Shown here: piece after piece, positions 1-64,000 of the stretch | Layout of the letters: each line of letters begins with the position of its first letter | Position numbering within the stretch: the stretch's first letter is position 1 | Source of the DNA: Rhodothermales bacterium | GTDB taxonomy: Bacteria > Bacteroidota > Rhodothermia > Rhodothermales > Bin80 | NCBI GenBank assembly: GCA_958296045.1 | Contig: CATQHT010000003.1 | Span: 1,065,246 to 1,129,245 of the forward strand | DNA length: 64,000 nucleotides | Reading direction: 5' to 3' | The notes under the pieces: model-generated | The model's database searches: none | What the model was told of the DNA's origin: nothing | What the model saw: the letters and a program-made list of their open reading frames with translations, nothing else | Program-made: the position numbers and the translations under genes

Positions 1-866
1 ACATTGAGCGAAACGTCAAGCTTAGCCAACTCCTCCAGCAAACGCCGGTAAATCCCCCGCTCCAGCCAGCCCCATTTGGGGTAGCCATCCACCACTATCA
101 CCAGGTCGTCAGCAAAGCGGGCGTACTCCATATGGAAGTACCCCCTCTCGCGGGTGACCGCCTTCGCACGCTCCAGCATACGATCCACCTCATTGAGGTA
201 GATGTTGCTCAGAAGCGGCGAGATGACGCCCCCTTGAGGCACGCCTTTGTTGCCACCAGACTTCAGTATCCGCTTTAGTAGCCACAGAATCGCGTTGTCC
301 TTAACACGGACAGCCACTTTCCAGAGTAGAATATGGTGACGTATCGTATCGAAGTACGACGCCAGATCCACATCTATTACCCGGGTCATTCCTTTGACCA
401 CCGCCGAGGTTACACGGTGTACGGCAGCATGAGGCGTGCGCTTCGGTCGGTACCCATAGGATCCGTCCTGAAAGTCGGCCTCAAAGATCGGCTCCAGAAT
501 CAGCTTCAACGCTCCCTGTACCACGCGATCACGTATCGTCGGAATACCCAGCGTGCGGAACTTGCCGCCGCCTTTAGGTATCCGCTTCTTACGCAATCCC
601 GATGGTCGGTAGCGGTATAAGACAAGATCGCGCCGTATATCGTCCAGAAACGCCTCCAATCCCGACTCCTCTATGGCTTCAAACGTCATTGCGTCAATGC
701 CCGGGGCACCGCCGTTTCGTTTTGCCATTCGGTACGCCTCCTGGAGCGTTTCCATCTTACATACATGCACGTACATGCCCCAAAAACGCCATTCCGGCTC
801 TGCCTTGGCTTTACGGTATATTCTCCTCCTCAGGTCCTGCAGGCTTATAGTTGCGGCCTTCTTCAT
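1..866 (-). CDS. ltrA: Group II intron reverse transcriptase/maturase, C-terminus off the left edge
   Basis: The minus strand is open from an ATG at 866 to the window edge, about 288 codons. It encodes the multifunctional protein of a group II intron: reverse transcriptase for retrohoming plus maturase for splicing. Visible RT blocks in order are RT-0/1 (GGAPGID near residue 46), the RIPKGGGKFRTLGIPTI block, GSYGYRP, a DVDLASYFDTI palm motif, GVPQGGVISPLLSNIYL, and the catalytic ARFADDLV box (Phe in the usual Tyr position). The thumb, maturase X and any DNA-binding/HNH domains lie outside the window. Members are usually 400-600 residues. The ORF sits in domain IV of the intron called C here, whose 5' RNA lies directly upstream. 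No frameshift is visible in the part seen, so the protein could be active. Confidence 0.95.
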   Translation of the reverse strand, partial: MKKAATISLQDLRRRIYRKAKAEPEWRFWGMYVHVCKMETLQEAYRMAKRNGGAPGIDAMTFEAIEESGLEAFLDDIRRDLVLYRYRPSGLRKKRIPKGGGKFRTLGIPTIRDRVVQGALKLILEPIFEADFQDGSYGYRPKRTPHAAVHRVTSAVVKGMTRVIDVDLASYFDTIRHHILLWKVAVRVKDNAILWLLKRILKSGGNKGVPQGGVISPLLSNIYLNEVDRMLERAKAVTRERGYFHMEYARFADDLVIVVDGYPKWGWLERGIYRRLLEELAKLDVSLN

Positions 867-1378
867 GTCTTCAGTGCCTCCCCGTTATTGTCGGAAAACA
901 TACCAGCAGCGAGGCGCCTTCGCTCCACGGGCATTACCCCGCTTCAGCGCTACTACGCACCTCTCCGCCACCCTCTCACCTTCGGTACACTTCCCGGTGC
1001 CACCGGTTATAGTACCTACCTTTCTCCGACGATTTCTCGTCGGGGCGAGGAGGGCTTCTCCAGTTGCTTTGCATGTCCTTGTGATCGTGCCGTCGCTACC
1101 ACCCCGCCGAAGTGGAACAGTCGTTTCAATCAGATTTCGACCGCCCATGCTGCCTTCGTCCCACGGATGAGGACTCGGCCTTCGGGATACACTGACGAGG
1201 CCACCTGTGCGTTCACTTGCGTTACGGCCCGAACACTCGCAACCTCCCCAAGGGAGGCCTTGTCGGTAGGCTTCATGAATTAAGTTTCCCGCTTCCATGC
1301 TACCCGAGCTACAGAGCTCTGATTTCTACTCTGGCAGGACTGACTCCTGCCGAACATGCCAGCCTATGCTGGACACAC
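1..1378 (-). mobile_element. Group II intron C (5' part; ORF-bearing)
   Basis: About 510 nt of non-coding sequence precede ltrA on the minus strand. A GUGUG-type intron start is placed at 1378, right after the domain V of another intron. Just before the ORF the RNA has the usual pattern of bacterial introns, a GTAGTAG..GAAG..GGTAATGCCCGTGGAGCGAAGG-like stretch (about 945-900), as expected for domain IV entry. The exact 5' nucleotide is inferred from the GUGYG rule and was not tested by folding. Confidence 0.7.
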
Positions 1379-1380
1379 AT

Positions 1381-1409
1381 CCGTGCGTGCGCGTTAACGC
1401 ACACGGCTC
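1381..1409 (-). ncRNA. Group II intron domain V (intron A)
   Basis: Read on the minus strand this starts GAGCCGTGTGCG, has a short TTAA loop and returns as CGCACGCACGG, so a hairpin with the AGC catalytic triad at its 5' base can form. That is the diagnostic shape of group II domain V. A near copy, cut inside the 3' strand, lies at about 27512-27532. Intron C begins two nucleotides downstream, so the domain VI of this intron is missing or displaced. Confidence 0.65.
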
Positions 1410-1650
1410 CTCCCGCAGGTCGCGCTCCCGCGCATGACGTTAGGAAGTGGGGAAACCCCACCTCCAGCCGTAAGCGGTTCACCTGCGCCCCGACTGTGGC
1501 TCTGAGTCCACAGCTCTTGGACAGATTCACAAAATCCGGCCCAGTGTCCGGCATGAATCCGGCTTCCCGCTTTCCCCTTGGGTGCGACCCTTGGCTCCAC
1601 CGGCTCCGCCCCGTGGTCATCCACGCGTTGTTCGCTGGCTTCGTAGCTAG

Positions 1651-3551
1651 TGCTTGTCCGAAAAACAGGGCCTGCCTTGCGTAGATGGCTACATGGGGGT
1701 CAGCAGGGGGAGAGGTACGCCAGAAATAGGCGTTTTTGCGGGCTAATGGTCGGTCTAACTCACTCTGGACCCATTGTGGACCCATTCCTGCCAAGAGCTT
1801 GAATCCGCGAATGTTGGCTCAGATTTAGCTTTTCTCAGCGTAAAGCACGATATTGAGCTCTGAACCCGCCTACATTCGCCCGAGTCATACACATGAGAGC
1901 GGTCATTAAGTCCCAGTCGGATCTGGGGGTCACGCCGATTGAGCAGATTGAGCTGAACCCCAAGTCAAGGGACGATACCCCCGCGGTGTTGCGCGGCCTG
2001 CAGTCCCTGTATATGGATAAGGATGTGCGCGAACAGGTGCTGGAGGTCCTTTCGCGCAGGATTCTTCCCGACGTAGATCGGACGAAGGGTCGCCCTGGCA
2101 TGGATTTCTGGCAGATCTTTGTGTTAGGTGTAGTGAAGTACGCACTCAACTGTGACTATGATCGTCTGGAGGATCTGGCCAACCACCATAGGGCGCTGCG
2201 TCAGATGCTCATGATTAGCGACGTCAGTAAGAAGCGGTTTTCTGTGCAAACACTGGTCGACAATGTGTCCCTGCTGACGAAGGAGGCGCTCGACGAGATC
2301 AACCAAGTGGTGGTAGCAAAGGGTCATAAGGAGCGTAAGCATGGCGCCAACGATGCCTTGCGCTGCCGCGCGGATTCGGCTGTGGCGCGTACCAACGTGG
2401 AGTGGCCCACGGACGTACGACTTCTCTGTGATGCATTGCGCAGTCTGGTTAACGGGTTGTACGGACACTGCAAGTCGCTAGAAATGAAGGGCTGGCGCAA
2501 GGCCCGCTGGTGGGTGAAGAGATTAACGAAAGCGTATCGCCGTTGCCGTAAGGCCCGTAAGAATGGCTTCCTCGACCGCGTACGTCAGTTCCTTGCGGTT
2601 GCGCGCCAGATCATCACAAAGGCGTTAGGGACGGTGAAGACGCTGAAGGAAGTGACCGACAAGATGGCGTGGTACCTGGAAGCCAGCGAAAAACTGGTAG
2701 ACCAAGTGGACCGTCGCTTGCTGAAAAAGGAAGAGATTGACCACAAAGAGAAGATATTTTCTGTTTTCGAGCCGCATACGCAGTGGGTCAGGAAAGGAAA
2801 GGCCGGTGTGTTAGCTGAGCTCGGCATTCCGGTCTGCGTGCTGGAGGATCAGCATCAATTCATCTTGATGCACCACGTGCAGCACGACGGGGGCGATAAG
2901 GCCATGATCATGGGTTTCATAGACGAAGCAAAGAAGCGCTATCCGTCGCTTACGTCCTGCAGCATGGATAAGGGCTTCTACTCTGCGAAGAATCGCGACG
3001 CCTTGGATGAGCTGCTGGACTTGAACGTCATGCCCAAGCCTGGTTACCGCAATGCGAAACAACGCGAGCGGGAGTCTCATCCCGATTTTGTCAAGGCGCG
3101 TCAACAGCATCCTGCGATCGAGTCCGCCATCAACAACCTGCAACAGCGGGGGATGGGGCTCATACGTACCCACGGAAAGGAGGGCTTCGATCGGTCGGTA
3201 GGGCTGGCGGTGCTGTCGGCAAACATTCACCGACTAGGCAAAGTGGTCAGGAAAAAAGAAGCGAAACGACGAGCCTGGCATGCCGCTCGCGCGAAGGCCA
3301 CTTAAGGCTCGCCCGCTCCAGCTTCGACTGAGCCCTTCTTTTTCTGTCTCCGACAAGCCCGCGACGGGTAAGCTGTATCCACTCTGCGCCGCCAGGAGCT
3401 AACGAAGCCCGGTTGAGGGTCAGAAATGGCCGTGCAGCGCTTCTGTTACCCTTCCCATCGCTCAGACCAGCGTCCCTATCGGGCCCCCAGCGTGCCCCCG
3501 ACCTTGCTCCAGCCAGGCAGACGCCCAAAATGCCCTATTTTCTGACAAGCA
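1651..3551 (+). mobile_element. ISNCY-type insertion sequence, complete
   Basis: The 1901-bp element has imperfect terminal inverted repeats: TGCTTGTCCGAAAAACAGGG at 1651 and, inverted at the right end, TGCTTGTCAGAAAATAGGGC ending at 3551. Both ends are bounded by CTAG (1647-1650 and 3552-3555), read as a 4-bp palindromic target duplication. It contains one transposase gene and long non-coding ends (about 240 bp each). It is inserted in the domain IV part of intron A. A 304-bp right-end copy lies at 22545-22848, also followed by CTAG. Confidence 0.88.
1893..3305 (+). CDS. DDE transposase, ISNCY-like
   Basis: This 470-residue protein is the only gene of the element at 1651-3551. Recognisable blocks are RPGMDFWQIFVLGVVKYAL (residues 68-86), the DSAVARTNVEWPTDVRLL block near 165 that holds the first catalytic Asp, a MDKGFYS block near 356 with the second Asp, and HPAIESAINNLQQRG near 410 with the Glu. 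This layout is the DDE (RNase H-like) fold of the ISNCY/IS5 superfamily; ISNCY is chosen from the TNVEWPTD block and the long length. The frame is intact, so the element may be mobile. The last 19 codons and the following region are repeated at 22545. Confidence 0.85.
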   Translation: MRAVIKSQSDLGVTPIEQIELNPKSRDDTPAVLRGLQSLYMDKDVREQVLEVLSRRILPDVDRTKGRPGMDFWQIFVLGVVKYALNCDYDRLEDLANHHRALRQMLMISDVSKKRFSVQTLVDNVSLLTKEALDEINQVVVAKGHKERKHGANDALRCRADSAVARTNVEWPTDVRLLCDALRSLVNGLYGHCKSLEMKGWRKARWWVKRLTKAYRRCRKARKNGFLDRVRQFLAVARQIITKALGTVKTLKEVTDKMAWYLEASEKLVDQVDRRLLKKEEIDHKEKIFSVFEPHTQWVRKGKAGVLAELGIPVCVLEDQHQFILMHHVQHDGGDKAMIMGFIDEAKKRYPSLTSCSMDKGFYSAKNRDALDELLDLNVMPKPGYRNAKQRERESHPDFVKARQQHPAIESAINNLQQRGMGLIRTHGKEGFDRSVGLAVLSANIHRLGKVVRKKEAKRRAWHAARAKAT

Positions 3552-3910
3552 CTAGCTACTATGGTCACATCTGACTCCTCTCCATCGTACATCCTCCGAT
3601 TAGCATTTAGCCTACGCTTTGGCGACCCTCCCCGAAGGGATGGGTAATGGAGAGACCTCCCAGGTCCCGGCGTAGTACGTACGTGCGTGCCTGGGTTCTT
3701 GGACACCGCGGGACCCTCCTCCGCCTCACCATTAGCGGCAAAGAAGGTGTTGCCTTCGGCCAAATGCAAAGCCTCGGCATCCCGGACGATGAAGTTTTCG
3801 GTGCTCATTAGCCCTGCCCACACGCGCCTCTACCGACGCTTCGCCTGTACCCTCGCGAGTACAGACGCACGGCTCGAGGAGATGTGTAGATGGTTAGTCT
3901 TTCACAACGG

Positions 3911-3923
3911 GGGACTTGCACCC
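3911..3923. repeat. Target-site duplication of the IS4-type element, left copy
   Basis: GGGACTTGCACCC here is repeated exactly at 5419-5431 on the other side of the element. The 13-bp length suits the IS4 family. Confidence 0.88.
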
Positions 3924-5418
3924 ATAAGCGTTAACTTGTTAATGTCAATGTGATCCTGTATGTTGCCAGCGTCTACACTGAGATATGGCCACCAAGGGGG
4001 ATCATGCTGAGAACTGTAGACCGTTGCGGGCAACGACGACCAGGAATGTCCAGAAGCATGGCGTACCTTCGGCCGCGAAGTGGAGAGCGCACTGTCACCT
4101 CATCGTTGGTCGGGAGAATAGATGAAGTGGACCGTATCAATGGCAGCGGATGACAAGGAGTGGGGCCTGCTGGTGTCGTTCCTGCCTGCGAATTGGCAAG
4201 AACTAGCCGCCTCTACCGGCGCATTACGCGGCCTGCGTAAGGACAAGTCACCGGAAAGGCTCCTTCGGACATTGCTGATTCACTTGGGGTGCGGACACTC
4301 GTTGCGGGAGTCAGTCGCGCGGGCTCGTCAGGCTCAACTGGCCAACTTATCTGCAGTAGCGCTGCTCAAACGATTGCGTAAGTCACGAGACTGGCTCTAT
4401 GCTATGTGCATGGAGCTGTTTCACGAGCATGGAATTGAAGTGTCCACAGGCGGCGGATTTCAAATGCGGGCATTTGACGCCACTGTTGTGAGTGAGCCTG
4501 GTCGCACTGGCTCAACATGGCGGCTGCATTACAGTGTTACTCTGCCATCACTGGGCTGCGATTTCTTTAAATTAACTGGAACGAAGGGAGCTGGCACGGG
4601 GGAATCGTTCAAGCAATTTCCAATCCGGGCAGGTGATTACATACTGGCTGGCCGCTGGTACGCTACCGGTGCGGGCATTGAGCATGTGACCACAGCGGGC
4701 GGCTACGTAACGGTGCGCGTCAATACCGGTGCACTGCGCTTTCAGAAAGCTTCCGGTCAGCCCTTTGACCTGCTGTCATCGGTAGAAACGCTGCAGCAGG
4801 CTGGGGCTGTAGGAGTCTGGGCCGCAGCCGTTAAAGCAGAAACGCCAGTGGTGGGACGCATTTGTGCACTACGAAAGACGGAGGAAGCAATCGAAGATGC
4901 ACACAAAAAGATCCACAGGACCGCACAGCGTAAAGGAAAGACGCCTCGCAGAAAGACCTTGCGGTACGCGCGCTACGTCATCTTGTTCACCACCTTCCCC
5001 GAGGACAAGTATACCGTAAAAGAGGTGCTTGAGTGGTACCGGCTACGCTGGCAGGTTGAATTGGTGTTCAAGCGCTTCAAATCGCTAGCACAACTGGGTC
5101 ATTTGCCCAAATCCGACGATAACAGTGCCAGAGCATGGCTCTACGGGAAGCTGCTAGTAGCCCTGCTCACCGAAAAGATCGTCCGTCATGCGCGGACTCT
5201 TTCCCCCTGGGGCTACGACGCGCAGGCGTACGAGCAGTACATGGAGGGACTTCAAGTTCGCGCTTAACCAAGTTAAGCGGACGATTGAGCCCGAGTGCTC
5301 ATTATCTGAAATGATTCAACACTGACCTACTATTTCTGGGCAGTTGGCGGCACCTCCGAGAGTTAGAGTCAACCAAGTGGAACGCTATTTCCCAAGCTTT
5401 TTACAAGTTAACTCTTAT
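3924..5418 (+). mobile_element. IS4-type insertion sequence
   Basis: The 1495-bp element has 16-bp inverted repeats with one mismatch: ATAAGCGTTAACTTGT at 3924-3939 and its inverted form (ATAAGAGTTAACTTGT) ending at 5418. A 13-bp direct repeat flanks it, so insertion into intron A is recent enough for the target duplication to remain perfect. It carries one transposase gene on the plus strand. Confidence 0.9.
4122..5267 (+). CDS. IS4-family transposase with substituted second catalytic Asp
   Basis: This is a 381-residue IS4-type DDE transposase. The first Asp is in RAFDATVVSEPG (about residue 122). The family signature Y-x2-R-x3-E-x6-K is present as YRLRWQVELVFKRFK near residue 306, supplying the Glu. 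The second catalytic position, normally in a (G/A)DRGYA-type block, reads LAGRWYATG near residue 182, so Asp is replaced by Gly and the following Gly by Trp. I infer the enzyme is inactive unless another Asp takes over. The start at 4122 is the first ATG; a shorter start at MAADDKEW (4140) is possible. Confidence 0.85.
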   Translation: MKWTVSMAADDKEWGLLVSFLPANWQELAASTGALRGLRKDKSPERLLRTLLIHLGCGHSLRESVARARQAQLANLSAVALLKRLRKSRDWLYAMCMELFHEHGIEVSTGGGFQMRAFDATVVSEPGRTGSTWRLHYSVTLPSLGCDFFKLTGTKGAGTGESFKQFPIRAGDYILAGRWYATGAGIEHVTTAGGYVTVRVNTGALRFQKASGQPFDLLSSVETLQQAGAVGVWAAAVKAETPVVGRICALRKTEEAIEDAHKKIHRTAQRKGKTPRRKTLRYARYVILFTTFPEDKYTVKEVLEWYRLRWQVELVFKRFKSLAQLGHLPKSDDNSARAWLYGKLLVALLTEKIVRHARTLSPWGYDAQAYEQYMEGLQVRA

Positions 5419-5431
5419 GGGACTTGCACCC
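5419..5431. repeat. Target-site duplication of the IS4-type element, right copy
   Basis: GGGACTTGCACCC, identical to 3911-3923. Confidence 0.88.
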
Positions 5432-5464
5432 CTGTACTAACGCCAGTTAGCCTGGCGCACGCAT

Positions 5465-5847
5465 CTGACTTCTCTCCACCGTACATCCTCCGATCAGCAT
5501 TTAGCCTACGCTTTGGCGACCCTCCCCGAAGGGATGGGTGATGGAGAGACCTCCCAGGTCCCGATGCAGTACGTACGTGCGTGCCTGGGTTCTTGGACAC
5601 CGCGAGACCCTCCTCCGCCTCACCATTAACGGCGAAGAAGGTGTTGCCTTCGACCACGAAGAAACCCTCGGCGTCCCGGACGATGACATTTTCGGTGCTC
5701 ATTAGCCCTGCCCACCCGCACCTCTACCGACGCTTCGCCTGCACCCTCGCGGGTACCAACGCACGGCTCGAGGAGATGCGTGGATGGTTAGTCCTTCACA
5801 TCGGGAGACTTTCACTCCCTGTACTGGCACCAGTTAGCCTGGCGCAC
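5465..5847 (-). mobile_element. Group II intron B, 5' fragment
   Basis: The minus strand starts at 5847 with GTGCGCCAGGC and is highly similar, over about 380 nt, to intron A (3923-3565), including the GACCTGGGAGGTCTCTCC and GGTCGCCAAAGCG stretches seen upstream of ORFs in bacterial group II introns. It ends at a GTCAGATG-like point where intron A begins (5460). It therefore lacks domains V and VI here and cannot splice by itself. Its 5' junction falls inside a DUF4062/AlbA_2 pseudogene. Confidence 0.7.
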
Positions 5848-6740
5848 CTCCGCAATAACTCTCTCGGCATCTCATAGGTTTTGGGCACCTGTATGCGCTG
5901 GACCCTCTTGCCAGCTGCCAATACGACCTTGCTCATGACAAGACCCACTGCCTGCTCCGCCAATCCCAATACCGCACCCTTCAACACTTCGTAGGACCGA
6001 ATCGGCTTCGGAGCCGCGTTCCCATGAAAATGCGCACATACGACCTCCGACGCAATGAAAAACGCTGCGGACCCTTGCCCAATCGAGGTACCGTGGCATT
6101 TGTCAGCCTGCCATGGCGCACGAGGTTGGGGTATCTGACCGGATCGATCGGGTAGGTCTTCGCTAAGAGCGGAATGTGCCTCGCTCTGCGCGCTATGTGG
6201 ATAAACGATAGATGTCCTCGACTCGCAAATCCTTGAGGGTGACACCGTGGCCGTGAGCGGCATCCAATGGACCAAAGTGCTGCAACTCGTTCGTCCCCAG
6301 ATAGTCAATGACTACGGCATACAGCCTGGTAACTAGCTCCAGCATGGACGCGAAACACGTTCTGATCAGCCCGCCCTGCGCTCGGCCAATGACCGCATGC
6401 ATTTTCGCGTGGCGCTCGCCTTGCTTTGAGTGCGTCAGGAATATCATTCATAACGGTCGTGTGCGGTAGTCCTGTTGACTTCTTCTCTGGTGCATGAGAC
6501 CCTATCGTTGCCCTCGGACCCGTACTCATTACCGAACAGACCGACGTATATCTCGCCCTGTTCGACTTCGTGCAGATAGGTAGTGCCTGCACGCCGGTCG
6601 GAGTCTGTAACATTTCCAGAGGGACAAACCTCGAACCAACGCAGCAGCAGCGGATGCCCACGCAGGAAGCCGAGCACCGGCGCGCGCTCGCGCGAGCGTT
6701 CAGTCGGAGCGCTGCTGATACAGATGCGTATCGACGTCGT
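5848..6740 (-). pseudogene. Broken DUF4062-AlbA_2 (Schlafen-like/RecG-type) ATP-binding protein
   Basis: Minus-strand pieces in more than one frame line up, from memory, with one family. They are RICISSAPTERSRERA (about 6740), then LRGHPLLLRWFEVCPSG and EQGEIYVGLFGNEYG (DUF4062 domain); then ERHAKMHAVIGRAQGGLIR and DYLGTNELQHFGPLDAA (near 6420-6270); then FFIASEVVCAHFHGN and YEVLKGAVLGLAEQAV ending at KTYEMPRELLR. Intron B starts immediately after, so the rest of the gene (the winged-helix/GHKL-like end) is missing. At least two frameshifts are needed. Such proteins are accessory genes of uncertain role, sometimes linked to defence. Confidence 0.75.
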
Positions 6741-7300
6741 CGGCCCAGCCTGTTCAGCACCCGTTTCATGTCAATCTCCAAGATCAGAGCATGGTTAGAT
6801 GCAGTGGAGAGCCGCCCCATCGCCAGCGGTGCAAGACTCCCTCTGTAAATCGCCAGAAAACGAGCAAGGCCGCACTGCTCCCAAGAGCCAGGGCACCGAC
6901 GACTACGTCTCCGATCACAATGATCTGATTCTCACGGATGCCCCTGGCAATATACTCCGGGCACCAGCAGCGAATGTCTCGCCGTGCTCGACCAGGGAAT
7001 GGTCACAGTACGGGAGGGACGTAGTCTGGCATGCCTGTGGGCGCGATTAGCCGTTGCGGCCCAATGGGGTGCGAGCAAATGCGGGTTGACGCGCAGACCA
7101 ATATCCCGCTTCCGTCACCCGGCACTGCACCTTGCCCGGGAAGCACTAGCACGAGAGGTACTCCAATGCCCACGGCTGCGTCCGGTACAAGATTTGTGCG
7201 GAAGCCGCCTCAAGCCCAGGGTCTGAACCTCCTGTGTCGCACAGCATCTCAGGCTATGCCCTCGCGATGGAATACAATGCCCTTGGCCGACCATGTGGAC
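6741..7300. other. Stretch without a recognisable gene
   Basis: Short frames exist on both strands, but none shows a family motif, a credible start context or consistent coding character. It may contain decayed accessory DNA between the DUF4062 relic and the GmrSD gene. Confidence 0.5.
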
Positions 7301-9064
7301 TTAGCCCAGCTTCTGCTTGAGTTGCCCAACCAAACGGTTCCTTCTCGCCTCGTAAAACTCGATAAAGTCAGCCATTCTTGAAGGTACAGAACCCAGAAGG
7401 TGTTTCTCTATGTGATGGCTCTGATCATCAAACTCTTCAGCTAACCATTCGGCTGGCATGGTTGCACCCTTGCTTTTGTTCATCGCCGCGGACAGGAGCT
7501 GGAGATTGCCGAGCCGGTTCACTCGGTCTCTGAAGTCATAAATCTTATCCTCGGGAATCCCTGCATCCCGCAGCTTAGCCGTCGTAAATCTGGTAGCGGG
7601 GAAGATGTGGTCTACCTCTAACGGTACGTCTGGATTGACGTCTGGAAAGATCAGCGACAGAAGCGCAAAGGCTCGACCCTTCTTCGACTCCGTATCTGCG
7701 AGCTCTTCTATCTCTTCCTCGGCGAACGTAAGGCCCCCCATTTTCTCCCCAAGCTCAGCAGCAGGAAAGCCCTGGCTCGTGGAACTGCGGATTACCTTCC
7801 GCAGCGCCTGTAGCAGTGAATCGACGCTGCGCCAGACTCCGCTCTTTATGAGGCTACGAATCAGCCAACCGCGAATCGCCTTCCGGTCGGCCCTATACCT
7901 TGAGCTGCCAAGAAAATCCTTGCCATGCTCCTCCCGATGCAGGTAGTAGGCGATGGGTAATACAGCGCTATTGGCCGTTAGTCTGTCCCCATCAAAGCCG
8001 AATCCTGCAATCAGTTCGACAGTTAAGTAAAGTGTGGACTTGACAGATGACCACTCGCGTTCGAGCACCGCCATATTCTCGCGGTTGAAATTGTCGACCT
8101 TGAACTTCACACTTGCGATGTCGCTCAGCATCAGGCCCGCCCTGAGTATCAGGTCCTTAGAGAAGTCAAAACCCGGTACAATTCTGTTAAGATCGTCTAC
8201 AAGATTGAGAATTGCGGCTCGAGCGTCAAGGTGTTTCCACTGTGCTACCGCTATCGACAGAAGAAGGTCGGAATGAGACAGCTTCGTGCCGCCATCATTC
8301 ATGCGGATAAAGATCTGAACGACCTTATCCAAGCTCTGCTCATCCACCACGTAATACGACATCGGAGTCTCTTGCCGAACCCTTCGATACAACGTGTCAA
8401 GCGTGTAGTAGGCATTCTCAAGCCAATGCTGTTCAAGGTGCTCGGTCAGCCATTTGAGCATTGGTGGTCCACCGTCCATGCCGAGAATGTCGCTGACCCG
8501 AAACCAGCACTGAGCAGTGCCAGCAGCATCCTCGACAAACCCTTCACGATCGTTCTCGCGTCGGAAACTGAACCGATAGGCTGCACCCTCGTCTGCGTCT
8601 TTGCGGGGAGCACCCTCGTCTGCGTCTTTGCGGGAACCGCTCAGAAGATCCAAGAATAGATGCCGCTTCGGATAGGCATCCGCGCTTTTCCGCCACTTGT
8701 ATTTCAGTTTCACCGCGAGGCTCCCCCGGAGGCCAACGTTGAAGGCAGTCAAGCGCTGTTGGCCGTCGAGCACCAACGTGAGCCGCCTATCGCGGATTTC
8801 CCCAAGCCCGGGGCAATGCGGGTTGTCGCGCTCATGGTATTCACGTACGAACCCGAAGTAGCGAAACTTACCGCAGTTTTTTCGGGCTACATCCCAGTAA
8901 AGGAAAGTCCCGAACGGAAATCCCTGCATCAAGCTGTCGAACAACCTGCAGATCTGGTCGGGCTTCCAGACAAACTCCCTCTGTATCGCGGGGAGCACGA
9001 GGTCGTTTCGATGGATCTCGTCCAGGGTCCTCTCAATGGTCTTGCCGATCTCGTACTTGGACAT
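7301..9064 (-). CDS. GmrSD-like DUF262/DUF1524 (HNH) protein, putative type IV restriction enzyme
   Basis: This is a protein of about 587 residues from the ATG at 9064; a TTG seven codons upstream is less likely. The N-terminal DUF262 domain shows LPAIQREFVW, LFDSLMQGFPFGTFL and the NTP-binding DGQQRL motif, followed by FIRMNDGGTKLSHSDLLLS. The C-terminus has an HNH-like VDHIFPATRF block and LGNLQLLSAAMNKSKG typical of DUF1524. GmrSD enzymes cleave DNA carrying glucosylated hydroxymethylcytosine using nucleotide hydrolysis; in single-chain homologues both domains are fused as here, and the true target is unknown. A 9-residue duplication (RKDADEGAP/RKDADEGAA) lies in the middle. It stands alone, with no methylase nearby. 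Confidence 0.88.
   Translation of the reverse strand: MSKYEIGKTIERTLDEIHRNDLVLPAIQREFVWKPDQICRLFDSLMQGFPFGTFLYWDVARKNCGKFRYFGFVREYHERDNPHCPGLGEIRDRRLTLVLDGQQRLTAFNVGLRGSLAVKLKYKWRKSADAYPKRHLFLDLLSGSRKDADEGAPRKDADEGAAYRFSFRRENDREGFVEDAAGTAQCWFRVSDILGMDGGPPMLKWLTEHLEQHWLENAYYTLDTLYRRVRQETPMSYYVVDEQSLDKVVQIFIRMNDGGTKLSHSDLLLSIAVAQWKHLDARAAILNLVDDLNRIVPGFDFSKDLILRAGLMLSDIASVKFKVDNFNRENMAVLEREWSSVKSTLYLTVELIAGFGFDGDRLTANSAVLPIAYYLHREEHGKDFLGSSRYRADRKAIRGWLIRSLIKSGVWRSVDSLLQALRKVIRSSTSQGFPAAELGEKMGGLTFAEEEIEELADTESKKGRAFALLSLIFPDVNPDVPLEVDHIFPATRFTTAKLRDAGIPEDKIYDFRDRVNRLGNLQLLSAAMNKSKGATMPAEWLAEEFDDQSHHIEKHLLGSVPSRMADFIEFYEARRNRLVGQLKQKLG
8583..8636. repeat. 27-bp tandem duplication inside the DUF262 gene
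   Basis: GCACCCTCGTCTGCGTCTTT begins at 8583 and again at 8610. The two 27-bp units are nearly identical and add nine residues in frame. Confidence 0.9.
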
Positions 9065-9267
9065 GGTAAGCTGGGCTTTAGTCAATGGGCGACACTTGGC
9101 GTTCCACGGTCGCCTCTTGTAGGGAACGCCCTAAGTATAACAAAGTCCATGGAACAGTCTTCCGTGTGCCCCGCCCAGCACCGGCCCGGCTCCACGGGCC
9201 GCCAGAGGCATGCTGACCAGTACCGCTGCCGACGACGACGGGCCGCCTCGGCCCAATTGGACTCAAG

Positions 9268-9729
9268 TTAGCAAGGGTCCACGCGCCAGCCCAGCTCCAC
9301 TTCCGTCGCTTGGCGCCGCACCTTGGACGGAAGAGCCACCAGCACAACAGACGCCTCAGTACCCACCAAACCGTCGGGAAGCAGGATAACGCCCGTAGCC
9401 CTGCCCCGGCCGCCGCTGAGATGCTCGCGCTGAGCCTCCACGCGCAACGGCACACCCACCGGCACCGACCGACGAAAACGCACCTCCATGCGGGCCGCCA
9501 CAGCGAAATTGTGGATATCCTCCACCAACGAGACACGGCAGATAATTTCGTCCAAGATGGCGGACTGGACGCCACCATGGACAATCCCCGGATAACCCTG
9601 ATACTCCTGGGAAATGACATGATCGGCCCACACGCGGTCATCCCCGTTGTCGAAAAACCGCATGTACAGCCCGCGCGGATTGTCACGCCCGCAAACAAAG
9701 CAGTAGTTGGAGTTGGGCTGCGGCTTCAC
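9268..9729 (-). CDS. PaaI-family hot-dog thioesterase
   Basis: This is a 153-residue single hot-dog-fold protein, predicted to hydrolyse acyl-CoA thioesters in the cytosol. It has the N-terminal CFVCGRDNPRGLYM block and the catalytic-helix motif HGGVQSAILDEI (residues 51-62), which supplies the acidic residue used by 4HBT enzymes. The start is GTG at 9729, supported by a strong AAGGAGG Shine-Dalgarno seven bases upstream that overlaps the end of pntB; translation is likely coupled and the gene forms the tail of the pnt operon. The substrate is unknown. Confidence 0.85.
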   Translation of the reverse strand: MKPQPNSNYCFVCGRDNPRGLYMRFFDNGDDRVWADHVISQEYQGYPGIVHGGVQSAILDEIICRVSLVEDIHNFAVAARMEVRFRRSVPVGVPLRVEAQREHLSGGRGRATGVILLPDGLVGTEASVVLVALPSKVRRQATEVELGWRVDPC

Positions 9730-9732
9730 AGC

Positions 9733-11136
9733 CTATACCTCCTTGACCTCACCAATCAGCGCCGTCACGGAATCCTTGGCGTCGCCGAACAGCATCCGCG
9801 TCCGAGAAGCGAAAAACAGCTCATTCTGTACACCCGCATAGCCGGGACGCATACTCCTCTTGAGCACAACGGCAGCCCGGGACTGGTCTACGTTAAGTAT
9901 AGGCATTCCATAAATCGGACTCGCCTGGTCATGGCGCGCTGCCGGGTTGACCACATCGTTTGCTCCGATCACAAGCGTCACATCGGCGGTCTCAAACTCA
10001 TGATTGATCTCATCCATCTCGAAGAGCTGGTCATAAGGCACGTTCGCCTCCGCTAAGAGCACATTCATGTGTCCCGGCATTCGACCCGCCACCGGGTGGA
10101 TCGCATATTTCACCTCCACACCCAGCTCCTGCAAGAGATCCGCCAGCTCTCGAACTTGGTGCTGCGCCTGCGCCACGGCAAGACCGTATCCGGGTACAAT
10201 AATAACTTTCTGAGCATAGGCGAGCAGAATCGCTGTGTCATCAGCCGTCGTAGCCGTAGCCGTGCGGCCATCCAATGCTCCCGCCACGCTGCTGGCCGAA
10301 ATGTCCGACTCCTGCCCGAATCCGCCCATCAGCACATTGAGCAGCGATCGGTTCATTGCCACACACATAATATTGGTCAGAATCAGCCCCGACGCGCCCA
10401 CCAGAGCGCCGCTGACAATCAGCGCCGTGTTGCCAAGCACGAACCCGGTGGCAGCAGCCGCCAAGCCCGACAGGGAATTCAAGAGCGCTACAACCACCGG
10501 CATGTCGGCACCGCCGATCGGAAGAACGAACAAGATGCCCAAAAGCAGCGCGAGGCCCGTCAAAACCAGCACCCCGAAAAGCGACGGTGCCAAAGGCGCA
10601 AACACTGCGGCTGGACCGGCCATTGCCCAAACCATCGCCGCTATAGCACCGGCAGTCACCAGCCCCATCACCACGCGCTGACCAGGGTAGCTTAATGGGT
10701 TGCCACTGATGCGCCCGCTGAGCTTGCCGAACGCCACGAAGCTCCCGCTGAAGGTGACCATCCCGATAAGAACACTGATGGTGATCGTCAGGGTCGCACT
10801 CCAACCGGTGGCGCGGACCACCTCGGCCGCAGCCACCAGCGCAGAAGCTAAACCGCCAAACCCGTTAAAGGCAGCCACCAGCTCCGGCATGGCGGTCATG
10901 CGCACACGGCGCGCTAGTAACAGCCCAACAAGACCGCCAATTCCCAGCCCGACGATAACCTCTACCGGCGAGAGTATTTCTCGAAGGAACAGCGTGGCCA
11001 CCACGGCCAGAAGCATCCCAAGCGCCGCGAGCTGATTGCCGCCTCGCGCCGTAGCCGGCGACTGCAGGCGCTTCAGACCTACAATAAATAGCGCCGCCGC
11101 TACCAGGTAGGCCAGATCGATCAGCTCAATAGTCAT
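9733..11136 (-). CDS. pntB: NAD(P) transhydrogenase subunit beta
   Basis: This 467-residue inner-membrane protein couples proton entry to hydride transfer from NADH to NADP+. The first half has about nine hydrophobic helices with Gly-rich segments. The last ~180 residues form the NADP(H)-binding dIII domain, with VIIVPGYGLAVAQAQ (residue ~310), HPVAGRMPGHMNVLLAEA and the TLVIGANDVVNPAA block. Length is normal for PntB. It follows pntA2 on the same strand with 13 bp between them, making a three-cistron split-alpha transhydrogenase operon. Confidence 0.96.
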   Translation of the reverse strand: MTIELIDLAYLVAAALFIVGLKRLQSPATARGGNQLAALGMLLAVVATLFLREILSPVEVIVGLGIGGLVGLLLARRVRMTAMPELVAAFNGFGGLASALVAAAEVVRATGWSATLTITISVLIGMVTFSGSFVAFGKLSGRISGNPLSYPGQRVVMGLVTAGAIAAMVWAMAGPAAVFAPLAPSLFGVLVLTGLALLLGILFVLPIGGADMPVVVALLNSLSGLAAAATGFVLGNTALIVSGALVGASGLILTNIMCVAMNRSLLNVLMGGFGQESDISASSVAGALDGRTATATTADDTAILLAYAQKVIIVPGYGLAVAQAQHQVRELADLLQELGVEVKYAIHPVAGRMPGHMNVLLAEANVPYDQLFEMDEINHEFETADVTLVIGANDVVNPAARHDQASPIYGMPILNVDQSRAAVVLKRSMRPGYAGVQNELFFASRTRMLFGDAKDSVTALIGEVKEV

Positions 11137-11149
11137 TTCGATAGATGCG

Positions 11150-11431
11150 CTACCGCTTAACGGGCCCTCTCTTGAACATCTGCAGCATTCTGTCAGTCAC
11201 CAGAAATCCGCCCACCACGTTGATAGTCGCAGCGATCAGTGCCACAAGACCCAAGTACCGAGCCCACGGACCTTCCGTCATCCCTACAGCCACCAGCGCA
11301 CCGACGATGGTGATCCCGCTAATGGCATTCGAGCCCGACATCAGAGGCGTATGCAACGTCTGAGGAACTTTGCTGATCACTTCGCGCCCCACAAACATCG
11401 ATAGCACAAAGTATGTCAGATACTGGATCAT
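11150..11431 (-). CDS. pntA2: NAD(P) transhydrogenase subunit alpha part 2
   Basis: This 93-residue small membrane subunit corresponds to the C-terminal transmembrane part of PntA, which is a separate gene in many bacteria. It shows YFVLSMFVGREVISKVPQ, the PLMSGSNAISGITIVGA motif and a third helix. It sits 7 bp downstream of pntA1 and 13 bp upstream of pntB. Confidence 0.95.
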   Translation of the reverse strand: MIQYLTYFVLSMFVGREVISKVPQTLHTPLMSGSNAISGITIVGALVAVGMTEGPWARYLGLVALIAATINVVGGFLVTDRMLQMFKRGPVKR

Positions 11432-11438
11432 GACGCGC

Positions 11439-12566
11439 CTATGCCTCCAGCAAGCTGTTTACTCGATCATTGACGACCTTGCCACCATACGTTACGCAAG
11501 CCGCCTGGAAGATAGCATCATCAAAGGCTGCCACGAACTGCCCGTCCACAATAAACGCACTCGCCATGGCGGCCACGGTCCGTGCATACAGGCTACTTGC
11601 ATCATATGACATGGTGGACGGCAGATTTGTCGGACCCATAATGGTGACGCCATGCCGTGTCACGGTGGCATCCGGCTGCGTTAACACACAGTTGCCGCCC
11701 GTCGCAGCAGCTAGGTCCACCACGATGCTCCCCGGCTTCATGGCCCGCACGGCCGCTTCGGTCACCAACGTAGGCGCTAGGCGCCCTGGAATCTGCGCCG
11801 TAGTGATTACCACATCGCTCTTAGCCACATGCGGTACCAGAAGCTCAGTCTGCTGCTTGGCCTTGGCCTGCATCAGCGCACGGGCATAGCCACCCGCATC
11901 CTCCATGTCCTCAACGTCCAAATCAAGCTCCACGAACTGCGCTCCCAGGCTCTGCACCTCCTCGGTGACCGCCTCGCGTATGTCGTACCCCCAGACGCGC
12001 GCACCGAGCCGGCGAGCCGTCGCAATAGCCTGAAGGCCCGCCACACCTGCACCCAATACCAGCACCGTGGCGGGACGGACGGTTCCAGCCGCCGTGGTCA
12101 AGAGCGGGAAAAAGCGCGGCAGCTCCGCCGCTGCCAGCAGCACCCCCCTATACCCTGCAAGGGAGGCCATCGCGCTTAGCGCATCCATGCCTTGTGCACG
12201 CGAAATGCGCGGCACAAGCTCCATAGCAACAGCGGTGATACCTCTTTGAGCCAGTAGCTCGACCATACGTGGCTGCTCAAGCGGTTGCAGGAGCCCGACC
12301 AGCACACTCTCGGTGCGCATTAGCGCCATGTCGGCTTGCGTGAGCGGCTGCACGCAGGTGACAAGACCACAGGACAGCACCTCGGCACGCGACCCCACGC
12401 GTGCACCCGCGTCCATATACGCGGCATCCGGGCAATAGGCGCTTTCTCCTGCGCCCGCTTCTACGACAATGCGCACGCCCTTCTTGAACAAAGGACGCAA
12501 GCTTCCAGGGACTAGAGACACGCGGCGCTCACCCGCTGCCGTCTCCTTAACTACCCCTATCGTCAT
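11439..12566 (-). CDS. pntA1: NAD(P) transhydrogenase subunit alpha part 1
   Basis: This is a 375-residue NAD(H)-binding dI subunit, related to alanine dehydrogenase. The N-terminus MTIGVVKETAAGERRVSLVP fixes the start at 12566; a GTG-type extension to 12623 would overlap serC and lacks family similarity. The Rossmann motif VLVLGAGVAGLQAIATARRLGA is split here as VLVLGAGVAG near residue 170, and DLAAATGGNCVLTQPD is near 275. It heads the pntA1-pntA2-pntB operon, which lies 37 bp after serC on the same strand and may be transcribed with it. Confidence 0.95.
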   Translation of the reverse strand: MTIGVVKETAAGERRVSLVPGSLRPLFKKGVRIVVEAGAGESAYCPDAAYMDAGARVGSRAEVLSCGLVTCVQPLTQADMALMRTESVLVGLLQPLEQPRMVELLAQRGITAVAMELVPRISRAQGMDALSAMASLAGYRGVLLAAAELPRFFPLLTTAAGTVRPATVLVLGAGVAGLQAIATARRLGARVWGYDIREAVTEEVQSLGAQFVELDLDVEDMEDAGGYARALMQAKAKQQTELLVPHVAKSDVVITTAQIPGRLAPTLVTEAAVRAMKPGSIVVDLAAATGGNCVLTQPDATVTRHGVTIMGPTNLPSTMSYDASSLYARTVAAMASAFIVDGQFVAAFDDAIFQAACVTYGGKVVNDRVNSLLEA

Positions 12567-12603
12567 TTCGGCCCCATCATGGTGCGCGCCAATATACGAT
12601 GTG

Positions 12604-13680
12604 TCAACCGTTAATCTGCTCAAAGTGGCGCATAAATGCTACCAGGTCCTCGACAGCTTCTAGGGGACAGGCGTTATATATGGAGGCGCGCATGCCCCCG
12701 ACGGAGCGATGCCCCTTCAGCGCCACCATGCCCGCCTCTTGGGCGTCAGCAACAAAGCCCGTTTCGAGGGCCGGGTCCACCAGTCGGAAGGTAACGTTCA
12801 TAACTGAACGCGCCTGTGGTCTCACCGTACCGCGATAAAAGTCCGTGCTGTCTATCATATCATACAATAACGCGGCTTTCTGCGCATTGACCGACTCCAT
12901 GGCTGCCACGCCACCTTTGCTTTCCAGCCATCGGAGCACCTTTTCGACCACATAGACCGCGACCACCGGAGGCGTGTTGAAACACTTCGCCGCATGCGTC
13001 CCATAGTCGAGCATGGTGGGCAGTGGCGCATTACGCCTTTTGAGAAAGGATTTGCGCACCAGCACGAGGGTGACTCCGGCAGGCCCGATATTTTTTTGCG
13101 CGCCCGCATAGATCAGACCATAGCGGCCAAGGTCGATCGGACGGCTCAGAAAATCGCTAGAGGCATCACAGACCAGCGGCACCGGAGCCTGGGGCTCTTT
13201 GCGATACTGCGTTCCAAAAACAGTGTTGTTGGAGGTGAAGTGGACATAGGCGGCCGACGGGTCCAGGTCGTTTGCTTCCGGGATGTAAACGAAGGCGCTG
13301 TCTTTGCTGGATGCCGCACAGCGGGCCCGGCCCAACAGCCGCGCCTCCGCAAGCGCCTTGCTGGCCCATGTCCCGGTCACCAGATAGTCCGCCGATCCTC
13401 CCGGAGGCAGAAAGTTGAGCGGCACCTGATGAAACTGCATGGATGCCCCTCCCTGCAAAAACAGGATATGCCAGTCAGTAGTCAGCCCCAACAGGCGCCG
13501 CAGCGCGCCGCGCGCCGACGCCTCAATATCCATATAGGCGGTGCTGCGGTGGGAAATTTCCATCACCGAAGCTCCGGTGTTCCGGTACACAGGTAGCTCG
13601 CGACGGACGGATTCGATGACCTCTAGGGGCAGCGCCCCCGGACCCGCTGAAAAGTTGTGCAGCCGTGGTGAGTTTTCCAT
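12604..13680 (-). CDS. serC: Phosphoserine aminotransferase
   Basis: This 358-residue class V PLP aminotransferase converts 3-phosphohydroxypyruvate and glutamate to phosphoserine. It starts at ATG 13680 (MENSPRLHNFSAGPGALP, the characteristic FSAGP opening). Other landmarks are FLQGGASMQF for phosphate binding, CDASSDFLSRPID, and the PLP-lysine in YAGAQKNIGPAG. It is 10 bp downstream of serA. Confidence 0.97.
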   Translation of the reverse strand: MENSPRLHNFSAGPGALPLEVIESVRRELPVYRNTGASVMEISHRSTAYMDIEASARGALRRLLGLTTDWHILFLQGGASMQFHQVPLNFLPPGGSADYLVTGTWASKALAEARLLGRARCAASSKDSAFVYIPEANDLDPSAAYVHFTSNNTVFGTQYRKEPQAPVPLVCDASSDFLSRPIDLGRYGLIYAGAQKNIGPAGVTLVLVRKSFLKRRNAPLPTMLDYGTHAAKCFNTPPVVAVYVVEKVLRWLESKGGVAAMESVNAQKAALLYDMIDSTDFYRGTVRPQARSVMNVTFRLVDPALETGFVADAQEAGMVALKGHRSVGGMRASIYNACPLEAVEDLVAFMRHFEQING

Positions 13681-13690
13681 CACGCGTATG

Positions 13691-14893
13691 TTACAGCGTT
13701 ACCAGTGTGGCCGCCAGCACATGTGGCTGGCGCCCGATTTCCTGGATCAGCAGCTCATCGGGTTCGCCATCGACGCGGATCCTGGCGCACGCCGTACGGC
13801 TCCCTGAAGCAAATACCAAATTCTCCATCTCCTGTACGTTGAGGTTTGCGCCGCGCACTATGTCGAGGATGGAGGCCAGCGCGCCGATCCGGTCGCGGTG
13901 GCGTACCGTCAACAGGTGCGAGGCGACAGACTGACGCGCGATGTTGAGGCAGTTCGGTACGAAGCCCTGCTCCGCAAAGGTTCGGATGACCCTTACCGTT
14001 TCATTTGCGGTAGCTTCCTGGGCCTGCCTGGTAGATGCCCCCACATGGTGCGTCACATACATGCCGGCATGGCTGGCCAGTGGCCACTCCAAAGGCCCCT
14101 CTTTGTAACGCGGTTCGTCATCGAACACATCCACGGCTGCTCGGATGCCCTTGTTGTTCAGCGCCCACTCCAGCGCCTCCTCGTCCACCACGGCGCCGCG
14201 TGCGGTGTTGATCAGTAGCGCCCCCGGCTTCATGGCGCGAAAAAATTCAAATCCAGCCAAGTGCCGCGTCTCTCTGGTGGCCGCTACATGTAGCGTGACC
14301 ACATCAGACACGGCGGCCGCGTCAATCGGCGAAGGCGCCCGGGTCACCCCCGCGGCGTGGGCCGCCTGGGGCGTTAATGACCGGCTCCAAGCCACAACAT
14401 GCATGTTGAGACCCAATGCGGCTCCTGCCACTAGGCGTCCTATAGATCCGAACCCTATCACGCCTAGGGTGCGCTGGCTCAGGCCGCGGGCTTTGGCATA
14501 CTCTGCCTTATTCCACCATCCCTCACGTGACGCCTGGACCATCTCGGGGATGCGGCGATCGAGCGACAACATGAGCGCTACCGCCAGCTCCGCCACCGCG
14601 TGGCCGTTGCGGCCTGGGCAGTTGGCCACAAAGATGCCCATCCGACTGGCGGCATTGACGTCAATGTTGTCAACACCAGCCCCGGCGCGGACTACCAGTC
14701 CCAAAGACGGGCTGGCCTTCAGAGTTTCCGCATCCACCTTCGTCGAACGGACCACTAGGACATGCGCCGCCAGCGCATCGAGCGTCTGGCGCAGCGTTGC
14801 GCCTTCCACCAGCGTCATGGTTACATCGTGCCCCGCAGCCCGCAGCGAAACTAGGCTGGCGGCAGGCAGCTTGTCGGCTACGAGGACTCTCAT
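13691..14893 (-). CDS. serA: D-3-phosphoglycerate dehydrogenase
   Basis: This 400-residue 2-hydroxyacid dehydrogenase with a C-terminal ACT-like domain performs the first step of serine synthesis. Evidence includes VRAGAGVDNIDV, the NAD motif GVIGFGSIGRLV (near 150), INTARGAVVDEEAL with the catalytic Arg, and the His in THHVGAST. The tail beginning TVRHRDRIGALASILDIV is the ACT domain for feedback or assembly. The start ATG at 14893 overlaps the stop of the DUF1015 gene (ATGA), so the two are translationally coupled. Confidence 0.95.
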   Translation of the reverse strand: MRVLVADKLPAASLVSLRAAGHDVTMTLVEGATLRQTLDALAAHVLVVRSTKVDAETLKASPSLGLVVRAGAGVDNIDVNAASRMGIFVANCPGRNGHAVAELAVALMLSLDRRIPEMVQASREGWWNKAEYAKARGLSQRTLGVIGFGSIGRLVAGAALGLNMHVVAWSRSLTPQAAHAAGVTRAPSPIDAAAVSDVVTLHVAATRETRHLAGFEFFRAMKPGALLINTARGAVVDEEALEWALNNKGIRAAVDVFDDEPRYKEGPLEWPLASHAGMYVTHHVGASTRQAQEATANETVRVIRTFAEQGFVPNCLNIARQSVASHLLTVRHRDRIGALASILDIVRGANLNVQEMENLVFASGSRTACARIRVDGEPDELLIQEIGRQPHVLAATLVTL

Positions 14894-16095
14894 TCGATGA
14901 TGGTATCGAACATGTGTACAAGCAAACCGCTACGCAGCTTAGGCTCAAACCATGTTGACTTGGGCGGCATCAGCTCTCCAGCATCGGAAACCTCAAGGAG
15001 CTCCTCCATGCTGGTAGGATACATGGAAAACGCCGCGCCATCTTTCATGCGGTCCACGCGTGCTTCAAGCTCGTCCGTGCTCCGGTTTCCGCCGACGTAC
15101 CCGATCCTAGAATCAGACCGCGGGGACATTAACCGGAAGGCCGGCTCAAGCACGAATTCGTGGAGGCGCGCCACATCCAGTCCACTGGCGACGCCAGCCC
15201 TCTGCGTAGGCGGCAGCTGAATCGTATGCCATTGCCCGCTGACATATACGCACACTTCGCCTTTACGTGTGGGCACAGTCTGCGTGCTGGGCGGTCCCAA
15301 TGTCACTCCCGTTTTGCGGATGATCGCTTCTTTTGCGTCCCCGGCGAACGATATGACACGGTTGTAAGGTAGGATCACCATCTCCTCCGCGGGGAACAGC
15401 ACGGCAGGAAACATGTCACTCCCACGCACCTTCATAATGTCATACGCCTGCGCCGCCGCACTGCACCGGTGGTGACCGTCAGCGATATACAGGTACGGCA
15501 CTTCGGCAAAGGCAGTCACGAGTGCCTCGGTACGCTGTAGACGCCAGACGGTATGCCTAACGCCGTCTTCCGCTTCAAAGTCGAACAGAGGATCCTCTTG
15601 CTGGGCCCGTGCCACCTCTTCTGCGACCGCCGCATGGTTGCGGTATGTCAGCATGACGGGTTCTGCGTGTGTACGCTGGCGCACGATATGCTGCAGGCGG
15701 CCTTCCACCTTGTAGGGACGCGTCTTTTCGTGCCTGCGGATCGTACCGTCCTCATATTCAGACACCGTGACACATCCGAAAACCCCGCGCATGGCATGGT
15801 CTGGTGATGCTAGCCGGTAGATGTAGAGCGCAGGTACGGGGTCATGCACACTACTATCGCTGAACCGGTAGTCAGACAGGTTCGTCCATCCCTGCTGGAA
15901 AACCTCCTGCGCGTTCTCGACGGTGTCAGGGGGAAGATCTATCTCTGGAAGCACCACATGCAGGAAGCTCAGCGGGTTTCCCTCAGCCAGAGCTCGTGCC
16001 TCTTCTACGCTTACCACGTCATACGGCACCGACGCCACTGCCTTGACGGTCTCCGGCGTGGGCCTAAGAGCGCAAAACGGTCTGATAGTCGCCAT
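14890..16095 (-). CDS. DUF1015 family protein
   Basis: This protein of about 401 residues begins MATIRPFCALRPTPETV at 16095; the longer frame to 16203 adds 36 residues with no family match. It carries the DUF1015 landmarks RPFCALRP, SVPYDVVSVEEAR, NPLSFLHVVLPE, TRPYKVEGRLQH, YIADGHHRCSAA and the C-terminal RIGYVGG. The biochemical role of the family is not settled. It commonly neighbours serA/serC, and here it overlaps serA by four bases, pointing to a role tied to serine metabolism (inference). Confidence 0.93.
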   Translation of the reverse strand: MATIRPFCALRPTPETVKAVASVPYDVVSVEEARALAEGNPLSFLHVVLPEIDLPPDTVENAQEVFQQGWTNLSDYRFSDSSVHDPVPALYIYRLASPDHAMRGVFGCVTVSEYEDGTIRRHEKTRPYKVEGRLQHIVRQRTHAEPVMLTYRNHAAVAEEVARAQQEDPLFDFEAEDGVRHTVWRLQRTEALVTAFAEVPYLYIADGHHRCSAAAQAYDIMKVRGSDMFPAVLFPAEEMVILPYNRVISFAGDAKEAIIRKTGVTLGPPSTQTVPTRKGEVCVYVSGQWHTIQLPPTQRAGVASGLDVARLHEFVLEPAFRLMSPRSDSRIGYVGGNRSTDELEARVDRMKDGAAFSMYPTSMEELLEVSDAGELMPPKSTWFEPKLRSGLLVHMFDTIIE

Positions 16096-16282
16096 GCACG
16101 CAATTGTCTGGTAGGGGCTGTACAAGCGGGGTCGCCCGTGCACTAGGCACATGCCACGACGCGCAGTATAACCGCTGCGGGCGCCCAGTGTGCCGTGGGG
16201 CAAGACTTCACGGAACTTTCACTGTTCGTCGCGAGCCGGGGAATCTTTGGTCCGAGGTTTTTCGTATCATTGCTTTCGAATT

Positions 16283-16660
16283 CGCGGGGTGGAGCAGCTG
16301 GTAGCTCATCGGGCTCAGGTTGCAGCGCAGGGCATGTGATCGGTTCGTTGCTGGTCGCGATAGCAGATTGACGTTCACCACGGCATCTTCTATTTGCCTT
16401 CTATGCTGCATTGGGCTGCGCACCGGGGAGACTCATGCGTGATCACCTGTCAAATTCGGGGAAGCCTCAGGTGGGGTAATCCCGAGCCAAGCCTCGGCGT
16501 GATGCTGGGGAAGGTGTAGAGACTTGACGGCAGGCACCCTAACGGTAAGGCCGAGGGTGAAGAGAAAGTCCAGACCACAAACGGTCGTTGGCCGGCAGCG
16601 GAAGCTGTAGTGGTAAGCATAACCCGAAGGTCGCAGGTTCGAATCCTGCCCCCGCTACCA
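16283..16660 (+). tRNA. Initiator tRNA-Met(CAU), split by a group I intron
   Basis: Exon 1 is 16283-16315 (CGCGGGGTGGAGCAG...TCGGGCT) and exon 2 is 16618-16660 (CATAACCCGAAGG...CCGCTACCA). Joined they give a complete cloverleaf with a CTCATAA anticodon loop, T stem GCAGG/CCTGC around TTCGAAT, and encoded CCA. Initiator hallmarks are visible: three G:C pairs at the base of the anticodon loop (GGG/CCC) and an unpaired 1:72 position (C/T). It lies on the plus strand, divergent from the DUF1015-serA-serC operon. Confidence 0.93.
16316..16617 (+). ncRNA. Group I intron (subgroup IC3-like) in tRNA-fMet
   Basis: The 302-nt intervening sequence has core elements closely resembling those of cyanobacterial tRNA group I introns: AAATTCGGGGAAGCC at 16452 (P/P4), CCCGAGCCAAGCC at 16481 (Q), GGTGTAGAGACTTGACGG at 16513 (R) and GAGAAAGTCC at 16561 (S). 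P7 can pair GACTT (16521-16525) with AAGTC (16566-16570). With the 5' cut after U (16315) and the 3' cut after G (16617) the exons rejoin exactly; CA is ambiguous at the junction. It has no ORF or homing endonuclease. Confidence 0.9.
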
Positions 16661-16663
16661 TGA

Positions 16664-16696
16664 GGGAGGCCGCAGCAGGTGCGGCCTCCCTTTTGT
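16664..16696 (+). terminator. Rho-independent terminator of tRNA-fMet
   Basis: A perfect 10-bp stem, GGGAGGCCGC with GCGGCCTCCC (16664-16673 / 16681-16690), 7-nt loop AGCAGGT, followed by TTTTGTTG. It starts three bases after the CCA end. Confidence 0.92.
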
Positions 16697-16870
16697 TGTG
16701 TCCACCGTGCGCAGCTGTAGCGCCTCCTGCATGTCCTTGGCGGCTAGGCTCGGCGCTTCGGTAGCGCCGTTCGCTATTGGCACATCAGGGCAGTGGTCAC
16801 CGGCTGCGCACTATACGATGGAGCAAAGACGGCCGATTTCCGTAAGAGGTGCTCAAGGATTTGTCGCGCA

Positions 16871-19072
16871 ATGAGGACCTGCTTTTTTCTGCTCATGCCT
16901 CTGATTTTCAGAACCTTTTTCGCGGCGTTGGTATTGGCCTTTGGCTTGGTACCAGAGCGCGCACACGGGCAGCAGGAAGCGACAACACAGGATTCGAGTC
17001 CGTTCAGCAGCGCGGCCCTTTTGAGTGCATCCCGGTGGGTTGAGCCCGGCGAGCCTTTAGCGCTTGGCGTACAGCTGGTGATGGAGGAAGGCTGGCACAG
17101 CTATTGGGAGAATCCCGGTGACGCAGGCGAGCCAACGGAGATTGCATGGCGACTACCTTCGGGTTTCACGGTTTCCGAAGTGCAGTGGCCCATCCCCGAA
17201 AAGATTGACGGCGGTCCACTCCGCTCGTACGGGTATTCCGATGAGGTGGTGCTGTTGGCCGAAGTCACCCCGCCGGACGACTTGGTGCCAGGAAGCACGG
17301 CTGAGCTTGCTGCGACAGCGAGTTGGCTGATTTGCGCTGATGTCTGTCTGTTTGCTGAAGAAGAGGTGGCGCTTTCCCTGCCAGTGCGTAGCAGCCCGGC
17401 AATGGTAGCAGCGCCTCCTGCGGCGATAGAACGGGCGCGTGCGCGTGTGCCCGTGGCACTGCCAGGATGGAGGGTGGAGGCCAAGGCCTATGCCAATAGC
17501 TTCGCGCTAAGCATCCTGCCTCCGGTCGGCACTGTGGCGGACCTTGAGGACGCGTACTTCTTCCCAGCCGACCTCATGGTGCTAGAGCATGCGGCGGCGC
17601 AGCCTGTCACTCGGGACGGTGATACGTTCCTAATGGCGCTGCAGCAATCAAAGTACGCCGAGGGCACCCCCACGCGGCTGCGGGGCGTGCTGGTCGCTGG
17701 TCCGGGCCGAGTGCTGGATGCGGACCGTCAGTACCGGGCGCTGGCAGTGGATGTCCCGCTCGAGGCCGGCGCCGTGGCAGCGGACCAAAGCGCCGGCAGC
17801 GGGCCCCTCCCGTTGTTGGTGGTGCTTTTGCTTGCGCTTGGAGGCGGGCTCCTGTTGAATCTCATGCCATGCGTGTTCCCCATCCTGTCCATCAAGGTGC
17901 TCGGGTTCGTTCAGTACGGACGTCTGGAAGCTGCTCAGGTGCGCAGGCATGGCCTGACCTTTGCGCTAGGTGTCATCGTCTCGTTCCTTGTGTTGGCCGC
18001 AGCACTGCTCATGCTGCGTGCTGCGGGCAATCAGGTCGGATGGGGCTTTCAGCTGCAGTCCCCTTCGTTTGTGGCTGGCATGGCCTTCCTGTTCTTCGCG
18101 TTCGGGCTGAGCCTATTGGGCGTCTTTGAGCTGGGCGCGTCTGCGCCCCGCTGGGCGGCTGGCGCGCTCGGGAACGGTGCGGGATATCGACGCTCCTTTT
18201 TGGATGGTGCGCTAGCTACTCTGGTAGCTACTCCCTGCACCGCGCCATTTATGGGAGCAGCGCTGGGCGCGGCCATCGTGATGCCAACCGCTATTGCGCT
18301 CCTCGTCTTTGCATTTCTAGGGATTGGGATGGCGCTCCCGTACATTGTACTGACCTGGGTACCGGGACTTATGGCGAAACTGCCACGCCCTGGACCGTGG
18401 ATGGTGACGTTGAAGCATGCGCTGGCCTTTCCCATGATCGCCACATCCATCTGGCTGGCTTGGGTGCTGGGGAACCAGGTAGGCGTAGACGGAATGGCGC
18501 TCCTACTGGTGGGTCTTCTGCTGTTGGGTGTTGCACTCTGGGTGCTTGGCCGCTGGCCGGGTGTGCGGGTATCTGGGCGCGTGCGTATCGTCACGCGCAT
18601 TGCGGCGGGCCTTGCATTCGTCATGGCCTTTACGGCCGCTTACCAGGGCGTACAGCTCCCCGCGGCACCGGCATCCGGCCTGACGACATCCGACCAGCAG
18701 TGGCAGCCCTTTTCTGCCGCATCCGTTGATGCGCTTTCCGCCGAAGGCCGACCCGTCTTTGTAGACTTCACTGCCGCCTGGTGCCTGACCTGCCAGGTCA
18801 ACAAGCGCACCACGCTCGGTAGCAGCGCCGTCCGAGCTGCGTTTGCCGAGAAAGGAGTGACACTGATGCGCGCGGACTGGACCAGCCGCAACGATGCCAT
18901 CACACGCGCCTTAGCGTCACACGGTCGAAACGGCGTTCCGCTCTACGTGCTGTACCCTGGAGGGGATGGCGAGCCCGCGTTACTACCTGAAGTGCTGACG
19001 GAGTCTATCGTGCTTTCGGCGCTGAAGTCATTGCCCGACAGGATCGCCGCCACCAGCCCCACCAGTCTGTAG
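16871..19072 (+). CDS. DsbD-like protein-disulfide reductase
   Basis: The protein has about 733 residues from ATG 16871, chosen because a signal peptide starts there (hydrophobic stretch ending near AHG-QQE); an upstream GTG at 16793 adds a non-hydrophobic leader. The periplasmic DsbD alpha-like domain covers about residues 40-290. It is followed by eight predicted membrane helices with the two conserved cysteine motifs NLMPCVFPILSIKV and VATPCTAPFMGA, and a C-terminal thioredoxin domain with AAWCLTCQVN (CxxC). It would carry electrons from cytosolic thioredoxin to periplasmic disulfides or c-type cytochrome maturation. A redoxin gene follows 21 bp downstream. Confidence 0.92.
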   Translation: MRTCFFLLMPLIFRTFFAALVLAFGLVPERAHGQQEATTQDSSPFSSAALLSASRWVEPGEPLALGVQLVMEEGWHSYWENPGDAGEPTEIAWRLPSGFTVSEVQWPIPEKIDGGPLRSYGYSDEVVLLAEVTPPDDLVPGSTAELAATASWLICADVCLFAEEEVALSLPVRSSPAMVAAPPAAIERARARVPVALPGWRVEAKAYANSFALSILPPVGTVADLEDAYFFPADLMVLEHAAAQPVTRDGDTFLMALQQSKYAEGTPTRLRGVLVAGPGRVLDADRQYRALAVDVPLEAGAVAADQSAGSGPLPLLVVLLLALGGGLLLNLMPCVFPILSIKVLGFVQYGRLEAAQVRRHGLTFALGVIVSFLVLAAALLMLRAAGNQVGWGFQLQSPSFVAGMAFLFFAFGLSLLGVFELGASAPRWAAGALGNGAGYRRSFLDGALATLVATPCTAPFMGAALGAAIVMPTAIALLVFAFLGIGMALPYIVLTWVPGLMAKLPRPGPWMVTLKHALAFPMIATSIWLAWVLGNQVGVDGMALLLVGLLLLGVALWVLGRWPGVRVSGRVRIVTRIAAGLAFVMAFTAAYQGVQLPAAPASGLTTSDQQWQPFSAASVDALSAEGRPVFVDFTAAWCLTCQVNKRTTLGSSAVRAAFAEKGVTLMRADWTSRNDAITRALASHGRNGVPLYVLYPGGDGEPALLPEVLTESIVLSALKSLPDRIAATSPTSL

Positions 19073-19093
19073 CTCACAACCGTTGCTTGCACC

Positions 19094-19723
19094 ATGAAAC
19101 GATTCTTTTTATTGCCCACCGCTACCCTTCTAGCAGTGCTGCTTATAGCCACTATCGCGGCTCCGCATCCAGATGATGACGCCGAGATCGGCGCGCCGGC
19201 TCCGCTCTTCACTCTTCCTGGCACCGACGGCCAGGATTATGCACTGGACGACCTCAAGGGCAGCTTTGTTGTGCTGGAGTGGCTAAACTTCGGGTGCCCG
19301 TACGTCAAGCGGCACTATCGTACCGGCAACATGCCCGACCTGCAGAAAGAATACACAGATCGTGACGTGGTATGGCTTTCTGTGGTGTCCTCTGCCCCAG
19401 GCACCCAGGGCTACTACGAGGCCGACGACATGAATGTGCATAATGAGAGGATGGGGGGTTTGCAGACTACGATCCTGCTCGATCCCGAAGGCGATGTCGG
19501 CCGCCAGTATGGCGCCAAAACCACGCCCCACATGTACATCATCGATCCCGACGGTACGCTGATCTACAAGGGCGGCATTGATGATCGTCCGCGGGCCAGC
19601 GACGACAAGACGCGGGACGCTAAGAACTATGTGCGGCTTGCCCTAGAAGAGGCGCTAAGCGGCAAGGCCGTCACCACCGAGACTTCCCGCCCCTACGGCT
19701 GCTCGGTCAAATACAAGCGGTAA
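19094..19723 (+). CDS. Exported thioredoxin-like redoxin (AhpC/TSA type)
   Basis: This 209-residue protein has an N-terminal hydrophobic signal (residues 3-22), then a thioredoxin fold: IGAPAPLFTLPGTDG, the active-site region LNFGCPYVKRHY, and TTPHMYIIDPDGTLIYKG with the cis-Pro. Only one Cys lies in the active site (GCPYV, no second Cys at +3), so it is peroxiredoxin- or resolving-partner-like and not a CxxC thioredoxin. A second Cys is at the C-terminus (YGCSVKY). Its position after the DsbD-like gene suggests it receives electrons from that protein (inference). Confidence 0.85.
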   Translation: MKRFFLLPTATLLAVLLIATIAAPHPDDDAEIGAPAPLFTLPGTDGQDYALDDLKGSFVVLEWLNFGCPYVKRHYRTGNMPDLQKEYTDRDVVWLSVVSSAPGTQGYYEADDMNVHNERMGGLQTTILLDPEGDVGRQYGAKTTPHMYIIDPDGTLIYKGGIDDRPRASDDKTRDAKNYVRLALEEALSGKAVTTETSRPYGCSVKYKR

Positions 19724-19848
19724 CGCTCAGCGCGTCATAGGCGACGCAGGCCTTGGGGCCTGGGTAGCCGCTGGTCGGTCGTCAGTGCTTCATGCGGGCA
19801 CTGGCTCCGGGACGCAAACAAGTCCGCCCGCTGCGGGCACATGCCACC

Positions 19849-20784
19849 ATGATCAGGGTTTCTGCACTACCCGTCGCCTGCGCGCTGCTTTGGGTGGGCT
19901 GCGTCCTAGACGGGTCTCGTACCGTGCCAGAAGCGATGTCCATTGAAGCGGTGCCGGTCAACGCTGACTTCGGAGACTACTGGTACCGGGGCGCGGCGGA
20001 AATTTCGTCGTACGACCTGGAGCAGCTACGTTACGGGGAGATGCGAACGGGCAAAGCGGTCCACATCTTTGTAACCGAGCCCTTCTCCCAGTCCAGGCAT
20101 GTCAAGCCTGACGACGAGTCCGCCGAACCGCACGACCACGTGACGGTGCTCAAGCTGAACCGGATTCTGCAGTTCACGACCGGCATCTATCCGTATTCTC
20201 TAATGTCGTCCGTATTCACACCGGTTTCTGGCAATCACGACCCGCATTCGCTCAAGGTTACCGCCACGGCCCAGGAGTGGTGCGGACACACGTTTGCGCA
20301 GTACGACCTCGAGGCAGACGGGTACAAGATCCGTCATCACTCCTACTTTGAAAGTAACGCCGATACAACAGTCCGTCTCCCACGGGCCATCCTTGAAGAC
20401 GAGCTTTGGACCAAGCTCCGTCTGGATCCCTCATCGTTGCCGGTAGGCGAGATTCAGGTGATTACCGGTGCACTGCATCAGCGATTGAGCCATGCGCCTT
20501 ACGAAGTGGCAAGCGCGCAGTCACAGTTCTTAGCTACGGAGGAATCTCCATCGGGTGAGCAGGCCTACGAGGTCGCATTCGAGTCTGGAGGACGCGTGCT
20601 GACTATACGGTATGAGGTGGCATTTCCGCATCGTGTGACAGGTTGGACAGAGGATGTCGTCGCTGCAACAGGCGAGCGACACCTAGTCTCCCAGGCCGTG
20701 CTGGATCAAACGCTGACCATTGACTATTGGAACCATAATCGTCTGACTGATGAGTCGTTTCGCGCCAAGCTCAACCTCGACTAG
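19849..20784 (+). CDS. Predicted lipoprotein of unknown function
   Basis: This is a 311-residue protein starting at MIRVSALPVACALLWVGC (ATG 19849), a lipoprotein signal with Cys at residue 18. An upstream start at 19792 would bury this signal. Internal landmarks are YWYRGAAEISSYDLEQLRYGE, a HIFVTEPFS block, TTGIYPYSLMSSVFTPV and QEWCGHTF. Similar Bacteroidota proteins are known to me only as unassigned lipoproteins, sometimes carried in databases under a doubtful 'Maf' name, which I do not adopt. It probably sits in the outer or inner membrane facing the periplasm. Confidence 0.8.
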   Translation: MIRVSALPVACALLWVGCVLDGSRTVPEAMSIEAVPVNADFGDYWYRGAAEISSYDLEQLRYGEMRTGKAVHIFVTEPFSQSRHVKPDDESAEPHDHVTVLKLNRILQFTTGIYPYSLMSSVFTPVSGNHDPHSLKVTATAQEWCGHTFAQYDLEADGYKIRHHSYFESNADTTVRLPRAILEDELWTKLRLDPSSLPVGEIQVITGALHQRLSHAPYEVASAQSQFLATEESPSGEQAYEVAFESGGRVLTIRYEVAFPHRVTGWTEDVVAATGERHLVSQAVLDQTLTIDYWNHNRLTDESFRAKLNLD

Positions 20785-21451
20785 AGGATATATGCTGGGC
20801 TGGCCGAGACATCGGTAGCACAGCTCCTGGGTTGGCATGCAGCCGCGCGATAGACCCTCGTCGTCCACGGATGCTGCTGTCGAGCTTTCTGGGCTTGCCC
20901 AGATGTAGTGCAACGGGTTCGTGGGTACCGCAGAGAGACGGCGGGGGCAGCAACGGGTGCCGACATGCTTGGAAGTACTTCTTACAGCATACCCTCTTCA
21001 ATGCATTAAATCTCACCGTCACCGTCGCACACTATCCCGCCGGAGCCTCCAAATGGAATCTCCCCAATTTATCTCCGAAGCGCAACATATACAATCAGAT
21101 CAGTGTACTCGCAAATAGAGGCAGGGATTAGCAAAGAGAGCAGGAAGGGGCCGTTCCATCGAAGGGAGGGCGAAGCTCGACCGGAGATGGAACGGCGTCG
21201 GGCAGACTGAAACAGCGCTTTGGGCCCCAAGAGCTTCGGCGGCGGCGGGTCAAACGCCCTTTTCCATGCGCGCAGCCATCCATGATGCCGCATGTAGACG
21301 GTATCGTGCCCTACCGGTCGTTCTGGGGATACGACCGAGTCAATCCATCACCTTAGGCTGGACTGCTGGGAATCGCTGATCTAGGCGCACCGGCTTCTGC
21401 TGTTGGGTCTGGCTCAGACCTTCGTGCACCATCCACAGCGGCCGCTACAGC
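20785..21451. other. Gene-free stretch with one inverted repeat
   Basis: No coding frame with recognisable content. A perfect 10-bp inverted repeat, CCGTTCCATC (21151-21160) and GATGGAACGG (21186-21195), with a 25-nt spacer, is the only clear structure; no T-run follows, so it is not a standard terminator. The right part leads into the IS30-type element. Confidence 0.6.
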
Positions 21452-22411
21452 CTACCGCGCGCCAATGAAGACCTCCGCCGGTGTGCGGTAACCCAAGCAC
21501 TTACGTGGACGATCGTTCAGAATCGTCTGTACCCGCATTACCGCTGCCGGCTCAACAGTGCGGAAGTTGGTCGCCTTCGGTAAGTATTGCCGTACCAGGC
21601 CATTGGTGTGCTCGTTCAGGCCACGCTCCCAGGAATGGTACGGCCGCGCAAAGTAGAACGACGCTGAAAGGGCCCGAGCGATTTGCTGGTGATGGGCAAA
21701 TTCCTTCCCGTTGTCCGCCGTGATGGTAAGCACCCGATCCTTCACTGGTTTCAGACACGCTACGATCGCGCGGCGGACACCGATCGCAGCCTTCGAAGAT
21801 ACCAGCGCAAGAAACGTGAATTTCGACGCACGGTCGACCATCGATACCAACGCACCCTGGTGCTTGCCCCCAATGATCGAATCCACCTCCCAATCGCCTA
21901 TACGCGTCTTCCTCTCCACTATGGGATCCCGTTCGCTGATGTCAACACGATTCGGTATCAGGTCGCGCCCGGCACCGCGCTGGCTACGCCTGTTGTAACG
22001 CTTACTGTTACGGCGAAGCAGCTTGTACAACGATCCGCCAGCTACCCTGTTGCTCCAAATGAACCGGTAGATCCATGTGGAGCTCACCGCTAAGACCCCA
22101 TCATGACGAAGCCGACCCGCAATCTGCTCTGGACTCCAGTGCAAGGCAAGCTTCTCGCGCACCATGGCCCACAGCGCTGCGGTCATCTTACGAGGATGCA
22201 ACAACGCTTTCTGGCGCCGCGCACGAGCCAGTCGATCTGCCTGCTTATACCGATAGCCTCTACCTCCACTGTTGCGCCGCACCTCCCGACTGATCGTCGA
22301 TGGCGAACGACCCAACTGCCGCGCTATGCCGCGTATTGAATCCCCCCGCTTCTTCAACGCATGAATCTGACACCTTTCCTCATACGAAAGGTGACGGTAG
22401 CCCTTTGCCAT
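21452..22411 (-). CDS. IS30-family transposase
   Basis: This is a 319-residue transposase from ATG 22411 (MAKGYRHLSYEERCQIHAL). The N-terminal helix-turn-helix reads SIRGIARQLGRSPSTISREVRRN. The DDE catalytic core is intact: IGDWEVDSIIG (Asp), ITADNGKEF (Asp) and NEHTNGLVRQYLPK (Glu), ending in the GYRTPAEVF tail usual for IS30. I could not find convincing terminal inverted repeats on both sides; the right flank meets an ISNCY remnant at 22545. The frame is complete, so the enzyme could be functional. Confidence 0.93.
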   Translation of the reverse strand: MAKGYRHLSYEERCQIHALKKRGDSIRGIARQLGRSPSTISREVRRNSGGRGYRYKQADRLARARRQKALLHPRKMTAALWAMVREKLALHWSPEQIAGRLRHDGVLAVSSTWIYRFIWSNRVAGGSLYKLLRRNSKRYNRRSQRGAGRDLIPNRVDISERDPIVERKTRIGDWEVDSIIGGKHQGALVSMVDRASKFTFLALVSSKAAIGVRRAIVACLKPVKDRVLTITADNGKEFAHHQQIARALSASFYFARPYHSWERGLNEHTNGLVRQYLPKATNFRTVEPAAVMRVQTILNDRPRKCLGYRTPAEVFIGAR

Positions 22412-22544
22412 CTGATACCCTCCAATGATGAATCCACAATACATACCAACAGCCTCTGGACCTTACGGCTCCATAGGGATGTCCACGCGCTCGCCAACCC
22501 ATTGCTCTGCCGAATCAAGTGTTGCACTTCCTTGTTAAATGGGC

Positions 22545-22848
22545 CTCAGGAAAAAAGAAGCGAAACGACGAGCTTGGCACGCCGCTCGCGCGTAGGCCAC
22601 TTAAGACTCGCCCGCTCCAGCTTCTGCTGATCCCTTCTTTTTTTCTCCTACAAGCCCGTGACGGGTACGCTGTATCCACTCTGCGCCGCCAGGAGCTAAC
22701 GAAGCTCGGTTGAGTGTCAGAAATGGCCGTGCAGCACTTCTGTTACCCTTCCCATCGCTCAGACCAGCATCCTTATCGGGCCCCCAGCGTGCCCCCGACC
22801 TTGCTCCAGCCAGGCAGACGCCCAAAATGCCCTATTTTCTGACAAGCA
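22545..22848 (+). mobile_element. ISNCY-type right-end remnant
   Basis: This segment matches 3248-3551 closely: the last transposase codons (with changes such as an early TAG), the downstream non-coding region and the right inverted repeat ending GACAAGCA, followed by CTAG at 22849. The left part of the element has been removed at the border with the IS30-type element, so it cannot move by itself. Confidence 0.9.
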
Positions 22849-22852
22849 CTAG

Positions 22853-23435
22853 ATACGCATCTCACCCATTCCTTCCCCCGCAATTCTAGTTGTCGCTGGT
22901 CTCTCAATTCTAATTGTCGCTGAACAGTAGGACAGCGGCGGCGGGATCTGGGAACTGAGTGTTGAGCCTGCTGTTTTATGGCATGGCCGTAGCGCTGGAG
23001 ACGCCAGCCCCGGCACACTTTAACTAACCTGCCCCGAGGGGGCTTGATGCTATGAACGCTCGCTAATTCCTTTCTACCCGCTTGCTTTATCATCGTGGCC
23101 ATAACCGGCTTTGACGGCCAGCCGCCTGTGGTTCCGCCGGAAAGCCCGGTACTGCAGAACGGTGCGGACAACGTTAAGTACCTCTCTTAAATCTCACCCG
23201 CTGCTCATGGCGAGATCACTCCGATCCGTTTGCTGACCAACAATGGAACTACGCTATCGGAACATTCAGCGATGGCAGAGTTTTGCGTATTACTACACAA
23301 TGCAAGTAGGAGGCAGATCAAGGAATTCCGGGCTTGCGTACTCGGACTCGAGTGCTAAGGACAGAGAAGTCGATACAAACTCGCATGGTGATATACTCAT
23401 CAGTTGTGAAGACTGACTCACTAGATTAGCCTACG
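22853..23435. other. Gene-free stretch with an 18-bp direct repeat
   Basis: No supported gene. Two nearly identical 18-bp repeats, CAATTCTAGTTGTCGCTG (22881) and CAATTCTAATTGTCGCTG (22905), lie 24 bp apart just right of the ISNCY end and may be ends of another, unrecognised element. The region before 23436 should hold the promoter of the GLPGLI gene; I cannot point to a definite box. Confidence 0.5.
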
Positions 23436-24206
23436 ATGCCACACCCTGCACAAACTGCCGCTGTTCGTGCGGTTGCCCTGTTCGCTCTTACCTTGATGCC
23501 ACTTGCTGCCTCAGCGCAAGAAGGGGCGGTGCGCTATAGCCATACCGCGCCGATTCTGTATGGAGCACCAGACCCAATCCTAGAAGCGATTGCGGCGGAG
23601 GACGGTACGGAGTATAGCCAAGGGCCTAGCCACGTAACAGTGCCCAGGATGTTGGTCTTCGACTCCTCATCCTCCCTCATGTATCCTGCTATCAATCAGA
23701 TCGTGGTGCCCGGTGATCGGCCGGAGTGGGAGTACATTGATACGACGTATGTCAACTTCGCAAACGGTACGTACAAGGAATCACGGGAATTCAATGCTGA
23801 TACCTACCTCGTTGATGGTGAGCAGCCCGTAGTATCCTGGCGCTTGCCCAGCGAGGAGCGTATCTATCTCGGCCACCGCATCATGAAGGCAACCGCGGCA
23901 GTAGATTCCGCGGTCATTGAAGCTTGGTTTGCACCCGAGATATCGGTACCGGCAGGGCCGGGCTTGTATGGTGGCCTACCGGGACTCATCCTTTTGGTTA
24001 CCAATGTGACAACCGGAGAAGTGTATGCGGCAGAATCCGTTAATCTGGGCGATCTGCCCCAGATCACGGCGCCGACCAGCGGGCATGTGGTTTCCGACGA
24101 CAAGTACGATCAGATAAAGAGGGCAGAGCTGGCGGCGGATAAGCGTTTTCAAAGCCGGATGAGGCGCAATATAGAAGAGGGTCGGGTGAGGATCAGGAGG
24201 CAATGA
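23436..24206 (+). CDS. GLPGLI family protein
   Basis: This 256-residue exported protein has a signal peptide (residues 9-28, ending ASA-QEG). It contains the family signature GLYGGLPGLILLV near residue 180, preceded by EAWFAPEISVPAGPG, which fits GLPGLI proteins of Bacteroidota and relatives. The function is unknown; such genes are typically paired with a TonB-dependent receptor, and here a receptor N-terminus follows at 24480. This is one of the better taxonomic markers in the window. Confidence 0.92.
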   Translation: MPHPAQTAAVRAVALFALTLMPLAASAQEGAVRYSHTAPILYGAPDPILEAIAAEDGTEYSQGPSHVTVPRMLVFDSSSSLMYPAINQIVVPGDRPEWEYIDTTYVNFANGTYKESREFNADTYLVDGEQPVVSWRLPSEERIYLGHRIMKATAAVDSAVIEAWFAPEISVPAGPGLYGGLPGLILLVTNVTTGEVYAAESVNLGDLPQITAPTSGHVVSDDKYDQIKRAELAADKRFQSRMRRNIEEGRVRIRRQ

Positions 24207-24479
24207 TGGTCTGCTGTAAGGCAAGAAGCTATTTCTTGCTGGTGCTGCTGTCACATTGTCTCAGCGCTCTGGCACCGTGAGGCATTTTATCGTGCGTTCG
24301 GCAGGATGATTTCATGCGCCGCTTCGCGGCGCGCCTTGCTATTGGGTAGGGAGAGGCGAGATGTTGCGGACCGGCAGGCACGGTGCCAGTGCATCGCTCC
24401 GTCCAATCATTGACTGCATGGGAGAAAAGTCATACAAGAGCTCTGAGAGCAAGACGGAGCACTAATACTGGCAACGCTG

Positions 24480-24715
24480 ATGCGTCCATCTGCATTTGTC
24501 CGTCTTGCTCTCACACTTCTGACGCTAATTGTAAACGAGACGGTTAGGGCACAGTACTATGCCGTAACGGGTGCCGTGGCCGATTCCTCGGGCGCGCCGC
24601 TGTCCCAGGCCACCGTTGTAGCACTACATCGTACAGACTCAACTTTGGTCAGCTTTAGCACTTCACGCAGCGACGGTCACTTTACGCTGCGCCGCTTATC
24701 GTACGTTGCCGAATG
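24480..24715 (+). pseudogene. Truncated TonB-dependent receptor / CarboxypepD_reg-like N-terminus
   Basis: ATG 24480 opens a signal peptide (LALTLLTLIV...RAQ) followed by a beta-sandwich start: YYAVTGAVADSSGAPLSQATVVAL and SRSDGHFTLRRLS, the usual opening of outer-membrane receptors with a carboxypeptidase-regulatory-like plug extension. Similarity stops around codon 78, and the frame ends at 24785 just before the left end of an IS21 element. The barrel is absent on the other side of that element, so this is a true 3' deletion and not a simple insertion. Confidence 0.75.
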
Positions 24716-25062
24716 CGAAGCAGCCGGAATCATCGTTACCGACTGCCGGTCGGCGACAGGGTATGGCGGATTCTGGCTCGGATGACTGGGTTGCGTATTC
24801 CGCTCCAAATCGACCAGCGGTTCCACGGGTAATCGACCACTCGTTCCACGGCAAATCGACCAGTGATTCCACGGTTAATCGACCACCTGATCCGCCGCGT
24901 GCCGCCCGGTGGCGGCGGGGTGTAGGAGGGCGGCATATGGGACTGCCAAATTGGCAGTCTGGCAGAGTTAGTAACGGGTTATTGTTGCCTGTCGCGGGTG
25001 ATGGCGGCAGGTCGAGCGCAGGTGGTATCGTACCCTCTTCACTTACCAGGCAAGGGGTACTT

Positions 25063-26625
25063 ATGCCAAAAAAGAGGGTTGCGATGCGTGTCTTGTGGGA
25101 CGTTCTGCGGTTGTCTGCGGAGTCTGATCTGAGCGTACGTGGTATCGGTCGTGCGCTGGGAATATCGCACAGCACGGTACTTGGTTATTTGCGTCGTGCT
25201 AAGGCAGCGGGTGTGCGTTGGCCTTTGCCCGAGGGTATGACGGAGGCCAAGTTGAAGGCTTTGCTTTATGGTCCGCCGGAGAGTGCCAGAGAGACGCGTC
25301 CGTTACCGGACTGATCCGAGGTGCATCGTAAGATACAGCTCAAGGGGTTCACGCGACACCTGATGTGGGAGCGGTATAGGCGGGACCACAGCGATGGTTA
25401 CGGCTACAGCAAGTTCTGCGCTCTTTACTCTGCCTGGAAGAAGGAATTTGGCCAGGTGACGGTTCCGATGGATCATCCTGCGGGTCATACGGCATTCGTG
25501 GACTATGCAGGCATGCGCCTGGAGGCGATAGACCAGCTTACGCGTAAGCGGCGCCGGGTGGAGATCTTTGTTGGCGTGCTGGGATTCTCCAATTATCTCT
25601 ACGTTAAGGCGACGTGGACGCAGCGTCTTGGGGACTGGCTGGGCTCGCATCGTCGCATGTTCGAGTATTTCGGGGCGGTGCCTTCCTATGTGGTCTGTGA
25701 CAATTTGAAGAGTGGCGTGCGCAAGTCCCACCGGTACGATCCGGAGATCAATCCGTCGTATCAGGACCTTGCGATGCACTACAAGACCGTGGTTGTGCCT
25801 ACGCGTCCCGGGAAACCCAGGGACAAGGCTAAGGTCGAGCAAGCCGTGTTGCATGCAGAGAGGCGCATTCTGGCTCCGTTAAGCGATAAGCGTTTCATCG
25901 GTCTAGCGCACGTGAACCGGCACATTCGTGTCCATCTGAAGGAGCTTAACGAGCGGCCTTTTCAGAAGCTGGAAGGCAGTCGTAAGAGCTGGATTGACAC
26001 GTGGGAGCGATCAGCGATGAAGCCCTTGCCAGCGGAGCCGTACGAGCACGCGGAGTGGCGCAAAGCCAAGGTGCACAGAGATGCGCACATCGAGGTGCGC
26101 TGGCACCGTTATAGCGTTCCTTATCGATATGTAGGTCGTTCGGTACAGGTTCGCCTTACAGATACCACCCTTGAGGTATTTATTGACGACAAACGGGTGG
26201 CGACGCACCCGCGTAGCCACCAGAAAGGGGTCACCACCAAGGATGAACACATGCCGGACTCCCAGCGCCAACTGAAGGATATGAGCCGCTTCGTAACCGA
26301 GGCAGAACGTATCGGGCCGGACATACACAAGGTCGTGCAGCAGATCATCGATGCTGAACGGCACCCGTTGATTCGCTACCGCACGCTCATGGGCCTGCTC
26401 CGCTTGGCTCGCATCTACGGTAAGAGCCGCATGGAAAACGCGTGTACGCGGGCAATCGCTATCGGCACCCGCTCGTACAGGAGCATCGCGTCCATCCTGA
26501 AGAATGGACTCGACAAGCATCCGCTGGACTCGGTGTCTCCGCCTCCCATAGACCATGACAACATCCAGGGCCCAAGCTATTACGACACCAAATCGGATTC
26601 TCCTCACCAAACCTCGAAGGACTGA
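25063..26625 (+). pseudogene. istA: istA transposase with in-frame stop
   Basis: From ATG 25063 the frame runs through an N-terminal helix-turn-helix (LSVRGIGRALGISHSTVLGYLRRA) to a TGA at 25312-25314, then continues in the same frame to 26625. The sequence around the stop (LPD-stop-SEVHRKIQL) would be PDWSEVHR with one base change (TGG to TGA). The second part holds the integrase core: FVDYAGMRLE (Asp), CDNLKSGV (Asp) and GKPRDKAKVEQAV (Glu), then the C-terminal Mu-like barrel. Unless TGA is read through, the protein is split and inactive. Confidence 0.88.
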
Positions 26626-27402
26626 TGCTCCTACACCCTACCCTTGACAAGCTCGAGCAGATGCGTCTGCATGGCATGGCGCGCGCTGCGTGATCAGCTT
26701 ACCCAACCGGAAATGGAGCAGCTCCCGTTCATGGACCGCCTGGGCCTATTGGTTGACCACGAGGAGATCGTGCGATACAACAAGCGCCTGCGGTCGCGCC
26801 TACGCCGCGCCCGGTTACGCCAAGAGGCCTCCATGGCCGATCTGGACTATCGTCGCGGTCGCAATCTGGATCGGCTCCTGATGGCATCGCTTTCCACCTG
26901 CGACTGGGTGCGCAAACATCACAATGTGATCATTACCGGACCCACCGGTGTCGGCAAGAGCTTCGTGGCGTGCGCGCTGGCGCATAAAGCCTGCATGGAG
27001 GGGTTCACCGTACGCTACCACCGACTGCATCGTCTTCTGGAAGATCTGCAACTCGCGCACGGGGACGGACGCTTCCTGAAACTGCTGAAGCAGTTGACGC
27101 GCTTCCACCTCCTGGTTCTCGATGACTGGGGGTTGTCACGAATCAATGCGCTGCACCAGCGGGACCTGCTTGAGCTTATCGATGATCGGTATCAGACAGG
27201 ATCCATCGTCGTTACCAGCCAGATGCCTGTGAGTGTGTGGCACGAAGGCATGGAAGACCCAACACTCGCAGATGCCATCCTGGATCGCCTCATTCACAAT
27301 GCACACCACATCGCGCTGAAGGGAGAGTCCATGAGACAACGTCTGCCACAATGGCAGAACCTTCCAGAGAAGACAAGCGTAACTGAAGCCAGACAGCCGT
27401 GA
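26624..27402 (+). pseudogene. istB: istB helper ATPase with 5' frameshift
   Basis: The natural start ATG at 26624 overlaps the istA stop and reads MLLHPTLDKLEQMRLHGMA, but a two-base loss in the CG run near 26686 shifts the frame to a stop at 26692. The rest (ALRDQLTQPEMEQLPF onward) is open in another frame to 27402. That part has Walker A GPTGVGKSFVACAL, Walker B LLVLDDWG and VVTSQMP (sensor I), typical of the AAA+ transposition helper. A shortened product from 26644 lacking the first helices is possible. Confidence 0.87.
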
Positions 27403-27507
27403 AAATGGTACCCAGAACAGTTACGATGCTGAACCACCCAGCGCGGACTCAGCGCGGCGGATCAGGTGGTCGATTAACCGTGGAACGAGTGGTTTTTTTC
27501 GTGGAAT

Positions 27508-27616
27508 ATGCACGCGTTAGCGCACACGGCTCCTCCCGCAAGTCACGCTGTCGCGCATGACGTTAGGAAGTGGGGATACCCACCTCCAGCCGTAAGCGGT
27601 ACACCTGCGCCCCGAC
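27508..27616 (-). mobile_element. Group II intron 3' remnant
   Basis: About 105 nt match the 3' part of intron A (1389-1500) on the same strand: CGCTTACGGCTGGAGGTGGG, a CATGCGCG hairpin and domain V beginning GAGCCGTGTGCGCTAACGCG. The match stops inside the 3' strand of domain V, exactly where the IS21 right end begins, so the catalytic hairpin is incomplete. Confidence 0.75.
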
Positions 27617-27882
27617 TGTGGCTCTGACCCAACTTCGTCACTGGTAGTGACATGAAAAGCCAGATCTCACATGCTCCCATGGGGGGTGCGGTTGTTTGGG
27701 TGCTATGAAACCGTGGTATTTACCGGAGCGGTCGGTCGTGATTTGGGGTGGTTGCCCTGTTTTGCATGTCCTTCGTCATATTGAGCCACCGTCATTGGGC
27801 CTCGTCGGTCCGAATCAGACACAGCTCACGCTGCTCATTCTGAAGTGCATAGGGGTGCCAGGCATGAGGAGCGTCACAAGAT
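27617..27882. other. Non-coding flank of the IS1634-type gene
   Basis: I see no gene and no clear inverted repeat here. It probably contains the left end of the IS1634-type element. Confidence 0.4.
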
Positions 27883-29673
27883 TCATGGGTCAGGAGGATT
27901 TTCCAGATCGTACGGCTTATCGGAATATTCCTCCTTGGTTCTTGTCGCAGCGGGATTATAGCTCATGCCCAGACACTGGGTGATCCGCTGCATAAATGGC
28001 GTCAACTTCTGATCCACTCTCAGGACGAGATAACAGTGCCTACTCTTTGGTAACACAGTGGTAATTCGATGAATCTGGTTGAGCCTGAATCGGAGCGTAT
28101 CCCAGCTTTCATCGATGAGGTTGGCCTTGAGTATTGTGCGAATCAAATGGGAGACATGGTAGGCCAGAACGGTAATGAATAGATGCCCTTCAATCCGTTC
28201 ATCGTTGCTGTGATAGATGGGCCGTAACCCGACATCGGACTTTATGACTCGGAACGTGGCCTCAATCTCCGTGAGCCGCCAGTAGGTGCGCGCAATCTTT
28301 TTGGTAGACCAGGTGGTATGGCTGGTGCTCAGCACATACCCTCCGGCGGCCTGGGTGCTTTTCTGGTGGGAGATACGCGCGCTAAACGTGACCGACTCGG
28401 CAAGTTGCGTCCCCTCCTTTTGCTTCACTTCAACCTCATACAGGTGGGCCACCGATCTGTATTTCTCCTGCAGACGACCGACCTTACGTCCCACTTTCTC
28501 GATATTTTTCAGGCGTCTGGGGAGGGGCAGTCCCTCATTCATGTATTCCAGCGCAGTTTCAAACTGATGGCATTGCGTCTGTTGGTCCTGCTCTTCAGTG
28601 GCATTCCGGGCTTCGCTGCGTACATAGACGCGTGACGCTCCCTCCTCTTCGGATAACTTCCAAGCCTGGACTTTCACCTCATTGGCGGTGAGAAACTGGT
28701 GATCTGGTGCCTCGGTAGGCATCAGATGCGCCCTTGTTCGGTCCACACAAATCCAGTAAAGGTTGTTTTCCTTCAAGTACGCCAGACTCGCCTCGGTGGC
28801 TATACCGGCATCCATGAGAACGGTGGGCGTCGCTCCGTTCAGGTTCTCAATGGCCTTTTGGAGCGTAGCCGACTCACTCGCCAGGCCAGGTAGCATCTCC
28901 ACACTGCGCGGAAATCCCGAGCCATCGAGCGTCAGCGCCAGCGTGACCATGGGACAATCGGTCCGCTCTTCCTTGCTGAGCCCACGACGAAGGAGCTCCC
29001 CTATCTGCCAACCATGATAAAACACATTGGTCAGGTCATACAAGGTGTTCGTCTCGTCAATATGCACCAACGTCTTGGTGTTTCTAAAGAGTCGGTTGGT
29101 AATCTCATGCCGGTGCCTATACAACCGGTCTGAGCATCGGTACAGCATGCTCAGACTTGGCGCCTGAATGTTTAGCAACTCCAGGATACTGGAGGCCTGC
29201 GTCATCCACTTATGGGTGTGTCGTTCACTGCCGGGCGAGAGCATGCGTCCGACGATTAGCGCACAGGCGCGTTTGATATGGTTTTCCGAGAAGTTGAGTT
29301 CACGCAAGAGTTCTTCCATGCCCACCAGTTCGAGCGCTTGCAGCGCTAGGCACTCACCTCCGACAGTCTTGGCGTCAGGGTTGTGGACCTTGTCTGTGAG
29401 AATGGTGTCGCGATCATTCGGGTCTTTTACATTGATGTCAAAGCCTTTGTCCAGGAGTCTTTTGACGATATCATCGACCGTGTTCTGAAAGTGTTCATCG
29501 CCTTCCTTGAAGGGGGTGCAGGATTGTCCTTTCAGTCGGGCGACGACCTGTTTAGCGAGTTCGGGCCAGTCGGACTTGGGCATACTGAAATCCCGTCCGA
29601 GGTTGAGTAGGGTACGGTGGGTGGATTGTCCTTCGACGCGTACGGATTGAAGGAGCGCGAATGAGGTTCGCAC
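27883..29673 (-). CDS. IS1634-family transposase
   Basis: This 596-residue transposase reads from a GTG at 29673. Similarity to family N-termini (IFVRASKYRRKNGQ) extends 14 codons upstream to an ATC at 29715, so the original ATG start may have mutated. Later blocks agree with IS1634: TLVHIDETNTLYDLTN with the first Asp, GATPTVLMDAGIATEASL with the second Asp, YWRLTEIEATFRVIKSD with the Glu, and the HLFITVLAYHVSHLI helix. The protein length suits the family. I could not define the terminal repeats. Confidence 0.88.
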   Translation of the reverse strand: MRTSFALLQSVRVEGQSTHRTLLNLGRDFSMPKSDWPELAKQVVARLKGQSCTPFKEGDEHFQNTVDDIVKRLLDKGFDINVKDPNDRDTILTDKVHNPDAKTVGGECLALQALELVGMEELLRELNFSENHIKRACALIVGRMLSPGSERHTHKWMTQASSILELLNIQAPSLSMLYRCSDRLYRHRHEITNRLFRNTKTLVHIDETNTLYDLTNVFYHGWQIGELLRRGLSKEERTDCPMVTLALTLDGSGFPRSVEMLPGLASESATLQKAIENLNGATPTVLMDAGIATEASLAYLKENNLYWICVDRTRAHLMPTEAPDHQFLTANEVKVQAWKLSEEEGASRVYVRSEARNATEEQDQQTQCHQFETALEYMNEGLPLPRRLKNIEKVGRKVGRLQEKYRSVAHLYEVEVKQKEGTQLAESVTFSARISHQKSTQAAGGYVLSTSHTTWSTKKIARTYWRLTEIEATFRVIKSDVGLRPIYHSNDERIEGHLFITVLAYHVSHLIRTILKANLIDESWDTLRFRLNQIHRITTVLPKSRHCYLVLRVDQKLTPFMQRITQCLGMSYNPAATRTKEEYSDKPYDLENPPDP

Positions 29674-29941
29674 CTGGCCGTTTTTGCGGCGGTATTTAGA
29701 GGCTCGTACGAAGATGGCTCTGCGCGTCTGGTGTGTGCATGTGTAACGGTAGCGTTGGCGGCGGGTTCTCGTCGCACAATGCTTCGCACTAAGACGACAT
29801 TGACGGCAAAATAGCCCACATCCGACCCAAAAACGACAGAAAACGGCGCTGACATCGGCTTCCCAGAGGAAAACAAGAAGTAATTGACCCGAAGTCGAGA
29901 AATTGTAAATCCGAGTGATAAAGATGGGTTAAGTACTAAAA

Positions 29942-30306
29942 GTGCCGCACTTCTTGGTGGCACATAGGGCTCCCCAGACGGAAACGAAGGGCGTGCGGTA
30001 CACGCCCGTACGTGCAGACGAGCGCAAACGCATCAAGTGGCAGCACAGGATGGCTCGCGTTCAGGAACACAGCAAGACCAGACACAAGGCCAAGGCAGCT
30101 GCATGCAGGGAATCCTTCGGAATCGTTCCGCGCCGCAAGGCAACGGTGCACAACATCACAGTGGGCATCGTTCAGGAGAGCAGCAACGTGGCGTGCGAAG
30201 ACGTGCAGGTTGCCATCCTGACTCGCAAGGGGACGCTCACAAGCGTGTTCAGGACCACGCCACGCTGGACCTGGCCATCAGGCTGGTGAATATGCCGAAT
30301 CCCTAG
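29942..30306 (+). pseudogene. TnpB-like (IS200/IS605 OrfB) relic
   Basis: A 115-codon frame reads QHRMARVQEHSKTRHKAKA, then RKATVHNITVGIVQESSNV and ACEDVQVAILTRKGT. This order resembles the TnpB bridge-helix/RuvC region, with the H-x-(I/L)-x...ED-(L/V)-x-V block holding the RuvC-II Glu. The N- and C-terminal parts, the zinc finger and any frame continuity are missing, and similarity moves to another frame after 30260 (DHATLDLAIRL). Treat it as a decayed fragment; a chance ORF cannot be excluded. Confidence 0.45.
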
Positions 30307-30405
30307 TGGTGCTCAGACAGCGCACCAAACCCAGCTATAGTGCAGAGTCATGTGCGTAAGCGTCAACTTTCGTATATAGGTCCCCAACTTACAGTTACGA
30401 GTCCC

Positions 30406-31311
30406 ATGCAGACATTTCGACTTGGTTCATGGCTGTGCCCGGCGCAGCCGGGCCCTCGCCGGGCTTGGGCGGCAACCATAGTGATGCTCCTTATGGCGCT
30501 TGGCGCAGATGTGTCCCACGCGCAGGAGGAGCCGACACGGGCAATTACGCATGTTGCGGGCGACCTCTACCGGTTCCAGAACGGCGTCCACTATTCGGTG
30601 CTTCTGGTTACCGAGGCAGGCATACTGGCAACAGACCCTATCAATGCTGCAGCCGCTAGTTGGCTTAAGGAAGCTGTTGCTGAGCAGTTCGGGCAGCCGA
30701 TTCGCTATGTGGTGTACAGCCATGACCATGTTGACCACATCAGCGGAGGTGAGGTGTTTGATGAGGATGCCATCATCGTGGCCCATGAGCAGGCCAAGGC
30801 GGACATCATCGGTGAAGAGCGGCCTACCGCGGTTCCAGAGATCACCTTCAGCGACAGGATGACGATAGAGCTCGGCGGCAAACAGGTGGACCTCATCTAT
30901 GTTGGGCTCGGCCACTCGGACAACTCTGTTGTGATGCACTTTGTTGACGAGCGTGCGCTCTTCGCCGTGGACTTTATCCCGATTCAGTCACTGCCATACC
31001 GGGATCTTGCTGACGCATACTTTCCCGAATGGATCGAATCGATTCGGATTGTGGAAGCGCTGGACTTTGACATCCTGGTGCCAGCCCACGGTCCGATCGG
31101 CACAAAAGCCGACGCCACCGATCACCGCAGGTACCTGGAGGCGCTGTTTGATGCCGTGCTAAGCGCAGCGCGGGCGGGACAGACGCTAGAAGAGATGCAA
31201 GCATCCATCACGCTGGACGAATTCAGTTACCTGGACCAGTTTGAAGCCTGGCTTCCGCTCAATATTGAAGGCATGCACCGCCAGGTAAGCCTTCACCGGC
31301 GCGGCAACTGA
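30406..31311 (+). CDS. Exported metallo-beta-lactamase-fold hydrolase
   Basis: This 301-residue protein starts at ATG 30406 and has a signal peptide (ATIVMLLMALGADVSHA-QEE). The MBL core has the zinc motif SHDHVDH (HxHxDH), then VGLGHSDNSVV with the third His, the Asp in FAVDFIPIQSLP and the final His in LVPAHGPIG. It should be a periplasmic Zn hydrolase; the substrate is unknown, and the spacing is that of general MBL enzymes and not of a specific beta-lactamase class. It is isolated between mobile-element debris and the deoxyhexose operon, which runs the other way. Confidence 0.9.
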   Translation: MQTFRLGSWLCPAQPGPRRAWAATIVMLLMALGADVSHAQEEPTRAITHVAGDLYRFQNGVHYSVLLVTEAGILATDPINAAAASWLKEAVAEQFGQPIRYVVYSHDHVDHISGGEVFDEDAIIVAHEQAKADIIGEERPTAVPEITFSDRMTIELGGKQVDLIYVGLGHSDNSVVMHFVDERALFAVDFIPIQSLPYRDLADAYFPEWIESIRIVEALDFDILVPAHGPIGTKADATDHRRYLEALFDAVLSAARAGQTLEEMQASITLDEFSYLDQFEAWLPLNIEGMHRQVSLHRRGN

Positions 31312-31403
31312 GGCCGCAGCGCCATCGTTCCGATTGGGCGGCATGCCTCAGCGCAGTCCGCTTTATTTTCCTCAACCAGCGCGCCCTTTCATATGCGGGC
31401 TCC

Positions 31404-33581
31404 TTAGCGTAGGAAGGCCCCTCGCAGTCCGCCGTCGACGGTGAGCACCTGCCCAGTCGTCCTGCTAAGCCGCTCCCCCAACAACAGAAAGATCGCTTCG
31501 GTCTGGTCCGCTACCCGGACCACGGAGCCGGTGAGGTTGCGACTGGAATAATAGGCCGCCAGGCGGTCGCGCAGCATAGGCGTACCCTCATCCGATGCGA
31601 ATGGCACTCCATAGCGCATCAACGACGCAATGATGCGCTCCCGCGGAAACATGGCACTACCCTCGAGCACCGTAGCTGGCGCTACCGCATTAACGCGAAC
31701 GGTCGGTGCCAACTTGCAAGCCAGCTCCCGGACCAGGTGATTGGCGGCCGCCTTGCCCGCATCGTAAGCAATGCTGCCACTCTTGGGCACCACCGCATTA
31801 ACACTTGTGGCTAGTACCAGGCTGCCGCTGAGCCCCTGCGCCTCCCAGATCGCCGCCGCCACGTCCGCTACTAGGTACGGCCCCTTCACGTTGACCGCGT
31901 ACATCCGGTCGAAAGCCTCATCCGATACGGTACCTTCGGCATCTGGCGTCACGAAAAGCCCTGCGGTGATCACCACATGGTCAAGCCCTCCGTAGGCCAT
32001 CAACGTCTGGCGCAGCGCAGCTGCAATAGACGCACGACACGTGATGTCGCATGAGAGTCCGATAACATTGCCGCAGCCCGACAGGCCCGTACCTGCCACG
32101 CCGATGCCCATACCGATCTTCGCCTGCGCCTCTGCCACGGTCGCCTTGAGCGCACTGGCATCTGTATCGAATCCGGCAACCACCGTGCCTTCCGGGAGAA
32201 GGCGACCAAGCGTCGCCCGACCGATCCCACTGCCCGCGCCGAATACTGCCGTGATGCGGCGAGATAGCTCCAATTCTGGGGGCATCCTCTGTAGCTTGGC
32301 CTCCTCCAACTGCCAGTATTCGATGTCGAATGCCTCCTGGCGGGGCAACGCCACGTACGTGGATACCGCCTCCGCGCCGCGCATCACCTCGATGGCCGCC
32401 CGGTAGAATTCGGCCGTCACACGGCTCTCGCTCTTGGACTTGCCCCATGCGATCATGCCGAGGCCGGGAACCAGGATCACGGTCGGCAGCGCCGGCCGCA
32501 TCGGCGGAGAGTCTTGGCGCCGATGCGCGCGATAGTAGGCCGCATAATCCTCCCGATACCCCTGAATACCACGGTTCAGCTGCTGCTTCAGATCGTCCAG
32601 CGTGCCTCGGGCCAGGTCACAAGGCACATACAGGGGCTTGATGCGGGTGCGAAGAAAATGGTCTGGGCAGGAAGTGCCAAGCTCTGCCAGCCGCGGCGCA
32701 TCTCTGCTGCTAGCAAATTCCTGCACCGTTTCGGACGTGTCGATGGTAGCGATGAGGCGACCGCTTCCGCTCAAGCGGCCACGAAGCCATGGCAACAAAG
32801 CCGCCAGCGTATCCAGGCGCGTTTTTTCTGGGATCGACTTATGCCGTACTCCCCCAAAGGCGGAGGAACAGGCGCCGCGGTCAGCAAGAAACTTAGCAGC
32901 CTTCTCAATGAGCCGCAAGCCCAGGAGGTAGCATTCTTTGTCATCGTCGGCCCAGTTGATAAGCCCGTGCCCTCCCAGAATAGCGCCGCGAGCGTTTGGA
33001 CGGGTCCGGCAGAGTTCTTCGAGGGCCAAGCCAAGCTCAAAGCCGGGACGCTGCCAATCCACCCACGCGACTTCGTCGCCGAAGATTTCGCGCGTGAGCG
33101 CCGGCCCATCAGAGGCGGTAGCCGGCGCGACGCACGCTACCGGATGGGAATGATCCACATGTCTGAAGGGCACAAACGCATGCAACGGCGTGTCAATGGA
33201 CGGCGCGCGCGCGTTGAGGTTGTACGTGCAGTGCGCATATAACCCCACCATACGATCCTCGGCAGCGGTCTTCGGACCCCGCGGCGCCATCGTCGCATAC
33301 AGCTCCTTGAGCCCCTCGAGCTTGTCCATATACAGCGAAGCGAAATGCTCGCGGCCAGCCGTTCGAAGATCGCCTCCAGACCCCTTCACCCAGAGCACCG
33401 CTCGGGACGCTCCCGTGAGCGGGTCCTGCTCCACAGACTTCGTCGAAGTGTTGCCCCCGCCAGTATTGGTGATGCGCCAGTCGCGGCCCAACAGGTTGGA
33501 ACGGTACACTAGGCGGCCCAACGTATCCAAGCGCTCTGCATGCGAATCGTCCCAGCAGCTTTCCCAATAGTGCTTCATCAT
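31404..33581 (-). CDS. Bifunctional class II aldolase / short-chain dehydrogenase (rhamnulose-1-P type)
   Basis: This is a fusion of about 725 residues, start MMKHYWESC at 33581 (the GTG at 33596 is less likely). Residues 1-430 are a class II aldolase: RDWRITNTGGGNTSTK, LWVKGSGGDLRT and ILGGHGLINW with metal-binding histidines. Residues 440-725 are a short-chain dehydrogenase with AVFGAGSGIGRATLGRLL and the YDAGKAAANH catalytic Tyr/Lys. In known cases such fusions cleave rhamnulose (or fuculose) 1-phosphate and oxidise the lactaldehyde to lactate. It is the last gene of the operon with FucP, a second aldolase and an isomerase. Confidence 0.93.
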   Translation of the reverse strand: MMKHYWESCWDDSHAERLDTLGRLVYRSNLLGRDWRITNTGGGNTSTKSVEQDPLTGASRAVLWVKGSGGDLRTAGREHFASLYMDKLEGLKELYATMAPRGPKTAAEDRMVGLYAHCTYNLNARAPSIDTPLHAFVPFRHVDHSHPVACVAPATASDGPALTREIFGDEVAWVDWQRPGFELGLALEELCRTRPNARGAILGGHGLINWADDDKECYLLGLRLIEKAAKFLADRGACSSAFGGVRHKSIPEKTRLDTLAALLPWLRGRLSGSGRLIATIDTSETVQEFASSRDAPRLAELGTSCPDHFLRTRIKPLYVPCDLARGTLDDLKQQLNRGIQGYREDYAAYYRAHRRQDSPPMRPALPTVILVPGLGMIAWGKSKSESRVTAEFYRAAIEVMRGAEAVSTYVALPRQEAFDIEYWQLEEAKLQRMPPELELSRRITAVFGAGSGIGRATLGRLLPEGTVVAGFDTDASALKATVAEAQAKIGMGIGVAGTGLSGCGNVIGLSCDITCRASIAAALRQTLMAYGGLDHVVITAGLFVTPDAEGTVSDEAFDRMYAVNVKGPYLVADVAAAIWEAQGLSGSLVLATSVNAVVPKSGSIAYDAGKAAANHLVRELACKLAPTVRVNAVAPATVLEGSAMFPRERIIASLMRYGVPFASDEGTPMLRDRLAAYYSSRNLTGSVVRVADQTEAIFLLLGERLSRTTGQVLTVDGGLRGAFLR

Positions 33582-33607
33582 ATCAGTGTATTGCACTTGT
33601 CCGTTGC

Positions 33608-34894
33608 CTATGCGGATGCCTTAAGTGCTGCAGTCGAGCGGTAGCCTCTCATTCCGTACAGCAGAATCACCACGAAACAGGCCAAAGGCACCAGGTAGGC
33701 CAGATGTATGCCGAAGAGGTCGGAGACGCGACCCTGAATGGCAGTAATAACAGCGCCTCCCAAGATCGCCATGATCAGCCCTGAGGCACCGATCTTGGTG
33801 TCTTCCCCTAGACCCTCTACCGCTAACCCATAAATGGTCGGAAACATGAGCGACATGCATCCAGAGATGCCTACGAGCGCACAGACGCCCACAACTCCGC
33901 CCACCAGCGCTACCACCAGGCTGAGTGCGATGGCCAAGGCCGCTGTAATCCACAACAAATCTTGAGGCCGAAAGAACCGCATCAGGTACGTGAACGCGAA
34001 GCGCGACGCGGAAAACAGCAGGATGGAAGCCAGATACCACGTGGCCGCGTCAGCTTCGCTCCCACCCAGATCGTGCATCACATACCGTATGGTAAATGAC
34101 CACACGCCGATCTGTGCACCCACATAGAAAAACTGGGCCACCACGCCGAGCCCATAGTGCCGGCGGCGCAGCAGCCGGCGAAGAGTGGACAATAGACGTA
34201 GAGACTTGTCCTGCTCCGTTCCTTGCGGAAAACGCGTCACAGCAAACAGTATCCATACGCTCACGATGATGACCGCGACTGTCACGTACGGGCCCATCAC
34301 CGCCGACAACTCCGCCTGCTGTATCGCCTCAAGCTGCGCACGGTCCATCGCAGCACGCTCTTGCCCGCCCGCTTCGTTGAGGTTGGAAAGGATAAAGAAC
34401 TTCCCAAGCAGCACGCCGGTAATTGATCCGATCGGGTTGAATGACTGTGCTAGGTTCAGACGACGTGTCGACGTCGCCGCCGGTCCCATAACGATGGCGT
34501 AAGGGTTGGCGCTGGTTTCAAGTATGGACAGCCCTCCAGCCAAGATGAACAGGGCCACCAAAAAGTGGCCATATACCATGGTGCGGCTTGCTGGATAGAA
34601 CAGCAGCGCACCAAGCGCAAAGAGCCCCAGCCCCAGCATCACGCCCGACTTGTACGTAAAGCGCCGTATGTACATGGCTGCTGGCAGCGCCAGGCAAAAG
34701 TACGACCCGTAGAAGGCGATCTGAATCCACGACGTCTGAAAGTCCGACATGCTCATGATCTTCTTGAAAGAAGCCAGTAGCGTGTCGGTCATGTTGTTCG
34801 CCAGCCCCCACAGCGCAAAGAGGCTGCAGAGCAGCACAAAGGGGATAAGGTACTGGCGCGGGACGATGGAATAGCGCCCGGAATCAGCAGTCAT
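33608..34894 (-). CDS. fucP: L-fucose:H+ symporter-type permease
   Basis: This 428-residue MFS permease has twelve predicted helices and the FucP opening QYLIPFVLLCSLFALWGLANNMTDTLLASFK. It also shows LSILETSANPY and the RLNLAQSFNPIGSITG block, characteristic of the FucP/GluP branch. A Shine-Dalgarno GGGAGA precedes ATG 34894. It lies between the class II aldolase and the fusion enzyme, so it likely imports L-fucose, L-rhamnose or a related deoxyhexose across the inner membrane. Confidence 0.92.
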   Translation of the reverse strand: MTADSGRYSIVPRQYLIPFVLLCSLFALWGLANNMTDTLLASFKKIMSMSDFQTSWIQIAFYGSYFCLALPAAMYIRRFTYKSGVMLGLGLFALGALLFYPASRTMVYGHFLVALFILAGGLSILETSANPYAIVMGPAATSTRRLNLAQSFNPIGSITGVLLGKFFILSNLNEAGGQERAAMDRAQLEAIQQAELSAVMGPYVTVAVIIVSVWILFAVTRFPQGTEQDKSLRLLSTLRRLLRRRHYGLGVVAQFFYVGAQIGVWSFTIRYVMHDLGGSEADAATWYLASILLFSASRFAFTYLMRFFRPQDLLWITAALAIALSLVVALVGGVVGVCALVGISGCMSLMFPTIYGLAVEGLGEDTKIGASGLIMAILGGAVITAIQGRVSDLFGIHLAYLVPLACFVVILLYGMRGYRSTAALKASA

Positions 34895-34921
34895 ACCTGT
34901 CTCCCTTGATGTTGAGTCGGC

Positions 34922-35692
34922 TCATACTTTGCCCCTGCCCTCTGGCTGCAGCATCGCCCGCCGGTAATGCTCGTCGGCGCGGGACGCGATACGGTCCACC
35001 TCTTTGGGATCCATATACCGGAGACCCCCCAGCGCTGCAGCACCCACCATGATGGCGGCAGCCTTCTCAGCCATGGCCAACGCCGCGCTGACATGGGCCG
35101 GAGTACTGCCGGTGGCAATGATTCCGTGGTTTTGAAGCAGTATAGTCCTCGGTATCGTGCGGTACCGCCCCTGGAATGCCCGTGCGACTTCGCGGATGCG
35201 TCGGGCCAAAGCAAGCCCAGGATCCACGTAGGGGACCAACAGCGACCGAGCTCCGCAATACACCACCTGGTCAGGCAGGATGCGACGTATGGCAAACTCC
35301 GCTGCACGCGCCGATGCCAGCACCTGATTGGTCGCGATGGGGTGAACATGCCCGACAAACCGCACATTGGGCAGAGACAACAACCACGCATGAAACAGCG
35401 TTTCCACCGACGGCTTTAGAGCAGCGGAATCGCAGCGTGCGCTCATGAGCAGATCTTCGACTTCCTGATCCGTCCATGCCCGCTCTTCGCGCAAAGCCTG
35501 AAGCAAGGCGCGCGTTCGCACCTCCACTAGCGCCTCAGGGCGCAGCGTGCGCAGGCTTGTACCACTGGCCTTGATAAGGATGCGATCTGGGCCAAGCTGC
35601 CCGGAAATGTTGCCCTCGCCGCATATCGCCATCTGGCGCTTATCGCCAAGCTCATGTGCCAACGCCAGTAGCTGCTCTCTCAGCCTGTGCAC
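34922..35692 (-). CDS. Class II aldolase/adducin family protein
   Basis: This 256-residue protein is predicted to be a Zn-dependent lyase or epimerase. It shows GEGNISGQLG near the N-terminus, KASGTSLRTL for phosphate contact, GHVHPIATNQ with two metal His, and LLQNHGIIATG with the third. It starts at GTG 35692, four bases after the isomerase stop. It may be a fuculose-phosphate-type aldolase or a non-phosphorylated 3-dehydro acid aldolase; the family alone does not decide. Having two aldolases in one operon is notable. Confidence 0.88.
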   Translation of the reverse strand: MHRLREQLLALAHELGDKRQMAICGEGNISGQLGPDRILIKASGTSLRTLRPEALVEVRTRALLQALREERAWTDQEVEDLLMSARCDSAALKPSVETLFHAWLLSLPNVRFVGHVHPIATNQVLASARAAEFAIRRILPDQVVYCGARSLLVPYVDPGLALARRIREVARAFQGRYRTIPRTILLQNHGIIATGSTPAHVSAALAMAEKAAAIMVGAAALGGLRYMDPKEVDRIASRADEHYRRAMLQPEGRGKV

Positions 35693-35695
35693 GGC

Positions 35696-37300
35696 TTACA
35701 GCCCCAAATGCTCGCCACATACAAACGTCTCAATACCCAACGCGCTGAAGGCCGTGGCTTTGGCTCCCATCGCCAAGGCGACCGCACGCTCGTCGGGGAC
35801 GTAGGCCACCTGGATGTGGTTGGATTTGTGGCGCGCCATCATCTGGTCGCGGCTGACGCCACTGGTCACCGCATGCATGATGGGCCACTGGGGCGTCGTC
35901 AGCTGCCAGCGGCGCTGTGTCTCTTCTGGAGGTAAGGCCACCACGCGGGCATGCCCAATATCGGCTTTGAGCGTATCGTCTTCTACGAAGATACGGCTCC
36001 AGATCACGTGACCGGGTCGACTCACCCCCTTGAGCGTGCCACCCCCCAGCCGAAAATACATGGGCGGCTGGCGCTCGCTGGTGGCGCCTGCATAGCCGCC
36101 TACAAAGTGCGCGGGGGGCGCTGCGCCGCTGATTTCGAAGACCCAGACAAACTCCTCACCGAACGGGCTACCCCACCGGATATCGTGGAGCGTGGTTTCT
36201 GGCGGATACTGCAGCATCTGCCAGAGGCGGTGCGTCACCAGCGCATCCAGCCCAGCGCATTCATCGACCTCATTGAAGTGAGGCAGCGCCACACCCGGGT
36301 ACAGCTCCCGCCTAGTGCCCTCTTCGTATACGGGAGGCCGATCCGTGTTATTGAGCAGACCCTCGGCAAGGTCGGAAGCGGGCAGTAAATCTTTGAGGCC
36401 TTGCTGGTACTGGATACCGACGCAGTCACAGCCAAAACGATCCGCGATACGGACGGCGGCGATGTACATCTTGCATTGCAGGCGCAGCTGCTGTTCGGTG
36501 AGGTGCACCTGCTCGTTTGGTCCTAGGACAAAGCGCATGCCACGCTGCCGCAGCCACGCAAGGCATGCGTCTGCCTCCTGGCGCGTGACACGCTGCGCCT
36601 CATAATACAGCGCACTCTGGCTTAGGCGCTCTTTAAACACTCCGGTGGTGTTGAGTAGGTGATCTGGGATAATTGCATTGAACATCCCCATGCAGCCCTC
36701 ATCGAAAACGCCCATGATCGCCTTGTCGCGCCGTAGTGCATGCGCGCATGCAGTGCCCGCGGCAGCGGCAGCGCCGGGCACTTTTTTGGGCCTGAAGGGC
36801 ACCACATGGCGCAGGTCATACGTCACAGAGCCGATGTCGAGCCAGCTCTTGAGACCAGCCGTAAACTTCACATCGGAAAAGTCGTCGCTCCAGAGGGTGC
36901 TGTACTGGATGCCGGCTTTCGTCAGACAGCCGTTCATGTTCAACATGCCCACTAGGCCGGGCCAAGTGCCACTCCAGTTCGCGACCGTAAGGATCGGTCC
37001 GCGATGCGTCGTAAGCCCTGCCAGCACATGGTGCGAATACTGCCATGCGGTAAACACCAGGACCAGAGGCGCATCGGCCGGAATGGATCGGAATACCTGA
37101 ATTCCATAATGCTGGCTGTCAATGAATCCGTGCCCTTTGGACGCCTGCATGGGATGCGCCCGCCGAACCGTAGCGCCTAGCACTTCAAAGGCACGGCGCA
37201 CCTTAGCTTCGACGCGTCGCTGCTCTGGCCAACACTGCCGGTTAGCTGCCAGACGCAGGTCCCCGCTGGCTAACAGCAGCACGGCTTCTGTAGATTGCAT
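35696..37300 (-). CDS. L-fucose/L-arabinose isomerase-like protein
   Basis: This 534-residue protein of the FucI/AraA superfamily is probably a Mn2+-dependent aldose-ketose isomerase opening the deoxyhexose pathway. Landmarks are LVLVFTAWQYSHH near residue 80, ANWSGTWPGLVGMLN, the metal/catalytic block FDEGCMGMFNAIIPDHLLN (Glu) near residue 200, and a C-terminal His-rich segment. It is divergent from classical FucI. It is first in the minus-strand operon; the promoter must lie in 37301-37545, where I cannot name definite boxes. Confidence 0.85.
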   Translation of the reverse strand: MQSTEAVLLLASGDLRLAANRQCWPEQRRVEAKVRRAFEVLGATVRRAHPMQASKGHGFIDSQHYGIQVFRSIPADAPLVLVFTAWQYSHHVLAGLTTHRGPILTVANWSGTWPGLVGMLNMNGCLTKAGIQYSTLWSDDFSDVKFTAGLKSWLDIGSVTYDLRHVVPFRPKKVPGAAAAAGTACAHALRRDKAIMGVFDEGCMGMFNAIIPDHLLNTTGVFKERLSQSALYYEAQRVTRQEADACLAWLRQRGMRFVLGPNEQVHLTEQQLRLQCKMYIAAVRIADRFGCDCVGIQYQQGLKDLLPASDLAEGLLNNTDRPPVYEEGTRRELYPGVALPHFNEVDECAGLDALVTHRLWQMLQYPPETTLHDIRWGSPFGEEFVWVFEISGAAPPAHFVGGYAGATSERQPPMYFRLGGGTLKGVSRPGHVIWSRIFVEDDTLKADIGHARVVALPPEETQRRWQLTTPQWPIMHAVTSGVSRDQMMARHKSNHIQVAYVPDERAVALAMGAKATAFSALGIETFVCGEHLGL

Positions 37301-37581
37301 AGACTGTGGCGATGCGTACAGTATGGAAATCTAAGGTACTGTGTGCTGAGGGTCAACAACAGCCTGAGCATGGTCCAGCGCGCGCTGCAAGAGCCTTTTG
37401 CCAATAATTCTCGAACAGCATAGTCTGCGCTGGATTACCACCGCGTATTCTAAGGATATCCCTTGTTCATAGCCGTCGGTTGCTACATAGGGATGCCGCC
37501 CCGGTCATGCGGTGATCGCCTAATTAGTGGGCTGGTATCTTTGTCGTGGCGTCGCGGCGTCACCGCGCTTCCGCATTCGAC

Positions 37582-37947
37582 ATGACCAGACAAACAAGAC
37601 AGCACATCCGTGCGCGGCACCAGATACAGATTGACCGTGTCCGCGCCAAGGAGGACCCGCTGGCCTCCTTCAAGGTGCATGTGGAGGTCGGTCTGGGGGG
37701 GAACTCGGCCAAAGGACGGGTCGTCTGCACTCGGACGCGGCTGATATTTTGTGTGCGCACACCCATGGGCATACAACTCACGCTGATGTGGCGCGAAGAA
37801 GTCGAGGCAATCACGTCCGGTATGCGGAAGGGAATGCCCTACGCGCAGTTCCTAGGACAAAAGTCCCGCATCCTGGTGCTGTTCAAGCACAAAGAGACAC
37901 GTGACCGCTTTCTGCAACTGCTGAGCCAAGAATCGCGTGAGGCGTAA
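37582..37947 (+). CDS. Small protein of unknown function
   Basis: The protein has 121 residues from ATG 37582 (an upstream GTG at 37546 is possible). It is basic, has no signal or membrane segment, and its middle (GRVVCTRTRLIFCVRTPMGI, LTLMWREEVEAI) looks like a short beta-rich PH/GRAM-type barrel followed by a C-terminal helix (HKETRDRFLQLLSQES). This fold guess is weak. It is 99 bp upstream of the LpxH-like gene on the same strand, so they may be co-transcribed. Confidence 0.65.
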   Translation: MTRQTRQHIRARHQIQIDRVRAKEDPLASFKVHVEVGLGGNSAKGRVVCTRTRLIFCVRTPMGIQLTLMWREEVEAITSGMRKGMPYAQFLGQKSRILVLFKHKETRDRFLQLLSQESREA

Positions 37948-38046
37948 CCTGGTGCTGTTTCGGTCGTTTAAGCGTGCTGGCTGGTCGTGCGCAACGCCCC
38001 TCTGGCATGGCGCACGTTCGCGGCATCTGATCAAGATTATCCGCTA

Positions 38047-38895
38047 ATGAGCTTCATGGAGCCCCCACCGACTCGCCGGTTCCGCACCATCTGGATTTCC
38101 GACTTTCATCTTGGGATGAAGGCCTGCAAGGCGGACTATTTGCTCGACTTCCTGCGTCATCACGAGTCGGACATCCTCTATCTCGTCGGAGACATCTTTG
38201 ACGGGTGGGCACTTGCCCGCTCGTGGCACTGGGTCCAGAGCCACAACGATGTCATTCAGAAGCTGCTGCGCAAAGCGCGCAAAGGGACGCATGTCTTTTA
38301 CCTGCCCGGCAACCATGATGAATTCACACGGGACTATCTGGATCTCAACTTCGGGCAGGTGGCAATAAAAGAGATGGTCCTACATGTCACAGCCGACGGC
38401 CGCAAGTTCCTTGTATTGCACGGAGACAATTTTGACGGCATGATTCTCCATGCGAGGTGGCTGTCGGTCCTAGGAGCCAAGATCTACCGAGGGCTGCTTT
38501 CGCTAAACCGGGTAATCAATTTTGTGCGACGCGTGTGCGGGCTACCCTACTGGTCACTGGCAGCCTTCCTGAAGCACAGAACGAAGCGGGCTGTCCAGTT
38601 TATGGCCGACTTTGAGGCGGCTATGGTGCGGCTGGCGCGCTCCAAAGAGGCGGACGGCGTCGTATGCGGCCATATTCATCATGCAGAAGTACGCGAAATT
38701 GACGGCATTGTGTACGCCAATTGCGGGGACTGGGTGGAGAGCTGTACGGCACTGGTGGAGCACTTTGACGGATCGCTGGAGCTGATCCGCTGGGCTAAGC
38801 TTGACCATTTGCCACGGCGAAAGAAATATAGGCGCCGCGGCCAGGAGCCACCCACCGTGTCCACCATTGCTCAGACCATGGATGCAACGGCATGA
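38047..38895 (+). CDS. UDP-2,3-diacylglucosamine diphosphatase-like metallophosphoesterase
   Basis: This protein of about 282 residues starts at ATG 38047. It is a calcineurin-type phosphoesterase with the complete metal-site series SDFHLG, VGDIFDGW, PGNHDE, LHGDNFD and CGHIHHAE. This LpxH-related set occurs in proteins annotated as lipid A precursor pyrophosphatases, acting at the cytosolic face of the inner membrane; a related specificity is possible. The last bases overlap the start of a glycosyltransferase gene, so the two are translationally linked and probably act on the same envelope lipid. Confidence 0.9.
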   Translation: MSFMEPPPTRRFRTIWISDFHLGMKACKADYLLDFLRHHESDILYLVGDIFDGWALARSWHWVQSHNDVIQKLLRKARKGTHVFYLPGNHDEFTRDYLDLNFGQVAIKEMVLHVTADGRKFLVLHGDNFDGMILHARWLSVLGAKIYRGLLSLNRVINFVRRVCGLPYWSLAAFLKHRTKRAVQFMADFEAAMVRLARSKEADGVVCGHIHHAEVREIDGIVYANCGDWVESCTALVEHFDGSLELIRWAKLDHLPRRKKYRRRGQEPPTVSTIAQTMDATA

Positions 38896-40009
38896 AAGGT
38901 ATGCTTTGAATGAATTGAACTGCCTGTTTATTATACAGGGGGAAGGGCGGGGCCATCTGACCCAGGCGATGGCTCTGGAATCCATGCTTTTGCGCGCGGG
39001 GCACCGCGTGTGTAGCGCCGTGGTGAGCAAGGGCGCCACGCATGAAGTGCCGGCATACTTCGAAGAGCATTTCCAGGCGCCGGTCACCTATGTGGAGAGC
39101 GCCCACTTTGTTGTGGATCCTAAAAGCCAACGTATTGACTGGCCCAGGACGCTTGCCGCCAACAGCGCGCGCTGGAATCAGTTTTCGGAGACCTTCACGG
39201 TTATCGGTGCGGAACTCGCGCGGGAAAAGCCGGATGTGGTGATCAACTTCTATGAGCCGCTGGGAGGCCTTTATATGATGCGCCACAATCCGCGTATACC
39301 GATGGTTGCAATAGCGCATCAGTTCATGTTTCTGCACCCCCGGTACATTTTTGCGGAAGGGTTTGCCTTCCAGCGACACTCGGCGATGTTATTCACCCGT
39401 CTTGCCGGATGGGGGGCTACGCGGCGACTGGCGCTTTCACTATATGACGCTAAGCCGTTACCTGCCAAACGGATGGTGGTAACTCCGCCCCTATTGCGAG
39501 ATGAGCTGTTTGCCGTCACGCCCTCGGATGACGATGACTTTTTTCTTGTATACCTGTTCCATCACAGCCTAGCTGGCGCCGTATCAGACTGGCATCGCCG
39601 AAATCCGCATGTACCGATACACTGTTATTGGAACAACCCGGAGGCCGACGAAACCGAGGTGCACGGAAATTCGTTGGTATTTCACCGTCTGCACGGCAGG
39701 CGTTTTCTGGAAATGATGGGTATGTCTAAGGGCGTAGTCACCACAAGCGGCTTTGAAAGCCTGGCAGAGGCCATGTACCTTGGAAAGCCTGCTCTGCTTA
39801 ATCCAGTACGCAACCATTTTGAGCAGTACTGCAATGCCAAGGAGGGTGCTCGGATGGGTGCCGCGGTCTATTCTGATGATTTCAACCTTTCATTGCTGGA
39901 GCGCTTCATCCCCGACTACCGATTTGACGCGAAGCATTACAGGCGTTGGGTACTGCAAGCTGAACATATGTTGGTTCAGCAGGTAGAATCTGTTGTGCTT
40001 GGGCGCTGA
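38882..40009 (+). CDS. GT-B glycosyltransferase, MurG/UGT-like
   Basis: This 375-residue protein runs from ATG 38882, overlapping the phosphoesterase gene by 14 bp. The N-terminus LNCLFIIQGEGRGHLTQAMAL matches the glycine-rich first Rossmann loop of GT28/UGT-type enzymes (GxGRGHLTQ). The C-terminal domain has VVTTSGFESLAEAMYLGKPAL, the usual nucleotide-sugar binding site. The acceptor is unknown; the overlap with an LpxH-like gene suggests a glycolipid of the cell envelope (inference). Confidence 0.88.
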   Translation: MQRHERYALNELNCLFIIQGEGRGHLTQAMALESMLLRAGHRVCSAVVSKGATHEVPAYFEEHFQAPVTYVESAHFVVDPKSQRIDWPRTLAANSARWNQFSETFTVIGAELAREKPDVVINFYEPLGGLYMMRHNPRIPMVAIAHQFMFLHPRYIFAEGFAFQRHSAMLFTRLAGWGATRRLALSLYDAKPLPAKRMVVTPPLLRDELFAVTPSDDDDFFLVYLFHHSLAGAVSDWHRRNPHVPIHCYWNNPEADETEVHGNSLVFHRLHGRRFLEMMGMSKGVVTTSGFESLAEAMYLGKPALLNPVRNHFEQYCNAKEGARMGAAVYSDDFNLSLLERFIPDYRFDAKHYRRWVLQAEHMLVQQVESVVLGR

Positions 40010-40233
40010 CTTGGCGCCTCGTTTGCAAACCGCAACATGACAAGCTTGACTTTTTAGCACAGAGTACCTTTCTTATGCGCGGAACCACAAGGTATTCGCT
40101 TGAGTCTTGCATCGCAGCACCGCACGGATTGTTTCCCGTTTCCCAAGCCTTCACCGCAGCCCTTGGTCCGGTTCCGCGCGCTGTCGGTGAAGACACGCAC
40201 GGCCTAGCTTGTGCTATTCAAATTCTTACGTCC

Positions 40234-41229
40234 ATGTCCAATCAACTCGTAAACCTGGAAACTGCGCCTACTTCCAAGGGGAAGAAGGAGAAATGGGGTA
40301 CCCCCATTCAGCTATTCTTGCCCATCCTGCAGGCTCTGCGCGACAGTGAGGTCAAGACGATCCCGCAGCTTGTCACACCTATTCGGGATATGCTCGATCT
40401 GACAGAGCATCAGGTCACCATATATAATGACAAGAACAGGAAGCCAGAAGTGGAGGTTAAGATCAGCACCGCTATGGTACACCTGTGCGGGTCCGGGCTT
40501 GTTATACGGCCACGCAGGGCAGCGGTGCAGATCAGTTCAGAAGGGTTGAATCTGCTGGCAACCAATCCTGAAACGATCAACTACACCACGCTGCGCGAGC
40601 GTACCGGCTACAAGACCGGCAGTACCAAAACAAAGCGGGGGACAGAGGTTAAGGGGAGCGAGGCGGTAAGCGAGGCGATAAGCGAGGCGGTAGCTGTCGC
40701 GCCCGCGCTGCGGACCCGCACCACCAGCGCCTTGGCAGGACCCACGGGTCGCAGCTCCACGATGGAAACCATCGCACGTACCTCTGAGGCGCTTGAGTTT
40801 GCGCTGGTGGTAGAATTGACCGATATGCTTGGGCGTGCCAGTGCTGCCGAACTGCGACGCGGCATATGCAGCGTTCTCGAAAAGCTGGGCTATGGCCAAG
40901 CGCGCGGTGAGGATACCCTGTTGAAAGGTCCGCTGGGACTGATCCGTGCTTGCGTACAGGTCGATACTGACAAACAGCCCGATGTGGACGAGATGCGGGA
41001 ATTTGTGCGTATCATCGATACGCATCGTGCCGATATCGGCATTTATGTTTCAGCCCCGGGCTTCACGGAGGAAGCCCGGGGATACCATATGGCCTCGTCC
41101 ACGCAAATGGTGCTTATGGATTGTCAGAGGCTCGCGCAGCTGATGGTGCAGCATGGGATTGGTATCACGGAGGTTCGGTCCTACGAGGTCCTGAGCCTTG
41201 ATAAATCCAGCTTTTCTATTTCCGACTAA
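40234..41229 (+). CDS. Mrr-like protein 1 (catalytic residues lost)
   Basis: The protein has 331 residues from ATG 40234 (MSNQLVNLETAP); a longer start at 40075 adds 53 unlike residues. An Mrr N-terminal winged-helix domain (about 20-125: QLFLPILQALRD ... LVIRPRRAAVQISSEGLNLLATNPETI) is followed by a linker and an Mrr_cat-like C-terminus (LRRGICSVLEKLGYG ... ADIGIYVSAPGFTEEARGY ... LAQLMVQHGIGITEVRSYEV). The nuclease signature, in active Mrr a GDGG(V/I)DG Asp and a QAK Lys, is replaced by RGEDTLLKGPLG and CVQVDTDKQ. Three 12-bp tandem repeats (SEAV/SEAI/SEAV) sit in the linker. It is the first of three tandem paralogues. Confidence 0.85.
   Translation: MSNQLVNLETAPTSKGKKEKWGTPIQLFLPILQALRDSEVKTIPQLVTPIRDMLDLTEHQVTIYNDKNRKPEVEVKISTAMVHLCGSGLVIRPRRAAVQISSEGLNLLATNPETINYTTLRERTGYKTGSTKTKRGTEVKGSEAVSEAISEAVAVAPALRTRTTSALAGPTGRSSTMETIARTSEALEFALVVELTDMLGRASAAELRRGICSVLEKLGYGQARGEDTLLKGPLGLIRACVQVDTDKQPDVDEMREFVRIIDTHRADIGIYVSAPGFTEEARGYHMASSTQMVLMDCQRLAQLMVQHGIGITEVRSYEVLSLDKSSFSISD
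40657..40692. repeat. Three 12-bp tandem repeats in mrr-like gene 1
   Basis: AGCGAGGCGGTA, AGCGAGGCGATA and AGCGAGGCGGTA follow one another in frame and encode SEAV-SEAI-SEAV in the interdomain linker. Confidence 0.93.
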
Positions 41230-41405
41230 CTTGTGCTCACTCTTTGGCCACGGCCGATCTTGACCGATACAATGGCGGCGGATTGTCACAGCATTACGTC
41301 TTCGCGCAGCACCGGTCTTTGGCCCAGTCTAATGAATAGCAGCGCAATTGCTCGGCTTGCCGAGCAGGTTTTTCTTTCCAGCACGTAAACCAAAATCTGC
41401 TAACT

Positions 41406-42431
41406 ATGGCCTCTCCAGAACCTATGGGATTACCAGTAGCTAGGAAGTTGTACAAGCCGGCGCTGCAGTGCATGGCCGACGGCAAGCATCTTACGCATCC
41501 GCAGCTGACTGATCGGCTTCTTGAGAAGTTTCCTGGCGCGTCATCAGCGCCAGGCAAGAAAAACTACCAGCGGCTTATGGCATGCCTGGGCGAACTGAGA
41601 AAAGCGGTGCTTGTGACAATGGTGGGCCGCGGCGTGAGTGCCATCACCGAACGCGGCAAGCAACTGGTGGAAGAGGATCCGCCCAAAATCACCCCCGCTC
41701 TGCTTAGGCGCTACCCGGAATACGTGGAAGCGGAGGATGAGAAGCGTGCTAAGGATAAGGCGCGGACCAAGCGGTTCAAGGCCGGATCCCCGCCAGTGCA
41801 GGGGCAGAGCCCCGCTGAGACGGCGTCCGATGCCGCGGCTGCGCCTGTGAGCGTGCCCAGCGGCACCGTGCGCGTGCACGCTTTTGGCTCACGGTCTCCT
41901 TCTGTCCCAAACCGGCAGTCCAGGTCGCACCTTGAGCAAAGACTGATGGCCAGCGTTCAGGCCCTCAATGACGAGTTGGAAGCGGCGGTTGAGGAGCTGC
42001 TGAATCAGATGGAAGAGAAAGAGCTTGTGCATGCCGTTCGGAAGCTGCTCTTAAAGATGGGTTACGGTTCGGGCAGCATAGACGAAGAGGTCACCGGGGC
42101 CCTTGCCCGTGGCACCACACTGAAGGATGCTTTGGGGTTCAACCAGGTCTATATCCAGGTGACTTCCGGGCAGAAAGCCCAAGCGATAGACCTGCAGGGA
42201 TTCGTTGGTGCGTTCAGTGCGGCTCATGCAGAGCGTGGCATCTTTGTATCAATCGCCGGATTCACGGGCGAGGCCCGCGGATTTGCTATGGGGATGAGCA
42301 ATAGTATCCAGATTATGGATGTATCAGCCCTGTCACGCCTGTTGGTTACCCATGGTGTGGGCATCAAAGTGCATGCGCGCCATACTGTGAAGCGGGTTGA
42401 TCCTGCCTATTTCGAAAAGCTGCGCGCATAA
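41406..42431 (+). CDS. Mrr-like protein 2 (catalytic residues lost)
   Basis: This 341-residue paralogue has the same two-domain plan. The N-terminal winged helix covers about residues 10-110 (YKPALQCMADGKHLTHPQLTDRLLEKF ... ISAITERGKQL-type end, then LLRRYPEYVE). The C-terminal domain keeps the Mrr shape best: LLKMGYG, KDALGFNQVYIQV, GIFVSIAGFTGEARGFA, VSALSRLLVTHGVGI and RVDPAYFEKL. In active Mrr the motif before DALGL is GDGGVDG and the strand ends VQAKR; here they read GALARGTTL and IQVTSG, so the catalytic Asp and Lys are both missing. It lies 176 bp after paralogue 1. Confidence 0.88.
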   Translation: MASPEPMGLPVARKLYKPALQCMADGKHLTHPQLTDRLLEKFPGASSAPGKKNYQRLMACLGELRKAVLVTMVGRGVSAITERGKQLVEEDPPKITPALLRRYPEYVEAEDEKRAKDKARTKRFKAGSPPVQGQSPAETASDAAAAPVSVPSGTVRVHAFGSRSPSVPNRQSRSHLEQRLMASVQALNDELEAAVEELLNQMEEKELVHAVRKLLLKMGYGSGSIDEEVTGALARGTTLKDALGFNQVYIQVTSGQKAQAIDLQGFVGAFSAAHAERGIFVSIAGFTGEARGFAMGMSNSIQIMDVSALSRLLVTHGVGIKVHARHTVKRVDPAYFEKLRA

Positions 42432-42530
42432 GACTCCTGATGTCTTACCTAACCACAGTGTCGTCCCACACCGAATCACCGCGCCCGAATCTCATTGGAT
42501 CTCATAAATAGCCGGTAGAACGTTCGTCGT

Positions 42531-43616
42531 ATGGCTGCTGCTGGATTACACCATATCATGCTGCCGGTGCTTCAGGCGCTGGGCATGGTAGAGGAAGCAA
42601 GGACGCGCGACATTCCGCGGCTCTTGCCGCGCGCGTCTCTCGGAGGTCGCTCGGGGCGCCCAGACATGAGCAAGGTTACTAAAGCGATGCTGCACCTGCA
42701 AAAGGCCGGTCTGGTGGAAAGAATTCAGCGCGGAGTCCACAAGATTTCGGAACGGGGGCGGGACGTGCTGAAGAGCCCTCCCGCCGCACTGTCACGCCAA
42801 TACTTGCGACGGTATCCAGAGTACCAGACCTATGAGGGACGCGTTGGGGCACGCAAGCCAACGGCACCCTCGTCCATACCCATCCACCAGGAGCATCAAA
42901 AGACGCTATTAACGTTTTCCGACGAACGTACGCCCGCGACTTTGTGGTCGGAGCCGATCGTTGAATCGCCGGTGGTTGAGCACGATGACGACGCGCCCAA
43001 GAAACTGGAGAAGACAAAAATCGTCAAGAGCCCGTATCATGCGGCGCCAGCGGAGCGCAAGTCCCAGTCCGTGCACCGCGTACGGGGTCGTACCCGAGTG
43101 CTCCAGACTAGGATAGCTCGTGCGGTGGAGTCGCTTCATAGCGAACTTGAGTCTCACTTGGTCAAGGAGGTGAGTGCGTTGTCTTCCGAGCAGCTTGTCA
43201 CCTTGGTGATGGAGATTCTCGCTGCATACGGACATGGAGGCCCCAACCCAACCGTCAATAGGAGCGAAGCAGAGGGACTGGGACAGGGCAGCGCTGTTCT
43301 GAAGGATGCACTGGGTGTTAATCGCGTGTATGTGACAGCCACAGCCAATGGTACGGTCAGCGCAAGCGACCTGCAGCAGCTTAAGATCGGTCTTATGACT
43401 ACTCGTGCTCCTGCGGCCGTGCTGATATCCAATGGGGAAGCACCACCAATCGCTATGGGCTTCTCGGCTGGCACGCGTCAGCGTGTATCGGTATTGGATC
43501 TGGAGGAGATCGCGTTCTTGATGATAGAGACCGGCCTAGGTATCACAGAGGACTCCGGCTACGAGATCCGAACCATTGATGAATCGGTGTATGGGCACGC
43601 TTTGCAGCCTGCATAG
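42531..43616 (+). CDS. Mrr-like protein 3 (catalytic residues lost)
   Basis: This 361-residue third paralogue lies 99 bp after number 2. The winged helix runs from about residue 5 to 90 (HHIMLPVLQALGMV ... GLVERIQRGVHKISERGRDVL, then QYLRRYPEYQTY). A long basic linker precedes the Mrr_cat-like end: LVTLVMEILAAYGHGG, VLKDALGVNRVYVTATANG, MGFSAGTRQRVSVLDLEEIAFLMIETGLGI and YEIRTIDESVY. The strand that should carry QAK reads VTATANG, and no GDGGxDG Asp is present. The stop overlaps the start region of the following sulfatase gene. Confidence 0.86.
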   Translation: MAAAGLHHIMLPVLQALGMVEEARTRDIPRLLPRASLGGRSGRPDMSKVTKAMLHLQKAGLVERIQRGVHKISERGRDVLKSPPAALSRQYLRRYPEYQTYEGRVGARKPTAPSSIPIHQEHQKTLLTFSDERTPATLWSEPIVESPVVEHDDDAPKKLEKTKIVKSPYHAAPAERKSQSVHRVRGRTRVLQTRIARAVESLHSELESHLVKEVSALSSEQLVTLVMEILAAYGHGGPNPTVNRSEAEGLGQGSAVLKDALGVNRVYVTATANGTVSASDLQQLKIGLMTTRAPAAVLISNGEAPPIAMGFSAGTRQRVSVLDLEEIAFLMIETGLGITEDSGYEIRTIDESVYGHALQPA

Positions 43617-45063
43617 CGGCGGAACATCGCGCTGGCAGCGCAGCGACTGCCTTACATCTGTCTGGTTTCTACTGCCGGTTCTGGCAGCCTTGACGCTGTG
43701 GTCTTGTACTTCGCCCCGGGCACCTAACGTGGTCATCATCTTTGCGGACGACTTGGGATACGCCGATGTCGGCTCGCACGGTGACCCTCCATTTGCCACG
43801 CCGCATCTGGACCGGTTAGCAGAAGACGGCGCAACGTTTACTTCCTTCTACGTTAGTCAGCCGGTATGCTCCGCGTCCCGCGCGTCACTCTTGACTGGCA
43901 GCTACGCCAATCGGCTTGGCATCCACGGTGCGCTTGGGCCTAGCAGTCGTCACGGAATTCACGACGACGAGGTCACGATCGCAGAGCTGTTCAAATCGCA
44001 GGGTTACGCCACGGCTATCTTCGGTAAGTGGCATCTGGGGCATCATGCACCCTTTTTGCCTGAACGCCACGGGTTTGACCAATTCTATGGCATCCCATAC
44101 TCTAACGATATGTGGCCATTCCACCCAGAGAGCCCGCATGCTTGGGGAGACCTGCCTACGATCGAGGGCGACTCTGTCGTAGGATTCAACACAGACCAGA
44201 CCCGTTTCACGACCGACTTTACCGAGCGGGGTGTGGCATTCATTGAGGCACAGGCTGGGGCGGGCCGGCCGTTCTTCTTGTATCTGCCGCATCCGATGCC
44301 GCATGTACCTCTTTTTGCAGCTAAGGAACGTGCCGACAAGAGCGGAGCCGGCTTGTTCGGCGATGTGATCAGCGAGATTGACTGGTCGGTGGGCAGGATC
44401 ATGGCTGCGCTGCAAGAAGCGGGAGTAGCCGAAGAGACGCTGCTCATCTTCACTTCCGACAACGGGCCCTGGTTAAGCTATGGTAACCATGCCGGGTCCG
44501 CATATCCGCTTCGCGAAGGCAAGGGTACAACCTTCGAAGGGGGTATTCGTGTGCCGTTTCTGGCACGCTGGTCTGGGCACATCCCAGCGGGACTTCGTGT
44601 CGATGCTCCGGCAATGACGATCGACCTATTTCCCACGCTGGCAGGTTTGGTCGGGGCGTCTCTGCCGCCGAACCCTATTGATGGGAAGGACATCTGGCCG
44701 CTGCTTTCGGGCCGTCAGGCCGCCGCTGCACAGGAGGCCTATTACTTCTGGTATCGCCGGAACCATCTGGAAGCTATGCGCAGCGGGCGCTGGAAGCTGC
44801 ACTTTCCGCATCGGTACCGGACGATGCGCGGCCAGGCACTCGGCCATGACGGCATTCCGGGCAAGTATATCCAGGACAGCATTGGCGTTGCGCTCTTTGA
44901 CCTGGAGTCCGATATAAGCGAGTTGCACAACGTCGCGGCAGCCCACCCGGAGGTGGTCGCGCGTTTGGGTACTATGGCGGACTCTATGCGCCATGAGCTG
45001 GGAGATGCGCTCACGGGAATCACGGGCGCTCGGACGCGTGAGCCAGGTCGTCTTGCCCAGTAG
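43591..45063 (+). CDS. Exported sulfatase 1 (lipoprotein signal)
   Basis: The protein has about 490 residues; ATG 43591 is preferred, with ATG 43579 also possible. Both overlap the end of the third mrr-like gene. A signal ending LTLWSC looks like a lipobox. The sulfatase core has VVIIFADDLGYADVGSHG for metal binding, the formylglycine motif CSASR in QPVCSASRASLLTGSY (Cys type, needing an activating enzyme), FGKWHLGHH, and FTSDNGPW. It would remove sulfate esters from extracellular glycans. The motif is CxAxR instead of the common CxPxR, still within the accepted pattern. Confidence 0.92.
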   Translation: MGTLCSLHSGGTSRWQRSDCLTSVWFLLPVLAALTLWSCTSPRAPNVVIIFADDLGYADVGSHGDPPFATPHLDRLAEDGATFTSFYVSQPVCSASRASLLTGSYANRLGIHGALGPSSRHGIHDDEVTIAELFKSQGYATAIFGKWHLGHHAPFLPERHGFDQFYGIPYSNDMWPFHPESPHAWGDLPTIEGDSVVGFNTDQTRFTTDFTERGVAFIEAQAGAGRPFFLYLPHPMPHVPLFAAKERADKSGAGLFGDVISEIDWSVGRIMAALQEAGVAEETLLIFTSDNGPWLSYGNHAGSAYPLREGKGTTFEGGIRVPFLARWSGHIPAGLRVDAPAMTIDLFPTLAGLVGASLPPNPIDGKDIWPLLSGRQAAAAQEAYYFWYRRNHLEAMRSGRWKLHFPHRYRTMRGQALGHDGIPGKYIQDSIGVALFDLESDISELHNVAAAHPEVVARLGTMADSMRHELGDALTGITGARTREPGRLAQ

Positions 45064-45245
45064 GGGTGCGTAAGCAGCGCGGGCAAATCTATTTGTCCTG
45101 CCTGCGCCTGCGGGCACCCACTTGATGGCTGGTCGCACCTACAGGCATGCACCCGAGTGATGGCCTCGACAACATACTCCATCGATGCGTTTGCATCCGG
45201 CGGGCATGCCAGAGCGCTGCGTTCTAAGGAATCGCTCATCGGGCC

Positions 45246-46703
45246 ATGAACAATCCGCGCGCTGACATCGGAGTCGTCGGTCTAGCCGTCATGGGGCGTA
45301 ATCTGGTGCTCAACATGTGCGACCGCGGCTACGCGGTGGCCGTACACGACAGAGATGCCCAGGTGATGGACCGGTTTCTTGCCAGTACCGCACCAAGCAC
45401 CCGCGTCATAGGGGCGCATTCCATGCACTCGCTGGTAACGCAGCTTAAGCGACCGCGCCGGATCTTGCTCATGATCCGGGCTGGCCATCCCGTGGACGCC
45501 TGCATTAAGACGCTGCTGCAGGTTCTTGAGCCTAGTGATATCATCATTGACGGCGGCAATTCGTATTACAAGGATACGACGCGCCGCGTGGCCCTAGTGG
45601 AATCCAAAGGGCTGTTATATGTCGGCACCGGCGTTTCTGGCGGTGAGGAAGGAGCACGCCATGGCCCTTCGATCATGCCGGGTGGCAGCGCCGCCGCCTG
45701 GCCTCATGTGCGTGAGCTCTTGCAGGGCATCGCTGCAAGAGCGGATGAATACACCCCGTGCTGCGACTGGATCGGTCCTTATGGAGCCGGCCATTTTGTC
45801 AAGATGGTGCACAACGGCATTGAGTATGGAGCCATGCAGATCATTGCCGAAGCCTACGCTGTGATGCGGATGCTCCTGCGGATGGACAACACGGCAATGA
45901 GCCGCGCGTTCGGTCGCTGGAATGAGGGCCCTCTGCATTCGTATCTGATAGAAATCACACGCGACATCCTAGCATACCGCAACGCTGACGGGTCCCATGA
46001 GATCGATGCCATCCTGGACAGCGCGGGACAGAAAGGCACCGGAAAATGGACGGCGATGGCGGCGTTGGAGTACGGCATTCCGCTCACCACTATTGGCGAG
46101 GCCGTGCACGCACGGTTTCTTTCAGCGCTAAAGGAGGAGCGCATGCAAGCCGAAGGAGCTTTGGCGAAGGGTGCAGTCCGGTGGTCTGGCAGCCGCGAGC
46201 AATTGCTAGACGCCCTCGAAGGCACCGTGTTCGGTGCCATGCTACTGTCTTATGTCCAAGGGTTTATGCTGCTTGCTGCAGCATCTCGCGCGAACGACTG
46301 GAATCTAGACCTGGGACGAATCGCCCTCTTGTGGCGTAGCGGCTGCATCATACGGAGCAGCTTTTTGGAGCATATTAAGGCGGCATTCGATCAGGATCTG
46401 CCGCATCGTAACCTGCTTTTTGCGCCGTATTTTCGCAATGCTCTAGGGAGTGTGATCAAGGACTTCCGATCCGTCGTGGCCGTCGGCGCACGGCACGCCA
46501 TACCTATTCCCGCGATTGCCAGCGCGCTAGCTTATTACGACGGATTTCGTTGCGGATCCGGCTCTGCGAATATGATTCAGGCGCAGCGGGACTTCTTTGG
46601 TGCGCACACCTATGAGCGTGTCGACACGCCCCGCGGCGTCTTTCATCACACCCGGTGGGGCGGCACCGGAGCCAACACCCCGGCTGGCTCTTATGACGCA
46701 TAG
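45246..46703 (+). CDS. gnd: 6-phosphogluconate dehydrogenase, decarboxylating
   Basis: This 485-residue protein converts 6-phosphogluconate to ribulose 5-phosphate in the oxidative pentose phosphate pathway. It shows IGVVGLAVMGRNLVLNMCDRG (shortened here as the GLAVMGRNL Rossmann loop), IIIDGGNSYYKDT, GTGVSGGEEGARHGPSIMPGG, GAGHFVKMVHNGIEYG with the catalytic Lys, and GQKGTGKWT. The length is normal for the long-chain enzyme. Confidence 0.97.
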   Translation: MNNPRADIGVVGLAVMGRNLVLNMCDRGYAVAVHDRDAQVMDRFLASTAPSTRVIGAHSMHSLVTQLKRPRRILLMIRAGHPVDACIKTLLQVLEPSDIIIDGGNSYYKDTTRRVALVESKGLLYVGTGVSGGEEGARHGPSIMPGGSAAAWPHVRELLQGIAARADEYTPCCDWIGPYGAGHFVKMVHNGIEYGAMQIIAEAYAVMRMLLRMDNTAMSRAFGRWNEGPLHSYLIEITRDILAYRNADGSHEIDAILDSAGQKGTGKWTAMAALEYGIPLTTIGEAVHARFLSALKEERMQAEGALAKGAVRWSGSREQLLDALEGTVFGAMLLSYVQGFMLLAAASRANDWNLDLGRIALLWRSGCIIRSSFLEHIKAAFDQDLPHRNLLFAPYFRNALGSVIKDFRSVVAVGARHAIPIPAIASALAYYDGFRCGSGSANMIQAQRDFFGAHTYERVDTPRGVFHHTRWGGTGANTPAGSYDA

Positions 46704-46706
46704 GTT

Positions 46707-47612
46707 GTGGTGCGGTGCATCGTCGATACCGATGCCGGACCAGATGACCTCATGGCGCTCGCCTATCTCTTAGCCACGCCTGAAGTGCACATCGAAGCCA
46801 TCACGACCGCGTACGGGTTGGCGCACACGAGACGCGCAGCGGAAAACATTTTGCGTGTCTTAGCGCTGTGTGATAGAGACGATATTCCGGTATATGTGGG
46901 CGCCGATGCTCCGCTTGTTGGTACGGCGGCCTTTCCGGTACGCTGGCGGCGCGTGGCGGATGAGCTGCCGGGCATCAGACTCCCGCGTTCGCGCGTGCAA
47001 ACACGCCAAGAATCCGCTGCGGCATTTCTGTGGGAGCGATTGCTGCGCGTCGCGCAAGAACCAGTTCACATCCTCACTCTTGGTGCTCTGACCAATCTGG
47101 CTGCCGTCTGCGCTGAGGAGTGCCCGCGCGTGAAAGAGTTAGTCACAATGGGTGGTGCGTTTGGTGTGTCAGGCAATGTCGTAGGCGGCGCCAGTGGCGT
47201 ATCGTCTGCTGCCGAATGGAATATTCATGTCGATCCGCTGGCCGCTAAGGCAGTATTCTCGTCTGGCGTAGCGCAGCGAATTGTCACGCACGATGCTGCG
47301 CTCAATGTCCCCATCACTTTCGCATTCGCAAGCACCTTCAGGACCCACGGCTCCGGCCCCCTTCATCGCCTGGTCTGCGAGCTGCTTGACCTGATGGCGC
47401 CGCATGTGTCGGGCGGCACATACTATGCATGGGATCCACTGGCTGCTGTCGCCCTGATGCACCCTGGCATCTTATCTATGCATACGCATGCCATTGAGGT
47501 ACTTCCAAACTCCGGCGTCACGCGTGTTGCCAAAGCGGGTCCACCCAAGGCCGTGGCGATGTCAGCAGACCACAAAGGTTGGGAAGCGGCATTCCTGAGT
47601 GCGTTCACGTGA
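46707..47612 (+). CDS. Inosine-uridine type nucleoside hydrolase
   Basis: This 301-residue protein starts at GTG 46707, three bases after the gnd stop. It has the Ca-binding N-terminal motif DTDAGPDDLMAL, ILTLGALTNLAA, LVTMGGAFGVSGN and EWNIHVDPLAA with the conserved Asn, plus the DPLAAVAL aspartate near the C-terminus. It hydrolyses ribonucleosides to base and ribose. Coupling to gnd suggests shared control of pentose supply (inference). Confidence 0.93.
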   Translation: MVRCIVDTDAGPDDLMALAYLLATPEVHIEAITTAYGLAHTRRAAENILRVLALCDRDDIPVYVGADAPLVGTAAFPVRWRRVADELPGIRLPRSRVQTRQESAAAFLWERLLRVAQEPVHILTLGALTNLAAVCAEECPRVKELVTMGGAFGVSGNVVGGASGVSSAAEWNIHVDPLAAKAVFSSGVAQRIVTHDAALNVPITFAFASTFRTHGSGPLHRLVCELLDLMAPHVSGGTYYAWDPLAAVALMHPGILSMHTHAIEVLPNSGVTRVAKAGPPKAVAMSADHKGWEAAFLSAFT

Positions 47613-47679
47613 GGTATCCGGCCCCGAGCGCCGCCCCAGCATCGAGTCACCAATTCCGACTATTCCTATCCAAGTCGTC

Positions 47680-47935
47680 TGTGACACCCCATCGCGGCGC
47701 CCAAGCCAATGGAGGTGGGTTTTTGCCAGGTGACGCTGCCAGCAACAGGCGGGTCTGCCGAATGCCCCGTCAAGGTCACTGCGGTCCGCGTTCGTGAGAT
47801 TGCGCCGCCCAGAGGAGCAAATCGAGTTGAGTGGTTTCTGGTAACCACCGTGGATATTGCATCACTTCAGAAGGCAAAGCAGATACTGGAATACTACACC
47901 CTTCGCTGGCGCGTGGACGACTGTTTTCGAGTACT
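47680..47935 (+). pseudogene. IS4-type transposase C-terminal fragment
   Basis: The piece reads RVEWFLVTTVDIASLQKAKQILEYYTLRWRVDDCFRVL, which is the Y-x2-R-x3-E region of IS4/Tn5-type transposases with Asp (VDDC) where Glu is expected. It stops where IS110 sequence begins, at about 47930. No start, no catalytic Asp blocks and no ends are present. Confidence 0.7.
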
Positions 47936-48235
47936 TACGGCTGGTTGCCGCGTCGGGCGCTGGTCTCTGCGGCGTGGAAATACACGCATCCTCCGCGGCG
48001 CAGCGTGGCCTTGAGCCGTCGCCAGGAGCACTGCACGCCGGCCGTGATTGCCATTAGTTGGCGGGCCCAGCAACGACTCCACAAACGGTACCAGCGGCTG
48101 GTACATCGCAAGGCACCGTCGAAAGCTATCGTGACCGTTGCACGCGAACTTACCGGCTTTCTCTGGGAAGCTATGCAGACGGTGCCGCCACTGGCGGCAC
48201 CGTCTCAGGAACCACGTATCACCCCTTCAACCTGA
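47930..48235 (+). pseudogene. IS110/IS1111-family transposase C-terminal fragment
   Basis: From about 47930 the +2 frame reads GWLPRRALVSAAWKYTHPPRRS, AISWRAQQRLHKRYQRLVHR, then AIVTVARELTGFLWEAM. This order is the C-terminal (Tnp_IS116/IS110/IS902) part of a serine-type IS110 transposase. The RuvC-like DEDD N-terminal half is absent, so it is inactive. The non-coding right end of the element follows. Confidence 0.8.
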
Positions 48236-48452
48236 GCCCCTCTCGGGAACGGGGATTCTGAGCACGGATGGAGAATCCATGTATTCAATGTGCGGTAGCC
48301 CTTGCGGCGAGCCCGGGAAATCAGATTGTGGTAGCTCCCGACGAAATCGATATCAGGCGTTACGGTTGGCTCTGCCGACTTAAGCACGCGAACACCAGTT
48401 TGATCAGCCGTCGACTCAGCCAGGTCCCCTTTCCCGAGAGTGGTTCCGTGAA
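48190..48452 (+). repeat. IS1111-type right end, copy 1 (candidate bridge RNA region)
   Basis: This is about 260 bp downstream of the IS110-type fragment. An inverted diverged copy lies at 51327-51587; both contain TGAGCACGGATGGAGAA, GCGGTAGCCCTTGCGGCGAG and end GGTTCCGTGAA. Long conserved non-coding ends next to IS110 transposases can encode the guide (bridge) RNA; in the IS1111 group it lies downstream of the gene, as here. RNA function is inference. Confidence 0.65.
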
Positions 48453-49056
48453 ACTCATGTGAACTCCACGCACATATCGTCCGTTCGGTTGCAAGTGTCC
48501 GTACTACACCAGTGGAATTACATCATCCAACCGCAATAGACAGTAGAATAGCTCATGCCCTGACTAACTATCCAAGCTAAGTTAATATTTCGCCAGCCCT
48601 TAGGACAGCGTAACATTCGCCTCCAGCGTGAAGCTCAGGCCTCCCGCTTCGAGGGCTATGCTTTACTTGTCGGGTAACCGCGTGGCTGAGGGCCAAGCTC
48701 TGCCTGCCCCATGCACCTTGAAGGCTCGTTGTTAAGCTGCTTGAGTGAGTACAGAGCAGGGCTAGGCGTTGGGTACTGAAGGCCGACGCACCAAGGTATT
48801 ACTGTGCAAGTGTCCAGTCGATAAGGGTTCGCCCCCTGCACCGCGGGTTTCAAACCTCCGACGGTTCCGCTTTGGAGCGCTGCGTCATTCGCTTTGGCGA
48901 AGGCGTCGTATCCGAGCCGCAAGCGGCCTCGGATGCCAGCCGGTAGACTTGGATGCCGTTCGAGTGTATATGGGCACGAAGCGGCAGGAACAACCGTTGT
49001 TTACGAAACATTAACCGTGAACTGGAGCAACATTCACGAAGGGCACTTTCAGGTTC
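48453..49056. other. Stretch without a recognisable gene
   Basis: Frames here are short and show no family motif. It must contain the promoter of the Panacea-domain gene, but no clear box is visible. Confidence 0.5.
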
Positions 49057-49563
49057 ATGTACAGCTCGATCACGGTCGCCAATCACTTTCTGCGCAAGGG
49101 CTGGGCGGAACACATCCCCATCACACCGATGAAGATTCTGAAGCTGGTCTACGTCGCACACGGCTGGCATTTGGGTTGGAAGGAAAAACCTTTGATCTAT
49201 GACCCGATCATGGCGTGGCGTTATGGCCCGGTCATCCCGAACCTATATCACGAGGTAAAGGAATACAGAAGCAGAGGCATCACGTCTAAAATTCGGTCAG
49301 CCTTCGAATCGGTCTACAAGCAGCGCCTGGATGACGACACGGCTTCGTTTCTCAACATGATCTGGGAGCACTACAAGAGTTTTACTGCCTTCGAAATGTC
49401 GAGCCTTACGCACCAGAAGGGGTCGCCTTGGGACCGCGTCAGAGAAAAAACCACGAATGCTGCTTTGCGCACCCGCAGCATTGCGATCAGCGACACAATT
49501 ATCAAGGATTACTACGAGAATAAGATCAATAGCGCACTGGACCAGCCGACGAGCGCAAGCTAG
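49057..49563 (+). CDS. Panacea-domain (DUF4065/SocA-like) protein, putative antitoxin
   Basis: This 168-residue cytosolic protein matches the Panacea fold: SSITVANHFLRKG, ITPMKILKLVYVAHGWHLG, the PIMAWRYGPVIPNLYHEVKEY block, FLNMIWEHYKSFTAFEMSSLTHQKGSPWDR. Panacea proteins act as the hyperpromiscuous antitoxin half of PanAT systems and also include the SocA adaptor. The gene is 51 bp upstream of a two-TM protein gene on the same strand, an arrangement expected of a toxin-antitoxin pair. Confidence 0.9.
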   Translation: MYSSITVANHFLRKGWAEHIPITPMKILKLVYVAHGWHLGWKEKPLIYDPIMAWRYGPVIPNLYHEVKEYRSRGITSKIRSAFESVYKQRLDDDTASFLNMIWEHYKSFTAFEMSSLTHQKGSPWDRVREKTTNAALRTRSIAISDTIIKDYYENKINSALDQPTSAS

Positions 49564-49614
49564 TCGGAAGCATCGGGCACCAATCGTATGTGACAGGCTG
49601 CGGCTTGTTCGCTT

Positions 49615-49983
49615 ATGAATACAGAGACAACCTCGATGGCTAACGAAGGGCAAGAACGGACGGGCGAGCAGTTTCGCAGAGCACTCAATAGTGAAGGGCG
49701 GGCAACTGGGGATAGCCAGTCCAGTAAGGAGCACGTTTACTTGAAGCTCGCCGAACTGCAGCTGCGGCTAGCCGTGCAGCGGTGGCTTCCAAAGCTCGTC
49801 GTAGGAATGGTGGTGGGCTGGCTTGGGTTCGTTATAGTTGTAACTGTACTGTCTGGCTATGAGATACTCGACTACCATGCATCTGTTCTCGTGACCTTGC
49901 TTGGCTCGGCAACGGCTTCCATCATCGGTCTGCTAATGAAGGTGGTGGGCTATGCGCTGCCAGAAAAAGGGAGGCGGACGTAA
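49615..49983 (+). CDS. Two-TM small membrane protein, candidate toxin partner
   Basis: This 122-residue protein has a soluble polar N-terminal half with a predicted helix (EHVYLKLAELQLRLAVQRWLP) and two hydrophobic segments, LVVGMVVGWLGFVIVVTVL and VLVTLLGSATASIIGLLMKVV, near residues 61-79 and 91-111. No catalytic motif is visible. Small membrane proteins are one class of Panacea-neutralised toxins, so it is a candidate, but similar two-TM proteins also occur as accessory genes elsewhere. Confidence 0.75.
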   Translation: MNTETTSMANEGQERTGEQFRRALNSEGRATGDSQSSKEHVYLKLAELQLRLAVQRWLPKLVVGMVVGWLGFVIVVTVLSGYEILDYHASVLVTLLGSATASIIGLLMKVVGYALPEKGRRT

Positions 49984-50191
49984 TCCCGAATCAAAAGGCA
50001 CGCGCTCGGGAAGCCGATGTCGGGCATTGGATTTCGGGCTTCGCAGGCTGGTCCCGGATGCTCCCGTAACGATAGGGGCCCCATCCGCGGCTACGTTTCA
50101 GCAAGTACAATCCGGGACCGCACTCGAGGCCGTTATGCCTTCTGTAGGAAAACTGCGTGTGCCACGGCCAGTGCGTCGTCGCCCGTTTCCT

Positions 50192-51310
50192 TCATTCTGA
50201 ACGCGTTACCAGGCTGTACAGGAGGGGAATCACAAACAGCGTGAGCACGGCGGCACTGGCTAGTCCGTCCGTGATGGCGATCGCCAACGACCACGAAGCT
50301 CGGAGCCTTGGCCAAACCCCAGTGTCAGCGGCAAGAAGGCCTGCACCGTGGCGATTGTGGTCATCAGAATCGGGCGCACACGGTCACGTCCGGCTGCGAT
50401 GATCGCGGCCCGCACTTGCACGCCAGCCGTGCAGTGCTGGTTGATTAAGTAGGTCTTGATAATAGCGTCAACAACCACGATGCTGGCAAGAACCACGCAG
50501 CCCATCAGACCCATCAGGTTGATGGAGTGCCCCGCAATGCCGAGAACAAACCATATGCCCGCGGCCGCCAGAGGCACGCTGGTCATGATGATCAACGGGT
50601 GAATGAGATTCTCAAGCTACACTGCCAGGATCAGATATACCGACAAGAGGCTCAGCACCAAGCTCACGGCTACGTCCTACAAGCTCTTTGGGGGCACCTC
50701 TGCGGCGCCACCGAGCCGGTGCCGCACAGAAGGCGGCAGGGTAGCCGCCATCACGTGGTCTGCCGATTCGATGGAAGTCTATTAGATCGTAACCTGGAGC
50801 CACATCGGCGGCTAGGCGAATCGCCGGCGCCTGGATTACGTGCGCCAGCGCCGCCGGAAGGTCGATTTGAGTGGCCGTCGCAATAGTGCAGACGGGCATC
50901 ATACCGCTAGGCGTGGGGATACGCTCGGTCAAGAGACACTCAATAGAATTCACATGCCGCGAGCGCAATCCGTATCGACACTTCCTCGTTGACCATTTTC
51001 AGAGCGGTAACCTTAGTGCTGCGCGCACCAGCTTTCAGGTATTCGGTGATGCTCCAGGGAGTGACGCCGTAGCGGTGAAGAACCTCACGATTGACGGCCA
51101 ACTGTAACGTCGATACGGAAGCAGCATCGGCGCGCAGCACAATGATGGGTTCCGGCCGCGACTGCAGCCGCTCCAACACCGACCCATGACGGTTCCAGAG
51201 TCCCACCGCGCTTCGCTAAAAAGATCAATGAGCAGGTCCACATTGCCGATCGAGAACAGGGCTTGCAGATGGTCTCGTTCCGACCCATGCAACCGGCAGA
51301 CGACATGTGA
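50192..51310 (-). pseudogene. RND efflux pump (AcrB-type) gene remains
   Basis: Minus-strand pieces in changing frames match one RND pump: FSIGNVDLLIDLFSEARW (near 51260), IIVLRADAASVSTLQLAVNREVLHRYGV (porter domain, near 51140, shown split), IPTPSGMMPVCTIATATQIDLP, then GHSINLMGLMGCVVLASIVVVDAIIKT and AGRDRVRPILMTTIATVQAFLPLTLG, ending GLASAAVLTLFVIPLLYSLV before a stop at 50192. Several frameshifts and large gaps exist, and the 5' part is cut where an IS1111 right end lies (51327). Confidence 0.82.
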
Positions 51311-51326
51311 CCGAAATTGGCATAAT

Positions 51327-51587
51327 ATTCACGGAACCGCCTTTGGCAAGGGATCGGAGTTGCGTCGACGGCTAATCTAACTGATGTCTGCATGCTAGGT
51401 CGGCAGGACCGACCGTAAGGCCTGATACTATATTCGTCGGGAGTCACCATGATCTGCACTCGCGGGCTCGCCGCAAGGGCTACCGCATTGCGCGCTCATG
51501 GGTTCTCCATCCGTGCTCAGGATCCCCTTCCCAACAGGCGTTCAGGTTCAAAGTGTTATACGTGGTTTCAGAGACGGTGCCGCCAGA
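51327..51587 (-). repeat. IS1111-type right end, copy 2 (inverted)
   Basis: It matches 48190-48452 on the opposite strand at clearly less than full identity. It begins where the RND pseudogene stops. No transposase coding part accompanies it; the match ends near 51587. Confidence 0.68.
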
Positions 51588-51795
51588 GAGAGTGGCGAAG
51601 TGGCACGTAGTGGCCTCCTCTCCTGGATGCGACGGTCATAGACTTGCTGGAGCAGGTTAGATCAGCACTCCTGCAGGTCGGGCACCGATATAAGTATCGG
51701 CGCATCAGGGCCGCAACGCACTTGTAGTACCCCCACCTTGGGCAACGCACTCAGGAGCCCAGCTACCTTCACGAGGAACCCTTTGGCAAGCCAGT

Positions 51796-52224
51796 TCAGT
51801 CTATTCTGCGCTTCACCTCCTGGCGCAAGTGGTTGTAGATAGCTCGCAAGCCGTACCTCCGCCTTAGGCCCAACAGTCCAGCTATTCCGAGCGGTTTCAA
51901 GAGATCCCTTGGCGCATCCACCACCATTTGGGTGGGCTGCTCATCGAACATGTACACGAGCAGCGCAACGAAGCTGCGTGCCACGGGCGCTTCGTGCGGC
52001 ACATCTGCAACCACGCTGACGCGCCCGTCGCGAACGCCAACCACCAGAAAGACGGGAGACTGGCATTCCTCGATCAGGTGCATGCCCGCGTCCCTGAGCG
52101 GATAGTAGGCCCGGGGCAGTGGCGGCAACGCCTCCGCATACTCCAACAGGAATTCCACGCGCATCTCGTCATCGGCACCTTGGAAGTCCCGAATGACCTG
52201 TTCCAGCGCGGACATGCCCCTCAT
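51796..52224 (-). CDS. sufE: SufE family sulfur acceptor
   Basis: This protein of about 142 residues starts at ATG 52224 (MRGMSALEQVIRDFQG); longer starts to 52320 would overlap mreD and lack similarity. SufE accepts persulfide from SufS for Fe-S cluster assembly; the acceptor Cys is in ECQSPVFLVVGV, with the flanking LPPLPRAYYPLRDAG and VALLVYMFDEQ blocks. No other suf gene is nearby. It is on the same strand as mreD, 67 bp downstream. Confidence 0.9.
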   Translation of the reverse strand: MRGMSALEQVIRDFQGADDEMRVEFLLEYAEALPPLPRAYYPLRDAGMHLIEECQSPVFLVVGVRDGRVSVVADVPHEAPVARSFVALLVYMFDEQPTQMVVDAPRDLLKPLGIAGLLGLRRRYGLRAIYNHLRQEVKRRID

Positions 52225-52291
52225 ACATTCGTATTGGAGCGCGGCACGATGCCCCATCGGCAGCACACCCTTCCCCAGACATCCTGGCCAG

Positions 52292-52783
52292 TTACCACTG
52301 CAAATCGGCGCGTCCGCCACCCCCGAACAGCGCCAGAATCAACCCCAAAAGGGCCGTATAGATGGAGTTGCCGATGCACAACACCATCACAAGACCTGCC
52401 GTACGGGCGCCGGATCCCAACGCAACGAGGATCGCGAGGATGCAGTTGTGCAACAGCGCCGTAACGAAAGCCGTTGCCAGTGCCCGCTGCGGCACCATGA
52501 TGATCGCCGCGCGTTCTGGGCTGGCAAAAATGCCGACCATGAAGCCCACCAGCGTCTTCGCAAACATTTGGATGCCCCACGTCCCGTAAATCACATCCAA
52601 CACCAATCCGGTAGCGAATCCGGCAATCGACCCAGAGAGACGTCCTCCCACCAGCGCTATCCAAGCCACCACCAGAAGTACCAGGTCGGGATACGCATCC
52701 AAGAACTGCAGGCGTCCCACGAGCAGCCACTGGAGCAGCACAGCAGCCGCTCCCACCAGGACGTAGCGCACTAACTGCCGCAT
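52292..52783 (-). CDS. mreD: Rod shape-determining protein MreD
   Basis: This 163-residue hydrophobic protein has five to six helices. It begins with FLDAYPDLVLLVVAWIALVGG after the first helix and has the DVIYGTWGIQMFAKTLVGFMVG block seen in MreD. It would be part of the elongasome with MreC and RodA. mreB and mreC are not adjacent (upstream is a divergent small gene), which is unusual for this family. Confidence 0.82.
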   Translation of the reverse strand: MRQLVRYVLVGAAAVLLQWLLVGRLQFLDAYPDLVLLVVAWIALVGGRLSGSIAGFATGLVLDVIYGTWGIQMFAKTLVGFMVGIFASPERAAIIMVPQRALATAFVTALLHNCILAILVALGSGARTAGLVMVLCIGNSIYTALLGLILALFGGGGRADLQW

Positions 52784-52865
52784 CGAGCGCTAATAGTGGT
52801 CGGCAAAATAAGCGGAACCGCCCTCCCAGCGTTCCGTTTGCGAATGATTCACTGGTATATCCGAT

Positions 52866-53174
52866 ATGGCACAATCAAGGAAGGTAACACGAAGAAGGCG
52901 CTCGCGCCACACGCGAGGGGTACGCGGAAGGTCCAATCGCACCCGGCACCGTCCAGTGATGCTGTTCAAGTCAGCCAATTACTTGCTGATGGCGCTAGGC
53001 GTCCTGGCCATCGTAGTTGGCTTCGCCATCATGCGTATTGAGAACGAGGTTGACGGCTTCATCTCACTCTACGTTGCACCCTTGATGATCCTGGGCGGAT
53101 ACCTGGAGATCATCTTTGCCATTCTGTGGCGCCCCAAGAGCGAGCGTGGCGCTACTCATACAGCAAGAAACTAG
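52866..53174 (+). CDS. DUF3098-like small membrane protein
   Basis: The protein has 102 residues with a very basic N-terminus and two hydrophobic helices (LLMALGVLAIVVGFAIM and YVAPLMILGGYLEIIFAIL), close to the DUF3098 pattern known in Bacteroidota. An internal start at 52959 (MLFKSANYLL) gives just the two-helix part. Its 3' end overlaps the convergent namZ gene by about 23 bp. Function unknown. Confidence 0.75.
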   Translation: MAQSRKVTRRRRSRHTRGVRGRSNRTRHRPVMLFKSANYLLMALGVLAIVVGFAIMRIENEVDGFISLYVAPLMILGGYLEIIFAILWRPKSERGATHTARN

Positions 53175-54435
53175 CCCGCGCGTCCACAAAGGCCGCCACC
53201 TCCGACTCCCATGCCCCGATAATAGTCTCAGGGGATGCACCAGCATCGAGCAATGCGCGCAAGCGCTCGGTGCCGCTTAGCTTGGCCAACCACCTGGGGC
53301 GCGTCAAAAAAGCAGACCTGTCAGGCGCTGCCCGGTAGAAGGCGTGCAGAATATGGATGCCGGTTTCCACAGGCTGGTACAGCCTACGATCCGTCACGTG
53401 AATTCTGATCCCTTCGAGCGACTGCCCGCTAAGTTTCGGGTTCATGTCCATGCCGGGCGTGGGCTCAGGCGCAAAGGCAGCCGCAGCAAACCTTACCCCA
53501 GGCAGCGTAGCACCCGTCAATGCGCTTACCAGCGCCGGGCCATCCGCCCACGGCGCCCCGAGCAGCACGAACGGAGTCCGAGTACCTCGTCCTTCGCTAG
53601 CGGAGGTCGCTTCGAAAAAGCATGTCCCTGGATACACCAATGCCGTCTCAAAGCCTGGAATGTTAGGACTCGTATTGACCCATTCCAGCTGCGTATCTGG
53701 CCACTGCATCGCACGCTCATATCCTTCCATCGGGATCACCTCCAACCTGAGCGACTCCAGGCCCGGCAACAGTCCTGCGCCTTTGATCATGCGGGCAAGC
53801 TCACCCGAGGTCATACCGTGTGCGATCGGGATAGCATACTGTCCGACAAACGAAGTCTGCTCCGGCTCTAAGACAAAACCCGACACGTAGCTGCCTGAAA
53901 GCGGGTTCGGGCGATCTAGCACTATAAAGGGCAGATCCGCCGCTGCAGCCGCCTGCATGGCGAGCCCCATCGTGGAGATAAACGTGTAAAAGCGCGCACC
54001 TACATCCTGGATGTCGTACACCAGCACATCTAGCCCGCGCAGCATCGAGCTCGACGGCTGGCGCCGCTCACCGTACAGGCTGTACACCAGGGCTCCGGTC
54101 TCGGTGTCGCGCCCGTCAGTGATGGGCACACCATCCTCCTCGGTGCCACGCCACCCATGCTCCGGCCCGAAGATGGCCCCCACCGTGACCCCTTCCGCCT
54201 CATGCACCAGACTGACCAAGTGGCGCTCTCCAACACGCGCCGTATGGTTGACGATTAGCCCTACGCGCTTTCCCTGCAGGTCTGCAAAGCCGCGCTCGGC
54301 CAGCACTTGAGCACCGGTCTTTACTGCCACCTGCATTGGCGCCAGTCCCACACAGAACAACATGACGGCTACAGTCTGTGCCCAAGACCGCCAGCTCAGG
54401 CAGCCAGGCTCATGCGATGCGTGCAATTCCTTCAT
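53152..54435 (-). CDS. namZ: Exo-beta-N-acetylmuramidase NamZ-type (DUF1343)
   Basis: The protein has about 427 residues from ATG 54435 (MKELHASHEPG); a start at 54462 is possible. A hydrophobic export signal (TVAVMLFCVGLAPM) precedes the DUF1343 core: KRVGLIVNHTARVG, GAIFGPEHGWRG, DVLVYDIQDVGARFYTFISTM, VLDRPNPLSG and NTSPNIPGFETALVYPGTCFFE. NamZ enzymes remove terminal MurNAc from peptidoglycan fragments, supporting wall recycling. Confidence 0.93.
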   Translation of the reverse strand: MKELHASHEPGCLSWRSWAQTVAVMLFCVGLAPMQVAVKTGAQVLAERGFADLQGKRVGLIVNHTARVGERHLVSLVHEAEGVTVGAIFGPEHGWRGTEEDGVPITDGRDTETGALVYSLYGERRQPSSSMLRGLDVLVYDIQDVGARFYTFISTMGLAMQAAAAADLPFIVLDRPNPLSGSYVSGFVLEPEQTSFVGQYAIPIAHGMTSGELARMIKGAGLLPGLESLRLEVIPMEGYERAMQWPDTQLEWVNTSPNIPGFETALVYPGTCFFEATSASEGRGTRTPFVLLGAPWADGPALVSALTGATLPGVRFAAAAFAPEPTPGMDMNPKLSGQSLEGIRIHVTDRRLYQPVETGIHILHAFYRAAPDRSAFLTRPRWLAKLSGTERLRALLDAGASPETIIGAWESEVAAFVDARASFLLYE

Positions 54436-54617
54436 GGGGGTAGCAACAACATGAGATGCCAAGGTGTGCGGCCGCCGATGGGGCGATACACGGAGCTGTT
54501 ACGCGCACCCATGCAAATTGTCACGCAAGTAGTGTCGACTCTGCTAGCTCAATCTTGCTCCACGGCACCATCTTGCAGATGGCTCACGCAGTGCGCCTGT
54601 GTACGGTAGGCCGTCAT

Positions 54618-55043
54618 TTACGTGCGCAGCAGGTCGCGTGCCGCAAAAAAGAAGGCGATTTCGGCCTTGCCGCTCGCGACCGAATCGGAACCATGGACCA
54701 CATTTTCTCCTTTTGACGAAGCGTACTCGCGGCGCACCGTGCCAGGTGCCGCCTGCGCAGGGTCCGTTGCGCCGATCAGCTCTCGAAAATCCTGCACTGC
54801 ATCCTCCTTTTCCAGCGCCAGCACCACTACCGGACCTCGCGCCATGAAACCGGTAAGCGACGAAAAAAACGGCCTAGTGCGGTGAGCCGCGTAGAAGGCC
54901 GCAACGTCGCGCGGCGTTAAGGCAACCATGCGCATGCCACAGATCGTAAATCCTGCGGCCTCGATGCGCGCCACCACGGTGCCGACAAGCTTCTTTTCCA
55001 GACAATCCGGCTTAAGGATCGCCAAGGTTCTCTCAAGCGCCAT
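54618..55043 (-). CDS. ndk: Nucleoside diphosphate kinase
   Basis: This 141-residue protein from ATG 55043 ([17 protein letters not shown]) balances nucleoside triphosphates. It has the catalytic His in NVVHGSDS and the usual [14 protein letters not shown] and [10 protein letters not shown] segments. The longer start at 55061 is less typical. The divergent sulfatase 2 gene begins 131 bp upstream. Confidence 0.96.
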
Positions 55044-55173
55044 AAAAGTCAATTTGGCCAAGTGCTATTGCAATATACGGAGGGAGGCGTGGCTGTTCCC
55101 CAATGCCGCGCATTCCCACAATACTTGGCGAACACGTATTTTGAGCCGCCACCGCTTCAACATCCGCTGCCCT

Positions 55174-56715
55174 ATGTCCCGACTGACGTTGCTTCTTGCC
55201 GCTATCATCGCTTGCGCCGGCTGCCAAGACGGCGCTATGGAAGGAGAGCGACCCAACATCGTTTTCATCTTTACCGATGACCATACCGCACGTGCATTAA
55301 GCGCCTATGGCTCTGTGGTCAACGAAACCCCGCACCTGGACCGTATCGCTCAGGAGGGCATGCGGTTTGACCAGTGCTTGGTGACGAACAGCATCTGCGC
55401 GCCGAGTCGCGCTGTGATCCTTACGGGCAAGCACAGCCACATGAATGGGCAGCTGACAAACGGACAACGTTTTGACGGGTCGCAGCAAACGTTTCCAAAG
55501 CTGTTGCAGCAGGCGGGTTACCAGACCAGCATCATCGGTAAGTGGCACCTGCGCAGCGCACCTACAGGCTTTGACCACTGGCAGGTGCTTCGAGGCCAAG
55601 GTCCTTATTACAATCCCATGTTTCTGACGCCAGGTGACACGCTGCACCTGACCGGATACACGACGGATCTGATCACAGACCTGACACTCGAATGGCTGGA
55701 AGAGGGGCGCGATCCAGACAGCCCCTTCATGCTGATGTACCAGCACAAAGCGCCCCACCGGGAATGGCACCCGGGACCGGATCACTACGACTTGTATGAG
55801 GACACCGACATTCCAGAACCGCCGACGCTGTTCGACAACTACTCTAACCGTGCCTCACCGGCCGCGGAGCAGGGAATGACCATCGCGCGCCACTTGGATG
55901 TCACGGACCTTAAGCTGCGGGCACCACGCAGCATGAATGAGGAGCAGGCCGCGGTCTGGGAAGCCGTCTACGGCCCTCGTAATGAGGCATTTCATGCCGC
56001 CAACCTACAAGGCGATGACCTGACGCGATGGAAGTACCAGCGCTACGTCAAAGAATATTTGCGCACGGTGGCCGGGGTGGACGACAACGTGGGGCGCCTC
56101 CTGGACTATCTCGACGAGTCAGGCCTAGCCGACAACACGGTGGTGATTTACTCGTCGGACCAGGGGTGGTACCTGGGAGAGCACGGCTGGTATGATAAAC
56201 GGTGGATGTATGAGGAATCCCTTATCACGCCGCTATTGATCCGGTGGCCCGGCCATGTGGCGCCTGGCAGCACCACCGATGCTATGGTATCTAACCTAGA
56301 CTTTGCCGCAACATTTCTGGATTTGGCGGGCGCCGAGGTGCCGGCTGACATGCAGGGTCGTAGCCTCAAGCCCATCTTTACAGGGCAGACGCCAGAGGAC
56401 TGGCGCACCAGTCACTATTACCACTATTACGAGTATCCCGCAGTTCACTGTGTGGAGCGCCACTACGGCGTCCGCACCAGGACCCACAAGATGATCCACT
56501 ACTATAACCGGGGTGAGTGGGAGCTTTTTGATCTGGCCAGTGATCCCATGGAGCTCACCAGCGTGTACGACGATGCCGCCTATGCAGACGTCGTCACCGA
56601 GCTCAAAGCCGAGCTGGAACGGCTGCGCACGCACTACCAGGTCCCAGAGGATACACGTCCCACGGGTCCCTGCATCCCGAATGAGCGCGGCGTGCCAGTA
56701 CCCCCTGCCGAATAA
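55174..56715 (+). CDS. Exported sulfatase 2 (lipoprotein)
   Basis: This is a 513-residue enzyme from ATG 55174 ([17 protein letters not shown]), a clear lipobox; a longer frame upstream lacks a signal. The sulfatase core shows [18 protein letters not shown], the formylglycine motif CAPSR in [25 protein letters not shown], and [19 protein letters not shown]. The last motif places it with sulfatases acting on sulfated glycosaminoglycan or mucin-type sugars (family-based). It precedes an M14 peptidase and a Gfo/Idh/MocA gene on the same strand, 14 bp apart. Confidence 0.94.
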
Positions 56716-56729
56716 CCGCGAGGGCATTC

Positions 56730-59324
56730 ATGAAACACCCGACGCGCTTTTGGACGCTTACCGCTGCGATCTGTGCTACAACATGGGCCGCGCAGCCCAC
56801 CTTGTCGCAGATACCGCACCCGAAGGATGTGTTCGGATTTATGCCTGGAGACGACTACAAGCTAGCGTCCTATGAGCAGATGGTGGCGTACTACCGAGCG
56901 CTGGATGAGGCCAGCCCGCGCGTCGAGCTCCGCGAAATCGGCGCGTCCGTGCTCGGCCGCCCGCTCCTGTTGCTCTATATCTCCAGCCGCAGAAACCTCA
57001 GGAGACTCGATCAGTGGCGCGCAATCAGCGAAAAGCTGGCTCGCGCCAGAATTGATCCCGAAGAGGCGCACAGACTCTCAGAGCAAGGTAAGGCTATTGT
57101 ATGGATTGATGGCGGGCTGCATGCCACCGAGGTGGCTGGCGCGCAGATGACCCCCCTGTTGGCCTATCGCGTCGCCACCGAGGAGTCGCCCGAGATGGAC
57201 CACATCAGGAACAACACTATCCTGCTACTGATGCCTGTCATGAATCCAGACGGGCTCGACATCGTGGCAGACTGGTACCGGCACACCGTGCACGGACCTT
57301 ATGAAGCAACGCGGCCACCGTGGCTCTACCACTACTTTGTGGGCCACGACAATAATCGGGACTGGTTCATGAACAACATGCCCGAGTCGAAGGCGGTAAC
57401 AGATATCCTGTATAATGAGTGGTATCCGCAGATTGTCTACAACCACCACCAGACCAGTCCCAGCTACACGCGTATCTTCCTGCCGCCGTTTGCGGATCCG
57501 GTCAACCCAAGGATCCACCCGGGTGTGACGACCTCCGTAAATATGGTGGGCACCGCCATGGCCAACAGGTTTGCCATCCAGGGTATGCCTGGTGCGGTAT
57601 CCGGTGTGATTTACAGCATGTGGTGGAACGGCGGCATGCGCACCGTGCCCTACTTTCACAACATGGTCGGCATTCTGACCGAAGTCGGGCATGCCACGCC
57701 GTCGCCCCGTTCGTATGACCCGGACTCCATCCCTTCTACCGTCGCAGGCGGCCTTTCCACCCGGGGGACCAACATCTTCTATCCGTATCCATGGAAGGGA
57801 GACAGTGTGCGCTTTTCGGTCCCGGTCACATACATGGTTACCGGTTCGATGGCTGTGCTTCGCCTTGCAGCGGACCTGAAAAATCAGTGGCTGCTTAACA
57901 TCTATGAGATGGGCAACGATGCCATAACAGCGAGGGAGAAAGGTATTCCTCACGCCTACATCATCCCAGCTGAGCAATGGAACCAGGGCGAAGAGCTGGC
58001 GCTGGCGGAAGTTCTTCGCATAGGGGGCATCGAGGTGGGACGTGTGGAGAAGCCATTTACCTATGACGGCCGAACCTTTGGTACCGAGTCATTTGTGATA
58101 CACGCTTCGCAGGCCTTCCGTCCTTACCTGTTGGACCTTATGGAGAAGCAGGAATACCCCAGCGGCCGGCGCACGCCGTACGACCTGGCAGGGTGGACGC
58201 TTCCAATGCAGATGGGCCTGGATGTTATTCGTGTGTATTCGGATACCTTTTCGGTAAAGGGCACGCGCGTCACAGCGGCGCTGGGTCCCGAGGCCGGTTC
58301 GGTGCTGGGTGACGGCCCCGTATACACGTATTCACGTCGCCCTAACCGCAGTATCGCCACCACCAATCGGTTGCTTGCCGCGGGCCTAGCAGTGTCTGAG
58401 GTAGCTGATTCCGGTAGTGCATACATGCCCGGTACATTCGTGGTGGTGGCCGAGACAGAAGGAGCACGCGCAACGCTGTCCGAAGAGGCGGCTACCAGCG
58501 GCACCTCCTTTGCTGCAGCTGAAGCGGTGCCAGCCGAGTCCCGACCACTCTCTACTCCTTCGGTTGGTCTGTACAAGTCCTGGGTCGCCAACATGGATGA
58601 AGGCTGGACGCGCTGGCTGCTCGGCGAATACGACTTTAGCGTCGACACGCTGCACGACGCTGACATCCAGCATGGCGATCTGTCCCGGTTCTCCGCCATC
58701 GTGCTGCCCCATCAGAGTAGCGGCGGGATCCTGCGCGGCCACGCAGAAGGGTTTATGCCGCCGGAGTATACAGGCGGTCTCGGATTGGCTGGTGCTTTGG
58801 CACTGGAGCAGTATGTCGAAGGAGGCGGCACGCTGGTGGCGCTGGATGGCGCCAGCGACTTTGTGATTGACCAGTTCGGGCTGCCGGTGCAAAACGTCGT
58901 TGCCGGTACATCGCAGAACTCCTTCTTTATTCCCGGATCTCTGGTCAGCATCACGGTAGATACCACGCACGCCTTGGCCTACGGCGTGCAATCCGACGCT
59001 GCGGCCTATTTTGTTCGCAGCCGTGCCTTCCGTTCCATCCAGCGCACCGGCGAGGGGGAAGGCGGCCAGATGGAGCTGGCGCCCGCGCCAGAGCTTCCAG
59101 TCAACGTCATTGCCCGCTATGCCGAGCAGGATATCCTGCTAAGCGGATGGGCTCGTGGCGCCGAATCACATATCGGGGGCGAAGCCGCACTGATGGAAGT
59201 GCATGTGGGCGCAGGTCGCGTCGTGTTGTTCGGATTCCGTCCGCAGTTTCGGGGGCAACCCCGCGGCACCTACAAGTTGTTCTTTAACTCGCTGTTTCCA
59301 GCGCCTCACACCACCGAGCCATGA
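56730..59324 (+). CDS. Secreted M14-family zinc carboxypeptidase
   Basis: This 864-residue protein has a signal peptide (residues 5-26). The M14 domain occupies about residues 45-380: zinc ligands in IDGGLHATEVAG (HxxE) and the later YNHHQT, PVMNPDGLD, and the catalytic-Glu segment VGILTEVGHA. The second half (about 400-864) has beta-rich and Rossmann-like stretches of unknown role, typical of large M14 proteins of this lineage. The stop overlaps the ATG of the next gene (ATGA). Confidence 0.9.
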   Translation: MKHPTRFWTLTAAICATTWAAQPTLSQIPHPKDVFGFMPGDDYKLASYEQMVAYYRALDEASPRVELREIGASVLGRPLLLLYISSRRNLRRLDQWRAISEKLARARIDPEEAHRLSEQGKAIVWIDGGLHATEVAGAQMTPLLAYRVATEESPEMDHIRNNTILLLMPVMNPDGLDIVADWYRHTVHGPYEATRPPWLYHYFVGHDNNRDWFMNNMPESKAVTDILYNEWYPQIVYNHHQTSPSYTRIFLPPFADPVNPRIHPGVTTSVNMVGTAMANRFAIQGMPGAVSGVIYSMWWNGGMRTVPYFHNMVGILTEVGHATPSPRSYDPDSIPSTVAGGLSTRGTNIFYPYPWKGDSVRFSVPVTYMVTGSMAVLRLAADLKNQWLLNIYEMGNDAITAREKGIPHAYIIPAEQWNQGEELALAEVLRIGGIEVGRVEKPFTYDGRTFGTESFVIHASQAFRPYLLDLMEKQEYPSGRRTPYDLAGWTLPMQMGLDVIRVYSDTFSVKGTRVTAALGPEAGSVLGDGPVYTYSRRPNRSIATTNRLLAAGLAVSEVADSGSAYMPGTFVVVAETEGARATLSEEAATSGTSFAAAEAVPAESRPLSTPSVGLYKSWVANMDEGWTRWLLGEYDFSVDTLHDADIQHGDLSRFSAIVLPHQSSGGILRGHAEGFMPPEYTGGLGLAGALALEQYVEGGGTLVALDGASDFVIDQFGLPVQNVVAGTSQNSFFIPGSLVSITVDTTHALAYGVQSDAAAYFVRSRAFRSIQRTGEGEGGQMELAPAPELPVNVIARYAEQDILLSGWARGAESHIGGEAALMEVHVGAGRVVLFGFRPQFRGQPRGTYKLFFNSLFPAPHTTEP

Positions 59325-60781
59325 AAGTTTCCCGCACTGTTTCCCGGCGCTCGTTTCTAACGCATTCCGCGGCTGCACTGAGCGGCGTCATGATTCTGCC
59401 GCGCCATGTACTTGGCGGCCCGGGGTATCGTGCCCCTAGTGATCGCCTCAACATTGCCGGTATTGGTGCTGGGGGACGCGGCACGCAGGTCTTGGCTGGC
59501 GCCTGCGGCTACGACGAGGCGACCGGCGCCACGCTGGATAACGTCGTTGCTCTGGCGGACGTGGATGACGCACGTGCAGCACCCACGTTCGAGCGTTATG
59601 CCAAAGCCTCTCGGTTTCGCGACTTTCGTGTTATGCTTGACGAGATGCATGAAAGCATCGACGCGGTCACGGTAGCCACTCCAGACCATATGCATGCTGT
59701 AGCCGCTACGGCCGCTATGCAGCTCGGAAAGCATGTGTACGTGGAGAAGCCGCTGACGCATGATGTCTACGAAGCCCGGATGCTTAGTGAGGCTGCCCGC
59801 CGTTACGGTGTAGCCACCCAGATGGGAAACCAGGGCAACTCGGGCGAAGGCATCCGTCAGCTCTGCGAATGGATCTGGGCAGGCACTATCGGTGATGTGC
59901 ATACCGTACATACGTGGACCAACCGACCCGTGTGGCCTCAGGGACTGGTTCGCCCCAGCAAGACTCCCTCGGTGCCGGATTCACTTGACTGGGACCTGTG
60001 GTTGGGGACGGCTCCTGAGCGGCCGTATCATCCGTCGTATCTGCCCTTCTCATGGCGTGGCTGGTGGGACTTTGGTACAGGAGCGCTGGGGGATATGGCC
60101 TGCCACATTGTGGACCCGGTCTTTAAGGCACTAAAGCTGGGGCATCCCACGACGGTGGAAGCCAGCGCCTCCGTATTCGTAGAGAACTGGCGACCCATTG
60201 ACAACCTAGGCAGCGCTCCGAACTCTTCGATAATCCGTTTCGAGTTTCCCGCCAGAGAGCAGATGGGGCCGTGCACGGTTATCTGGTACGACGGAGGGCT
60301 ATTGCCGCCTCGCCCGGACGAGCTGGGCGAGGATGAGGTGATGGGAGATGGAGGTGGCGGATGCCTTTTCGAAGGCACGCAGGGCAAAGTAATGTGCGAG
60401 ACGTACGGTTTCAACCCGTCCCTTTTGCCCACCTCCAGGATGGACGACTTTGAGGCGCCTGCTGCGCAGCTGCCGCGTGTGAAAGGAGACATCGGCGGAC
60501 ATCAGCGTGCCTGGGTCCAGGCCTGCAAAGGAGGCGACCCCTGCAGCTCCAACTTCGACTATGCGGGACCGCTGACAGAGATGGTGCTTATGGGCAACTT
60601 AGCGCTGCGCAGCTTTATGCTCGCGGAATCTTATGAAGGAGCCGGCGGAAGACGGCGGACGCGATATCCGGGCCGGAAAAAGCTCCGCTGGGATGGCGAG
60701 AATATGCGCATCACCAACTTTGAGGCTGCCAACCAGTTTGTGCGGCGCACGTACAGGGACGGCTGGTCGCTGGGTATGTAG
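59321..60781 (+). CDS. Tat-exported Gfo/Idh/MocA family oxidoreductase
   Basis: This 486-residue protein has a twin-arginine signal (SRRSFLTHSAAALSGVMIL). The NAD(P)-binding domain has NIAGIGAGGRGTQVLAG and VTVATPDHMHAVAATAAM, then EKPLTH with the catalytic Lys, and a C-terminal domain with WWDFGTGALGDMACHIVDP. Such periplasmic members occur with sulfatases and glycan-degrading genes and may act as redox glycosidases or sugar dehydrogenases. It ends exactly at the convergent lipA gene. Confidence 0.92.
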   Translation: MKVSRTVSRRSFLTHSAAALSGVMILPRHVLGGPGYRAPSDRLNIAGIGAGGRGTQVLAGACGYDEATGATLDNVVALADVDDARAAPTFERYAKASRFRDFRVMLDEMHESIDAVTVATPDHMHAVAATAAMQLGKHVYVEKPLTHDVYEARMLSEAARRYGVATQMGNQGNSGEGIRQLCEWIWAGTIGDVHTVHTWTNRPVWPQGLVRPSKTPSVPDSLDWDLWLGTAPERPYHPSYLPFSWRGWWDFGTGALGDMACHIVDPVFKALKLGHPTTVEASASVFVENWRPIDNLGSAPNSSIIRFEFPAREQMGPCTVIWYDGGLLPPRPDELGEDEVMGDGGGGCLFEGTQGKVMCETYGFNPSLLPTSRMDDFEAPAAQLPRVKGDIGGHQRAWVQACKGGDPCSSNFDYAGPLTEMVLMGNLALRSFMLAESYEGAGGRRRTRYPGRKKLRWDGENMRITNFEAANQFVRRTYRDGWSLGM

Positions 60782-61675
60782 TCAGACATGCCGTTCGGCA
60801 TGGTATGAGCTTCGAACCAGGGGCCCGCTCTCTACGTGCTCGATGCCTTTGGCTTCACCCACCTCCTTGTAGGCGGCAAACATGTCGGGATGAACAAACT
60901 CTACCACCGGCAGGTGCAGCTTGGTCGGCTGCAGGTATTGGCCGATAGTCATCACATCCACGCCTGCGGTGACAAAGTCATCCATAAGCGTATGCACTTC
61001 TTCCTCCGTTTCTCCTAGTCCCACCATGATTCCGCTCTTGGTGCGCAAGCCTTGGGCCTTGGAGATGCGCAGCACCTCGAGTGACCGTTCGTAGTTCGCT
61101 TGAGGGCGCACCTGGCGGTACAATCGGGGGACGCTTTCCACGTTGTGGTTGAGGATTTCCGGGCGCTCATCGAGCACGATTTGCAGCGCGTCCCATAATC
61201 CCCGGAAGTCGGGAATCAGCACCTCCACCGTGCAGCCTGGAATCTGTTCGCGCACGCGGCGAATCGTTTCCGCAAAGATGGGTGCGCCGCCGTCTTTACG
61301 TTCATCACGGTTGACTGACGTGACAACCACATGGCGCAGTCCCATGATGCGTGCTGCTTCGGCGACTCGGCGCGGCTCATCCCAGTCCAGTCCTGGATCG
61401 GGCCGACCGGTCTTGACCGCACAGAAGCCACATGAGCGTGTGCACACATTGCCCAGAATCATAAAGGTGGCCGTACCAGCTGTCCAGCATTCGCCCATGT
61501 TGGGGCACCGCGCGCTCTGGCAGACCGTGTGCAGGTTATGCTCATCGATCAGCTGCACGATTTTCCGATAGGTGGCGCCGTATGGGAGCTTTACGCGCAG
61601 CCAGTCGGGTCGCCGCTGGCGCTGGGTCTTCTCCACCACAGGTAGCGCCATAAACTGATTGCTGGCCGCCTTCAT
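60782..61675 (-). CDS. lipA: Lipoyl synthase
   Basis: The protein has about 297 residues from ATG 61675 ([19 protein letters not shown] 61651 is also plausible). Radical-SAM enzyme adding two sulfurs to octanoyl groups of 2-oxoacid dehydrogenases. Both Fe-S motifs are intact: the auxiliary [12 protein letters not shown] and the SAM motif CTRSCGFC. The C-terminus has the RSSYHAE motif. The frame upstream to 61849 is open but unlike the family. Confidence 0.96.
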
Positions 61676-61866
61676 CCCATGCCGTTTCCTTAGCGTGATC
61701 TGTCCTGGCAGTCGTGGGGAGCTGGTGGTGTGGGCAGTCAACGTAGCGGGGTCTTGTGCGGTCGTACAACCCCGTTCATACATCCATTGATCCTGTGCTA
61801 TATTCCCTTTAGACGGTTGCAAAACCATCCTGACTGCCTGCTCTCTCACCTTCGATCCAGCCGCGA

Positions 61867-63219
61867 ATGAAGAATGCCGTAGCCCGGACCCAAACTATTG
61901 ATCCTTCCAAGGTGCGCGACATATTCCTTGCGTACACCAATGCTAAGGGCATGTTACCTTTGGTGCTCGATATGCGACGCAGTCGCGGCATTGAGTTGTA
62001 TGACCAGCTTACCGGGCGCCGGCTGTTGGACTTCTTCGGGTTTTACGCCACTAGCGCTCTGGGCATGAATCACCCGGCACTCACGGGTGACGCCGACTTT
62101 CTTGATCGCCTGCAGGAGGTGGCCCTCAATAAGGTTACGAACTCCGATGTGCAGACGGTACATATGGCGCGGTTTCTGGACACATTTGGCCGGGTCGCCA
62201 TGCGGGACTGTTTGCCGTATGCGTTCTTTATTTCTGGAGGTGCCCTAGCGGTCGAGAATGCTCTGAAGGCGGCCTTTGACTGGAAGGTGCGCAAGAACTT
62301 CGCTAAAGGGTACCGAAGTGTGAAGGGCCACCAGGTGCTCCACCTGGAGGAAGCGTTTCACGGTCGCTCTGGCTACACACTTTCGCTTACCAACACGGCG
62401 GATCTGCGCAAGACGAGGTACTTTCCAAAGTTTGACTGGCCGCGCATCGTGAACCCCAAGGTGGTCTGGCCCCTTGAGGAGCATCTTGAGGCGGTTATTG
62501 CGGCCGAGAAGCTTGCGCTGGCACAAGCTAAGCGGTACTTTGTTGACCGCCGGGACGACATTGCCTGTGTGCTGTTGGAGACGGTTCAGGGTGAGGGTGG
62601 CGATAACCATTTTAGGCCCGAGTTTTTTCGCGCGATTCGAACGTTATGTCTCGAGAATGACGCGTTATTGATTCTAGACGAAGTGCAGAGCGGTGTCGGA
62701 ATCACGGGCACATTCTGGGCTTATGAGGGGGTGGATGCGGAGCCCGACCTCATCGCATTTGGCAAGAAGACGCAGGTCTGCGGCATCTTGGCTGGGCAGC
62801 GGCTTGACGAGGTGAGTGGTCATGTGTTTGAGGCATCCAGCCGAATCAACTCCACATGGGGCGGCAATCTGGTAGATATGGTCCGCTTTGATCGCACGCT
62901 GGAGGTTATTGAGGCGGACGGACTGGTACACAATTCAAAGGAGGTAGGCGCGCATCTTCTGTCGTTGCTGCAGGAGCTTGCGGCGGACCATCACGGGGTC
63001 ACCAATGTGCGGGGTTGCGGCCTGATGTGCGCCTTGGACCTGCCTAGCCGCCCGCTGCGTGACCGTGTCCTCAAGCGCTGCTTTAAGGAGGGCCTGATCC
63101 TTTTGGGATGTGGCGTGCGGTCCATCCGCTTTCGTTCGCCTTTGACTATCACGCGGTCAGAGATTGATGAGGGCATAGCCCTTATGCGCCGCGTGCTCGC
63201 CGCAGAGCTCGGACAATAA
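61867..63219 (+). CDS. lat: L-lysine 6-transaminase
   Basis: This 450-residue class III PLP aminotransferase transfers the epsilon-amino group of lysine to 2-oxoglutarate. Landmarks are [65 protein letters not shown] and [15 protein letters not shown], and the PLP lysine in [11 protein letters not shown]. Divergent from lipA. Expected products feed alpha-aminoadipate (pipecolate-type) metabolism. Confidence 0.94.
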
Positions 63220-63572
63220 CTGTCGCGCAGACGGCATACGTTTGCCAGAACCGCAGCCAGCGGGCTGGGCTTGGGAAATGCCATGAGCCGGCCACGTCGG
63301 ACTCATGTAGCGCCCCACGCGATGTTCTTGGCGCTAACGCAGGGCATTATATCCTATACACCCGGGTAGGCATCATGTACTACAGCACCGACTTTCAACA
63401 CCTGGGGAGTCTTTGTAACCCGCATCCGTACATGGCATCTAGTAGAATACTACTGACCAAGTGATTAGCCTCCGTACTGGTAAAGAAGGATCAACCAGCG
63501 ATTGGCATAGCCCGCAACGTTATTTCTGGGCATTTCACCAATGAGAGGGACATAGAGGGTGAGGTACGGAAG
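63220..63572. other. Stretch without a recognisable gene
   Basis: No supported coding frame. The terminal part (from the TGA at about 63463) is in frame with the following fragment, and similarity-like text (FTNERDIEGEVRKLV) may belong to its lost N-terminus. Confidence 0.45.
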
Positions 63573-63935
63573 TTGGTCTTTGCCTTAGGATTCAGAAACG
63601 ATGTGACCGTACCCGTACCTGGGGAATGGTTTGCGGACATCGTTGTACCTCAGTTCAGGGTTCTGATCGAGGTGAATGCTCGTGGACATGGCGATGATCC
63701 TTATGCGGCGAGGGGGAACAAGAGCCCGTATGCACAAGGGGGACGCTATACGCGTGCGCTGCACAAGGCAGAACAGGAGCGGTTAGGTGGCAGCGCGGAG
63801 TTTGCCCGTCCATGGATCGGCATCGTGACCGACGGCGATACCTGGAACGCGTGGCCGTTTGATAGCGATGCTGATCGCTTCGGGGATCAGATCGGGGATG
63901 TGCTAATGCCTGCCCCAGAAGAGCTGCTAAATTAG
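63573..63935 (+). CDS. Fragment of a nuclease-like protein of unknown family
   Basis: The frame (TTG at 63573, open upstream to about 63466 without a good start) encodes GEWFADIVVPQFRVLIEVNARGH, which has the D-x(n)-ExN pattern of a PD-(D/E)xK-type core with Asn in place of the usual Lys, followed by a basic helix (RYTRALHKAEQERL) and WIGIVTDGDTWNAW. No Shine-Dalgarno is visible. It is probably the N-terminal remnant of a larger accessory or restriction-type protein, or a degenerate domain. Confidence 0.45.
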   Translation: MVFALGFRNDVTVPVPGEWFADIVVPQFRVLIEVNARGHGDDPYAARGNKSPYAQGGRYTRALHKAEQERLGGSAEFARPWIGIVTDGDTWNAWPFDSDADRFGDQIGDVLMPAPEELLN

Positions 63936-64000
63936 TTGCGGCACATGTTCGGAGACGAGCCATATCGGAGGCTGCCGGTCCCTGCCAATCCGTCGCGCAG

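Follow-up and report, generated by a model that had tools for sequence, protein, structure and literature searches.

Three Mrr genes in a metabolic neighborhood

The stretch of DNA analyzed here (the window, 64 kb in all), from a genome that groups with Rhodothermales MAGs, carries three open, co-directional reading frames at the coordinates where the initial annotation had placed three tandem Mrr-like genes. The array and its immediate flanks are laid out as follows.

38801..40009, + strand: upstream flank, glycosyltransferase (Glyco_trans_1_3), retained in genomes with the array and in those lacking it
40234..41229, + strand: Mrr1, 331 aa; Mrr_N winged helix, linker and inert Mrr_cat
41348..41367, + strand: terminator-like hairpin in the Mrr1–Mrr2 gap, TTGCTCGGCTTGCCGAGCAG followed by GTTTTTC
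41406..42431, + strand: Mrr2, 341 aa; Mrr_N winged helix, linker and inert Mrr_cat
42531..43616, + strand: Mrr3, 361 aa; Mrr_N winged helix, long linker and inert Mrr_cat
43576..45063, + strand: downstream flank, sulfatase, overlapping the end of Mrr3 in the window

We set the start of Mrr1 at MSNQLVN..., its reading frame being open from 40075. All three proteins pass the Pfam cut-off for Mrr_cat (42.3 bits in Mrr1, 49.9 bits in Mrr2, which is most conserved in its C-terminal domain, and 23.3 bits in Mrr3), as do six orthologs and the four proteins of a second, paired array described below. The Mrr_N winged helix, which had been described as kept, scores above the cut-off in Mrr1 (43.7 bits) and Mrr3 (33.1 bits) and just below it in Mrr2 (25.6 bits against 29.5), the orthologs of Mrr2 reaching 70–75 bits. 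Judged by these two domains (Mrr_N PF14338 and Mrr_cat PF04471), the triplet proteins belong to the Mrr family by descent, and chance or mis-annotation is ruled out by scores above the cut-off together with the orthologs. The case for the hairpin is weak; sites of its type are no more numerous than in the shuffled background, and none was seen at the corresponding place in the two triplet relatives.

A search for co-occurring triplets, which the initial annotation had proposed, found the set in G012 and in the single-contig genome G013, both from one sister genus, in identical order and between identical flanks: metallophosphoesterase, glycosyltransferase, Mrr1–Mrr2–Mrr3, sulfatase, 6-phosphogluconate dehydrogenase and nucleoside hydrolase. 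The triplet is thus kept together at a fixed position in three genomes, and a partial set was never found; several of the compared genomes are metagenome assemblies. Orthologs are 33–44% identical to the window genes (40–44% for Mrr2; Mrr1 orthologs lie at L017:6838-7725 and L018:10234-11157, and Mrr3 orthologs are present in L017 and L018), and paralogues are 22–34% identical. The orthologs of each paralogue cluster in a separate clade; the duplications are therefore older than the split of the genera.

The flanks belong to sugar and central metabolism, and the GC3 of the triplet genes is close to that of their neighbors. The sulfatase starts 3–18 bp after Mrr3 in the triplet relatives, and in G011 and G014, which represent two other genera of this family and have no array at this locus, the glycosyltransferase directly abuts it. 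Because the neighboring metabolic genes occur without the array, they are not dedicated partners. The sulfatase was likewise rejected as a common partner of both arrays, since that of the triplet occurs without it; beside the paired array, a sulfatase was seen in G014 only. A common operator was also rejected, as no conserved operator-like repeat was found in the intergenic stretches of the three triplet loci. Against cargo of a mobile element or phage, a pattern scan of IMG/VR contigs found no triplet relative, and phage records gave weak, partial matches only; plasmid matches were 22–26% identical genes annotated as restriction endonucleases. A mobile or defense-island context, usual for active Mrr and not strictly defining, does not apply to the triplet, which sits in a conserved metabolic block.

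Other features are scattered through the window. A GmrSD-like type IV restriction protein (7304-9085, − strand; GmrSD_N 95.7 bits) lies about 31 kb from the triplet, and a Panacea (SocA-like) antitoxin-domain protein lies at 49057-49563 (+ strand). Transposase or IS genes at 21452-22444, 25321-27402 and 27883-29673 (HTH_38/rve, IS21-type with IstB and DDE_Tnp_1) sit upstream of the metabolic block, none adjoining the triplet. Three group II intron domain matches, one family occurring twice (1217-1352, 3694-3918 and 5588-5812, all − strand), surround a DDE transposase ORF at 4122-5267. A full-model group I intron match (16390-16588, + strand; Rfam RF00028, 64 bits) is intergenic, flanked by a DUF1015 gene and a DsbD-like gene. 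No tRNA was found in the 64-kb window.

A lost active site and selection on the folded domains

Active relatives in the same phylum read GD(E/G)GIDGIIKEDRLGLDIIYIQAKRW across the catalytic core, and the same stretch reads GEDTLLKGPLGLIRACVQVDTDKQ in Mrr1, ARGTTLKDALGFNQVYIQVTSG in Mrr2 and GSAVLKDALGVNRVYVTATANG in Mrr3, with the Asp and the QxK Lys gone from each. GD(G/E)G(I/V)DG is not present in any of the three window proteins. Where active relatives read (I/V)QAKRW, they have VQVDTDKQ, IQVTSG and VTATANG, the replacements of the GDGGxDG Asp and QAK Lys that the initial annotation had reported. Its list of shared fold motifs was slightly too generous: KDALG.N.VY holds except in Mrr1, which reads LKGPLGLIRACV, and GI(F/Y)VS..GFT.EARG except in Mrr3, which reads AAVLISNGEAPPIAMG.

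Across the three genomes, both catalytic residues are absent from all nine triplet proteins. The aligned Asp column reads R/N/E/E/-/H/G/G/K and the Lys column T/T/L/D/V/T/T/A/A; the former catalytic positions vary freely between orthologs, in a domain that is otherwise retained. The loss is not chance: 59 other non-redundant Mrr ORFs, at the loci examined in the sampled relatives, retain D..QxK. The wing holds a conserved basic residue in all nine (R in eight, K in one). The triplet proteins thus lack the PD-QxK signature by which a type IV restriction endonuclease is judged.

AlphaFold2 models of Mrr2 and of Mrr1 from G012 (mean pLDDT 76–77, 76 for Mrr2; pTM low at 0.46–0.47) bear out the proposal that the nuclease fold persists. 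The linker is disordered, the N-terminal part consists of helices and a two-strand wing, and the C-terminal domain follows the helix-hairpin-helix-strand order of the PD-(D/E)xK core. Foldseek matched the models to the N-terminal jaw of RPB5, among the top matches for both, and to MspJI, AspBHI and AF1548, at E values of about 4e-4 to 3.5e-2 and TM scores normalized by target of 0.2–0.46. A sequence-profile search for a PDB relative found none.

The suggested comparison of dN/dS was made as pN/pS, with bootstrap intervals, because synonymous sites are near saturation. The ratio is 0.45–0.66 per triplet gene, every interval lying below 1, and 0.22–0.42 in the flanking genes, the triplet proteins evolving about twice as fast as their neighbors. 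By domain, it is 0.47–0.70 in the winged helix, 0.36–0.60 in the C-terminal part (helix plus dead catalytic domain) and 0.54–1.02 in the linker, where most intervals reach or come near 1 and which serves as an internal, near-neutral control for the folded domains. Set against that linker, the dead domain is being maintained, and most comparisons show it to be no less constrained than the winged helix; purifying selection is mainly confined to the folded domains.

A second dead array in the same family

The two genera without the triplet, G011 and G014, carry elsewhere a tandem pair of Mrr_N plus Mrr_cat genes, conserved between them, at a locus upstream of a SusC/SusD pair. The corresponding locus in G012 has no pair and reads M16 peptidase gene, then SusC; both array loci therefore occur empty in relatives, and the surroundings of both are metabolic rather than defense islands. 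Read by eye against relatives with GDGGIDGKG...FQCKRYQG, the QxK Lys is lost in four of the four pair proteins and the Asp in three.

The maximum-likelihood tree unites the triplet in a single clade (100/100) within the half that holds the phylum's GD(E/G)GIDG...QAKRW Mrr proteins, and groups the pair with active QCKRY-type Mrr in the other half (100/100). A tree constrained to join triplet and pair is worse by 85 log units (AU p 1.2e-7), so the design has a second, independent origin. The pair itself may be non-monophyletic (90/76), and activity must have been lost independently at least twice. The repeat of a dead array in sister genera suggests that a restriction enzyme twice became a non-cutting DNA-binding tool.

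Mrr_N matches occur in 23 of the 245 genomes of the class, with tandem copies only in the five array genomes; one other genome, G029, has two genes, on different contigs. At the loci examined, 18 non-redundant ORFs do not keep D..QxK (all 13 genes of the arrays, the others being fragments or differently built proteins), and within the sampled relatives tandem arrangement and inert full-length Mrr coincide. No further array appeared among the loci examined from profile searches of about 400 phylum genomes, from which not every match was fetched, and a pattern scan of named genomes returned only the two known triplet relatives and an active-type Mrr in Sciscionella.

Three single loci were also noticed. 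In G019:C95, an otherwise active-type Mrr gene is split into two frames (L097 425-973 and 1447-1857; 183 and 137 aa), apparently a case of real decay in the order, unlike the arrays. G010 has a solitary Mrr_cat-like protein (L052 1683-2777, − strand) with another N-terminal architecture, in which DGGID is kept and LVK replaces QxK, possibly another partly altered site. G515 has an unusual 631-aa frame (L208 721-2613, reverse-complement strand) that combines Mrr_N with the P-loop NTPase motif GAPGVGKTF.

Proposed function and known systems

We propose, at a probability of roughly 0.5, that in the triplet Mrr was exapted to form a non-cutting DNA-binding complex, probably a hetero-oligomer, with a regulatory or architectural role. 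The dead proteins, chromosomal and vertically inherited, would have been domesticated for DNA binding: the winged helix would bind DNA, the poorly conserved linker would tether it, and the dead PD-(D/E)xK domain would be retained for assembly and for binding or clamping DNA, not for cleavage. Mrr1, Mrr2 and Mrr3 would probably cooperate in a hetero-oligomer, much as E. coli Mrr acts as a homo-oligomer, and we infer that the resulting clamp would serve regulation or local DNA architecture instead of restriction. The selected non-nuclease role put forward in the initial annotation is well supported: three genomes hold nine dead proteins with intact frames, the fold is retained, purifying selection acts mainly on the folded domains, and there is a second independent case. 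Contrary points are that faster evolution than the neighbors would also suit a conflict role, that carriers are few (three genomes for the triplet, two for the pair) and that the pTM of the models is low. More tentatively, with odds a little short of even, triplet and pair may together define a new class: non-cutting DNA-binding complexes, each built from two or three dead Mrr subunits that have diverged, for chromosome regulation or architecture, arisen twice independently in one family by tandem duplication and site loss.

The strongest rival, unlikely in our estimation, is that the arrays are non-cutting defense sensors without a nuclease of their own, whose winged helices detect modified or foreign DNA and either signal to an effector encoded elsewhere or block the DNA by binding it. 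Their type IV restriction parentage (PADLOC mREase_IV, with E values down to 2.5e-26) and fast evolution suit it, as do weak, mostly sub-threshold matches of several members to the NACHT-associated inactive REase domain NA-iREase1 (Pfam PF22722) and the proposal that inert domains serve conflict systems as effectors or dominant negatives (PMC7159879). The context does not: the adjacent genes are metabolic, with no effector, NTPase, methylase or defense gene among them, and the triplet is vertically inherited and fixed at one site, the pattern scan of IMG/VR contigs and the phage records having yielded nothing beyond weak, partial phage matches. A regulatory or architectural role is more likely than a defensive one. 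Decoys or dominant-negative subunits, directed at active Mrr-type nucleases or at phage anti-restriction proteins, had also been raised; such roles have been proposed for inert conflict proteins (PMC7159879), and dead and active subunits could have a common oligomer interface. This reading is nonetheless improbable and finds no support in the genomes, since the array members are the sole Mrr_cat genes in G012, G013 and G011. The window's own genome (G000) adds nothing but a 211-aa frame (L005) that has a GDGGIDG motif and falls below the Pfam cut-off; the genome's Mrr_cat matches in L004 and L006 are chance, falling in cysteine-desulfurase-like and FabH-like genes. G014 is the only carrier with one additional, strongly scoring Mrr_cat gene. 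We also rejected a partnership with the genome's own active Mrr, a gene that two of the three triplet carriers do not have.

We give an equally small chance to a cryptic enzyme whose catalysis has been relocated on the fold, as in the tRNA-splicing EndA. Mrr2 has an invariant set, H274/E276/R277 and H323/R325, that could be read in this way, but these residues are not conserved in Mrr1 or Mrr3, and the two active-site strands hold no acid or lysine common to the three paralogues, so a metal site rebuilt from other residues, which had been named as a way in which the claim of inert proteins could fail, did not emerge. Slow loss of decaying restriction genes as pseudogenes is the least credible account of all. 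Fast evolution and few carriers speak for it, but all 13 frames (nine triplet and four pair genes) are open at 29–55% ortholog identity, with pN/pS below 1 in both folded domains and near 1 in much of the linker; purifying selection on folded domains beside a near-neutral linker argues that the triplet is not decaying, and neither the frameshifts nor the relaxed folded domains that random decay would leave were found.

Mrr is among the oldest known type IV restriction enzymes. With its cutting site erased and its fold kept by selection, twice and in tandem, the non-catalytic function of the Mrr fold becomes directly testable. The non-cutting complex that we favor, if true, would be a repeated case of a defense nuclease turned into a chromosomal DNA-binding complex. 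The arrays also carry a warning for annotation, in that Pfam and PADLOC label these dead proteins as restriction enzymes.

The nearest known system is EcoKMrr of E. coli, which matches the triplet in domain order, fold and Pfam assignment. Unlike it, the triplet lacks the catalytic Asp and QxK, is a tandem set of three and has a fixed chromosomal position among metabolic genes. E. coli Mrr is regulated by its oligomeric state (PMC12707154). Inactive enzyme domains, inert REase domains included, are known in conflict systems (PMC7159879) and elsewhere; NA-iREase1 resembles the triplet in having an inert REase domain, but no NACHT domain or other NTPase occurs in the triplet proteins or the neighbors examined, and Mrr_cat is by far the better match. 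RPB5, a subunit of eukaryotic RNA polymerase, has a catalytically inactive PD-(D/E)xK-type fold that works through protein contacts (PMC1185551); its N-terminal domain shares the inactive fold and ranks among the top Foldseek matches of both models, but it belongs to another protein family with another partner, and the similarity is structural only (TM by target about 0.4). The C-terminal nuclease-like domain of RecC is an inactivated PD-(D/E)xK re-used to hold DNA (PMC1185551); it works within a helicase-nuclease machine alongside an active homologue, a kind of partner that the triplet lacks in two carriers. TP1 of TTV1, a Cas4-derived PD-(D/E)xK nuclease, lost its catalytic residues to become a DNA-binding nucleocapsid protein (PMC4625639), as the triplet lost its own, but it is viral and single-copy. 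We read RPB5, RecC and TP1 as precedents, not proof. The claim that no triple inert Mrr array had been described stands within the openly accessible literature, in which we found no paper on tandem inert Mrr arrays, repeated or otherwise. Inert nuclease folds as such are already known from RPB5 and RecC.
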